A stretch of 64,000 nt of DNA from Diphasiastrum complanatum (lineage: Eukaryota; Streptophyta; Lycopodiopsida; Lycopodiales; Lycopodiaceae). A program made the translations under genes and the position numbers. The notes beneath the pieces are model-generated. The model ran no database searches. It was not told the origin of the DNA and saw only the letters and a list, made by a program, of their open reading frames with translations. Location: NCBI GenBank assembly GCA_029204225.1, contig CM055106.1, positions 18,362,149 through 18,426,148 on the forward strand, given 5' to 3'. Positions 1 through 64,000 of this stretch are shown here, one piece after another. How positions within the stretch are numbered: position 1 is the first letter of the stretch; the number at the start of each line of letters is the position of its first letter.

Positions 1-1395
1 TAGCTCCCACATATCTTGTGAAAAGACTTTTTCTCAACCTTACACTCATTCAATGATGCTAAAAAGTTAGTATTTACTGCAAGTGATGAAGAGAGTAGGA
101 TAGATGGTGTTGGTACCATCTCTTTGTATCTAGAATCCTCAATAAGTATGGATCTAAAAAATGTTCTTTTTGTACTATCAATCACCAAGAATATGTTAAG
201 TGTTGGTAAACTTTTGGAAAGTGGCTTGGATGTCCACTTTAAGCATGGAGTTTGTTCCATTTTGAAGAATGATGTTTGCATTGCAAAAGGATTTAAACAT
301 GGAAGATTGTTTAAATTGGAAGCTAATATTGCTTTTGAGATTGTGAGCTTGGCAAAGGAGGAGATCTTGGCAAAGTGTGATCTTGCTGGCATTGAGGAGG
401 AGTATCAAAAGGAGGAAGATCTTGAGGACAAAGCATGAGAGTTCCAAGGAGGTCCTCAACGACAAAGGCTGAGTCATCAAATTGCATGCAAATTATCCAT
501 TCAAGTGTGCATCTTGCAAGGATGGAGAGCATTGGAGAGTCTACTACTTTTGAATACTTTTTGGATAGTATTAGTAGACATAAAGTGGCTTGTTTCTTAT
601 TTTTAAGATTCATGGTGGTTAGTACTTTTTATGACAAGACAATGAAATTAGATGCTTTCAAATCTACATTTGTTGTTGACAAAACATTTCATTGGATAAC
701 TATTTATGTAATAGTTTGAATAGAGTCATAAAAGTTAAAACATCATTTGTTTTGGAAATATCTGTGTCCACATGCTTTGTGCATGATCATTCCAATGTAA
801 GGACCAAAGATTATCCTACTTCAATGATAGGAATGATGGTAATGTTTTGCTTTTCAAGTAGAGATTGTAGAATCTACATGTTTTCCACCAAAGAAGTTGT
901 CAATGGTAGAAATGTGATCTTTCAAGAGTGGAAGATTTGTGAACTTGAAGAAGCACCTTTGGATCAACACCTTATTCAATTCATTGATGGTTTGGAGTCA
1001 TGTCAAGTGGAGGAGCAAGCTGAGACCCGAAGACTCCAAGAGGAACCATGAGTATCAAGATGGAGCCATCAAGGCTCAATCAAGGCAAGTTGTCTTTGGA
1101 AACATTATGTATGCACTTAATAGTTTAATTGATGTACCTTCAAGTGCACAAAATGCCTTGGATTCCATGGCTTGGCATGATGTATAGTTTTTGAAGTGTG
1201 CTACATATCTATAGACACATTTGTGGAAAATCTTGTAAGGGATCCTTTTAGAGGTGGTGAAAAATCCTTCATGGACACCATTCTCTATTGGAGTCTCAAA
1301 AGTTCCTTGTTTGTAGCTGGATTTTTTAGACACTTCTAAAAGCATTCATTCATCTAGCAAGAGAGTTGTAGATAGATCAAGCTAAATTTGAGGAG
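1..1395 (+). pseudogene. Copia element internal region (protease to integrase remnant), 5' end outside window
   Basis: The window opens inside a Ty1/copia-type element. Reading frames give the same proteins as the intact-looking minus-strand ORF at 41914-43266: the segment after the aspartic protease (120-437), a shortened integrase-like middle (435-719) and the integrase C-terminal piece (692-1051), then the tail ending in AWHDV at about 1185. Several frame breaks and stops separate them, so this copy is dead. No reverse transcriptase is present between the integrase piece and the 3' LTR, as in the other copy, so the family itself appears non-autonomous. A purine-rich polypurine tract (AAATTTGAGGAG) ends directly before the LTR at 1396. 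Confidence 0.8.
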
Positions 1396-2097
1396 TGTCA
1401 GAAGAATTGCCAAAAATTGGCAAATCTAGGTTGATCAAAAACCATGTAGAATAATGAAAATTATGTGCGTAAGTGGGTCCCACACGTGTGAGGCCATGGT
1501 GCCACGTGGGTAACCTATCCTAGTGTAGGTTAAAACAAGTGTAAAGGGTTGGTCATGTCATTTTGGTAGTGATTCCTAGATTATAGGACCTACACCTAAG
1601 TTTAAGGTGAAAAATTGACCAACTAGACACCTGCTAAGCATGACTCTAAAAATTAGGGTAGGGTTGCAAATTAGGGCAAGAGAGCCAAGTTAACTTCCTT
1701 ATCACATGCTGGAAATCCACCTAACTTCACAAAGGAAGTCACTTTTGCTATGTATTCCATCTCTCCATAGTGAGGAGATAGATTATTTTTTGAGCTCATT
1801 GGCAATCTCGAGCTACTCCACATTATACATTGAGTTTTTTGATCCAAATGGAACCAAATCAATTGGTACTTGTTTCTCAGCTTTCAGGCCGTACTACAAC
1901 CTATAGTACACATGTGCCAGGTCGTATTTAGTGATTGATCAATGCTATTGATTGTTCTTGCTTGTTGAGTGTAAAATTGCCAATCTAGATCAACTTTTTT
2001 GTGTCTAGTTTTCTGATAGGTTGTAAAGCAAGCATCCAATCACTCTTGTGGATCTTTTGTAGATCCATTTATGGTCCTAAAGTATAGCACTTTCACA
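1396..2097 (+). repeat. 3' LTR of the Copia element at the window start
   Basis: This 702-bp block is the reverse-complement homologue of the LTRs at 41018-41703 and 44869-45568. It starts TGTCAGAAGAATTGCC directly after the polypurine tract and ends in TTTCACA. The TG...CA ends and the position after the PPT define it. It contains the palindrome CACACGTGTG found in related LTRs of the window. Confidence 0.8.
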
Positions 2098-3007
2098 ACA
2101 TGACCTTCTTGTGGTCCTCCAGACACTTCTCTCGCATGTGTATTGTTCAAAAAGCATAATCAAGTGGTAAGTATTTGCTATGATTTTTGTGCACCTTATT
2201 CTTTTAGCATATTTGTACTATGGTAACTTTCCAAATGTGGCTTACAAATATAACATGCATTGTAGCTTGATGTAGTAAAGCTTGCATTCATAGAACAAAC
2301 ATAATGTAAGTAGGATTAAGCGATGACATAAGAGGTGGGGGGGAATAGAATGAAGAGGAAGGCTACAAAGGAAAAACTTATGCACTATAAAAAATGCAAA
2401 AGAAGAGCATGCTCTCTGCAAATAGTTCCAAAAGTATCTCGATGTTTAGTGGGTGCTAGAAGGGTGAGGATAGAGTGCAGAAAAAGGTTGGAGAGAAAAA
2501 GGTGGAAAATTTTGATAGGAAGGGGAGATGTTGTGAGTATTATTGCTTTAGAACATTGCTCTTTTTAATGCTTTTCCCCATTTCTCAAAGCTTTTTCCTC
2601 AGGGGTGGGGGAGAACTATTCTTTCTTGTTGACATCTCTCTACCTTGGAGGCAATTGAGAAATTGTTTGTCTTAGTCACCACATTTCACCTTGCCCTAGC
2701 CAAATATTCTATCAAAATTTCAATGAATTATTCTCTTATTTAAAAAAAAAGGAAAACTAGTTGTTTTGTCATTGTTTTCTTTTTCTTTCTAGATAAACTT
2801 ATCTAACTCGTCATGTCAAAGTTTTTAAAAAAGCCTGTTTTTTTTTCTAGCTTAGAACTTATTTTATTATTGCTTTGGTTTTTCCTTAGCATGTATGCTA
2901 TAATCTAACATAATAGTTTTGCTAGCTTCTTGATAGCGAGATGTATCATCTTATAGATCTTATTATTGCATTAGAATATGTCTTTTCAAGTAGTTAGTAT
3001 AAGGTAC
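2098..3007. other. No gene seen (AT-rich spacer)
   Basis: No convincing coding sequence, RNA gene or repeat structure was recognised here. Short open frames at 2335-2675 have no recognisable motif and look like chance. Confidence 0.5.
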
Positions 3008-3023
3008 AAAATTATGTGTTATG

Positions 3024-3109
3024 CTTCTTGGTTTCCAAGAGGAGGCTTGAACCTGGGACCAAAGAAACTTTGGATGCCAAGCCAACCAACTGAGCCAACC
3101 CCGTTGGGT
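3024..3109 (-). mobile_element. Minimal tRNA-derived SINE/retroposon with 16-bp target duplication
   Basis: On the minus strand this 86-bp block has a polymerase III A-box-like stretch (TGGCTCAGTTGG) and a B-box-like stretch (GGTTCAAGCC) at tRNA spacing. It is flanked by a perfect direct repeat, AAAATTATGTGTTATG, at 3008-3023 and 3110-3125, the expected product of LINE-type target-primed insertion. There is no poly-A tail; the minus-strand 3' end is CCAAGAAG. It could be a retroposed tRNA pseudogene or a very short SINE. Confidence 0.75.
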
Positions 3110-3312
3110 AAAATTATGTGTTATGAAACAAGCTTCTTAGAAAATGCTTGACAAGCCATATGTGCACCATAACAAAATTGAGAATAAAAAAATGATGGAT
3201 GTTTTATATTGGTCCACACTCAACATCGAATCTTTGCAATAATATAACATTTTCAAATATAAATGTGTGCCCACACTTATCTCACAAGTTCAAGGGCATA
3301 CAAGAAGCACAT

Positions 3313-4973
3313 TCATTCAAACTTTGAGATATTTTCAACAATTGACATCATTGTAGATGAAGATATGGATCTTTCCCCAACAATCCACTCCAAAATAGCT
3401 AATGCCACATGAGCATTATCAACAATGTAAGATGCTTTTTCGGGGATGGAGACATAACTGGAAAATGTAACCTGTAGACAAGCACAAACACAAACATGCA
3501 AAATATAGAGTGGTGCTAAATATGTAAGGTTAAAAGTAATGAAAGTGCCAAGTTAGAATGTTAAATACGTGACTCAAGTTTTGCCATGGAATTTATCTTT
3601 GAAATGCTATGAGCAACATTTTGCAACAAACACTTTCTTGACTACAAATATATGGTTAGTGTATCTTGTTAATCTATCCACATGAGAAACTAATTTTTTA
3701 GAATTGAAAGTAAAAACACTAAAGTATAGAGCAATTTGTTTTTGAAATTGGAAAAGTACCTCTAAAACTGAAGATGATGATGGCCATCTATAAGAAATAG
3801 ATGTTCTTGTCTCCAAGTTCAAATTTTCAAAAAAATCTGCAAGTCCTCCTAATGCAATTTCTTCTTCCTCTTCATATTTGTCGTCATATGCAAGTCTATC
3901 TCTTATGGAAGACTCAACCAAGCTACCATATTGCCTCCCTTTGATTCCTTTTATAAAAACAACCTTGACAAACTTTTCAATAGGAGCTGCTCAGATGCAC
4001 ATACATAGTCATTGATCAGATCACTTTACAAGAATAATCCACTTCGCATTTGTCTAAAGATGCTATTTTGCAACATCTTGCACCATTTAAAAGTTAATGT
4101 TCCTAGACTTGAACTTCAAATCTTAGATAAGTATCACATGGTTTTTGCAATGATGTATTTCATACCTTCAACTAGGTGTTTCCAAAAGATTTCATCTTCC
4201 TGTAATTTATTTGTTGGCTTCCCTTTGTATGCCTCAATGTATGATTGAATAGTAGGCTCCATGTAGACTGCAATTTCCGTAAGCTTGACATGGATATGCT
4301 CAATGGTCAGGTCTGTGATTCCTGTATACAGACATACAGTCGAGTGACTTCTCCTGGCAGATCACTTTGAATAAACTTTTGAATACAATCAACATGGGCA
4401 CTTGCCAATATATTCTATGTATTGACACACCTAGATTTAGATTCAATTTTCAAGAGCATCACCTTTTTGTGCTTATATGTCTTACAACAAAACCAATATG
4501 AATATCAAGTGGGCCTTTCAAATCACTTTCAGGATTACTTTGAAAAAGGGCCACAATAAATCTCAAAATTCGCATAAAGGAGCTGAATCTTTGCAGCGTT
4601 TAATGCTTTGCTAAGGTCAGAGCAAAAATCCAAGGCAATCCTGTTCAGTTCAGCAGAATTTCTAGCTCAATTGTGCCTAATGAAGCAAGAAGAGCTGAGA
4701 AAGAGTGGTTAGAATGAATACAACAAGCATTAAATCTTACCATTTCCGAGTAGAATGAGAGACTTCGCTGAAGAAGGTGGTGTGACTATTGCGGGGAATA
4801 TCACGCCCTCTGCAGTAGTTACGTCTCCTGAGCCCACTGCATAACCAACATCACAAAAAAAAGAGCTGTCAGTGGAATTTTCTTTCAAATTTGTTAGAAA
4901 GATCAGTCAATCATTCTGCATCCGTTCCCAGACTACACTTCTTTCTGAATCTAATTTGAGGGCGACCATCCAT
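3313..4973 (-). CDS. CHIL: Chalcone isomerase-like protein (type IV CHI, CHIL)
   Basis: Minus-strand gene with exons about 4937/4939-4973 (start exon, uncertain), 4741-4836, 4166-4321, 3760-3986 and 3313-3471. GT-AG borders and phases fit at every junction, giving about 222 aa. Recognisable CHI-fold blocks are GNGITDL, KLTEIAVYMEP, KFVKVVFIKGIKGRQYG, ESSIRDRLAYDDKYEEEEE and SYIVDNAHVALAILEWIVG. These match type IV (CHIL) proteins, which bind chalcone synthase and raise its fidelity rather than isomerise chalcone. Of the catalytic CHI residues, the Thr and Tyr positions are kept, but the Arg of GVRGL is replaced (GITDL), the active-site Asn is Ser, and the C-terminal Thr region is changed (SYRWP). 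Two start codons fit, at 4973 and 4969, each using a different donor so that phase 1 is kept. Expected location is cytosol. Confidence 0.9.
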
Positions 4974-5241
4974 CACAGCTAATTGGAAAAGTCTCTTCTA
5001 GAATGCCCAGCTTCCTGCTAGGCCATAAGAACAGTGGGATCAAGTACTCGAATTCGGGAAACTGTGCAAAGCAAAGACTGATAATTCAGTAGATCTTTTT
5101 GGGAATTTACAAACACTGACAAATTGATCGATTTGTGGAACTTACTTGCAACAAGTATACCAGATCGAGCACTTTGTTTGTAACCCAACTGATCGACTGG
5201 AGAACAGAATGAGATCGAAGCTGAAGCAAATGAAAATACTT

Positions 5242-5271
5242 ATGTGTGTGTGTGTATGTGTGTGTGTGTGT

Positions 5272-5319
<48 letters not shown>

Positions 5320-5333
5320 TTGATTGATTGATT
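5242..5333. repeat. Compound microsatellite upstream of CHIL
   Basis: Runs of GT (one interruption), GC, AG (about 18 units) and GATT follow each other directly. They lie about 270 bp upstream of the proposed CHIL start codon, so they may fall in its promoter or 5' leader. Confidence 0.9.
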
Positions 5334-5578
5334 TTGAGGGGGAGGGGGTTGTCCACGTTCTTGACTTGGATGGGTAGTTGATGATTTGCTCCTGCTCCGT
5401 AAGTAAATGACAATTGTGTGTTTGAAAGGTAGGTGGAACTAAAGCTACAAGTAGCTAGCCTTTATGCATATGCATGTGAATTTCTTTGGCTCCTAAAAAT
5501 TTCACATCATCTATCTCTATGAAAACCTAACATAATTAATAATAATCTTAAAAAAAATTAGTGCCATCACCCTCTCTG

Positions 5579-6068
5579 TCATGCTCACGACTGGTCTCGG
5601 GTAGTGTGTCCACGCTAGGGATCAGTAGACCAACAACTCATAAGTTAATTGTGACTATAAGGGAATTGGGGCCCTTATATGTATAAGGTCATAATTAATG
5701 GTTGTAGGCCTAAACTCATGATGGTGGATTTGTATGGGTCTATTAGTGAGTCATTGGGGAACTAGATGGCGTGGCCCAAATAGGCTGCAGAGGTGTCCAG
5801 TGAGGTGTCACAGTGCACTACTAGTAGTGCATGGGCCTTGGAGGGTATAAGTATACATATTGGGCTCTCACTAGTGTATCCTTGATTGTGAGACTAGTAG
5901 TCGTATGTTGCTGGTGTGATGTCTCAATCCTCTTTGAGATTGATCCATAGCTTGGGGGCTAAATCCGTTCGATCTATGATTGGTTGGGTTGGTTTGTCCA
6001 CCATCAGTATCCTTTGTGGTTGCTTATTTTGGCATGCTTAGACTCGGATCCTTGGTTTAGGACTTTAT
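5579..6068 (+). repeat. Probable 5' LTR of a degraded Gypsy element, with primer-binding site after it
   Basis: The block starts TGTCATGCTCACGACTGG, similar to starts of plant Gypsy LTRs. It is followed at about 6069-6082 by TTGGTATCAGAGTC, a near-perfect initiator tRNA-Met primer-binding site. Downstream sequence on the same strand contains Gypsy integrase remnants. The exact LTR ends are inferred; the matching 3' LTR was not found. Confidence 0.55.
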
Positions 6069-9108
<3,040 letters not shown>

Positions 9109-9113
9109 AATTG

Positions 9114-9795
9114 TGTAAAAATTACAGCAAATAAGGATCCTAAAACACTTGAAATGATGAGGGAAACAATAGATTATGATTTCATAAGATTAGCACAAGT
9201 TGAACCATCAAAATCCATCAAAAATCTATGCTTGAACCTCACTAAATGGCCCAAATCCTTGAAGAAGGCTTCACACGTGTGAAAGTACGGCCTCCCACAG
9301 TCTGAGTACTGTACACCAGACCTACATTCAATCCTATAATCATTAGTAATCACAAGTACTCAAACAATTATGAACATAGAGAGCAATTGCACCATTATGA
9401 GAGAAAAAACATGAATTTGCTTGATTGATTTTGGTGAGATATCATCACCTATATATACATGATCCATCACGGTTTTGGGCAGGTATGAGTAGCCCTAAAC
9501 CTATCCCTAATGCTAATTTTGGTGGATCTTTCATCCCTACCAAGTTAGGGTTGGAATCTTGGAGATCCCTCAACAATGCAAAAATTACCAAAAATAGCTC
9601 CTATTTTTTCTCCCTTGTATCTAAGCATAATTTGGACTCATTCCAAAGGTTCTAACACTTAGGTCTACTTGAGAACATCCTTATGAATGGAATCCTATGC
9701 TATTTGGCACGTGTGACAAGCCACATCATGACCATCTAACTATTTACAAGTCATATGACCAAAACTAGTCAAGCTAGAATTGTGAATTTTTAACA
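9114..9795 (-). repeat. 3' LTR of the young Copia element
   Basis: Starts TGTAAAAATTACAGC and ends TTTTTAACA as read on the plus strand. It matches 12008-12689 with no difference I could find. It contains an ACACGTGT G-box-like palindrome. Confidence 0.95.
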
Positions 9796-9809
9796 CTCCT
9801 CCTCACTAT

Positions 9810-10264
9810 CTAGCTTGGTTCAATCATTGCTTTACTAATCACTCCAAGTGATGATCTGAACTTCATAAAAGGTTTCTTTTGAAGTGGTTTAGTAAGTAGA
9901 TCAGCTACACATTCATTGCTTGGAACATGCTCCAAAGCAATCTCCTTGGCTTGCACCATTTCTCTCACAAAGTGATGGCATATCTCAATGTGCTTAGATC
10001 TTGCATGGAAGATTGGGTTAGATGCAAGGTGTTGGGCTGATATATTGTCATTGTAGATGATTGGTGCCTCCTCTGAATCCATGATCTTTAGTTCCACCAA
10101 TAATCTCTTGATCCAAAGTACCTCCTTTGTAGTGGTTGTCAAAGCTTTGTACTCGGCCTCGGTTGAAGATAGAGATATAGTTTCTTGCTTTTTTGAAAGC
10201 CATGAAACCACACCTTCTCCTATGAAAGTTGAATAGGCACTTGTTGATTTCCTATCCCTCTTGC
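9810..10264 (-). pseudogene. Copia RNase H C-terminal segment
   Basis: The frame reads from DRKSTSAYSTFIGEG through SWLSKKQETISLSSTEAEYKAL to the usual ADLLTKPL tail. This is the last part of Copia RNase H, with the Glu and Asp of TEAEY and IIYNDN visible. It lacks its own natural start and overlaps the end of gag in the +1 frame: gag terminates at a TAG that this frame reads through as GAT AGG. It was evidently joined to gag by a large internal deletion. Confidence 0.9.
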
Positions 10265-11196
10265 CAAGGATCTTCTCCTTTGAAGCTTGTTGAAGAAAAT
10301 ATGGACATCATGAGAGAGTACTCATGTGAACTCTCCTCCTCCTCCTCTTTGCTCATGTTGGCTTGGCTTTGATCTTGCTTCCTCTTGAAGCATTCCGAGG
10401 CATAATGCCCCATCTTGCTACAATAGTAGCACTTCACCTTTGATTTGTCCTTCTTGACTTTGGTGGTTGATGGAGATGCCTTTGGGGGTCCTTCTTGATC
10501 CTCAAGCTTTGTAGACTTCTTGAATGTTGATCCTTTGCCTTTGGACTTGCCTTTGCCTTTGGTGAAGAGAGCTTGGTCATCTCCACCTTGGATGGAAAGC
10601 CTATCCATCCTCTCTTGCATTTGGCTCCTTCTTGATTCCTCGGCCATGAGTGTGCCTTGGAGTTCTTCAAGTATGGGTAGCTTACCCATAATTGCATATC
10701 CCTGAACCAAATTGTCAAATTCAAAGCTTAGTCCATTCAATATGAGTTGAACAAGCTCTTCATCCTTGATAGGGTCACCTATAAAGGCTAGCTCTTTGTT
10801 CAATTCCTTTACTCTTAGGACAAAAGTATGTGCACTCTCTCCTTTCTTTTGATAGCTTCTATAGATTTGATTCTTCAAAGCTAACATTCTAGTTTGGTTC
10901 TTGGATTCATAGACCTTTTGCAAAGTCTCCCAAGCATCTTGAGCTGAAGTGCAATCTCCTACCTCTCTTAAGAGTTCATTTGCAACATTCATTTTTATGC
11001 AATGTAGTGCAACATTGCACCTCTTGATGTATTTGGCTTTTTCTTGAGGATGAATAGGTTCACCCTCCTTACCATTTACAATTTCCATCAGATCTTGCAT
11101 GATCATGATAGATTCCATTCTAACTTTCCATATGGAATAGTTAGTTTTGTTGAGCCTTTCATTAGTATCCAAAAGATATGCATTTATAGATGTCAT
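10252..11196 (-). CDS. Copia Gag polyprotein (314 aa)
   Basis: An intact ORF of 314 aa encodes a plant Copia Gag of the Retrotran_gag_2/UBN2 type, which forms the virus-like particle around element RNA. The N-terminal part carries the LNKTNYSIWKVRMESIM block. The C-terminal part has a Lys-rich linker and a CCHC zinc knuckle (CYYCSKMGHYASEC), then an acidic EEEEESS run. The ORF is undamaged, in line with the identical LTRs. About 810 bp of untranslated leader separate it from the primer-binding site. Confidence 0.92.
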   Translation of the reverse strand: MTSINAYLLDTNERLNKTNYSIWKVRMESIMIMQDLMEIVNGKEGEPIHPQEKAKYIKRCNVALHCIKMNVANELLREVGDCTSAQDAWETLQKVYESKNQTRMLALKNQIYRSYQKKGESAHTFVLRVKELNKELAFIGDPIKDEELVQLILNGLSFEFDNLVQGYAIMGKLPILEELQGTLMAEESRRSQMQERMDRLSIQGGDDQALFTKGKGKSKGKGSTFKKSTKLEDQEGPPKASPSTTKVKKDKSKVKCYYCSKMGHYASECFKRKQDQSQANMSKEEEEESSHEYSLMMSIFSSTSFKGEDPWQEG

Positions 11197-12007
11197 CTAG
11201 TCTCCTAATCAAGGACTTGACACAAATGAAGGTTACTTCTATTGATTTGATTGAAGGTCTACCTTATCCCACTTCTTAGGGACCTGAAAAGATCAGTAAT
11301 AGACTTCCTATAAAGATCTAAGAATGATCTCTAACAAAATCAAATCATAGAATACTAGAAACAATGCACTTGCTTGATTGAAGTAGACAATACTAGTAGA
11401 ATTGCCCCTCTTTCTATAAAGAACATTAAAGCTTCCAAATGATCTGATCAAGAGTGAATTTCAGCAACCTAATATACTTCCAAAATCACTTGTAAAAGAT
11501 CTAAATGGAACTTAATGAGGATGCAACACAATCTACTATCCAATCACAAGCAAAAAATGATCAAAATTGATGAAAAATTGATCTAATTTGGTGCATAAGT
11601 CAAGCAATGGTTGGACTGAACCTAAATCACTTTAGGAGGTGCCTACTACACCTTAGAACAGCCTTGAAGAGTCCCCAAAACTCTGATCTTCCCTCTCCTT
11701 GAATGCTAGAAAGCCTTCTCTATGAAATCACCTCCAAAACTCGCTTAGAAATCAATGCTTGGAGCAAGCAAAACTTGCTATCTTGGTAATGTGAATTGAA
11801 TTCAACTTTGCCTCTGGTTTTAGACACCTAAACACCTGCAAATGAAGTCACACAACACCAATCTCCAATGTATTTGACTCACTTTGAGTTCTAGAATCAA
11901 TACTAGATGCTAAGATCCAATCTACACAAGATTTAGATCAAAAAATGTGATCAAATTGAATGCAAACCAAGGATTTAGCTCATTTCAGCCTTTAGGCTCT
12001 GATACCA
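11197..12007 (-). promoter_or_regulatory. Copia 5' leader with initiator-Met primer-binding site
   Basis: The leader between the upstream LTR and Gag has no long ORF. Its first 13 bases on the minus strand (12007 to 11995) are TGGTATCAGAGCC, complementary to the 3' end of plant initiator tRNA-Met, with no spacer from the LTR. The packaging signal presumably lies here. Confidence 0.85.
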
Positions 12008-12689
12008 TGTAAAAATTACAGCAAATAAGGATCCTAAAACACTTGAAATGATGAGGGAAACAATAGATTATGATTTCATAAGATTAGCACAAGTTGAACC
12101 ATCAAAATCCATCAAAAATCTATGCTTGAACCTCACTAAATGGCCCAAATCCTTGAAGAAGGCTTCACACGTGTGAAAGTACGGCCTCCCACAGTCTGAG
12201 TACTGTACACCAGACCTACATTCAATCCTATAATCATTAGTAATCACAAGTACTCAAACAATTATGAACATAGAGAGCAATTGCACCATTATGAGAGAAA
12301 AAACATGAATTTGCTTGATTGATTTTGGTGAGATATCATCACCTATATATACATGATCCATCACGGTTTTGGGCAGGTATGAGTAGCCCTAAACCTATCC
12401 CTAATGCTAATTTTGGTGGATCTTTCATCCCTACCAAGTTAGGGTTGGAATCTTGGAGATCCCTCAACAATGCAAAAATTACCAAAAATAGCTCCTATTT
12501 TTTCTCCCTTGTATCTAAGCATAATTTGGACTCATTCCAAAGGTTCTAACACTTAGGTCTACTTGAGAACATCCTTATGAATGGAATCCTATGCTATTTG
12601 GCACGTGTGACAAGCCACATCATGACCATCTAACTATTTACAAGTCATATGACCAAAACTAGTCAAGCTAGAATTGTGAATTTTTAACA
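12008..12689 (-). repeat. 5' LTR of the young Copia element
   Basis: 682 bp, identical by eye to 9114-9795. Promoter and R region are expected here. Confidence 0.95.
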
Positions 12690-12927
12690 AATTGAAGTTG
12701 AAATTAATTTAAGGCTACATTGAAACAGCTACCCATAATGCATATTAAAAAATAAAAGCATATAAAATCAAAGATAAACTATAAGAGTAGTGTAAGTTCA
12801 CTTATTATGCTTGCTTGCAATCCCACCTTTCCGCTCAAGCCCAACCTAGGATTGCCTATCCCATGCATCCTAGTGGCCGCAACATCTTTCTGAATCTTGT
12901 ATTTATCTGGTGTTCATTCATCCGCTT

Positions 12928-13536
12928 TTACACGGTTCCAATCATTTCTTGAACACCATGAAGGCTTGGATTGCCCGTCCCTATAAGCTCATCGTGCCAT
13001 ATCACAACGATGTCACGAAGGGTACCAATAACCTGTCGTGTATCGGCGGCAGATTGTTCAAACCATTTACTAAATAATTTGTTGCCAAAATGACATTGGC
13101 ATAAAGAATAAAGTCGGTCCAAAACCACCCTCCCTTTTCTATTGGCAATTATTTTGCCTTGAGGATCCATGTCATAATAAGGATTTGTGGATGACTCTTC
13201 GGTGGGGGCGGGAGCCGCGGCCTCTTGTGAGGGACCACCCTCATTTTGGCTAAGCATATTTTGTAGTTGTGTTCTTTGCTTGGGAGTTAATGATTCATAT
13301 AAATTTTTTACAAAGTCTCCCGAGCTTACACCACTGCCTGACCCCGACATGATTACTACATTCATAAACATACAATACATTACAATAAACCCTAATATAT
13401 TGAAATGAAGTAGAAAATAAAATCGATTACAGAACTTTAATGCATATTGGAGTGGGACTTTCATAATTGTGTTAACAAAAGGAGAGAGATATGTGTGTAG
13501 AGCTCGAACCTGCACCAAGATTGGCATAAGAATCAT
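12928..13536 (-). CDS. Uncharacterised ORF, probably transposon-derived
   Basis: The ORF is 202 codons, but the likely start is the internal Met of MSGSGSGVSSGDF at about 13350, giving about 140 aa. It has a Ser/Gly start, a predicted helix FVKNLYESLTPKQRTQLQNM, a low-complexity Ala/Pro/Ser linker and a domain with a Cys pair (LCQCHFGN). I do not recognise the family. It lies next to a CACTA-like transposase remnant on the opposite strand and could be that element's second gene, but this is only inference from position. Confidence 0.35.
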   Translation of the reverse strand: MILMPILVQVRALHTYLSPFVNTIMKVPLQYALKFCNRFYFLLHFNILGFIVMYCMFMNVVIMSGSGSGVSSGDFVKNLYESLTPKQRTQLQNMLSQNEGGPSQEAAAPAPTEESSTNPYYDMDPQGKIIANRKGRVVLDRLYSLCQCHFGNKLFSKWFEQSAADTRQVIGTLRDIVVIWHDELIGTGNPSLHGVQEMIGTV

Positions 13537-13629
13537 GTAAGCGACAATGTATAAGAATAGGTATATCTAAAAATTAAAACATTAGAATCATACAATAATC
13601 TTATGTTATTTGTGTTTTGTACTTGTGCA

Positions 13630-14460
13630 TATATGTAGTTTATCACAACGAGATGAATCACATTCAGATCAGTCTAGCGATGAAGATAGTACTCAAGTTA
13701 ACAGGGTAAGTAATAAACATGCATGTGTTCTTGTTCATAAAAACTTTGTTATTATAAGTTAAAATATTGTGCTAAAGTGACATGTGCTTGATTTTTGTTT
13801 CTCGTAGAGAAATTATTTTCAAAATAAAATATGGTGCACATGCCTCAAGTGTGATGGACAAAAAATGCGTGAAAGATGCATTGTTGAAAATCATTTGTGG
13901 AAGTTTGGACGAAAAGAAAAAGGTCAACCATCGAATTTGGAAGACGTTGAGGTTTGTTGATTTTATCTGATTGTTTTTTATTATAATCTTCGTCAATCTA
14001 TATCGTCGGTAAATCCTTATGGAACCACATCATTGGCATAAAAGACAACTCCACAACTCGTAAAGATCTACAAGCGGCCGATGTGAAAAGACCCTATTGG
14101 ATTCAATACATTGAAGGTGGAGATGAGATTCTACCTAGTGTGTCGTTACAAAAGAGCAACTCTCATATGTTAAACATGTCATAAAACAAATGAGAACTCC
14201 AACAGGCTATGCACATTCTTTATGCAAGTCATTTACCAAAGATGGTAAATTAAGTGGATTGAAATCACATGATTGGCATAAGATGTTGCAATTCATACTT
14301 CCACTTTCTATTTGAGGTCTCTTCAACGATGATGTCCTATTTCAGAATGTCACCACATATTTCCTCCCTGCGGCGTGTAGGTTTTTCCATGCAAGTTGGA
14401 AAGATTAGAACCTCACCTTTAACGGGAGAAAGGAAGGGCTACACACCTTCCTAGGATTGG
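13630..14460 (+). pseudogene. CACTA (En/Spm)-type TNP2 transposase remnant
   Basis: Broken exons on the plus strand. At 13809-13951 a segment reads CTCLKCDGQKMRERCIVENH, like the Cys-containing transposase-associated domain. Near 14085-14160 is KRPYWIQYIEGGDEILPS. At about 14220-14320 the frame reads KSFTKDGKLSGLKSHDWHKM, matching the KLSGLKSHDCH block of plant TNP2-like transposases. It is followed by a frame break and a further FLPAACRFF piece. Stops and frameshifts show it is inactive; no CACTA termini were located. Confidence 0.6.
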
Positions 14461-14669
14461 ATATTTTAATTCTCTACATTTCACCTCTGCATATTAATTA
14501 ATTGCTAGTGTATGCGATAAAATACGATATTGCTTTGAACAAAATGAAAATTATGAATTACATTTAATATCTTACTATGTTAGATAACATATTCTAATAA
14601 TAAAACAAATTGAAACAACACAAACTCACCGGTAAACTCACTCGAAGCTTCACTCGATGCTTAAGTGCA

Positions 14670-15430
<761 letters not shown>

Positions 15431-15454
15431 CAGTGGTACTCATATTAAGTTTAG

Positions 15455-16779
15455 TAAGGAGATGATGGAATACTACCCTCCAAAAATTTCCATTAAACTT
15501 ACTGTCCCGGTCACTGACTATGCTGGAAGGTAGACCTTACAATTTAAATAGCCCGTCTATAAACAACCTCGCTAACTCTGGAGCTCTAACGGTTGTTTTG
15601 GTCGGAATAAAATGAGCCATTTTGGTCAGACGGTCGATTGTGACCCATATAGAGTCATTACCTTTTGGGTTTTAGACAGGCCTACTATAAAATCCATGGA
15701 GATACTCTCCCATTTACCAGCTGGTATTTCTAAGGGCTGCAACAACCCTCCTGTCTTTAAACGCTCTACTTTTTTACTTGATATTTCTGGCAACTGGTTG
15801 TATACTGTTGGACGTCCTTTTTCATACTGGGCAGAAAAATTGCCTATGAAGAAGCTCATAGGTCTTCTATATGCCTGGGTGTCCTGCACTAGGATTGTCA
15901 TGACATTCATATAGGACCTGCTGCCTATAATCCTCTGAATTGGGGACACATACTCTATCTCTATAGAGCAAGTACTCATCCTGAATAGAATATTGTTTCC
16001 ATTTGAATCCTTGAGTCAACTGACCCTCAACCACTGGGGTTTGCTTGGGTAATACACGCTCAGAATCCTCAACGTCATCTGATGTATACTCGGACTCATC
16101 ATCATCCTCAACAGAAGCTGTCGTATTGTTGGATGAACTGGCACCAGCCCCGAGAACAAGTTGTTTGTAACTGTTTGCTCTGGACTGAGTTTCAGATAGT
16201 AGAGAAGAATACATCATGCTGGCACTTCCCTCTCAAGAACTCGAGTAACTCATTACGAATCTGAGTAAAACTCAGCTCGTTTATCATAGGCATTCTGCTA
16301 AGGGCATATGCTACTGTATTGAATTTCTCCCGTCTATATCTAATAGACATATCAAACTCTTGCATCAACTCTGTCCAACGAGCTTTCCAACCTCTGAGCT
16401 CAGGTTGATTGCAAAGGTATTTGAGACTTTCATGGTCTGTCAGGATCTCAAAGTTGGCACCATACAAATAATGCCTCCAAGTCTTAAGGGCATAAACTAT
16501 AGAAAAGAGTTCCTTTTCATAGGCACTATACCTAGTCTGAACTGGCTCGAGTTTTTTACTCTCAAATGCAACTGGTCATCCACCTTGAGTTAGCACAGCA
16601 CCTACTGCAAAGTCGCTAGCATCTGTTTCGACCACAAATGGCTTATTGGGGTCGACGACTTTTAAAACGGGTGCTGTAGCTAAGGCTGTTTTGAGAGCAT
16701 CAAAGCACTCCTACTGTGCGGACTCCCAAATGAACTCCTTTCCCTTCCTCTTAAGAAGATTTGTCATGGGAACTGCTAT
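15455..16779 (-). pseudogene. Gypsy RNase H and truncated integrase
   Basis: Downstream half of the minus-strand Gypsy pol. RNase H is seen at 16192-16467 (ILTDHESLKYL; the usual VADALSR reads VAYALSR, with Asp lost). The integrase zinc domain follows (ECHDNPSAGHPGI at about 15870), then the catalytic core with SMDFIVGL (first Asp) and IVSDRDSKF (second Asp, near 15490). The reading stops at about 15455, before the catalytic Glu, where microsatellite DNA begins. Frames are broken several times. The 3' end and LTR are missing. Confidence 0.85.
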
Positions 16780-18240
16780 CTAAGCATATTCCTTGACAAA
16801 TCGTCTGTAATATCCTGCCAAACCAAGAAAGATCTGAAGTTCCAGAATATTCTGAGGTCTCAACCAACTGAGTATGGCTCTAAACTTATTCGGGTCCATC
16901 TTAATCCCATCTGACGAGATAATGTGACCCAAATATGCTACTTCTTCAACAAAGAATTCACACTTGGATTGTTTAGCATAAAGCTTATGCTTTCTGAGCA
17001 GTCGAAACACCTTTCTGAGGTGTTTTAGATGCTCCTTCCTCGTTTTGCTGCAGACAAGGATGTCATCTAGAAATACGACTATAAATTTACCCAAGTATGG
17101 TCTGAGGACATTGTTCATCAAGGTCATAAAGGTAGCTGGAGCATTTGTGAGCCCAAATGGCATCACCTTAAACTCATAATAACCATCACGAGTCGTAAAA
17201 GTTGTTTTCAAGATATCTTCCGATTTTATATGGACTTGATGATATCCCGATTTGAGGTCTATTTTATTGAAAAATTTAGCCCCGTCGAGTTGATCAAACA
17301 ACTCGTCTACCTGAGGCATAGGATATTTATTCTTTATTGTGACTTTATTGAGGGCTCTGTAATCTAAGCAAAGACGCATAGACCCCTCTTTCTTTTTCAC
17401 CAATAGGACTGGTGAGGCCCATGGTGAACTACTGGTCTGAATTTGGCCTTTCCCAAGATAATTTGTTAACTGCCTAGTTATTTCTTTATCCTTTGTTCGG
17501 CTGACCCGATACGAAGGTTTAGAAACAGGTGTTATACCTGGTACTAGGTTTATTACATGATCTACATCTCTGCTAGGTGGCAAACCATGTGGAAAATCTT
17601 CAAGAAAAACATCTTTAAATTTAGACAATAAAGTTTCTAATTTACTGATTTTTTGTTGTATAGAACTAGAAATAGAAACTTCAGGAATAAACTGAAAGTC
17701 ACATAAGAATACCTGATGGTCGCCGTCTTCGATTAGCTGACAGAGCTCTGAACTGCAGACCATAGGACTGTTGGGAACATCATGCTCCCCATGCAACTGG
17801 ATCTCTCGGCCTTTATGCTGAAAACTGAGGGTGTTTTTTTGATAAATTTTGTGGAGGGAAGGTCCTAAAATGTAGAGCCAATCTCTCTTGAGAACAATGT
17901 CTGTGCGATCCAGGTACATTACCTGAAAGTTTATTTCATCTTGGTACCCCTGAATTCCAAGATTCAAGTTACTTACCATAGTTTCCCATATTTTCTTATC
18001 TTCACCCTTAGCTAGTGAAACTATGTACCTATGCTGACTAGGTACTTCTGGTAGTTTAAGCTTTTTAACCAGGGTGTAGTTGATGAGATTATGGGTTGTC
18101 TCATCATCAACCATGACTCCTACTGATTGGTTAACAACTTTCCCATGCATACATGCTAGGTCATGTGGCCCAAAGCTGAAGGGTCTCACTAGCATTGCAG
18201 AGGTCAGCTTGCAACAGTGTTCATGATCTTCATGATACAC
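16780..18240 (-). pseudogene. Gypsy protease-reverse transcriptase ORF (486 aa, start and end lost)
   Basis: A long open frame with an aspartic protease domain near residues 30-110, where the active-site motif is DDETTHN rather than DSGATHN. It is followed by a linker and a full reverse transcriptase with [28 protein letters not shown] (first Asp), [13 protein letters not shown] and VVFLDDILV (the catalytic DD pair), then [16 protein letters not shown] motifs look intact, but the Gly to Glu change in the protease and the broken neighbouring domains show it is inactive. Confidence 0.9.
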
Positions 18241-18324
18241 TTTGATCTCGAAAGCTGCGGAAACTTACAATCTGAACAAGATGAACTTGTTTCTTATTTT
18301 TTTTATCTTTTATAGTGAAAGGCC

Positions 18325-19290
18325 CCTTGGAACACTATCTGACTTTGTGTCCCTTGCCCATACACACAAAGCACAAACGTTCTTGTTTGGCTTTGTCAAA
18401 GTCTTATGGTTTTAAGGGCTGTATGAGTGAAGGGTGTTTCTGAGGAGCTTCACCTTTAAATTTATCTTCTTTCTTTCTTTTTAAAAATTTCTTTGTAAAT
18501 TGAAAGTCTTTCTGAGGAGGCTGCTCAAAAAGGGGCTGTTGTCTCACCCTCTTCCTACCCACTGAATCATCATAGATTTGAGCATATCTGAGAGCTTGCT
18601 CAAGGGTAGTAGGCAAGTTTTTTTCGACCTCTACTTTATATTCATCTTTGAGGCCTCGGACAAACCCTCTGATTTTCTGATAATCATCCATATTTTCTTT
18701 AAAATTGCTTCTCGGTATTGCGAGATATATTAGATTAGGAACTTGTCCACTACTGTTCTTTCCCAGGTTCTATCAAGTTCATTTTCTGGTAAGAATTCTC
18801 TTAGAAAAACTTCTTCAAAAGCTTTCCATGACCGGGGAGTCTGCCCAGTCTTCTGGAGATTTAACCACCACTTATAGGCCATGGGCCCTAAGGAAAGACT
18901 GGCCTCAATTTCTTGCAAATGGTCAGGGGTCTGTTTAAGAGCATGAATGTTCTTCCATTTGTTGAGGAAGGTTTGTAGAATATTTGCATTTCTATCATTC
19001 TCTTCTCCAATAAAAGTTGGAGGCATTAAATCCTTAAAGACACCGGGGTGAGACCGCAAATTCTCACCCAAAACTAATGGAAGTGGAGAAGGGGACAACT
19101 GAGAAGTGGAGGGAAGGCTTCCTTTCTCGGAACTCAAAGTCAAGCCTTTGAGTTCAGCGAACGAGTCGTCCACACTGGACTTGAAATTGGCTAATGCCAA
19201 CTTCAGCTCATCCACTTCTGTTACCAAGTGGAGAAACTTGTTAGAAAGTGTCAAGGCTATAGCCCTTGCACAACACTCTTGGAAAACAAA
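18325..19290 (-). pseudogene. Gypsy Gag remnant with zinc knuckle
   Basis: Two Gag pieces, 18730-19290 and 18404-18691, separated by a frame break. The first includes the capsid-like block WWLNLQKTGQTPRSW and FEEVFLREFLPE; the second continues with KIRGFVRGLKDEYK. At 18325-18400 a CCHC knuckle, CFVCMGKGHKVR plus C, is interrupted by one stop codon. The 5' end is cut at about 19290, where a tRNA-like sequence starts, so leader, PBS and 5' LTR are missing. Confidence 0.85.
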
Positions 19291-19291
19291 T

Positions 19292-19362
19292 GGATGGGTA
19301 GCTCAGTGATAGAGCACCCCACCGGAATGGGGAGGTCCTAGGTTCAATCCCTAGCCCGACCA
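19292..19362 (+). ncRNA. tRNA-like sequence (SINE head or tRNA pseudogene)
   Basis: 71 nt fold as a cloverleaf. The D arm is GCTC/GAGC, the T arm is CTAGG-TTCAATC-CCTAG, and the acceptor strand CCCGACC pairs with GGATGGG except for one A-A mismatch and a wobble. The anticodon stem (CCCCA/TGGGG) leaves only a 6-nt loop, so it is unlikely to be a working tRNA. It abuts the broken end of a Gypsy gag, which suggests a tRNA-derived insertion. No clear target duplication was seen. Confidence 0.55.
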
Positions 19363-19394
19363 CACACACCAAGTGTAAAAACTTTTCACAAGAA

Positions 19395-19810
19395 GTGGTT
19401 CAAGGGGGGAAGAATGTTATGTCCATGTCCTGCATAAGGGAATTGGAATAATTCTTGACATGGATAGTCATTCACTCTAGTTGTATGTGGTTATTAGTTA
19501 TGCTACGTCATTCCGGTCGTTTCAAGTAATTAATAATCATATGAGGGCCTAGAAATACAATTGGACATAGGAGCACTTGCATGGTGTTTGACTACTATAA
19601 TGCAAGAATAGGAGATCAATAGCTTAATATAGGTTGCTTGGGGATCCTAAGGGATATATTCTCTTCTCTTAGAGAGATACTTACCATGGAAACTCGCCCA
19701 TCTCCCTATTGGAATTTCATATTCTCGAGCCAACGGATTTTCTCTCCTCTCTTGTATTCATTCACTGTGGCTTGGGGTTAAAGAATTAGGGTATTGACTA
19801 GCCTCTTCAT
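19395..19810 (+). repeat. Gypsy-type polypurine tract and LTR-like block
   Basis: The tract CAAGGGGGGAAGA is followed by TGTTATGTCCATGTCC, the layout of a polypurine tract next to a 3' LTR on the plus strand. A similar pair occurs on the minus strand near 50880-50915. No element body of the same strand lies upstream, so this is an orphan end; the right boundary is a guess. Confidence 0.5.
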
Positions 19811-19849
19811 GTTGGTTGGGTGGTTTATGATCCACAGGTGTCCTTTTGG

Positions 19850-21160
19850 TTTGCATGTGATAGGATTCTTGAAGATCTTCACTTGGTGATCATTACAGAA
19901 AGTCTAGAGAAAGCATATTGTAATTTCCATGCAAGAGCCTTTCAGTTTATTGTCCGAATATGGGATGCAAAATTCAACATATTTTTGTTGCAACTATTGC
20001 AAGAGGCTCTAAGAACACAAAATATTTAAGACAAATAACACATGTGAGATGGCCTAAATTGGATCAAGCGCCCATTGTGGAAGTGGGCATGATTGGAGGT
20101 TATCAACTAGAGTAGAATTGTCTTAAAGTTGATGCACCCATTTATGATATAACAATTTATGATGTGATTGTGGATGCTAAAGCAACAATAAATGGAATGA
20201 GTGCATAACTTGCATTGAAAATGAATTTGCAAGTGGAATTAGAAAGCAAGGCCATGCTAATATTAGGAGATATTTCCCTTATGAGATATGAAGGTGTAAT
20301 CTTATGTTAGTAGCTATAGTTGTTGACAAGGTGGCCCATGTTGATGCACAAGTGATAAAGATGCAACCAAGCTATGAGTTTAATAAAATGATATTAGGCA
20401 AACCATGGATAAAAAAAATGGATCTTTTTATGGACATAAATTCAAGAAATTTGATTTCTAGAAGACGTAGAAGAATAAAAGTATTGCCATGCCTATGACA
20501 TAAAGATCCCAACAAGTGAAAGGACACCATTACCTTCAGAAGAGTGACGCGATATCAGTTTCAATTGATCATCAAAAGAAGAAATAGAAGAACCAGTAGT
20601 GTTGCAATCATGTTTCAATTAGCCAAATGATAAATGAAGAAGGATAAGAGAGACTGATTGCTTCATGGTTATAGTTCATGAGGAATACGAGACCAAAGTC
20701 ATCAAAGTGGGTGTCCAACTGGATCAACAACAATAAGATGAAATAAAAAACACATTGGCATGATAGAAGGAGGTGTTTAGATATATATATGAAGCTTTTA
20801 AGAGTGTCCCTAAGGGTCTAGTAACCCATAAGATACCATTGAAGAAATGTAACAAACTATAAGACATATGCACAGATGTATAGCACCTCACTTGATGATG
20901 TCTATTCATGAAGTACTAAGAGAATGAGAGATGTTGGACTCAAATTTTCAATAGTGATTTTACCATGCAAAAAGAAGGATGAAATAGGTAGTTTTGTGTG
21001 TACTATACAGTTTTTAATAAGCATAAGTGAAATATTACTAGCCACTTCCATTTGTAGATTAGGTAATTGATGATCTGGTTGAAAAAGATGTATATAGCTT
21101 CATGGATTACTTTGTAAGCTATAATCAAATAGCAATGGACGATGTAGAAAAGTTGCAGAT
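19850..21160 (+). pseudogene. Degraded Gypsy protease and RT remnant (Tat/Athila-like)
   Basis: Near 20150-20460 the frame reads YDVIVDAKATINGMSA and, later, ILGKPWIKK, the outline of a Gypsy protease (VDAGASIN, LLGRPW). Near 20960-21130 it reads an RT segment: LPCKKKDEIGSFCV, then PLPFVD, VIDDLVEKDVYSFMDYF and SYNQIAMDD. The FMD-YF-SYNQI form of the first catalytic block resembles the FLDGYSGYNQI of Tat/Athila-type Gypsy elements. Many stops and frameshifts. Confidence 0.7.
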
Positions 21161-21179
21161 CTGAAGGTTTCAAACATTA

Positions 21180-22560
21180 AGAGAAATCTAAAAGTGTCAA
21201 GATCCAAACAATCTTCCACTTTGAAACTCTAAGATCCATGTCAAAAACTCTAGTAGTTATGTTTCAGCTTCTTGCTAGTTTGTGTCTCTAATTTTGCTTT
21301 GAATGTCTTTAAGGAATCTGAAAGATTTAGACTTTTGCTCTGAGAAATATACTTCACACCTCCTAGAACAATCATCTATGAAAGTTTAGAAATACTTTGT
21401 TCCCCCTAAAAATGGAGTATTCGTTGGACCACAAATGTCATCATGCACAATATTAAACAAACCTTTGGAAGTATTTATATGATCATAATGCATGTACTAA
21501 ACTTTGCTTATACATGTGCATAATACTATTGTAGTTAATGTGACCTAGTTTATAATGCCAAAGTAAATCTTTACTGCTTGAGATGAAAGTGTTTAAATCT
21601 TGGATGTAAAAAGAAAATATCTAACTCAACTTACACAACTAACCTTGCCTCCTTCTGAGCGCAATAACATCCATAGAACTATCATAGGTTTTATAGTAAT
21701 CAGAATCGAACTCAAATATGTATCATATGTTTGTTATCCTGCTTATTAAAAGTAAGTTTTTTTGTAGGCCAAAGATGTAAATCACTTTGGAATAGACTTT
21801 ACTCCCTCACTTGGGAAGTGGAGCTTAACAATACCTTCACTGATGATATGGTGAGCACTATCATCAACTAGATGAACATCCTTGTTGGTGACATTCGGTT
21901 GATATTGTTGGAACCACTCCTTGTGAAAGGTCATGTACTATATAGCTCTAGAATCCAAGTACCATGAATTATCTTCGGTTGGTTCTTCTGATTTTTCCAT
22001 GTAGATAGATTAATCATCCTCGATCTTCATTGCATGTGTTGCCTCTACGACATTTACTTGTTGATCTACATGCTTTTGCTGCTGCTAGTTCTTGTATTTC
22101 AGGATTTTGCAACCATGGATATTGTGATTGGTTCATTTGAAGTATTTGTAAAACTTCTTGGCCTTTGAAAATGATGTCTACTCGTTCATATGTTGCTAAT
22201 TATGATGTTTCATTTCTTGAGTCTTATTTTGCTTCTAAGAATAAGACTTGAGCCTCTAAACTGGTACTAGTTTTTGAATCTCTTCTGGTGTAGACATGAT
22301 TATTGCCCAACTTTCATATGCAGCAAGTAAGCTTGATAGTAAGGTCATCATTGCATTTTATTCTTGGACAATAGATCCTACTGCAACCATTTGTTCAAGC
22401 AAATTTTTGTTTAAAACATGAAAATTGACTAATTATTTATAATCATTTATCACTACTAGGAGATTGTACTTTGACTTCCCAAGTCTCCACCTTTATCCAC
22501 TCCACTCGGACTTGCAGTTTCGTCAATCATTATTGATTATCTGTTTACAAGAAATTGCTT
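21180..22560 (-). pseudogene. Degraded Copia gag-protease-pre-integrase remnant
   Basis: On the minus strand the order is Gag tail with a degraded zinc-knuckle region (about 22060-22150), protease near 21960-21980 (NSWYLDSRAI, where the active-site Gly is Arg), a pre-integrase region (YRLGHINYNS at about 21540), and the start of the integrase (about 21300-21420). The element is truncated after that and has multiple stops. Confidence 0.65.
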
Positions 22561-24479
22561 TGAATTAGTTGACATATACGTCTATCCAATCGACATTGGT
22601 GACACTTATTATGATCTTGAATCAAATCAAATAAAAACTCAATATATTCATTTCACTATTTTAAGCCAATTTTCATAAAAGAATAATCAATATTAATTGG
22701 ATTAGAAGAAACTAGAACAATTTCAAAAAAAATTATGTCTGATGACTTTTTTTTCGTTATTAGCTAAAAAGTAGCAAAAATTGACTTCAACTTTTGATAC
22801 ACAATTTCACCACCCTTCAGTACTAAATCAACATGATCTTTGGCATGTCCAACATGCAGTCATCTCTTTATAAATTTCTTGTTTACATAATCAATCATTC
22901 TTTAGGATAAATTGTAGTGATTATGGTTATATTATAAAAAGCATTTAGACAAAGATTCACATTGCTCAAACTATTGTAATTCATTGTTGCATTTCTCTGA
23001 AACATTTAGATTGATGCAAATTTATCATTATTCAACCAAGAAAAAGTAGCATGTCGCTTGCTTTCCAACATGCAATAAAAACATCATTGAAAATTTGCAA
23101 ATTTTGCTCCAAAAATTGCCAAACTTCTCACGATCATAACTTTTGCTATAGAGCACCAAATCAATTGTCATAAGGCATGATACAAAGGGAGGTTTGCAAA
23201 ATATTGTCTCACATTTCTCTATCCAAACAAAATTTTCTTTGTCTTTTAATAGATTGTCAAGGGACAATAATATAGGACTAAGGTTACTCAAATAAGCTTC
23301 TATAATAATTATGTCTCTTTCATGGTCTTAAGAGGCCCGATTTTTTGCATCGATGACATTTGTTTTGGCACCACTTGACGTGATGACATTTGTTTTGAGA
23401 TTTTCACCTAACAAAGAGTAACATTTTTTGGTATTTTTTAGATTACCTATTTCTAGACCAAAATCATGGTTTTGTTTTAGTTAATGTCTAAATTATACCG
23501 AAAAAAAAGCTATAAAAAAATACATATTTTTAATAGATCCTTATACAAAAATGTAAAGACATCCCCCTCTTCCTTGTAAGTTAGGGAGGACTTGAAAAAA
23601 ATGCAAGAATGCAATGAAGCAACCCCCCACATGTGAGAGAGAGAGAGAGAAGGAGAAAAAAAAATGCATTAATTTTTTAATCTTTGTGATCTACAATGAA
23701 ACAACACATAGATAAGAGCAACATAAATGGGAACATTGACGATCAATTCAAAAGACAAAAGATTGCAAAACCTTCTATATTTTCTAATATTAGCATAATT
23801 TTTAGAGTAAAGCTACAACTATAGAGAAGAAAGTTGCAATAATTGTGTTGCACAATTAAAACATCAACAACCAAGCACAATTGGATCCCACCTATAGTTG
23901 AGATGCATAAAAGCTTATGTAGGCCCACGAATAGGAAAAGAATAGAATTTATATAGCTGGAAAGTGAACTACATGCTAGATGTCAAAGGACTAAAATTGA
24001 GTCTAGAAAGAAGAAAGTAAAACTTAGAGAGTTGCTATTGGTCCACAATATCTAGTAGATAAGTTTGTAATTCTTTTCAATATGCATAGTTCTAGAACCT
24101 TTCAAATTCTAAGATATACCCATTCACCAGCCTTGAAATCTTTAAGAGATCTTTTAAGAATCACATAGTGCTTAGCCCTATCTTGTGCACTACAGATACT
24201 AGCATGAGCTAAAACATTTGTTGCTTCCTACACATGAAATTTGCAAATTTCTTAACACTAAAATGCACACAAAAGTGTGCATTTCAAGCACTTATTTAAA
24301 TAATCATATCTCATAAACTATGATAAATCACAATAAATCCTTTCACATGAGTGTTCTTCGTATATACATTTACTGATTAAAAATTTTGAGACCTTCATTT
24401 TGAGCAACTTATATGTAAAATATGATGTGTCGAATATGTGCGGATATTGATGAAACTTCGATTTTCATATATGAAATTA
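22561..24479. other. No gene seen (AT-rich)
   Basis: AT-rich DNA with a short GA run at 23635-23652 and no recognisable gene. Short minus-strand frames at 23028-23291 and 23743-23928 look random. Confidence 0.5.
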
Positions 24480-25022
24480 TATTGTTCTGAATTTTACATT
24501 CAATCTTTAGCATGTCTACTCTTAGAAATTCTGTATGATTATAGAAACATGCCTATTAAATAAAAATTGAATTTGGAGATCTATAGAGATAGATACGTGC
24601 AGTCAAAGTTACCCTTTTAAGTGTTGATAAAAATCACCAAAAATGGAAATATCATATATGAGTGTATAGTACCATGATTTTAACAATACTTTTTTTGGTT
24701 TGTCTACTTTAAAAAGTGTTATATGACCATAGAAACATGTCTCTCAAATTTTTCTCAATTTGGAGTTATGTAGAGATATATATGTGCATCTAAAGTTACC
24801 CATGTCAAGTGCTGAAAAGTATTGAAAATTATTGATAGATGCTAGAAACTTTCAATTCTTTTGAAGGTTTTTTTACAACCCTTTCTTTGGCAATCCACTT
24901 AGAAAAATCTTTACGACCATAGAAACATATCTATAAATTTTTTTAAAATTTGGAGTCCTATAGAGATATATACGTGCACCTAAAGTTACCCATGTGAAGT
25001 GCTGAAAAGTGTTGAAAATTTA
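24480..25022. repeat. Tandem repeat of about 188 bp, three diverged copies
   Basis: A marker block, TAGAGATATATACGTGCA plus CTAAAGTTACCC, recurs at 24584, 24771 and 24961 (spacing 187 and 190). It is preceded in each copy by a block of the type GACCATAGAAACATGTCT. Copies differ by substitutions and small indels. This is a small satellite-like array. Confidence 0.75.
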
Positions 25023-25145
25023 AGTTTTATGGGGGCAAATTGCCATCAATTGAGAGAGAGAAAAATTTAAGTCTTCCAATAATACAATGAAGTGTCAAGT
25101 CTAGTTCCACATACAATTGAAAGATTAAAATTTCGATCATTTGCT

Positions 25146-25880
25146 GGCATGTTATGTCTCGTCAAGTGACCAACGGTTTTATGCACACTTTTGTCTTCTA
25201 TTTTGAATGATAGACTTCATCTCCACTACAACAAGAGATCTAGATTGGAAATCATACCTAAATATGAATAGATAATGACATATTGCAAAATGTTTTCTAC
25301 CATCAGAAGCCAACTTTATCAAAGGAAGGTAATCTTCCCAATGAGATTGCTTGTGAAAATATGTCAACATATTTTCCATAGCATGAATATTTTTGTCAAT
25401 CTATGGATCCATCTAACTCAAGATGATCATTAAATAGAAAAGTTTTGAGTTTATGGATAATTGCAAATCAAAAGTCACCTATGAACTTCAAATCTCTATC
25501 ACTAATGATATTTCTTGACAGTTCATACAACCTAGATAATCTTTCAACAAAAATCTGGCTAAGTCCAAAGCCTTTGTAGATGACTTACTTAGTTAGTCTA
25601 TCCACTAGCACCCAAATAGAATCAATCTACCATAGAATTTTAGGAAGTCCAACTAAAAATTCCATAGATAAGCTCTCTCATTAATTAACATGGTCTACAA
25701 TTCCTCACAGTAACTCAAGAAATGGTTTTAGTCTTGTCAAATGAAACTCCTTTCTAACCAAGTCTAAAGCCCTATGTATACATGGATGATTTTCATAGGG
25801 TTATCATGACATTCAAATAAAAGTTGTTTTTTTAAAGCATCATTCCCTAGTACATAGATTTTTCTATTTCAAAATAATAA
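25146..25880 (-). pseudogene. Degraded Gypsy integrase remnant
   Basis: Minus-strand frames give STKALDLARFLLKDYLG, then MENMLTYFHKQSHWEDYLP and LIKLA. These match the core and C-terminal part of Gypsy integrase (the usual forms end with a TERVNQ block and KWEDYLPLVEFAYN). Catalytic Asp and Glu are not recognisable. Frames are broken throughout. Confidence 0.6.
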
Positions 25881-28480
25881 TTTAGAATGAAATATTATTT
25901 TACAATTTTCTTATCATTCTTAGATAGTTCAGGTAGTTTGTATCTGCATTGCTTGTGAGTGGAATCTAAGTTCAAAATTCAAGGTCATTGTCTTCAATTC
26001 AAAATTTGAGTAAAGCGCAATCATCACATGCTCAATAGATTGTAAAGGTGAGTGCTAATAATGTATGATTGACAATTACAAATGTAGAACCATTTATTGA
26101 AGTGTGGTCTTGCATGGATGGTCATTGGTAAATGAAGCAACATGAACAAAATAATAAACCGTCCTATTTCTTAAACATTATCCTGTACCTACAACATGCA
26201 AGCATAATAAGCATGTGTTGAGTTAGTTCTAATGTGGGTAAACAAATTGAATGATTATGCTAGTAGGTTGAGCACATAAGGGCCTTGACTACATACTTTG
26301 AATGTACAACTATGTAATTATTTTTGTAATATCCAATGTCAAGCTAGAAACATATTCATGCTTGAGTAGGTAGTACTGCATGTCTTATATGCTCACTATC
26401 TTCTTAATGGCTATAAGAAGTTTCAAAATGTTTTTTTTAGCTTTGACTTGTCTCCAAACTTTCCTTGACTAGTTGAACATTTGATGGTGCCTGTTCAAGA
26501 CAAAAATACATCCATAATCCATCCATGCTCCCTCTATTTACATGCTCTACAAAGTTCAAAGATATTTTTATTAGTCTTTTCAAGAAATTGTGTTAGTAGG
26601 ATTAGGAAATGGGAATGAACTTGGCCAATCCTTTATTGATGCGCATATGAAAAGCCTCCATCTCTAGAGCACTATTTATCGATCTAGGCATGGAATTGGC
26701 TTCCATTTGTTTTCAATTAAAATAAAGAGCTTATGAATCAATCCATCCAAGCCTCTACAATATTGTAAACAAGAAAATATTGGAGAGATTTCTCAACATT
26801 CCCAAAACTTAGAGATTTGTTAAGGGGAGCTTTATAGAGACAGATTTGTGAAAATAATTGAAGTCCAAAGAATCTCTTGGCACAATAGTAACTAGAAATT
26901 GGAAATGATGAGCAAGACCTTGAACCATTTGTTAAGGTCTAAAACCTTTTAACCATCAATTAGTAGGATACAAGAGTCTCAAACATTATACCTTTTCAGC
27001 TTGCATTTCATGAAAAAGAGGGAGGAAAGATGTTTTTTTTAGTCAATTCAAAAAACTGTGTTTCATAAGACCCAAAATTTCATAAATTTCACTCTTTATA
27101 AAGTGATAATTACAAAGAATTTATGAATCACTATATAATTTAGGGTTTTCATAAATACGTTTTTTTATAAATCACTATACTTTTTTTTCATAAATCACTA
27201 TACTTTTTTTTTGCTTTCTTGAGAATTTTCCTTTTAACATCAACTTGATCTTCCAAGAAGCTTCCATTTGTATTTACAACATTGAGAACATTTGAGAGGC
27301 AAAAACAAGTGAGCTATTCATATTGTCAATGATGTGTCTCTTTTGGTGAAGAACATGTTTGAAGCAACACATGTATATTACTCGTTTTAGTTACACCAAT
27401 TGGATGTAACTTGTTGCTACTTATTACCAAGATGACACACCAAGCCATTATTTGTTCACACCCAAATGGAATTGGACTATCGCTCAATAATTCTTGAAAG
27501 AATCTATATATCCTTACCTTGTAGCATGGAACCGTTCTAAGAAATTCAAAATTCACAATTCACAATTTTAGTTCTCTTTCAAACTATAGTCCAATAGAAT
27601 TGCATCCAAGGCCATTTGCTAGCTTGATTCCTTGGCTTGACATACATGTTGTGTCATAGCTCGCATATAAGTGACCCATGTGCTTAATAATTGCAATTCT
27701 AACTATGCCCATAATGCTAAATTAGAATAGAATTAGTCAATATGGGAGTTAATATGATGGCTGAACAACCACTCTATAATTACAAGTAGCGAGACTTGTA
27801 ATAATCTTCATAAGGCCCAATTTAGCCAAGGACCCAAACTCATATTAGAGGCACAAAATACCACTATAAATAGCTAAGGTCGTGCTACATTTGGAGGCTA
27901 ATGAATCTACATTTGTCAAATTTGAACTTCCTATATATTTTTGGAGCTCCTCTTTGAGAGCTTTCTTGGTGTTCTTGGTTCATATGCCTACCATCACATG
28001 AGAGCTTGATCATGCTCTAGCTTAAGGCTTGATGTATTGAATGATCACTATTGATAAAGAATCTTATTCTACTTTGTCTAATTTGGTGAAGGTTTTTTTT
28101 AATTTGTCTAGTTTTTTTATTTCTTGCTACTTTTTTAATTTTTTGCTTTCACCATTCTAATTTGTTTACATCCATGTCCAATACCAAGGATTTGGAATAA
28201 TCCTTAACGTGGGTATTTGGATTTCTAGTATTTGAGTCTGTCAACTGTGCCTTGATATTCCAGTCAAGGCCAGTTATGTAACTAATAACCTTGAGAGATC
28301 CCAGGCACTCCAACATTGACGTGTGGAGCAATGCACAGTCTTTGATGGCTTCGTGCATGCTAAGCAGTATCAATAGTAACTTCATATAAATTTATCCATA
28401 TATTAGAGTTCTAGATGGAATATTTCCAAGCATCTGGAGACTATAAATACCTATAGAAAGTAGGGTTTTCATATTGACGT
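25881..28480. other. No gene seen
   Basis: AT-rich sequence without recognisable coding content. The stretch 27100-27220 repeats the block TAAATCACTATACTTTTTTT a few times. A minus-strand frame at 28149-28385 (78 aa) has no motif I recognise. Confidence 0.5.
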
Positions 28481-28931
28481 AATTACTCTTTTCTTTTAAC
28501 GAAAATAACTATAATGTTGATATGATTACGTGAAAAATCATAATAACGTTAACAAAAAATGACTTGTTGCTGGCATGTAGACCGGGTGGTTTGGTGGAAT
28601 AGCCCGCTGGGCTTACCAAAGAAGCACACCGGGCCCCTATAAAATGCCCGCTGGGACTGCTGGGTGCCCTCTAACATAGCCCGACGAGTATTTTCACTAT
28701 AACAAAAGGCTATATCCCGCCATGTTCCTCACATTTCAACTTTCTAATCCTCTTGTTGTCTAATATTTTGCTTCCTAATCTTCTTGCTTGCGATTTATTT
28801 GCACACGATAGTAATCCACAATAGTTAAATTTTATATTTTGTACTTTTAATTTAGATAACGATCTTTAATTATACAATATTCTAGAAGTTTTGATCTAGA
28901 GTAGTTATTTTTCATGTTTGTGGTTATTTTA

Positions 28932-29370
28932 GATTCATTTTTTGGTGCACGACTATTCACTTGGCTACGTGCTATTGATGAATTTTCAATAATCATTTGT
29001 GTGCCTGATAATTATTGATTCATCTTTGGTGCACGACTGTTCACTTGGCTAGGTGCTATTGATGAATCTATAACTATCATGGTTGTTTGTTGCATGATTA
29101 GTTTCCAGTTTGTGGTTATTCTGGATTCATTTTTGGTGCGCGGCTATTCACTTGGCTAGGTGCTATTGATGAATTTTCAATAACCATTTGTGTACCTGAT
29201 AATTATTGATTCATCTTTGGTGCATGGTTATTCACTTGGCTAGGTGCTATTGATGAATTTATAACTACCATGGTTGTTTGTTGCATGATTAGTCTCAAGT
29301 TTGTAATTATTTTAGATTCATTTTTGGTGCGCGACTATTCACTTGACTAGGAGCTATTGATGAATTTTTA
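28932..29370. repeat. Alternating 84/107-bp tandem array (left part)
   Basis: The block GATTCAT, CTTTGGTGC, TATTCACTTGGCTAGGTGC recurs at 28932, 29017, 29124, 29208 and 29315, giving spacings of 85, 107, 84 and 107. Two unit types alternate: A ends in a TTTTCAATAA segment, B in a CTATAACTATCATGG segment. The last A unit is cut at 29370 by the inverted-repeat element and resumes at 36085. Confidence 0.9.
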
Positions 29371-29401
29371 CATTAGAGAAACTTAGAGCCCGACGAGGGC
29401 C
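29371..29401 (+). repeat. Left terminal inverted repeat
   Basis: Starts CATTAGAGAAACTTAGAGCC and continues CGACGAGGGCC. It matches the reverse complement of 36054-36084 at 25 of 31 positions, with the first 11 bases identical. Confidence 0.85.
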
Positions 29402-29813
29402 TTTGAAAAAGATGTTTTTTTATTTATTTTTTCTTATTTTTGTTGCCATGTGAACCAATTGAAACCTTAGCTTCAGGGTTCTACGTAACGTAGAATTTTT
29501 CAAATATAGATAAAATAAAAACTTCTTAAATATATTGTTGTTTCGTCGGGCAGCATGTGGAATGCTATTGGTTGATGAGGCCTGCCCTTCCAGCTGTCCG
29601 AAGAGACCCAAAAATATTGAAAATGAATATGATAGATGGTTGAGATGAGAAAATCGATGTACCATTAATGTATATGCATTGTCAAACCATGGTTAACAAG
29701 GATAACCAGAGTTAATTTGTGGCGCCAAATAGATCAGTGTTTCAAATTTTTGCCAACACTTTTTCTCAGATTCATGGCCTTTTGTCGACGCAAATTTTCA
29801 GATTCACAGTTCA

Positions 29814-31422
29814 TTGTTTCAGATTTTTGCATGCAAATTACGAATGGTGCCATCAAGGAAGCCGTGCTCCTCAATCGACTCTGTGCTTCTATTCAACGAG
29901 ACAGATGATAATGGATTATGGGTTGACATTAATCAGTTATTAACATTCATCATAAATTTTTACGGTATTAATGTCGATAACAAGTTGATAGTTGTTCTCA
30001 AGTTAGATGAATCTGAAATTACAAAAGGACAAAAAATGGAAAGAGTCAGTCTCACGATCATGAATGGAGCACTTTCAAATTCAAATGACTCAAAAGGCTT
30101 CAATTTCAATGTTCAATCAAAAAATGATATTTGGTGGTTGGCAGCATTTCAAGTATAGCAGTTCCTTTGCATAATAAATAGGGATAATCATTTGAATATG
30201 GATTTCATATCTAAAATCTTCTCTGTGTTAATATTATGAGGATAATCACGTATTTGTATTTTCTTATAGGTGCTGAAAGAAGACCATAACATTCTCTCAT
30301 GGATATTTAATAGAGCATCATATCCTGCCACCATAAAAAATCACATGGAGGGAGTTCCACTCAATATTCCTGGAATTGTCACTTTCAACATTGAATGGCA
30401 TTTAGCAGGAGATCTGAAAACATTAAAATGTATGTTCAATGTATCTCATGGCACTAACTCTAAACACCCTTGTTTGTACTGTATGAAAATAGCAAAAGAC
30501 ATGACAAGGAGTACAGGAATATCAAGAGATCGAGAAGATCCTAATTGGAAACCTGTACTACCGATTCCTCTACGAAATGTTCATATCTATACATTGCATG
30601 CGGAGGTGCGTATTATAGAAAAAATAATATATCTTCACATCTTGTTTGCATGGAATTCCGAGCCAGAGGCCTCTACAAAGGAAGCTATTTCCAAATTAGA
30701 GGATTTGTTGTCCAAAGTAGGCTTACATAAAGGCCACGCTAAAATAAAAAAAGATGACAAGTTATCAAGTAAAACAGAAAATATTCCATGCAAGCCGAGC
30801 ATTGGAGGATCTAAAGCTCGAAGATTTTTATCAAATTATTCTGGCAAACAATCTAAGGTTCAATACACGGTTTGGAAAGAAATTATTGCAGCAACTCAAG
30901 ATTTCAAAGAAGAAGGTTCTACTCGTATACACAAAGTAGAAGTTTGGAAAAAGTTAGACAACATGATGAAATACTTGAAAAAAGATAAATTTTCAAATAC
31001 TGATGTTCAAATGATACAGAAAACAACCAATAAATTTGTGGATGCAGTTCAGAGTGCATAGGGTGTTGGTCATATAACACATTATATGGTAAGATTTTGA
31101 TTTTACACTACGATAGACAAATATGTGCAATAAAATTAGATACTTTTGTTACTAATTTAGATTATGTTTTTATGACATGCAGCACATATTACGACATCAT
31201 TCGACAATCTTTGCAAGAAATAGTGGAAGTCTTAGCATATGGTCATCGCAAGGAATGAAAAAATATCATTGGCAAGCAAGAGCGACATTTTATAAAAGTA
31301 CACAACATGGCGGGAGTAGCACAAAAAACAGCTATATACTGCAACTTTTCCAATGGTTTTACAGAAGAATCCAAATTCGTCATAATACAAAATCGACGGA
31401 TTATAGAAAATTTCAAAATTAG
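29814..31422 (+). pseudogene. Transposase-like gene of the TIR element (three exons)
   Basis: Exons about 29814-30152, 30270-31088 and 31183-31422 have GT-AG borders and keep phase. Motifs in order: VLKLDES (possible first catalytic Asp), then EWHLAGDLKTLKCMF with a possible second Asp, HPCLYCMK (C-x2-C), a long spacer, THYM, and WSSQGMKKYHWQAR followed by STQHGG. This order resembles RNase H-fold transposases that carry a GD-K, C-x2-C and QG-EK series. Here the Glu position of QGMEK would be Lys. One in-frame TAG lies at 31059-31061. Family assignment is inference. Confidence 0.6.
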
Positions 31423-31713
31423 ACATTTTAAACAAAAATAATAGAACTGAAGTTTCAAATATCGCTCTCAAACGCAAACCCCAGTTTAGACAAGCACGTC
31501 AAGGCAACGTGCGCTCGAGAGAGATATTGGAAGCTGTGCAATATTGCTTTCGAGCGCGCATCTCTTTTCTGCAAATAATCTCTGTAGGTCTTGCACTCAA
31601 AACCGATATTCAGTGTTGGTATCGATCTCAAGCGTCATTTCATCCAATTTTTTTTGTTTTGATCCACTTTTGTTTTGTTCAAACTTCTTTTTGTTGATTT
31701 TCTTCTTCCGAGA

Positions 31714-33609
31714 ATGATGGCCAGGACCAAATCCACCACCCGTGCCATCACCATTGTATAGCCATCCCATTCTCGTGTTCCCCTTGGTACTGGTCGTAGG
31801 CGTGGCAGGAAGCAGGTCTAGCTGAGGGAGATCAGAAAACTCTAGAGATCAACTGAATTGTTGATCCCTAGAGCTCCTTTCAGCCGATTTGTACAGAATG
31901 TCACTCTGTCACTTGGGCTGGATGTTCGTTTTGTCGTGACAGCCATGGAGCCCTTGCAAGGTGCTGCAAAAGATTTTTTGTCCCAGTTTTTTGAGGATAC
32001 TTGTCTTTTGGCAGTGCATGGTAAGCGTGTCACCATCATGCCAAAGGATTTCATCATTCTCAAAAGGCTTCGGGACAGATATTCTGGTCTGCATGTTGAT
32101 AATGCTAGCACCTCCAGAGACCTGCCTCTAGATAGAACCAACGTGCCTACTACCTCTAGGAGGAAGAGAAAACAGGTTGTTCCCAAGAAGGCTGGATCTC
32201 AAAGGCCAGCTGCTTCCCTTCCTCCTAGACGTATCCCGGCCAAGAGACCCCGTGTCTTCCTGAGCTCTGAGTCAGATGTTGGAGAATCTAACTCAGATCG
32301 AAAATTTTCACCCAGTCCTCCTCTTGTTATTCGTCCAGCTCCTCTGCAGGTTTCATCACCAAAAGTGTTGATTACCCAAGAGGAGCTAGACAGAATAACA
32401 GAGAAATCTGTAAATATTCTTTCCACTTCTGTTTTTGCTTCTGTACATAATGTTTTTGTGAGAATTCCATACGATCCAGTCCAGGTTTTATTTTATTCTG
32501 ACCATTATAATCAATACGAGGCCTACCTAGCAGACAAAATTGATCTTCTCGGCAATTTTTTGATTCTTTTCTTCCAGATACACGTAGAAGCTTTAGATTA
32601 GGTCCCAAATTTTGTGTCGAGCTAAAAGATAAGACCTCAGAAATTTTAGATGCAATAGTAGAGGCTGGAGTTTCTTTTTTGCAGAATAGTATTAGTTTCG
32701 ATTCCCATGGTACAGTTTTTGTAGTTAGTCCATTTTTCATGGGAGCGGTAAAGGCGAAAAAAGCCAATTTTGAGAAGGCTGTCTATTTTATCGAGTGCAG
32801 TCTTATGGCAAAATTTTATTTGATTCCATATGAAAATAAGTAAGGATTGCTCTTTTCTTTTTGTTGCTTTAATCTGGATTGTTGCATGCCTCATTGCTTT
32901 AATAAAAACGGAATTTTTTCATAAATATGAATTTAATGATATTTGTATCTTGGTTGTTGCAGTTGGCATTGGGGCCTAAACATTCTTTTTGTAAACATAA
33001 ATAAAGAGGGAGTATCAAATTTTCTATGTGTAAAATTAAACTCAGCTGCAAATACACATAGAGAATTTGATTCTCTACTTCATGATGTCGTTTGGAAAAT
33101 ACCGACAACAGCAACTTCAATTGGAGATATAACTCTCTCAAGGTATATTCAATTTATCTCTGATATGCATGTATTTTTTTTATTTCAAATGTATCGTCAT
33201 AACATAAATAAAATTTCTATCATAATATTACTAATTTTCGTTCTATATATGCAGTGTGTACAACAAAATGACGTTTTTAGTTGTGCATGGTTCGTCCTGT
33301 ACAATACAAAGCTATTTTTTGAATGGTATAATTTACAAACGGATGTAGATATTGAAAAGGTAATATTCTATTTATTTGTAGTTCATTTCATTCTAATTCA
33401 TATTTTATTACTATCATTGTTTGTAATTTGCTGATTCTCGTGTTTTGTGATGACAGTTCACTCTTGAGCCGTATGCTCCTGATGATGTATATAGATTTCG
33501 GCAAGAGTTGATCAGAACCTTTGCCCACTACGGTGTAAGCATTGCACCTGCAATCGAGGGCCCTCAAAAAGAAGCTGCTCTTGCCTTAACAGCCTTTCAG
33601 GTTGTTTAA
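31714..33609 (+). pseudogene. Histone H3-fold protein joined to an Ulp1/C48-type cysteine protease domain
   Basis: Exon 1 (31714-32839) opens with ARTKST, like the H3 tail, then REIRKL, STELLIPRAPFSRFVQ, LDVRF, FFEDT and KRVTIMPKDF. The H3 histone fold aligns to canonical H3 without gaps in loop 1; the LLIP and KDF forms recall CENH3. A basic tail (SRRKRK, PAKRPR) follows, then a domain with FVVSPFFMG, LIPYEN, HWGLNILFVNI (catalytic His position), QQND (Gln) and FSCAWFV (Cys), typical of Ulp1 peptidases. Further exons are 32963-33142, 33255-33359 and 33457-33609. Damage: three in-frame TAG codons before the histone fold, one base missing in a T run near 32556, and a phase mismatch between exons 2 and 3. 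Confidence 0.7.
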
Positions 33610-34149
33610 GATGCAGATCTTATTTTATATGATAAAAAAAGAATGAAAGTCCTTCCTAATACAGAGGAAGACAATTTTGTAGCAAATATTCCTCTTGTTT
33701 TAAAGTCATTGAGGCTCTTCTCGAAATAGAGGAGGGCAAGATTATAGATGGAGCTGTTGCTTTATCAGCTCCTAACACTGATATAGAAAATATAGAAAAA
33801 ATGATTGAATAGAGATCTATTTGTAAATAGAGAGACATAAAAAAAAAAAGATACAATCATTTTACTTGTAAACAACCCGTTTATGGGTTTTTTTTTATTG
33901 ATATCACAATAGATCCTTACAATCAGCTTGTGTCCATAGTCTAATAATGGAATGCAATTTTTCTATAATGATAAAAAGATATTGGCATGTATTTGTTGAT
34001 AGTGAATCTCAATGTTCTTCCATAAGTTGGATTGTTTCGCCAATATCTCTGTATTTGATCTCGAGCTCATGTCTTTTATGTACTTGCATAAAATAATACA
34101 AAGATAGTTAGAATTAGTACAGAGTTTGTATTAGAAAGTTTTGATTGAA

Positions 34150-35719
34150 GCTATTCATAAAGGATCGAGTATTTACAGTTACTTACAAGTTTACCATTGA
34201 AAATGAATCTGAAGTCTGAAAGTACATCATCTTGTAGGAGCAATAGTTCCCGCCGGATGTAATTTAGACTCCAATCTTCTTCCACCTCAACACATGTCAA
34301 AACGGCATCATTGTATATAATATTTTTTTCGTTTTGAATGTCCACTGGCTTCCAAGTCGTGATCAAGTGGCACCCATTTATCTTTATTTTTTTTCCATCT
34401 TTGATAATGGAAGCATAAGCTCAACATTTGTTTTTCAATTTAATAACGGAAGCACATGGAAGACATTTTAATTCTGTATTCTATTTCTCCATCTGATCTT
34501 TTGTCCCATCCTTCATCCATAAGTTCAGATAATAAACTATCTGATAATTTTTTGCATACAAACATCGTTGGGGTTTTGTGTACATTGACACTTGAAAAGA
34601 AATCCACAAATATATTCAAGAAAATAAACCAACTCAATCTGACTGTTTTTTATCTTGTGCTCATTTTTAATGAATTTTTTACATCATTATATATCTTGCA
34701 ACGAAATGATTCTGAAACTGTAGCATCTGGTGCAATCCATTCATCACTTTCAAAGCTAGGTAATGGAATTGGTACTATTTGTCCAAAATTTTCTTTTGTA
34801 TCAGGAATGTACATTGATTCATAAAAAAAAATTCCACCATCAGCTAGATCTTTTGCAGTTCTACCTTGATATTGCAGCTGTCCAATATCAGTGTGAATAA
34901 CATCTAACACACTTGCTAAAGATCCACTCGGCTCCCATTCATTTATGTTGGGTGGATATAAATCTGCAAGAGAAAAAAGATCAGATTGGCAAGTTTACTA
35001 TTAGATATTTATGAATAACAAAAATCAAAGTATCAAAAGTATCAATACTCACAGTTGCTTTTTTTGTGATCCTGACGGTTGAATCCTTGCACATTTATCT
35101 CTGAATGCATATATACATGTTGGACTAGAATTTTAGAAATCGATTTTCCTCCTGATGATGTTCTGAAATCCAAAATTCTGGCCTTCCAATAAGATCGAAA
35201 TGATAGTTTTGAACTTTTCCTTTTTCGTAATGAGATACGCATGGATTGAAATGCAATTTTTATCTCATCGTTACTAGTTGTATAATGATGCAAAGAAGAT
35301 TTCAACCTTTGGATCTTCTCCTTGAGCATCTCATTTTCATCCAAACAAGTTTTCATCTTTGTAGATTTTTCTTCGCACTCCTTTGATATTTTCCTTGATT
35401 CCTCTTCCAAATAATGTATTATTTGCATTGAATGTGCATTCCCATAGAGCATCAAATTCTCATAGTAACCCAAAAGGCCATTTTTACCATGACACATATA
35501 GATGATTAACTGACTCACCGAATGAAAATCTGGGTGCTGCAATGAACATGGATCAATAGGATACAATGTTCCTGATGACCATAAATCTACATGTTTTAGC
35601 TTTTCCTCCCTATATGGGACCATATCAGAAGTTGATAGTTTGAGTTGCTTTGAATTTCTCGTCCTGAGCGGAGCATATTCTGGTGACAGATCCACATGAA
35701 GATGATAAAGCTTTGTCAT
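34150..35719 (-). pseudogene. Coiled-coil gene of the TIR element, unknown function
   Basis: Exon 1 (35053-35719, 222 codons) starts MTKLYHLHVDLSPEY and has a coiled-coil segment around residues 108-145 (EEESRKISKECEEKSTKMK and following). A good splice to 34963 keeps phase and continues with NINEWEPSGSL, DGGIFFYESMYIPDTKENF and PLPSFESDEW. Later pieces at 34440-34637 and 34151-34366 (VEVEEDWSLNYIRREL) are in shifted frames with a stop. It begins about 365 bp inside the right terminus and points towards the H3-protease gene. I do not recognise the family. Confidence 0.5.
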
Positions 35720-36053
35720 CAGTACAGTAGTATAGTAACAAACAACACAATGACAATAACAAAGCTGGAGATGGCGCTAACGACTCTGCTGGCGATAGAG
35801 ATGGCGTAGGTTTTTTTTCGAAATGTTACTCCTAATTCAAATTTTTGAGTGTTCTTAAGTATTGGGAGGGAATATTTCAGCATTTTGAAAAATTATATTT
35901 TAACTGTGGTTAAACACCAGTAAAGTTTGATGTGAACTAAGGTGCATTCATTTACATGAAAAGTAGTGCGGGCAGATGCGTAAAGAATTTAGATAATGAT
36001 ATTATAATTACTTTAAAGTTATTTTTCTCTCTCCTACATGGCATTTCTTATAG

Positions 36054-36084
36054 GGCCCTCTTTGGGCCCATATTTTCTCTAATG
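36054..36084 (-). repeat. Right terminal inverted repeat
   Basis: Ends TATTTTCTCTAATG; its reverse complement begins CATTAGAGAAAATATGGGCC. Beyond it the tandem-array unit resumes at 36085 with ATAATCC. Confidence 0.85.
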
Positions 36085-36200
36085 ATAATCCTTTGTGTAC
36101 CTGATAATTATTGATTCATCTTTGGTGCACGACTATTCACTTGGCTAGGTGCTAATGATGAATCTATAACTATCATGATTGTCTATTGCGTGCTTATTAT
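36085..36200. repeat. Tandem array, right part
   Basis: Completes the interrupted A unit (36085-36112) and contains one B unit starting at 36113 before the array fades into single-copy-looking sequence. Confidence 0.85.
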
Positions 36201-37177
36201 TTAAGAATTGTGTGCATTCTATGTCTATGTTCGTGAAGAATTTTAAAATTGTATAAACATTTCAATTTTCACATTTTTAGTATATGGTTTTCTTCCTGTA
36301 TGTGATACATTAGATTTCAATTTTGTATTTCATATTTCAATTACAGCACATGCTTACAATTTGATATTTCTAGCATTATTAGTAACTCGTTAACTTAATT
36401 ATGATTCATGAAGTGAGATTTATTATGAGGCTGGATTTGTAAATTGTTATTCTTAACATCTAGTACAAAAGATTTTTTATTAGATGTTATTTGCTATTTT
36501 AACAGTTGTATCAAATGAAATTTGTTATTGTAAATTTAATTTTTTAGCACTAGTAACTCGTTAAATGTTTTCGCTAACAACACTGAGTTAATTGTTTGTA
36601 ATGAGGCTCGTGTGAGAGCACTTATAAACAAAATAGTTCAAGCGACATGTTAAGAATACAACGCCAATGAAGAGAAAGTTACGGAAAATATTTGTAGTTT
36701 TATTGGAGATGTTAGCAAGTGTCTTCAGGATCTGGGAGATGAAGCTCCCTTGGGGATAGATAAAACTAAATTAGAATCTTGGGACAAGTTGTTGTGCATA
36801 GTATTGGTCATACACGACGACCTCCTTTGGTCTCTTCTTCTCGTACTTCAATGGAGGTAGCCTGGACGATTTGATGATGAAGCTACCATTCAATAATGGC
36901 TCGTTTAGAAGAGCCATGGCAAAGTTGCAGGGAATGGTAAGGTGATAGGTCCTCAACCAGACCCTATTATATCATCAAATGAGATGGTCAAAATCAAATC
37001 GATTTGTGACCATGTTTGTGGCATCTCACATGCCTTGGTGCAAACCATGGCATTTGTGCATAATGAAATCTTGTTGCATTGCGATTTGCATGCAGCTAAT
37101 GTCATGATCGATTTCAACAACCAGTTGCATACCAGGATTGGTGTCATCGATTGGAGAATGGCAGTAAGGGTTCTGTA

Positions 37178-38437
37178 GCGCAGGCATCCCAAAGGGAGCC
37201 GGGAACCACGACTTAGCTTCCCAGCCTTCAACTCTTGCCATCCAAACCCACTTGACATACAAGCAGCCAACTCGCCAACAACGATTAGAATTAACCAACT
37301 TGAAGTTCCGAAAACCAACATTGAGATCCAACCTGGCGCCATGCCAGATCGGGGGTCCCGACGTGGGTGACTTCCCTCCAAGCAAGCCGCCCGACATACA
37401 TCAAACTTAACCAACTCGAAGCTTCGTTACAAATGAGTAACATCCATTCCAAGCAAGCGGTCTGACTTACATCAGACTTAACCAACTGAAAGCTTCGTCA
37501 CGAGCGCTGGAAGCCAACCTGGCGCCACGCCAGACTGGACAGCCATAAACAGGTAACATCCACCCAAGCAAGCCATCCAACTCAGCCGACAGGTTAGAGC
37601 CCGTTCCCCAAGAGCTTAATCCATTCACGTTCATGCAAGGAATACTCAGAACCACAAGCCGCGACAGATATGGAAACAACCAGTTCCTGGACCAAATGGT
37701 CCCGACAACATACCGCTGGCGCCACGGACCGAATGGTCCCGACGGCATACCGCTGGCGTCCCGGGATACGACCCTCAGCTATGTGCCAAGTTAAAAATTT
37801 TGAAAGCGGCCTTACAACTGGCGCTTTTACCGAACACTGAAACCCAGAAGGTAATCAGAGTCAGTTTGAGGAAAATCCCACTTTATTGATAAATTTGAGA
37901 AGGTTACATTTCAAGTGTGTGACCGACCCTAGTCTCCGGGGCGCTAGCATGCCAAGGCGAGAGCCATGACAACATTCCAGCAAGGGAGGCTGAGACTTGG
38001 TTGGAGCTCGCCCTGAGTCGCAACCCGCACTCCCCTATAGTATTGGTGTGATTCGGCACCCCCCCCTCATACCAAGCACTCTACCCAAGCTGGTAAAGCA
38101 CGTTTTTCTCTCTCTAGGATTTTCTCTTTCTAGAAAGTCATTTTCTCTCTCTAGATTTTATTGATCCCCAGGTTTCCTTTAATCATGCCTAGATCGTGTG
38201 AGGTGATTGCACATCGATCTGAGCTCTCTGGACTTCGCTAGAACCGATCAAAGATTTTCAGCCATAGGAACTTGGCGCCGGCTGGATTCTGGTCACAGTG
38301 GCGCCGAGAGCGGCGCCGGCGCCGTTGGCGCCAGGAGCAGCAGGGGCGCTGCTGGCGCCGGGGACATAGCTGGCGCCGATGGCGCCGGAAGTAAAGCTTG
38401 TAAAGGTAGCTTTACAATAGGTTCAATACGAATCAAA
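37178..38437. mobile_element. GC-rich insertion in the kinase gene, probably an LTR-type fragment
   Basis: This block interrupts the kinase reading and differs in composition from its surroundings. It has no coding motif. It holds internal repeats: AACCAACTNGAAGCTTCG-like blocks at about 37273, 37408 and 37480; ACCTGGCGCCA at 37330 and 37511; CCAAGCAAGC at 37378, 37451 and 37563; and a 37-bp doublet with TGGTCCCGAC at about 37705 and 37733. A cluster of GGCGCC follows at 38265-38385. Flanks share only GTTC, so a target duplication is doubtful. Confidence 0.45.
38265..38385. repeat. GGCGCC-rich cluster
   Basis: About eight GGCGCC hexamers lie in 120 bp. The first (CTTGGCGCCGGCTGG) resembles the TGGCGCC-type primer-binding sites of some plant LTR elements. 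The plus-strand frame across it is Gly/Ala-rich and looks like a by-product of the repeat. Confidence 0.6.
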
Positions 38438-38720
38438 AAGTTCCTAGGTGGCCAATCAGACAACCCATGCGCTTAGGTTGTGGTTAGCTCATGAGTTGCT
38501 AGATCGCAACCATGTGTACACCAAAGCTACAGACACATGGTCAGTGGCATGGTTGATCACTGAGCTTATCACATTTTGTGAGAAGTTTTGTGCGTTGCAC
38601 CATCTTGGCTGGAAGCAGAGCCTTGCAGGAGCCAATGTAGAGCATATCAAATATATTGTTGCAAAAGAATATTATATTGTTGACGAGCATGCAAAAAAAA
38701 AATGTAGAAGATTTAGATAA

Positions 38721-39062
38721 TAATCTTGAGAGATTAACTTGCATCCAGAACAATATCTTCGGCCAATGGTCGTAATGATGCCTACATTTTATATATTTTG
38801 AATCTGGAGATACTACGTACAAAGAACAAAAAACGAATATAAGCTATATATCATGTTGTATTTTCAAGCAACGTGATTGCAAACTTATTTTTTTATAAGC
38901 TTATTTTGTGATATGTTTGAAATTTAGGAGGAGTTATGGGATTATGTGATATTAAATCAATGTGGAATTATGTGATATTTTAAAAACTAGAAGTTACATC
39001 ATAAATTTGTGCATTACTTGCAAGTTGCAACATATGAGAGTTTTAAACTTTGTAGCCTTGTA
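38721..39062. other. No gene seen
   Basis: AT-rich spacer between the kinase remnant and the next open frames; nothing recognised. Confidence 0.5.
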
Positions 39063-39068
39063 GGTGAT

Positions 39069-39600
39069 ATGGCCTCTGAAGGAAGTAGCGGCTCCCCGGA
39101 TAAAGAGCGACAAAAAAGGGCATACGAGCGATTGAAAGCCATAGCTGAAGGAACTGATATCAATGAGATGGCTAGAATTGGTGCTCGTACATCTGAGTGA
39201 GCCAATCCTGGTGGTGTGCAATGGAAACAGATAAATGACATTGTCTCTATGGAGATGGTCCTCGAAACCTGGCCGACTCCCAGGTCAGATGTCAAAAAGG
39301 ACATTTCAAACTTGGAAACTATGAGAACAAAGATATCAGAAACAAGGTCGAAAAGATGTATTTGGCATGCACAACACAACATTTACACCATCAAGATTGC
39401 AGCCTTAGCTTTGCTAAAATGATGTACATGCATTACGTTCTCGAGAGTCCTGTTAATTTTAGTTCAAACCTCGCTAAGCAAGTGGTGTCCAACCTTCGAA
39501 GCGAGAGTGTTTTTGTTACTCGAATAGAGTTACGGGATGCTCTCGTTGGTGCATCATGTCAGGTGCATGTCCAAATAGAGGAGCTGTAGTCTCTGCTCCA
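39069..39600 (+). pseudogene. Unrecognised broken coding sequence
   Basis: One frame reads MASEGSSGSPDKERQKRAYE (39069-39200) and, after a stop, QWKQINDIVSMEMVLETWP and ISETRSKRCIWHAQHN (39216-39422). Another frame carries SPVNFSSNLAKQVVSNLRSE and LVGASCQVHVQIEEL to about 39589. The pieces have protein-like composition but stops and a frameshift between them. I do not recognise the family. It may form the upstream exons of the RING-type ORF that follows, or belong to a transposon. Confidence 0.35.
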
Positions 39601-39737
39601 TAGTCAAGAGAGCGCGTTCAACCGCGTAAAAGAGCAATTATATAAATCATAAATGTTGGTAGAATATAAATCATGCGCTTAAGCTGACAAGATCTTTTGT
39701 TTTTCAGGGCACACGATGATGATGACGACGACGATAT

Positions 39738-40073
39738 GTGGCATTGCATCATCAGTTGGAAAATCTTGAAGGGCCAGGTGGTGGTAGCCATATATCTCGC
39801 AGGATGGTGCATCCTAATGTTCTAGAGCGTATAATAGATGACCCACTCCAAGATTGTTGTCCACTTTGCCACCACAATTTTCATTCATGGAGTGGGCATT
39901 ACCAATTACCATGCATGCATATTTATCACATTGCTTGTCTCATCCAACGTATGATGTTAGATGATAAGTGCAAGTTATGTGATTATAAAATTGTAGAAAA
40001 TTTATATATCACATTAGACATGCATGATAATTATCGTAGAATCCAAGAGATGCGTGCCTTTAGAACTCTATAG
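39738..40073 (+). CDS. RING-type zinc finger protein (111 aa ORF)
   Basis: The ORF contains CCPLCHHNF, then LPCMHIYHIAC about 13 residues later and KCKLC. These give the C-x2-C, C-x-H-x2-H-x2-C, C-x2-C spacing of a RING-H2-like finger, the usual E2-binding fold of E3 ubiquitin ligases. A splice acceptor (TTTTCAG) at about 39707 precedes it, so upstream exons are likely and the Met start at 39738 may be internal. Codons are intact through the stop. Neighbours are transposon debris, so expression is uncertain. Confidence 0.5.
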   Translation: MALHHQLENLEGPGGGSHISRRMVHPNVLERIIDDPLQDCCPLCHHNFHSWSGHYQLPCMHIYHIACLIQRMMLDDKCKLCDYKIVENLYITLDMHDNYRRIQEMRAFRTL

Positions 40074-40084
40074 CTTGTGATAGA

Positions 40085-40410
40085 TCGTCAGAATGGCCAT
40101 TTCAGTGTTCAATTTTTGTACTGAACCTTTTTATTTCTTGTTTGGATCCTTGGATTTATTTTAATTATTTGTGCAAATGGGTATTTTTTGTATAAGTGTA
40201 ACCAAACTTGCATGAACCCTAAACCCTAAACCAATGATCATAGATTCATAAACCTAAACACTTAAAAATTAAACTAAATATCTAACTTATCATGGTAAAT
40301 CACACACAATTTGATATCCAAATTGGTAAATCTCTAATATACTTCTCTTTGGTAAATCAATATAACTTTGCATCTCAACTATACTTCAAAAACTTTGTAT
40401 AGATGTATTT
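40085..40410. other. No gene seen; two telomere-like units
   Basis: AT-rich DNA. Two CCCTAAA units occur at about 40217-40231; this is too few to call an interstitial telomere. Confidence 0.5.
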
Positions 40411-40717
40411 CAATTTCAAAGAAGGTTTCGCATTCTTTTTCTCTTGTTGGCTTGCGTAATGTCTTTGTCAATTTCTAAATTTTCATCAATCTCATAGTCT
40501 ATAGCCACACAATCTCGACTACCGCCAAGATCTTCCATCCCTTCTTCTCCTAAAACATCCATCCCCCATGTAGGCATCTCTTCTATATAATCAACACTTC
40601 ATATTCTCTTTATTATTTTGTGATTAAAATATATGTACACAAGTTTTTCAGCCCTATCACTCAACAGTCGATTTTGCAACGTGTTGTGTACATACTTGTA
40701 GGTACTCTAGTTCCTTT

Positions 40718-41017
40718 CTAAACTGGAGTTCGTTCAACATCCACCATTTCCAAGCTGGCATAGTCCTTGACAAATTCTTCACAAAAGAAGAATGAAAAAT
40801 CCTTTCTTCTCTTTGTACTAGGTAAGTTCCCTAATTCCTTCCGTTGTAGTGTCCTCGTTGTGATAAAGAGAATTGACCACGTCATAGAATCACTTATGAC
40901 TTCCATCAAGATCCCCTAAAAATTGATTCCAATATTCAGGGTCCAACAAAAAAGTCGTACTGTGGAGAGGTGTATGTGCCATCACCCATCGCGCGTGAAG
41001 GTACTTGCTCAATGTTT
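40718..41017 (-). pseudogene. hAT-like transposase fragment, downstream part
   Basis: Minus-strand frame reads LSKYLHARWVMAHTPLHSTT, FLLDPEYWNQFLGDLDGSHK, a stop, then FYDVV and DTTTEGI. This recalls the segment of plant hAT/DUF659-type transposases with W-x-PLH and LDPEY. It continues the frame interrupted by the Copia insertion at 41018 and resumed at 45574. One stop and no dimerisation domain seen, so it is a dead fragment. Confidence 0.55.
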
Positions 41018-41703
41018 TGTGAAAGTACTATACTTTAGGACCATAAATGGATCTACAAAAGATCCACAAGAGTGATTGGATGCTTGCTTAACAATCTATC
41101 AAAAAACTAGACACAAAAAAGTTGATCTAGATTGGCAATTTGACAAACAACAAGCATTAACAATCAAAAGCATTGATAAACATTGAAGTCCGAGCTCACA
41201 CGTGTGTACTGCAGGCTGTAGTACGGCCTTCAACCTGAGAAACAAGTAGAAATTGATCTGGTTTCATTTGGAGCACAAAAACTCAATGTACATAGTGAAC
41301 TAGCTTGAGATTGCCAATGAGCTCCAAAAATTTTCTATCTTCTCACTATGGAGAGAGGGAATACATAGCAAATTCGACTTCCTTCTTGAAGTTAGGTGGA
41401 TTTCCAGCATGTACACTCTCCTTGACCTAAAATGAAACCCTAGTCTATTTCCTAGAGTTATGCTTGGTAGGTAGCTAGTTGGTCAAATTTTCACCTTAAA
41501 CTTAGGTGTAGGTCCTATAAAGTAGGGATGACCACCAAATAGACATGACCAACTCTCTTGACTTGACCTAACCTACATTAGAATGGGTTTTCCATGTGGC
41601 ATCATGGCCTCACATGTGTGGGACCCACTTGTGTACACAATTTACACTATTCTACACGGTTTTTGATCAAGCTAGATTTGCTAATTTTTGGCAATTCTTC
41701 ACA
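41018..41703 (-). repeat. 3' LTR of the nested Copia
   Basis: 686 bp, TGTGAAAGTACT to TTCTTCACA on the plus strand. Lacks a 15-bp stretch (ATAAGGAAGTTAACT) present in the other LTR. Confidence 0.95.
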
Positions 41704-41913
41704 CTCCTCCTCAAATTTAGCTTGATCTATTTACAACTCTCTTGATAGATCAATGAAAGCTTTTAGAAGTGTCTAAAAAATCCAGCTACAAAGAAGGAAC
41801 TTTTGAGACTCCAATAGAGAATGATGTCCATGAAGGATCTTTCACCACCTCTTAGAGGATCCCTTACAAGATGTTCCATAAATGTGTCTATATACATGTA
41901 GCACACTTCAAAA

Positions 41914-43326
41914 CTAAACATCATGCCAAGCCATGGATTCCAAGGCATTTTGTGCACTTGAAGATACATCAATTAAAATATTAAGTGCATAAATAATGTT
42001 GCCAAAGACAACTTGTCTTGCTTGATCCATATGATTGAGCCTAGATGGCTCCATCTTGATACTCAAGGTTCTTCTTGGAGTCCTCGAGTCTTGAGCTTGC
42101 TCCTCCACTTGACTTGACTCCAAAACATCAATGAATTGAATAATGTGTTGATCCAAAGGTGCTTCTTCAAGTTTACAAATCGTCCACTCTTGAAAGATCA
42201 CATTTCCACCATTGACAAATTCTTTGGTTGAAAACAAGTAGATTCTACAATCTCTACTTGAAGAGCAAAACACTACCATTATTCCTATCATTGAAATAGG
42301 ATATTCTTTGGTCCTTACATTGGAATGATCATGCTCAAAGCATGTGGACCCAAAGATTTCCAATACAAATGATGTTTCATCTTTTATGACACTATTCAAA
42401 CTATTACAAAAATAGTTATCCAATGAAATTGCTTTATCAACAACAAATGTAGATTTCAAAGCATCCCATTTCATTGTCTTGTCATACAAAGTAATAAACA
42501 CCATGAATCTTAAAGGTAAGAAACAAGTCACCTCATGTCTACTAATACTTTCCAAAAAGTATTCAAAGATAGTAGACTCTCCAATGCTCACCACCCTTGC
42601 AAGATGCACACTTGAATGGACAATTTGCATGCAATTTGATGACTCGGACATTGTCATTGAGGACTCCCTTGGAACTCTCATGCTTTGAGGCTGATCCTCA
42701 AAATCTTCCTCCTTTTGATGCTCCTCCTCAATGCAAGCAAGATCACACTTTGCCAAGATCTCCTCTTGAGTGATCTCCTCCTTTGCCAAGCTCATTCTTT
42801 TAAAAGCAACACTAGCTTCCAACTTAAACAATCTTCCATGTTTAAATCCCTTTGCAATACAAACATCATTCTTCAAGATGAAGCAAACACCATGCTTAAA
42901 GTGGACATCCAAACCACTTTCTAAGAGTAGACCAACACTAAGCATATTCTTGGTGATTGGTGGTACATAAAGGACATTTTCTAGATCCATTGAGGATTCT
43001 AGACACAAAGAGATGGTGCCAACACCATCTATCCTACACTCTTCATCATTTGCAGTAAAGACAAACTTTTTAGCATCATTGAATGAGTGTAAGGTTGAGA
43101 AAAAGTCCTTTTCACAAGACATGTGGGAGCTAGCCCCACTGTCAATCCACCAATTGTCTCTTGAATTGCTATTGCTTGTTGGTGAGGATGTAGATGCCAT
43201 CAAGAATACATCTACTTCATCCTCCTCCTCCTCCTTTGCAAGGTTTCCTTGTTTGTCCTCCTCCACTTGTGCTCTTAGCCTCTTGTAGCATTTAGATGCA
43301 TAATGCCCCTTCTTTCCACAAAAGAA
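41914..43326 (-). CDS. Copia protease with shortened integrase-like region (450 aa from Met)
   Basis: The frame starts directly after a TAA that separates it from Gag, and opens with a zinc knuckle CFFCGKKGHYASKC. It continues with an acidic linker, the aspartic protease WWIDSGASSHM (active-site DSG kept), the pre-integrase region VLYVPPITKNMLSV, and then pieces of integrase C-terminal half (STCFEHDHSNVRTKEY, SSRDCRIYLFSTKEFVNG). No HHCC zinc finger or DDE core of integrase remains, and RT/RNase H are absent. The compact layout is shared with the copy at 1-1395, so it is a family trait. Confidence 0.88.
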   Translation of the reverse strand, partial: FFCGKKGHYASKCYKRLRAQVEEDKQGNLAKEEEEDEVDVFLMASTSSPTSNSNSRDNWWIDSGASSHMSCEKDFFSTLHSFNDAKKFVFTANDEECRIDGVGTISLCLESSMDLENVLYVPPITKNMLSVGLLLESGLDVHFKHGVCFILKNDVCIAKGFKHGRLFKLEASVAFKRMSLAKEEITQEEILAKCDLACIEEEHQKEEDFEDQPQSMRVPRESSMTMSESSNCMQIVHSSVHLARVVSIGESTIFEYFLESISRHEVTCFLPLRFMVFITLYDKTMKWDALKSTFVVDKAISLDNYFCNSLNSVIKDETSFVLEIFGSTCFEHDHSNVRTKEYPISMIGIMVVFCSSSRDCRIYLFSTKEFVNGGNVIFQEWTICKLEEAPLDQHIIQFIDVLESSQVEEQAQDSRTPRRTLSIKMEPSRLNHMDQARQVVFGNIIYALNILIDVSSSAQNALESMAWHDV

Positions 43327-43329
43327 GCA

Positions 43330-44064
43330 TTATTGCTTTGACTTGTCCTTTGAGCTTGATGCATCATCCTCTTCTTTGGCCTCCTTTGGATGCTTCTTCT
43401 TTCCATTGGTCTTCTTTTTGCCCTTGAATGAGAAATTGGCTTTCTCATCACCATCCTGCAAAGAGAAGGAACTCATCCTAGATTTTGCATGGAGCATCCT
43501 ACACTCTTCAGGCACTAATACACTGTGAAGTTTTTCTATAGTTAGCAAAGCGTCTTGGATGGCAAAACTTTGGACCAAATTTGCAAAGTCATCTCCTAGA
43601 CCATTAAGGACAATTTGTACAAGCTCTCCATCATGAATCTTCTCTCCAATGGAAGCCAACTCCCTATTTAGAGACTTTATTCTGAGTACATAATCCTGTG
43701 CACTCTCCTCACTTCTCCTCATGCTTTGCAAAATTTGATTTCTAAGCATAAGAACTCTAGAAGTGTTGCTAGACTCATAGATTGATTTTAAAGACTCCCA
43801 AGCCTCTTTAGCATTAGTACAAGCTGATACTTCTCTCAACAAATCATTGCTCACATTCATCTTCACACAATGAAGTGCAAGCCTAGATCTCTTCTTGTAT
43901 CTAGCTAACTCCTGTGCACCTAGAGGTTCATCTTCATCTTCAATCAAGAACTCATAAAGGTCTTGGAGCACTAAGAGTGACTCCATTCTAACCTTCCAAA
44001 TAGCATAATTTGTAGAATTCAACCTCTCACTAGCTTCTAGAAGGTATGCTCCAGCAGATGCCAT
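43330..44064 (-). CDS. Copia Gag (244 aa to an in-frame TAA)
   Basis: Plant Copia Gag starting MASAGAYLLEASERL with the block LNSTNYAIWKVRMESLL, about 45% like the Gag at 10252-11196 by eye. It ends at a single TAA (43327-43329) directly before the zinc knuckle that is intact in the following frame. Without that stop, Gag, knuckle, protease and integrase remnant would be one frame of 716 codons. The stop is either a disabling mutation or a read-through site. Confidence 0.88.
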   Translation of the reverse strand: MASAGAYLLEASERLNSTNYAIWKVRMESLLVLQDLYEFLIEDEDEPLGAQELARYKKRSRLALHCVKMNVSNDLLREVSACTNAKEAWESLKSIYESSNTSRVLMLRNQILQSMRRSEESAQDYVLRIKSLNRELASIGEKIHDGELVQIVLNGLGDDFANLVQSFAIQDALLTIEKLHSVLVPEECRMLHAKSRMSSFSLQDGDEKANFSFKGKKKTNGKKKHPKEAKEEDDASSSKDKSKQ

Positions 44065-44855
44065 CTTACTAGTGACTTCTACAAATAAGAAATAGATTTG
44101 ATTGACTTGAAACTCACAAAGGTCTCACACTTGTAGTGTTTCACTCAAATTTGATTTCTAATCCAACAAATGGACTTATAATCACAGTTTTATCACTCCC
44201 TCACAAAGCTGGAATGAAGATAAGATGAAGTAAAAACTACTTTCAAACAAATCTTGCCAAGAAATGGATTTGATTGTCTCTAGAAACTCACTAAGGTCTC
44301 TCTCTTGTAGTTTTTCACTCAAATTAGATTTCTAATCCAACAAATGGACTTATAATCTCAGTTCTAGCACTCTCTCACAAAGTTGGAATGAAGATAAGAT
44401 GATGTGAAATCTACTTACAATCAAATCTTGCCAAATTTGGTTATTTTTGGACAAAAAAATGACTTAATCTCTTTTTCCTTCTTGGTGTACTTTCAAGACC
44501 TGTTTTTAACCTTAATAGGACTTGAACTCAACCTAGATTAATTAGATTCCATGAAACAAATTCAAATCTAATCAATGGCAAATGATCTTGGTAGATTATC
44601 CTAGGATCTCCACCAAAAATTACACCAAATGCTCACAAATTGAATTTTTTTGGATCAAATGAATACCATGCATTAAATGCAGGTTCAGAGGTGCCCACAC
44701 ATGTGGACAGTACGGATTTGGACCCCTACCAAGTTTGGGATCAAATCTCCTCACCAAAATCAAGATTCAAGCTTGCCCTCTCAAAACTAGTTTTTAGCAC
44801 CAAAACTTGCTAAAAATGGATTTGCATTAGATCAATGGCTTATGCTCTTGTACTT

Positions 44856-44868
44856 GGCTCTGATACCA
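44856..44868 (-). promoter_or_regulatory. Primer-binding site (initiator tRNA-Met) of the nested Copia
   Basis: TGGTATCAGAGCC on the minus strand, adjacent to the LTR without spacer. Confidence 0.95.
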
Positions 44869-45568
44869 TGTGAAAGTACTGTACTTTAGGACCATAAATG
44901 GATCTACAAAAGATCCACAAGAGTGATTGGATGCTTGCTTAACAATCTATCAAAAAACTAGACACAAAAAAGTTGATCTAGATTGGCAATTTGACAAACA
45001 ACAAGCATTAACAATCAAAAGCATTGATAAACATTGAAGTCCGAGCTCACACGTGTGTACTACAGGCTGTAGTACGGCCTTCAACCTGAGAAACAAGTAG
45101 AAATTGATTTGGTTTCATTTGGAGCACAAAAACTCAATGTACATAGTGAACTAGCTTGAGATTGCCAATGAGCTCCAAAATTTTCTATCTTCTCACTATG
45201 GAGAGAGGGAATACATAGCAAATTCGACTTCCTTCTTGAAGTTAGGTGGATTTCCAGCATGTAATAAGGAAGTTAACTCACTCTCCTTGACCTAAAATGA
45301 AACCCTAGTCTATTTCCTAGAGTTATGCTTGGTAGGTAGCTAGTTGGTCAAATTTTCACCTTAAACTTAGGTGTAGGTCCTATAAAGTAGGGATGACCAC
45401 CAAATAGACATGACCAACTCTCTTGACTTGACCTAACCTACATTAGAATGGGTTTTCCATGTGGCATCATGGCCTCACATGTGTGGGACCCACTTGTGTA
45501 CACAATTTACACTATTCTACATGGTTTTTGATCAAGCTAGATTTGCCAATTTTTGGCAATTCTTCACA
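44869..45568 (-). repeat. 5' LTR of the nested Copia
   Basis: 700 bp, ending in TTCTTCACA on the plus strand and followed by the target duplication TGTTT. Confidence 0.95.
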
Positions 45569-45573
45569 TGTTT

Positions 45574-45851
45574 CGCTTTGCCTTGTTGAAAGGTGGTCTC
45601 CACTGCTTGACCACATACTGTGGTAACTCACGTGGATCATATAGGCTCTCTTGTATATTCCACCAAGCCATCCACATTTTTTCGATGTTTGGTAGATTTG
45701 AGTCCAATTGACACACACCATACATTACCGACATCATGACATGGTAAGCGTCACATACTCTGTCCCAAAAAAGAGAGTTTGCAAGCTCTGGATGAGGTTG
45801 CTCACATAATCTCAGGTAATTGTAGAATAGATCAACAAAGATAATGAACAC
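45574..45851 (-). pseudogene. hAT-like transposase fragment, upstream part
   Basis: Minus-strand frame with DLFYNYLRLCEQPHPELANS, FWDRVCDAYHVMMSVMYG, IEKMWMAWWNIQESL and VVKQWRPPFNKAK. Removing the Copia and one TGTTT copy joins it in frame to the fragment at 40718-41017. It is the section of a hAT-type transposase preceding the LHARW block. Confidence 0.55.
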
Positions 45852-46490
45852 ACGGTATAACAGTCATTGGAAGGCTGAAGATTGCATCTACATTGGCATT
45901 AACAAAGATAACTTGTGTTTGGGGGAGATACAAAAAATGACAATATGGAAGAAAATGAAGAAGTTAGACTTTATTCTAGATTGAGAGCATGATGTTACAA
46001 GAAGCTAGCCCCTATGCCAGGTCAAGAGAGGGGTGGTCACAAGAAGAATTATGAGTTACTAGTTGGTGAAATTGTAAGGTTAAGAAGTCATGATAAAGAA
46101 GAAACCCAAACATACCCTAAAATCCTACTGCACTATTGCACTCAACTACCAGGTCGGTTGAAAAAGAAAAGTTTGTTCCTAGAGTTAAGATGAACTAACT
46201 TTGATAAGGAAACAGTTGGGGACAAGAAGTGAATGCTGAGTTAGGACATTCTACCAGTCACTAGTTGACTATTAATTGCTCCAGTCTTTCCTAGTGTTCT
46301 TCCATGACTCTTCGGAGTTTAAGGAGCTCAGCCTCAGATCCAGCTGGAGACAACCTAGTTAAAAAGCTGCCAAAGTTGGGTCCGGATCCCATGGGCTTTA
46401 TACTATAAATGCTGGCATTTACATCACCACCATCAACGTTGCAGCAGCCATTGCCACTAACATCGCCATAGACTGTTAGACCATCAAACC
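45852..46490. other. Mostly empty spacer
   Basis: No clear gene. A 71-codon minus-strand frame at 46291-46506 (MDTLAWFDGLTVYGD and GSGPNFGSFLTRLSPAGSE) has plausible protein composition but no recognised family. Confidence 0.4.
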
Positions 46491-46491
46491 A

Positions 46492-46700
46492 AGCCAAGGT
46501 ATCCAACCATCCAAGGAATCAGGATTCAGCTCATATTTCTTGAGTTTTCCATGTTTTTGCACAGCCCATTAGCTCTAATCTGCTACAGTTGATCAAAACA
46601 AGCCAAGGAATCCAAAACATCCAAGGAATCAGCTCATATTTCTGGAGTCTTCCATGTTTTTGCATAGCCCATTAGCTCTAATCTGCTCTTTGTGCTTGCT
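46492..46700. repeat. Tandem duplication of about 108 bp upstream of the CCR-like gene
   Basis: Two copies share AAGCCAAGG, CATCCAAGGAATCAG, CTCATATTTCT, GTTTTTGCA and CCCATTAGCTCTAATCTGCT, starting near 46492 and 46600. The pair lies about 520-720 bp before the start codon of the CCR-like gene. Confidence 0.8.
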
Positions 46701-47215
46701 TTCCACAGTAGCAGTTTTCCTTGGGTCTTCTTTCTTGGAAGTATATATCCTGAGCCAGTAGTCCCCAGTTCAATAACAGCGCTTGGATTTGTTTAAGCTG
46801 TCTCACAAATCTCACAGATTGATTGCCAGTTTGATTTTTGTAAGGCAGAATAAATCCTGGGCTTTGTTGTTCTTTCTGTTCTTCTGCACAAACACTAAAT
46901 CTTCATTACCCTTTAGCTTCTTTTGCTGCGTGTAGCATCTTGCTGAGGTCTTTACTGTACCGGAATTCAGGTAGCTTTAGTTTCTGATTCTGATAACTGA
47001 TAGGCACCGCTTTACTTGGCAGATTTAAGCTTTCATTTGGAAAAAATTGCATGAATCATTCTGTGAGGGTGTAATTTCCAGCAGCGAGTGGCTGCTTTTA
47101 ATTGTCAAGTCAATACATCCTGTCTGCCTCAATTTGTTGGCTGCATTGTGATCAACTGGGCGATTTCTTGAATCATTAGTGCAAGTCCTTTTCATTTTCT
47201 CAGAATCTGCAAAAA

Positions 47216-48883
<1,668 letters not shown>

Positions 48884-48906
48884 GATACTTGGTTCAATTC
48901 TTTCAG

Positions 48907-49173
48907 CCAGTGCTTGCAGCAAAAACTGTTGAAGTCTGGCAGGCCAATTGTTGCAATATTAGTTTCCAAGTCTGTAGGTGAATTAGCTTTCAGTTTACAG
49001 GTTCTATTCTAGAATTTCACCTCATTGAAATCTGTAAATTCTAATAAGTTTAGCTGGCATATAAATTTTTTTGAGAGAACAGCTTCCAGCCTTTGAATCA
49101 GAAGCTGCTAAAGCTAGGAATGAGATGGATGACCAAGAAGACAAGATCTTATGGTGTTGTATGCTTCTCATAA
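48907..49173 (+). other. Two extra copies of the terminal exon of the CCR-like gene
   Basis: After the stop at 48881-48883, two further segments resemble the last exon. At 48907 (acceptor TTTCAG) the frame reads SQCLQQKLLKSGRP and at 49083 (acceptor GAACAG) SFQPLNQKLLKLGMRW, compared with LSNQKLLKLGMKF in the normal exon. Both start with the same splice phase as exon 6 and each runs to its own stop (about 49013 and 49171-49173). A shared TTTACAGGT stretch follows each copy. They are either alternative last exons or decayed duplicates. Confidence 0.65.
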
Positions 49174-50249
49174 ATGCTACAGCTCTTATGTTACAATTGC
49201 CAATCTTCTCATTGGCTTATCCTGTTTACAGTTTACAGGTCTTTACCTTCATAGATTTACAAGTCCATTTTCATGGACAAATTTCTCTATTCTAGACATT
49301 GAGATCATTTCTTTTATTGAACATCCTCACTTTCATCTTGAGACCAATGGTATGAGTTGGGTAGGACAGTAGTTTTGTACGACAATATAGTCATGATGGT
49401 TGACATTTTATTTCCTGGCTTCATGTTATGAATATTCATATTAAATTGCTCCAACAACTACAATTTTGCTATTTAATATTCACTCTTGTGACTTGACGAT
49501 GGCTGTCGTGATTTACTAGTTGGATCTTTGATATGGGATCAGGCTCTGTAAAGGTTGTCATGACTTCTATGATTCTCCTCCCACACATAGGACATTTTTC
49601 TGGAAAGTAGGCAAAACCTTGGGCTCCCTTCTGATTGTCTCTCAAACTCTTCATAGACGTCCACCCATTTTTTATCCTAACTTTTCTTAAATGCATCATC
49701 CACCTCCATGACTTGAGCGACGAACAAACACAAACTCAATATGAACATGACCTTCTCTTTGACATAGACCTCATTCTTGAATGTCGTGCGTAGCTCCTCT
49801 AAGAGTCTTAACTTTCCTATTTATCTTTAATAGGAATTGAAGTATCACGTTGTCTATTTTGAAACTTGGAGAGTCTTTGGAGCAAGTTTTCTATGTGCTC
49901 CTTGAACAATAATGTGGTAGGGATATTCTAGTTAAACTCACCATCAAACACATATTTCTACTTTTGCCATGTGCACATCTTGCTTAATATTTGTGGTTGC
50001 CCTCCACTGGTTGGCTAGGAGAAGCAAATTCACAGGGTCGATCTATATTTATAGCACAACTTGTCTATGATGCACATATGAGATCTAGAGAAGTGTTTGT
50101 TAAATACTTATAATCACAAGGATATGAATGGTCTAGATTGTACGAGATGCAATATAACTTGGATTTTCCAAGACTAGCTAGTTTTCTAGCTTTCTAGTCA
50201 GGAACTCAATTAATGTAAAGATCTACTTGTGCAATTGCACTCATATCTC
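49174..50249. other. No clear gene
   Basis: A 76-codon minus-strand frame at 49469-49699 includes FPEKCPMCGRRIIEV, a C-x2-C that could be half of a zinc site, but no family was recognised. Confidence 0.4.
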
Positions 50250-50915
50250 AATCAAACTTTGTGAAAAGTAAACCAAGTACATATGCATTCAATCAATCAT
50301 AATATCCATGAAAGACTATGCCTTAGTCCACACTGCATAATAGCTATCACAAAACAATGTGAATTGTAAGGTAAAATTCAAATTGCTTTAAGGTTTTTCA
50401 TTAACAATATACATTGGTGTAAGGAAAAGCACCTTAAGATTCTACTTACAAGACACACAAACAAAAGAATAACAATGGAGCCCAAACCACCAAACCATAT
50501 CGAAGCTACTGATCCATCACCGATAGCATCACCCGCGCACCATAGGCTAGAATGCAGGTGTATCTTGGAATTGAAATCACACAATTGGAATGGGAGTAGA
50601 GCGAGTTCCTACATGAGGATATAGCCCTTGCTTTACATGTGCATGTGCTCATACAAGCATACAGTATTCCCACACATGCAAGTTGTTACTAGTGATACTC
50701 TACACCATGTCAATAGTCGTCCTAACCCATACAATAGCTCCACACGTCATAAGATGTGTGACTGGGTCCTCAAAAGATTATCAATTACATTTCTGGCCTA
50801 GTTCAAAATAACGAGGCATACTCAATAATCTCGAGTACTTCAGTGTTGGGTATCCAAGTCTAGGATTATGTCGAATCCTATATACAGGATGTGGACGTAA
50901 CATTCTTTCCCCCTT
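50250..50915 (-). repeat. Gypsy-type LTR end with polypurine tract (minus strand)
   Basis: On the minus strand TTCAAGGGGGAAAGAA is followed by TGTTACGTCCACATCC, resembling the pair at 19400-19430. The PPT lies at about 50901-50915 and the LTR extends to lower coordinates; its far end is not defined. Confidence 0.45.
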
Positions 50916-52990
50916 GAATAGGTTGTCCTTGAAATTAAAAAAAAATGATCAACAACCATTTCTTTAACTTTCAACACTTGTCCAAAAAATCATTATTCTT
51001 AATATAACTTCAAATATCAAACAAGTACTCAGAGATAGAATGACATTTCAATTTTTAATCTTTGCTCTGAAGTACAAACTTAGGTTTTAAAAGTACACTA
51101 AGCAATAAATTTTTCAATCAGATTTGATTCTTTCAAAATAGTAACATCACTTTCGTGTAAACTCAGTTTACATGAAACATTGGGCGAATTATCACTAGAA
51201 TAAGTTGAACAAGTTAACAATTATAGCCCAAAAATATCCACAATTTCTTGTAGACCAGTTACAAATGCTTCTTGGTACCAATACTCTTAGAACATCCAAA
51301 ATTCTAAGGTATAACAATTCATCCAACTAAAATCTCTAGGAGATCCATCCAAATAAAGATGATTTCAACCCAACTCTGAGTACCCCAGATACTCACTTGG
51401 GTTAAATGCCCTTGTTTCTAGCATCTCAAATAACAATCATCCGATCTCAAGAGATTGTCAGTCTCTCTAACAACCGGACATCTAGGCCGAAAACCATACA
51501 CAAGCACTTACAAACTATAATCTGTAGCAAAATACCATCCACTAAAGTAAGTAAACTCCCCACAAGAAAAAATAATTTACTTTATGATAAATGCTTGTGA
51601 GACACATACGTTCTCAAATACACTGGAGTAAAGAGATTTAGATTTTTAAATCACTGATATAAATTCTTGACTCATTCTATAGATTGAGAATTACTCAAAT
51701 TTGATATGCTTCAGATAATAAACAAAAAGCATACCAATACTATATTATTGATAGATGTCTTCAATTCTTCTTCTTTTGTCTTTTTTTCTTTTATTGATAC
51801 TAATAATTTGAATGCCCTATGTAAAGCGAAGCTTCTCTTGATGTATATAGCATCTTTGTTGTTACAAAAGAGATGAGATTTTGAAGTTTGAAAATGCACC
51901 CCAAAAAAAGGAAATACTTTGAAATAACCCCCACTCCCAACCCCCAAACTCAAGAAAAAAAAAAAAAAAAGGATCCCACCTCTCTTATTTAGGTGTTGCT
52001 TTTAAAAATTTTCCTCTTTAGGCCATTGTGACTTTTCATGAGAAATTTTTTATTTTATTTAAGTGCTTTCACACAATCCCTCTTTAGGCCATTTTGACTT
52101 TTCACGAGAAAACCCTTACTCAAGGTCAATTTTCATCACATTCAAAATAAAAATGTGTGTGTGCAAGGGGCAATCTCAACGAGGGAGAATTTCAAAAATT
52201 ATAATTCTTGTTTAGAGAAAAAAAAGTTGAAAGCCACCAAACCTTTCAATGAAACTATAACTATGTAGATTTAGCTATTTTACTTATGCTACTTGTAAAA
52301 GATTTAGCTACAATTTGTTTGAGTAGTAGGGGTAGCGGTTCCAATTTGTAACATAAATTTGATATGCCATGTCATATGAACCATTGATTCCTATGTGCTA
52401 ACTTTTGATTGGATATAAAATATAACTAACAATAGTAAAAAAAACCACTAAAAGATGCTTTTTATACGCTATAAGGGATTTAATATGGCCCCAATAGATC
52501 CTATGTGTAAGCTTCTCATTGAGCTTTACATGTGCTAATCTTCTTCTGGGTTCAAGGTCGTACTTTAAGTCCCAAGACATTGTCATGTGCCAAATCCCAA
52601 ACTAATAGCAATAACAATGAAGTAAAGCTAAAAGAAAGAAGATAACAAGACAATCATGATAGCATATCAATAGAAAGCTAGAAACAATGAGATCACAATG
52701 GAATCTCATTAGCAATGAAATAAAGAGCACAATCAATGAACATTGAGCATTGATTCATTTTATTATTAAAATATATAAAAATGAAAATTCTAATCAATAT
52801 CATAATTATAATAAAACACATAGTGATACAAAAGTATAATTAGTTTTGCTAGTTATATAGTTTTGCTAGAATTGAGAAAACAAATGAATTCCATTATACA
52901 AAAAATACACTCAAGATACAAACAATGGACATGTCAAACATCTCAATTGAATTTTGTGATCCGAATAAAATCATCTCATAGTAATTACTA
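50916..52990. other. No gene seen
   Basis: AT-rich DNA with poly-A at about 51957-51971. If the LTR at 50250-50915 is real, the first part would be the ruined interior of that element, but no pol motif was recognised. Confidence 0.45.
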
Positions 52991-52998
52991 AATAAAGT

Positions 52999-53443
52999 TT
53001 ACACATCTAGAATTTCCTCATCAGTATAAGTTGTTTGAGATTGACCATCCCCATCATGGTCACCTTCACCAACATCGCCTACATCAGTGTCTTCATCATG
53101 GAGATCAGCAAAATCTTCAGGCTTGTCTTTAAGAGGAGGTTGTGGCTCTGATGAGGCCACCTGCACTTTCCTCGCTATCATGGGCATGGGCAAAAGATGC
53201 ACCTACTTCATTGTCAGTATCCAACATATCATTAATTGCGACCACCCTTTGAACAATGAACGCCGATCGAACAGAATCCTTTTCCATAGCTACAGTTTTT
53301 TTCTTTTTTAAAGGGCACATTGAAGTGGTGCCAGTTCCATAACACAGATCTAATATCCAATCATTCTCATATGAAAATAAATCAATAAATTCATTTATTA
53401 GTCTTTGTGCTTCTGGTAGGGAAAACCATGGCCTAGGAGACAT
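52999..53443 (-). pseudogene. DNA methyltransferase-like (SAM-binding) fragment
   Basis: The minus-strand frame from 53443 reads RPWFSLPEAQRLINEFIDLF, then WILDLCYGTGTTSM and VAMEKD. This is the motif I region (D-x-F/C-x-G-x-G-T) of N4/N6-type DNA methyltransferases followed by the acidic residue that binds the SAM ribose. After a frameshift near 53200 the second frame gives an acidic tail, DLHDEDTDVGDVGEGDHDGD, ending at 52999. The catalytic [DNS]PP[YF] motif was not found, so this is a C-terminal exon or a fragment. Such domains are also carried by plant transposons. Confidence 0.5.
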
Positions 53444-53689
53444 CTATGAATCGTAGCTTTCTGGTAACATCCAGAATGACAATACATTCGAGGCATTTCT
53501 CTTACGATAATGTCATGCCACTTGACATTTGTCTTACAAAAAGAAATAACCAATGGACATTATTTTGAAAGCACTTAGAAGGTGTTCACCAGGTGTATTG
53601 TCAAATTTGTTTTGTGCCTGTCGAATAAAAATACAGTAAAATGTCGTACAATCTGCAAAAATACTCTCTTATTGAAGACATGCAATAGA

Positions 53690-53830
53690 ATGGCACTCGA
53701 TTTATCGAAGTAAGCCGACTTATCGGGGAAACCTGACTTGCCTGACATATCGGGGAGTCCGACTTGTTGACTCAACCGACATATCAACTTACCCGACTTG
53801 TCTGACATATCGACTTATCAACTATCCCAA
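53690..53830. repeat. Degenerate short repeat of CGACTTATCG/GACATATCG type
   Basis: About ten variants of a 9-13-bp word (CGACTTATCGG, TGACATATCGG, CGACTTGTTG, CGACATATCAACTTA) follow each other in 140 bp, within the probable LTR upstream of the primer-binding site at 54502. Confidence 0.65.
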
Positions 53831-53849
53831 CTTAATTGGCCACGGTAGC

Positions 53850-54513
53850 AACTCACTCGACTTCCGAATAGTCGAAGCCTTCTCACGCCCGCTTCCTATA
53901 TTGTGCAATGACTTGACAATGACAACAGCTGCCACGATCTCCTCCAGACGGCACAACGGCACGCCATCGCTTTGTACTCATTTGCACTAATGTAAATTGC
54001 TATAGATGACTATTGTAATCATGTAATCAATCAAGCATTCATTGAGACAGACACTATACATGCTTTCATGCATCGATTTTTTCTTTAGACTGATTGTTAG
54101 TAATAAGCTCATAGCTTTTACAGAGCGGAGTTGGCTTCATGAGCACATGGTTTTGTTGCTATTGTCTTGTGCTCATAGCATCTAACTAACGTGTATTTCT
54201 ATACACTAATCTGAATTAATCATTGTCTTTTATTGCATTTAGAGTTCTTGTCAGGATTGTATGCTTTGCTACTACATCTTCTTGTCTAACATTCTTATTG
54301 CTTTGTTAGATTGTCTACTTCTGCTTTCGCAAACAACCACACAAATAACTTCTACTTTATTTCTTTGTGTTCGCCTACTGTAATAGTAGTGCGTGCATTG
54401 AGAGAATTAGTCGACCACTACCTTCATGGAGTAGTAGGATCGTCTCGATCCGGTTGTTCGACCTGGACCAATCAGTTGTCGGACCATATCATTTCCCAAC
54501 ATGGTATTAGAGC
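53850..54513 (+). repeat. Copia 5' LTR (3' portion) and primer-binding site
   Basis: The sequence ends ATTTCCCAACA at 54501 and is followed by TGGTATTAGAGC (54502-54513), a Met-type primer-binding site with one change. A Copia Gag on the same strand follows at 54690. The left LTR boundary was not found. Confidence 0.55.
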
Positions 54514-54689
54514 TTATCTAATTCTTTAATCTAATACTTATATTGTATCAGAAGTAAATTTATCTCAGAGCTATTTTTATATTCTGATAAGCTTCCCACA
54601 AAATCTAATTCTATTAGCCGATAGAATTATTGTTTTCTTGTTATGTAAGTTGCATTAGATTTTCACTCTTAAGTCACTGATAGTTATTA

Positions 54690-55317
54690 ATGTCACTTAG
54701 ACTAACCTCCACATGGATTCCCAAGGGAAGCCAGTCTCATAGTGGACAGCTTGATGGGGTCAATTACCATCTATGGAAATTTAAGATGAAAACTATGCTA
54801 ATGGCTAGGGAACTGTATGATGTTGTCACAAGGGCAGAGGCAAGACCCGAAGTCGACAACGCTGCAATCTCCCGATGGAAGCTGAAGGACGGAAAGGCTT
54901 TCCCGCATCATCCTCAACATATCAGACACACAAATCGGCCATGTGTCTGAAGCTCAAACCTCCAAGGATGTCTAGGACATCTTGAACACCCTATATGAAG
55001 TGTGCGACGTAGCCTCCAAGCTACATCCAAGGAGAAAGTTCTTCTCTCTCAAGATGAAAAATGGTGATTCTCTACATAATCACATCAACTAGTTCAAGGA
55101 CCTGCTGAAGCAAATGGTCATTGTCGTATCAGTCATAGACGATCAAGACACAATAATGACACTGCTTTCAAGCTTGTCAAGCTCATACGATAGTTGGGTG
55201 ATCATCATCATGACACACCCAGAACTGACTCTTTCAAGAGTCATTACAATGTGTTGCAGGAAGACACGAGAAGGAACGAACCCTCAAGTTCCTCGATTGT
55301 CGACTCTGTTAAAATCC
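54690..55317 (+). pseudogene. Copia Gag, frameshifted and cut by another element
   Basis: The frame starts with GQLDGVNYHLWKFKMKTMLM (typical Copia Gag). After a frameshift near 54900 it continues with HVSEAQTSKDV and a TAG where Trp is usual, LLKQMVIVV and SLSSSYDSWVIIIMTHPELT. It is interrupted at 55318 by a minus-strand LTR. Confidence 0.8.
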
Positions 55318-55795
55318 TGTTAGAATCTAGTGCAGTATGCAGATCACATCACACAATCACCATAGCCACTCCTCACAAGCTCTCAAAGATGGCACAACAA
55401 AAGCTAATAGATTACAAAGAAACACTGTACATATAGAGTATTCACAAACTGCATGAAAAGGCAGGTGTCCTAAAACTGGCCTACCACCTTTCAAACTAAG
55501 GTCGGGCCCAATATGGCCGAATTCGACCAACAAACTTGGGACATGCTCCCAAGTATAGCAAGTACTATAAATAACTCTGTACAGGCTAATTCTTCCTATG
55601 TGTGGCTACTCGGCTAACCCAAGTAGTCGGCTACGGGATCAGTGCCCGATCAATATATCCTAACAGGTCACGTACCGATCACAACCATATACAGTAAACC
55701 AAATAAACTGTACAGTAATTACATCCTCACATTTAGAGCTTATACTAATGAATCAGATCAAAACTGATTTCTAACTCTCTCCCTTAAGCTCAAAT
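55318..55795 (-). repeat. Copia LTR (minus strand) with adjacent polypurine tract
   Basis: On the plus strand the block begins TGTTAGAATCTAG and ends TTTCTAACT, an inverted-end pair TGTTAGAA/TTCTAACA with the last two bases changed. The PPT (TTAAGGGAGAG on the minus strand) lies at 55777-55789. It cuts the plus-strand Gag. The same PPT-LTR pair reappears at the window end on the plus strand. Confidence 0.6.
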
Positions 55796-56599
55796 GTGAT
55801 AAGAGTGAAAAACAATAATTTGTAACAATGTCTGGAGTGTCCAAAAGATGTTATGCATGTCCTGCTACTCTGTACTTGACTCACACTCAAGCACACCAAC
55901 AAACCGCCAGGTTTGACTCACAAAGTATCATGCAAACATAATGCTCATACAGAGAGTCTACCATACTCTCGACCAACTGACTCGTCCCCAATCCGACTTG
56001 AACACAAGTGGACCACATGAGCGACATGGCTCAAACTGAGGAAATCCCATTGCCACCATGAGACTTACATCCTCCATCTAGCTAGGCTGACATCCTATCA
56101 GGCACTTACAAGCACAAACATGTAAAGCTGACATAAATGAGCGACTGAGGCTCAACCTGAGGAAATCTTACTCCCACCATAATATACCCTCACCGGATAA
56201 ACAACTAGTAGACATAATTACAAGTGAAAGAGCATAAAATGACTACTTTGTTTCACTGTAATAAATGCACAACCACATACGACTCCGACTCAGATCTAGA
56301 CTCCTGTGACAAGGCAACATGCAAGACTTAGAATTTGCTTCAAACAGGAACACAGATCATGCTACATAGTAACACAAACAGAAAACACTCTCCACAACAA
56401 ACTCACATAGCAACTATATTTGTCAAAATGAAATTACATTGTACGTATAGTTGTTCACTCAGGCAAACCATGCATGACCCAGGTTGTCGTTGGCGGGACG
56501 CGTGTCCCGTCGACTTGCCTCGTGGCAAGGCCAACTGATCCTTATCAACTGATAGGACCCACAGTACAGTAACACGGTGATTCTACTTTAATTCTAACT

Positions 56600-57550
56600 C
56601 TCTCCCTTAAAGTAGAGTCTTTTTTTATACAATTATATACATAGCTTTAAAGTCAACAAACTTTAAGTACATAAAGCTTTGATCTAAACTTATCAAACTT
56701 TTCTCCAACAAGTGGCTTAGTGAAAATATCAGCTAGTTGTTCTTCTATGCTACAATGAACAACATGAATTTCATGACTCAACAACCTTTCACGTATAAAG
56801 TGATACTGAATCTCAATGTGTTTGGTTCTCGCATGGAACACTGGATTCTTTGCTAGCTGAATGCCACTCTGACTGTCACTATGTAATGTCGTGGGATTTT
56901 TCTGCCTCACGCCAACTTCTTCCATGATTTGTCTCAACCATATAGCTTCTTGTGCTGCACTACACATTGCCTTATACTCTGCTTCCGTGGTGGATAGAGC
57001 AATTGTACTTTTCTTCTTACTAGACCAGAAAAAGCAACTACCACAAAACTAGAATACATATCCTATGGTGGATCTACGATCATCAGTCACCTCCCCAATC
57101 CGCATCCACATAACCACACAACTCAGGTAACCCATCATGCTTCCTACCGTAGGTGTTTCCATAAACTGACTTACAATGCCAACAGCATAGCATATATCTG
57201 GTCTAGTCGTGGTAAGGTAAATCAAGCTCCCTACTAACTGCCTGTACAGCATAGCATCAAATGGCTATGACTCATCAAGCTTAGAAATCTTTTTATCTGG
57301 TTCAATAGGAGTATTCACTGGTTTGCAATCCTGTAACCTAAACCTGTGCAGCAACTCTTTGACATACTTCACTTGTGTTAAACCCACTTCGTGTCCTTTT
57401 TGCCACACCTCTACTCCAAGGCAATAATGCATCAAGCTGAGATCTGTCATCTCGAATTGTTCCATGAGACCTTTCTTGATCATATCTATCATCTTTGTAG
57501 TGGGTTTCTTTCCTTTCCTAACCTGAATCCAAGATCTAGTCAATCTAGCA
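56600..57550 (-). pseudogene. Copia reverse transcriptase end and RNase H
   Basis: Minus strand: RT C-terminal part (FEMTDLSLMHYCLGVEVWQ, KPVNTPI) starts just after where the YVDD box would be. It is followed by LVGSLIYLTTTRPDICYAVG, a broken RNase H (TDDRRSTIGYVF) and STTEAEYKAM, LHSDSQSGIQLAKNPVF, EEQLADIFTKPL. Stops and frameshifts separate the parts. A polypurine-like TTAAGGGAGAG at about 56603-56613 and the LTR-like end TTAGAATTAAAG follow. Confidence 0.85.
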
Positions 57551-57559
57551 TCAAAGAGA

Positions 57560-59270
57560 TGGAGTTAGTTGTCACGCGTAGATTCGTTCCCATGAGAGCA
57601 ATAGTATAGTTTAGATTTCAACAATTTCTTTTCGCTTTCAGCCTTATCTTCATGTTGTTTGGCTATCTTTAACTCTCAATCCAGCTCGACAATTTTCTGA
57701 CTGATCAGAGTGTTTTCGGATCCTAGATCAGAGATCCTCTACTCCATTTTCTTCTTCTTATCCAGCATAGACTGGATCACTTGCCCAAGGCTTGAAACTA
57801 ACCCTAGAGCATCACCAGAATCGATGATCGTGGAGGTGGCAGCAGCAGGAGAACCTGATGGTACTGTCCTTGGTAGGAGTGGAATAGGTGCCAAGGTCTC
57901 TTCTTCTTCAAAAGTATCTTCTTCTTCAAACTCTTCAGGCACCGTGGCGTCGAACTGCTTTGGTGACTTTACAGCTGTGTCGACCCGAAGTGTGGCTGGG
58001 CTACCTTGTATGTGTGGTTGCTGACTAGCATCTTCGACACCAACAGTAGATTAATGGATATGCCCGAATCCTCTTCTAGGGGATTGGGGTTCAAAGGGCA
58101 CTGGGATCTGGGGCATTTCAAATATTTCAGTGGCCCCAAGGGGGTTGGAATCATCAAACATATCCTTGAAGAACTATGTGTTGGGTGAGGTTGCTTCGGT
58201 GTGCGGGGGTGAGGCGGCCTGGGCAGTTGTGATGGGAATGGTAGGCCCAATGGTCACAGACTGTCCTTGTATGGAAGCAGAGGCGAGGGAAGCATCAGAG
58301 GCAAGGAGAATGGGAAGTTCAGTGTGAACAACAGCAGGGGTGGAAGCGCAGCTGACGAGGTATGCCTAGTATGACGTCGTGACGCGGAAGGCGAGTCAGG
58401 AATTACGATCTCGCTGAGTGGACGACGACAACTATGAGAACTTGAGGCCTGATGAGATGACTCGGCCGGTGCTTCTTCGTAAACCGAAAGCACAGAATCC
58501 AGGTGGAAGCCATGGATTTCATTTTCTAGGTGAGAAGTGGCTAAAAGGGACAATAGAGAGCCAGCGGCAAACCGCTGCTTAGTATTGGCCTTCATAGCTC
58601 GCTTGAGCTCACCAGAAACAGTCTTGAACCAATTATATGGTTCAAGAGGGGCCAACTTGGTGTGGGACTCCACTATCCTGTGAAGGATTTGAGATGTGAT
58701 GCGGCCTTTCCTGAGGTTGCCAACCATCAGGAAATGATTCAACAGCTGGGCAGCTGCATGGATGGAAGGCTCAGTGATGGCTTCCAGAAAGTAGCCATCA
58801 TTGGTCCAGTGCAGATCGTTAGTGAGGTCAATGTATGGCTTGATGGCTTGTTTGGCGTGCTTGTGATTGGGTGAGGCTTGCGTATCGGATGAGATTCCTA
58901 TAGCTGCAAGTGCAGCCTTAGTGACACGCACTTTGTGTGTGGCTCCCTGGAAGGTGATATAAAACTTGGATTTTTCTTCCTTCCACGTACTGAAGGCAAG
59001 AGTGATGAAATCCATATTGATATGACCCGAAAAGACTCTCTCATGAATACCCATTGCAATGAGTAGAGGCTCCGCAAGGGTCATCCACTGAGTGACCATG
59101 CTTGTGCTAGGAAGAATCATGATGTCCGTTGCAGATGGGACATCACAATGGATAGTATAGCGCGGAGACTGGGAAGTATCGGTAAAAGACATGATGATCA
59201 TAAAGGAATTATAAACGCGTGAAAGTGTATCAGAAGGCAATGCAAGAAATTTGGAAGGCTTTGGTCGCAA
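57560..59270 (-). CDS. Large ORF of unknown function downstream of a Gypsy integrase (338 aa plus broken extension)
   Basis: The main ORF (58254-59270; likely start the MSFTDTSQSPRYT Met) has a globular N-terminal two thirds (GHINMDFITLAFSTW, KFYITFQGATHKVRVTKAAL, WTNDGYFLEAITEPSIHAAA) and a Ser/Pro-rich tail. Continuing upstream-to-downstream on the same strand are Pro-rich (57969-58250) and acidic/coiled-coil (57739-57942, and KIAKQHEDKAESEKKLLKSK near 57620) segments in other frames. The layout resembles the extra ORFs, often annotated as plant transposon protein, found in some Tat/Athila Gypsy elements. I cannot name the family. It lies on the same strand, about 670 bp downstream of the integrase. 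Confidence 0.45.
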
Positions 59271-59487
59271 GAAAAATTCGCAAGAGCTTCGCTAGCACAA
59301 GTGAGGAATGAATCGAATTCAGCCAACTTATAGGTGAATTTGGTGGGTCCATTACACTGAATAGTAGTTTGGTTGATCAGTTCTGAACAAAAATTTGCAG
59401 GCATGTAGAGTACTGTAAAAATAGGCTATAAAAATCTCGACGAAGATTTCTGGGGATCTGAACCTATCAAGCAAACGTTTTCCAGGG

Positions 59488-59770
59488 CTGGCGAAGGATG
59501 AACCTTCGCCCAGGTACTGTCATAAATGCATTTTTTCACAGTTTGAACCTATGGACTACCTAATTTTGACATTTTAAGATCATCTAGCAAGTCGGCGAAG
59601 GTTCATAATGAGGTTATCATGCTCGGCGAAGGTTTCCAAAATGGCATATCACTGAACATTCGCCTGACTCAAAAATTGAATTTTCTCTTGTCAGAAACCT
59701 TTGCCCACCTTAATTTAGATAAATCAAGAGTGGATGTACAGTCTGAGAGCTTAGCGAAGGTTTATGATAC
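59488..59770. repeat. Dispersed GGCGAAGGTT motif in both orientations
   Basis: GGCGAAGG occurs at 59489, 59593 and 59624, its complement CCTTCGCC at 59503, and near-matches at about 59659, 59698 and 59753. The block lies between the Gypsy integrase and the downstream ORF. The first direct/inverted pair can form a hairpin. Confidence 0.7.
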
Positions 59771-59944
59771 TATATTGGCCAAATCTGTCCAAAACAGTGG
59801 TTTTCTAAGGGTTTTTTTTTTTTTTTTGTAACTGTCTTTTTCCAAAAAAGTTAGCAAATTAAATACTGAAAACAAAAAACTGAAAAACAAATAAATTAAA
59901 AAACCCATTGAGATCAGGCTTGCTCAACTGGCAGAGCAGGCTAC

Positions 59945-61313
59945 CAAAACTTGCGTAATCGACTGCCATTTATCGGAGTATCAAATCGTTTTCCATCCAA
60001 GTGCTCAAGAATTACTGCGCCATAGTTTAGGATTTCCTTCACTTTATACGGGCAACTTACCCTTGATCAGCTTGGTTGTGTACATCAATGCAAGATCTCC
60101 TGCTTTCAAATCTTTTTTGTGCAATTGACGATCGTGCCATGCCTTGTGGCGGCCTTTCTATGCTACTAAAGCATGAACTGCCATCAATCGGGTTTCACAT
60201 AATTTGTGCAACGCTTCATGACGGAGTTGTAAAGACATATCATCATTGAATCGTTCGGTTGCTGCTATGCGTAAAGATGGGATTAAAAATTCAATTGGCA
60301 TAACAGCATCTTGACCATAAACCAGTTGAAAAGGTGTTTGATTTGTACTATTTTCGTAAGCGGTTCTAAATGCCCATAATGTTGCATATAGTTTATGTTC
60401 CCAATCAGACCGACTCGCTTCAACTGTCTTTGTCATAATGGTGCAAAGAATCTTATTGGAAGATTCAGCTTGGTCATTCCCTCTGGGATAATAGGGAGTA
60501 CTAAATCTGTGTATAACAAAAAAATCTTCCAGTAAACACTTTATGGTTTGATTAACAAAGTGTGTACCCCGATCACTGACAATTTCAATCGGACATCCAA
60601 ATCTGATTATAATATTTTCATAGAAACTTGGCCGTAGATTTCGCATTAGCCACTTTGACAACTTTGGCTTCAACTCACTTGGTCATATAATCAGTTGTGA
60701 CGATAATGTATCGGGCCTAAGATCCTTGCGCAGCAGGATGAATAGGACCAGCATAATCCAATCCCCATTTTTCAAATGGTGCTTGCGATAAAATCGGATA
60801 TAAGGGTTCATAATTCTGTCAAGTAGGCCGTCGTGCTTGCTGGCAGACATCACATGTCTGAATAAAATTTTCTGTGTCCTTATGAAGCGTAGGCCACCAA
60901 CAACCGAATTGCAAAAGTTTGCGAACAATAATATCTATAGAGAAATGTCCTTCACCCATGCCATCATGTGAAAACATGATTAAATCTAGTACTTCATGCG
61001 GTAAAACACATCTTCGTAAAATATTATCTGCTCCACGACAATACAATTGTCCTGCAATTAATTGATAAGGTTGAGTCTTGTGGATCAATTGTCTGTTCTG
61101 TACTTTTGTCAAAGAGTCATTCGGTTGTCCTAGCATCATACTCAACAATATCTGCCGCCCACTCAGGTACTGCTTCAACATAGAACAACGTAGCATCTGG
61201 CAGTTCATCATCCACTTCATTTTATTGGTTTTCATTTTGCTGCAAATTATTTTCACACACAGCCATGTGACATAGTTGAAGTCCAAAATTCCTATTGATT
61301 CTACAAAATACAT
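59945..61313 (-). pseudogene. Gypsy integrase (Tat/Athila-like), frame-broken
   Basis: Minus strand: zinc-binding domain with HDGMGEGHF and CDVCQQA (HHCC type), core with KWGLDYAGPI (first Asp), IVSDRGTHF (second Asp) and GNDQAESSNKI (Glu), all three catalytic residues present. The C-terminal block is KAGDLALMYT and GKLPVKYKEI to about 59950. Stops occur after RRPT, after AAQGS and after YMTK, and a frame change near 60680. RT and Gag would lie at higher coordinates but are not seen. Confidence 0.88.
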
Positions 61314-61319
61314 GTTATA

Positions 61320-62340
61320 GACTTCCCACGTACAAATTTGGGCAGAGGCAATTGCAACTTCAAATTGTATTCATAATTGTTGTTATACCAAAATCATGAA
61401 TTAGAAAACTGTTGGACGAAGTATTTCTACTCCACTACGTTGGCTAGGTCTAAAGAGGGTTCCGTGCATAGTATAGTGGTAGACCGGTCGTCCACCTTCT
61501 AAGTTCTACAGGCTTTCAATCTAAACATAAACAAAGAGGGAGCACCAATGCTTTCCCATCTGGTGCTTGGAACGAAAATAAAACTAGCTAGGGTGTGGCT
61601 AAGGCGGTACCCAACTAGCCAATATCCACTAAACAATATGAACTTTCTAAGGCTTACCCAACTAGCAAGAGGACTAAATCTTACTTAACACCCAAAAGGG
61701 ATTAGAAAATATGACTTGCGGCTAATACTGAGCAATAAGCAAATAAAAGCATGCCACAAGTAAAACCGATGAAAAGGAGGCAAGAGGAGGCCGAGCAACT
61801 TCCCTCAAACTATGCACCTTTCCAAAGGGAACACAAGTGAAATAGAAAGAGAATCTCAAATTAGAGAATGACAATATAGCTTAATCTCCCTCTCCTTTTA
61901 TAGCAAGGAGGGCCTTCAATAAGCATCCACTAGCGTATGGGATTAGCTCTAAACTAGTCATTCTAAGGCTTCTAAGAACTTCTAGCTTAAAACTTAGAAC
62001 TTTAGAAGTTCCTAACTTGGGACTTAAGATAATTAAAGATAAATTAGAATCTTTCTAAGCTTAAGTTTCTTAAGTCTAAGTTCTAAGTTTAAGTTATTTT
62101 ATTATTTTAAGCTTCTACCCATGGACTTACAAAACACATGCCATAGTAGAAGTTTATTGGCAAATACTCATGCGTGGGCTTACAATACACATGCCACGGA
62201 GTTTTATTTCTTTTTTTTATATTTTTCACTGTGTTTGCACAGTTGCTAACAAAAACCTTTGAGGAGTTTTGGTCCGGACCAAGGCCAAAGCCAGCTATAA
62301 AGCATTTCAAAATACATCGTTATTATGTTTGTTTTTTTTA
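61320..62340. other. No gene; palindrome-rich stretch
   Basis: No coding motif. At 61960-62110 the words CTTAGAA/TTCTAAG and AGCTTAAG/CTTAAGCT recur densely in both orientations and could fold into hairpins. A faint tRNA-like A-box occurs near 61460 but was not accepted. Confidence 0.45.
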
Positions 62341-63965
62341 AATCTTGATGCAAAACATGGATGCCTTGAACACCAACACTGATGATATTCTACAACAATT
62401 CTACAAGGTCTATAATCCAACGATCGGTAACAAATTCTATAAAAGAAATCTTGTCTTCTAAGAAGACAAATTCTATGACTTCATTTTAGTAATTCGAGAA
62501 GTCATGTCTACTAGTTCTGATCAAGACATAATGACAACTTCAAATGAATTTTTTATGTTGATATTTTGTACACTTTACATTTTGATTATATTCAAAAATT
62601 GAGTTCGAAGCGTAAGAACCTTATTCAAGGTCTTCATATTCAAGGCATCCATCAGAAACCAACATTGCTCAAGTTCTTTGTACATCATAAGTACACAATG
62701 CACTCTCTAATTGTGATTTATTTTTAATAGAATGCAAAAAAAAAAAAAAAAAGCATTCATCTTGTAAGAACCAATCATGGATAATTGCAAATCCATCAAC
62801 CAGAGACTGTACTTTTAAAGTGACAACAAAATTTGTATCATTATATATTTATGAACCGATATCAAGTAATCTTAAAAATTCAGTCCTATATTTGAAGTCT
62901 TGGCAATTATTCCAATTGCAGTAGACCACTAATAGACAGATCAAGGATTGTGCAGATTTTATTTTCCAATGGCCATAGACATTATTTTGATAGTCATGTC
63001 TACAATGGTCAATTCCAACTAGTATACAACTATTATTTCCTGCAAATCAATTTTCTACTCCTACTACTGCTATTCAAGTGTCTTGTCCAAGGTGTCATCA
63101 CAAACATGTGCATCGTGATCTTGACATTCACAAAACCAAAAATTTCAACCAAGAAGTTGTTGAACATTCTTGAGAAGAATCTTAAGATTCATGAGCAAAG
63201 ACCCGTTGACTTTCAATGCATGCAAGACTTCGACTTTCTCTACAAACAACACCCACCAAAGCCCAAGACATGAACGCTTTTTATACTTAGTCGTATAGCT
63301 ACCTTGTACTAAAGCACATTCAAGTCTAATCCTTAAAAAAAAAAAAAAATCATTGAGAATTCACTCAATAATTTGATCGTGGTAATGAATTTGTAGCATT
63401 ATTGTCGGTCAAGCTTCTCAGACATAGCCAATTTGGACATTATGTTGTGGCTCAAGCAATCAAGATATTTGTTTCTATTTTTGCTTTAAACGGAATCTCA
63501 AAGTAAGCACAATATGCTAAATTAAGGGGGATGAGCCTATTCGATCTTGGTTGTTAATTTACCCTACCATGCATTATGCTCATATAGTCAATCTACTTTT
63601 TTATTTCTACACAGATTCTCCTACTGTTACTTACTATGACAATATCAGTTGCACAACTGATAAAAATCATATTGCGAAAAAAGCCTTATCAAGAGACAAG
63701 CATGTCAAATTCAAATGAAAGCTTAGTTCTTCAAAAGTATTTGTCATTTCCAAATCCTTCTATCATATCTCTACAAAAAAAAATATGCTTTCTACCATAG
63801 ATGTGGACCTGTAATTTTAAACTATGTTCTAAAAAATACAACAATCCACAAAAATAAACTAAATTTTGCATAGTCGACATACCTATTGAAATAAATGATT
63901 TCTCCTACATATTAGATTCATTGAATTCCTCGAATTTGACTCTTGAATTTGTAATTCTTTACTCC
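62341..63965 (+). other. Degraded element interior, unidentified
   Basis: The 107-codon frame at 62950-63273 and the shifted frame with CPRCHHKHVHRDLDIHK near 63095 show protein-like segments without a known match. A polypurine tract and LTR start at the window end suggest this may be the interior of a plus-strand Copia, but no Copia motif was recognised. Confidence 0.3.
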
Positions 63966-63972
63966 CATCAGA

Positions 63973-64000
63973 TTTGAGCTTAAGAGAGAGTTAGAAATCA
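63973..64000 (+). repeat. Polypurine tract and first bases of a Copia LTR (cut by window end)
   Basis: TTGAGCTTAAGAGAGAG followed by TTAGAAATCA matches, on the opposite strand, the PPT-LTR junction at 55771-55795. Confidence 0.65.

Follow-up and report, generated by a model that had tools for sequence, protein, structure and literature searches.

The locus described here, within a window of 64,000 nucleotides of Diphasiastrum complanatum DNA, raises the question of whether a plant transposon may have acquired a histone H3 of its own, joined it to a protease-like domain, and used the product to act on host chromatin. Transposons are silenced via H3 marks and SUMO, and it would, to our knowledge, be rare for a mobile element of eukaryotes to encode a core histone. 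In a limited literature search, none of the 20 titles listed with the beginnings of their abstracts, out of 1,361 papers, concerned a transposon combining H3 with a protease, from which we do not claim that the subject is absent from print.

A histone H3 fold was indeed clearly recognised in the second gene of the element (gene 2, forward strand). Positions 31846-32076 encode 77 residues that align with H3.2 without any gap, 36 of them identical and 50 positive. When the whole 251-codon open stretch (31846-32598) was compared with the PDB, the best match was H3.2 (E 7.8e-16, residues 1-77, no gap), and among the 60 matches listed, out of 180, all were H3, H3-like or, in one row, a histone-domain protein. 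The initial annotation had deduced an ungapped H3 fold from the succession of STELLI, LDVRF, FFEDT and KRVTIMPKD, and had suggested a histone profile search; in line with this, the Pfam family PF00125 (Histone) matched the fold significantly (E 4.4e-17, 62.9 bits for a cut-off of 26.4). This match strengthened to E 7e-23 once the upstream piece was added, with X at the stops, and the top PDB match then became H3.1 (chain 8kcb_F, which we take to be a plant H3; E 1.8e-21). All these motifs, with LREIRK ahead of them, occur in order and in one frame after M-MARTK. Such comparisons strongly support the assignment of 31846-32076 to a true H3 fold.

The region upstream of the fold (31714-31845), with the gene start and a shortened basic H3-like tail carrying LREIRKL, is less well preserved. 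The bases ATG ATG GCC AGG ACC AAA at 31714 encode M-MARTK, in the same frame as the fold, as expected from the ARTK start that had been proposed. The frame leading from the ATG to the fold is nevertheless closed by TAG at 31759, 31819 and 31843 (the next in-frame stop being at 32599), and no convincing alignment with H3 was obtained between MARTK and LREIRK. The tail is also 13 residues short, as STELLI starts at residue 44 and not at residue 57, its position in canonical H3. The three stops are all TAG, as would fit the decay of a methylated plant transposon by deamination of its cytosines.

Conservation is uneven within the domain itself, the best-preserved parts being the core of the fold and the loop-2 block KRVTIMPKD. 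Residues R69, R83, H113, K115, R116, T118, K122 and D123, which we take to be core or DNA-contact residues of H3, are all kept, and R63, R72, K79, E94 and E97, presumably residues used on the H3 surface, are altered with respect to H3.2. Because of these surface changes, it is uncertain whether the gene 2 product could assemble into nucleosomes. For the H3 part and linker, the model that AlphaFold built with no alignment was too poor to be used (pLDDT 39.5).

The origin of this domain was addressed by a subfamily comparison that started at LREIRK and ran through the last residue of the fold. The highest score was obtained with the H3.1 chain 8kcb_F (203; 43 identical residues in 85 columns, no gap), followed by human CENP-A, the letters of which were checked against a PDB chain (172; 38 identical out of 87), and by Arabidopsis CENH3, the letters of which are unconfirmed (155; 37 identical out of 87); in both of these alignments, loop 1 required a gap of two residues. 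Like CENP-A/CENH3, the gene 2 domain is an H3 variant with a divergent tail, and the Pro after LLI and the KDF motif are also found in these letters of Arabidopsis CENH3. A CENH3 origin, suggested by LLIP and KDF, was ruled out by the lower scores and by the absence of the loop-1 insertion. The best score to H3 and the absence of a loop-1 gap therefore indicate a domain derived from H3 and not from centromeric H3. With canonical H3 (H3.1/H3.2/H3.3), it shares the MARTK start, LREIRK, the ungapped fold, FEDT and KRVTIMPKD; it differs from it by the limited identity of the fold, the shorter tail, a long C-terminal extension and its location inside a transposon.

As H3 is nearly invariant in eukaryotes, an identity of 47% within the fold points to an old capture. 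We compared the fold with the outcome of a neutral simulation, in which H3.2 was mutated to the same identity in 500 runs; the simulation, without indels or codon bias, is a rough one. These runs required about 93 substitutions on average and accumulated 2.0 stops on average, and 62 of the 500 were stop-free, while the real fold contains 0 stops and 0 indels. The observed BLOSUM score was reached in 7 of the 500 runs; the observed number of positives was reached in 53, which counts against constraint. Taken against the neutral runs, the stop-free and gap-free fold favours a long period of constraint followed by later decay. From the sequence, we thus favour a scenario in which H3 was captured long ago, its fold was held under constraint, and this copy decayed afterwards.

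That gene 2 lies inside a transposon, as the initial annotation had stated, is supported by the ends of the element. It extends from 29371 to 36084 (6.7 kb) and is bounded by 40-bp terminal inverted repeats, the left one at 29371-29410 (+), beginning with CATTAGAGAAA, and the right one, with which it pairs, at 36045-36084 (-). The two arms match at 30 of 40 positions, including all of the outer 11, and form the longest pair among the 25 listed of the 123 inverted-repeat pairs in 24000-40000; the next best opposite-strand match to the left arm in the whole window reaches 23/40. The element is flanked by a tandem array of units of about 191 bp, and the outer ends of the repeats coincide with the points where this array is interrupted. 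When the left and right flanks are put together, they match two copies of the array throughout the junction; one of these alignments has a single-base gap some 50 bases from the junction, within the left flank. No target-site duplication was seen at this junction, where no base is repeated or missing with respect to the two array copies; such an absence is unusual for transposons with terminal inverted repeats.

Downstream of the fold, the frame of gene 2 continues without interruption into a linker (32077-32556), containing basic clusters (SRRKRKQVVPKK and KRPRV) and a Ser/acidic stretch, with 160 open codons up to a T run. Judged by eye, these basic clusters may suit nuclear import or DNA binding. 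Over 31846-32556, the coding frame contains 0 stops; the two other frames of the same strand have 10 and 16, and those of the opposite strand have 11, 5 and 16. In all, the frame is open for 174 codons past the fold (160 before the T run), and of 5000 order-1 random sequences with a similar base composition, 1 stayed open for that length. A frame change then occurs in the T run near 32557, and the -1 frame is stop-free for 281 bases. This agrees with the basic tail in the H3 frame and the subsequent base loss in a T run that had been described.

The remainder of exon 1 (32559-32839), in the -1 frame, forms the upstream part of the protease-like region. It is followed by exon 2 (32963-33170), exon 3 (33255-33359, containing QQNDVFSCAWFV) and exon 4 (33457-33609), which ends with an in-frame TAA at 33607-33609. 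The three introns (32840-32962, 33171-33254 and 33360-33456) all have GT-AG borders, join the exons in frame and are AT-rich (71, 81 and 75%, respectively, vs. 54-69% in the exons). Intron 2 (84 bases) is itself open in frame, so that an open frame could be kept even if it were not spliced out. An earlier model of this intron, with exon 2 ending at 33142 or 33143, kept the frame only via a non-GT-AG join and was replaced by 33171-33254. Past the TAA of exon 4, a coherent frame runs over 33610-33812, with a further frame change in a T run; the live protein was thus probably longer. The claim that H3 is joined to a protease is therefore sustained as regards gene structure, with a single strand, open frames, three in-frame GT-AG introns and no stop from the fold to the linker, and weakened by the fact that it relies on one broken copy with a low C48 score. 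With three TAG stops and one frameshift, this copy is dead, and the fusion could consequently be an accident of this copy. We infer the fusion between H3 and the protease-like region from the gene structure that this one broken copy displays.

The C-terminal region was compared with C48 (Ulp1/SENP) peptidases, to which the initial annotation had assigned it. HWGLN is encoded at 32967-32981 and FSCAWFV at 33276-33296. In the corrected model, the candidate catalytic His (codon 32967) and the candidate catalytic Cys (codon 33282) are separated by 77 residues, and a Gln lies six residues before the Cys. In Ulp1, the spacing between Gln and Cys is the same, and about 66 residues separate His from Cys. 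At what appears to be the Asp site, assigned by eye, the residue is Asn. Peptidase_C48 was the sole Pfam family found on this region in five spliced versions, collinear with positions ~88-196 of the 217-position profile, with scores of 11.3-14 bits for a cut-off of 20.7 (E-values of 0.13, 0.045 and 0.2 for the first splice model and of 0.12 and 0.31 for the corrected GT-AG model). The score was lower for the corrected model (12.6 bits) than for the first (14 bits). Among the unspliced pieces scanned with Pfam, 32940-33431 matched no family and 32544-32840 matched only SIMPL (E 0.24). An NCBIfam scan detected no C48 family, and PDB searches returned no C48 structure, one match being an unrelated aminopeptidase (E 0.039). 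Of 10 control sequences (nine shuffles and one reversal of the 168-residue first model), none matched C48 and two matched unrelated families (E 0.066 and 0.13). Since the controls matched other families at similar E-values, the C48 score alone proves nothing and would be at noise level unless the family were expected beforehand. This was the case here, as C48 had been named from the motifs (the His of HWGLN, the Cys of SCAWFV and the Gln), which lifts the argument for it. The earlier assignment is thus suggested by the two motifs and the collinear match, and qualified by scores that all lie under the Pfam cut-off and by the absence of C48 from the NCBIfam and PDB results. We consider that the C-terminal domain is probably C48-like (Ulp1/SENP), and not a proven member of the family.

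Gene 2 is accompanied by two other broken genes. Gene 1 (29844-31422, +) comprises three exons (29844-30152, 30270-31088 and 31183-31422) separated by GT-AG introns in frame, with one TAG in exon 2. It showed no Pfam family above the cut-off and no meaningful PDB match, and a piece of it matched nothing among plasmids. Its position, and an apparent resemblance to known transposases, lead us to guess that it may encode the transposase. No transposase family, including the MuDR family profile, was detected on the scanned open reading frames of the element, in the broken genes of which a very diverged one could be missed. Gene 3 lies on the opposite strand (34020-35719, -), with a coiled-coil-like first exon (35719-35053), a GT-AG intron, a second exon from 34963 and open pieces down to about 34020. 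It too gave no family above the cut-off in Pfam. The join used for its last intron in that scan was not GT-AG; several GT-AG joins can be drawn, e.g., with a donor at 34182 and an exon from 34082. The C-terminal piece (34020-34420, -) reads DWSLNYIRRELL...FRFIFNGKL and then HKRHE...GETIQLMEEH, and looks by eye like a ubiquitin-like fold; a version of it with another join had no Pfam match. If true, it would be striking for a single element to carry a ubiquitin-like protein next to an Ulp1-like protease.

The window looks like plant DNA with many copia and gypsy retroelements: the 10 open reading frames scanned outside the element gave matches to the Pfam families RVT_1, Retrotran_gag_2 and Pol_BBD. 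Long TC/CT microsatellites (98-100% match) were seen at 7867-8098, 14742-14842, 15253-15399 and 47633-47708, the first and the last inside mechanically called open reading frames. A tRNA match (19292-19362, Rfam RF00005, 51.3 bits) lies at the edge of a minus-strand open reading frame (18730-19302) that looks gypsy-gag-like by eye. Pattern searches for related loci gave 3 and 2 matches in viral contigs and 72 and 6 in prokaryote genomes, none of which was confirmed; as the viral, prokaryote and plasmid collections hold no plants, these negative results say little.

Some of these features are shared with known transposons. KI/Kaonashi MULEs are plant transposons with Ulp1-like domains, and MULEs make 9-bp duplications. 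The present element resembles them in being a DNA transposon and in having a C-terminal domain that is probably C48-like, and differs from them in the H3 domain joined in front, the 40-bp terminal inverted repeats and the absence of a visible target-site duplication. DNA transposons of the Spy type, which are said to insert without target-site duplications, have in common with it the terminal inverted repeats and the absence of a duplication, read here at one insertion site, but their gene content differs.

The explanation that we prefer, and to which we give slightly less than an even chance when fusion and chromatin role are taken jointly, is that a DNA transposon with terminal inverted repeats captured H3 and joined it to what is probably an Ulp1-like protease, with chromatin as its place of action. 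From a mechanistic point of view, the lineage of this decayed element of about 6.7 kb would have taken up a complete histone H3 gene long ago. The fold would have been kept under constraint and tied, via the basic linker, to a cysteine-protease-like domain, probably of C48 type. By pairing with H4 or binding H3 chaperones, the H3 part may bring the protease-like part to nucleosomes, mainly in newly replicated chromatin or transposon chromatin, where it may strip silencing factors of SUMO or of a similar modifier. The element would thereby stay expressed, or its target stay open. In a live element, the fusion, the protease activity, the pairing with H4, the target and the benefit are all putative. 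A stronger form of this idea appears rather unlikely: it supposes a selfish histone, i.e., an H3 variant evolved by the transposon lineage itself in covalent linkage with a SUMO/ubiquitin-like type of protease, so that nucleosomes containing this H3 would deliver to chromatin an enzyme that removes silencing.

Next after the favoured H3-protease reading come two explanations, both of which we regard as unlikely. The ARTK-tailed H3 domain may act outside nucleosomes as a decoy, titrating readers, writers or chaperones of H3 (e.g., proteins recognising its N-terminus) away from silencing; the C-terminal domain would then either process or free the H3 part, or have no activity. The exact conservation of MARTK ahead of an otherwise short and H3-unlike tail is in line with this, as are the altered residues of the nucleosome surface and the Asn at the apparent Asp site, but the core of the fold and KRVTIMPKD are the best-kept parts, beyond what a tail decoy would need. 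Alternatively, a fragment of a host H3 gene may have been picked up without any function for the transposon, the joined frame being due to chance or to a past fusion of host genes. Plant transposons often carry gene fragments, and the copy is decayed; however, a passenger acquired recently should still match H3 almost perfectly, far from the 36/77 observed, and an old neutral one would be expected to show gaps and stops in the fold, where so few neutral runs scored as well. The frame that remains open past the fold also speaks against a passenger.

Two further explanations concern the T run. The locus may consist of two adjacent genes, i.e., an H3 variant that terminates at 32599, shortly past the T run, and a protease-like gene of its own starting within exon 1. 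The frames indeed differ at the T run, and H3 with its linker would stop there; but the two frames overlap only over 32544-32601, no ATG lies close to the beginning of the second, and no spacer separates them. This arrangement seems improbable. A programmed -1 frameshift would instead yield H3-linker alone and, at a lower level, H3-linker-protease, in the manner of Gag/Gag-Pro. At the T run, a T TTT TTG heptamer stands in register, as the heptamer rule requires, and it is precisely in the -1 frame that the C-terminal part continues from there. Against this, the next 100 bases form no stable RNA structure (z-score +1.78, with 196 of 200 shuffles folding at least as well), and, given the three stops upstream, a decay lesion is simpler than a programmed event; frameshifting of this kind seems very improbable.

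If intact relatives share the fusion of H3 with the protease-like domain, this would mean that H3, the protein on which silencing acts, has been made by a transposon into an instrument for its own use. The entry of an element-encoded H3 into chromatin, once tested, would directly probe the conflict between host and transposon at the nucleosome.
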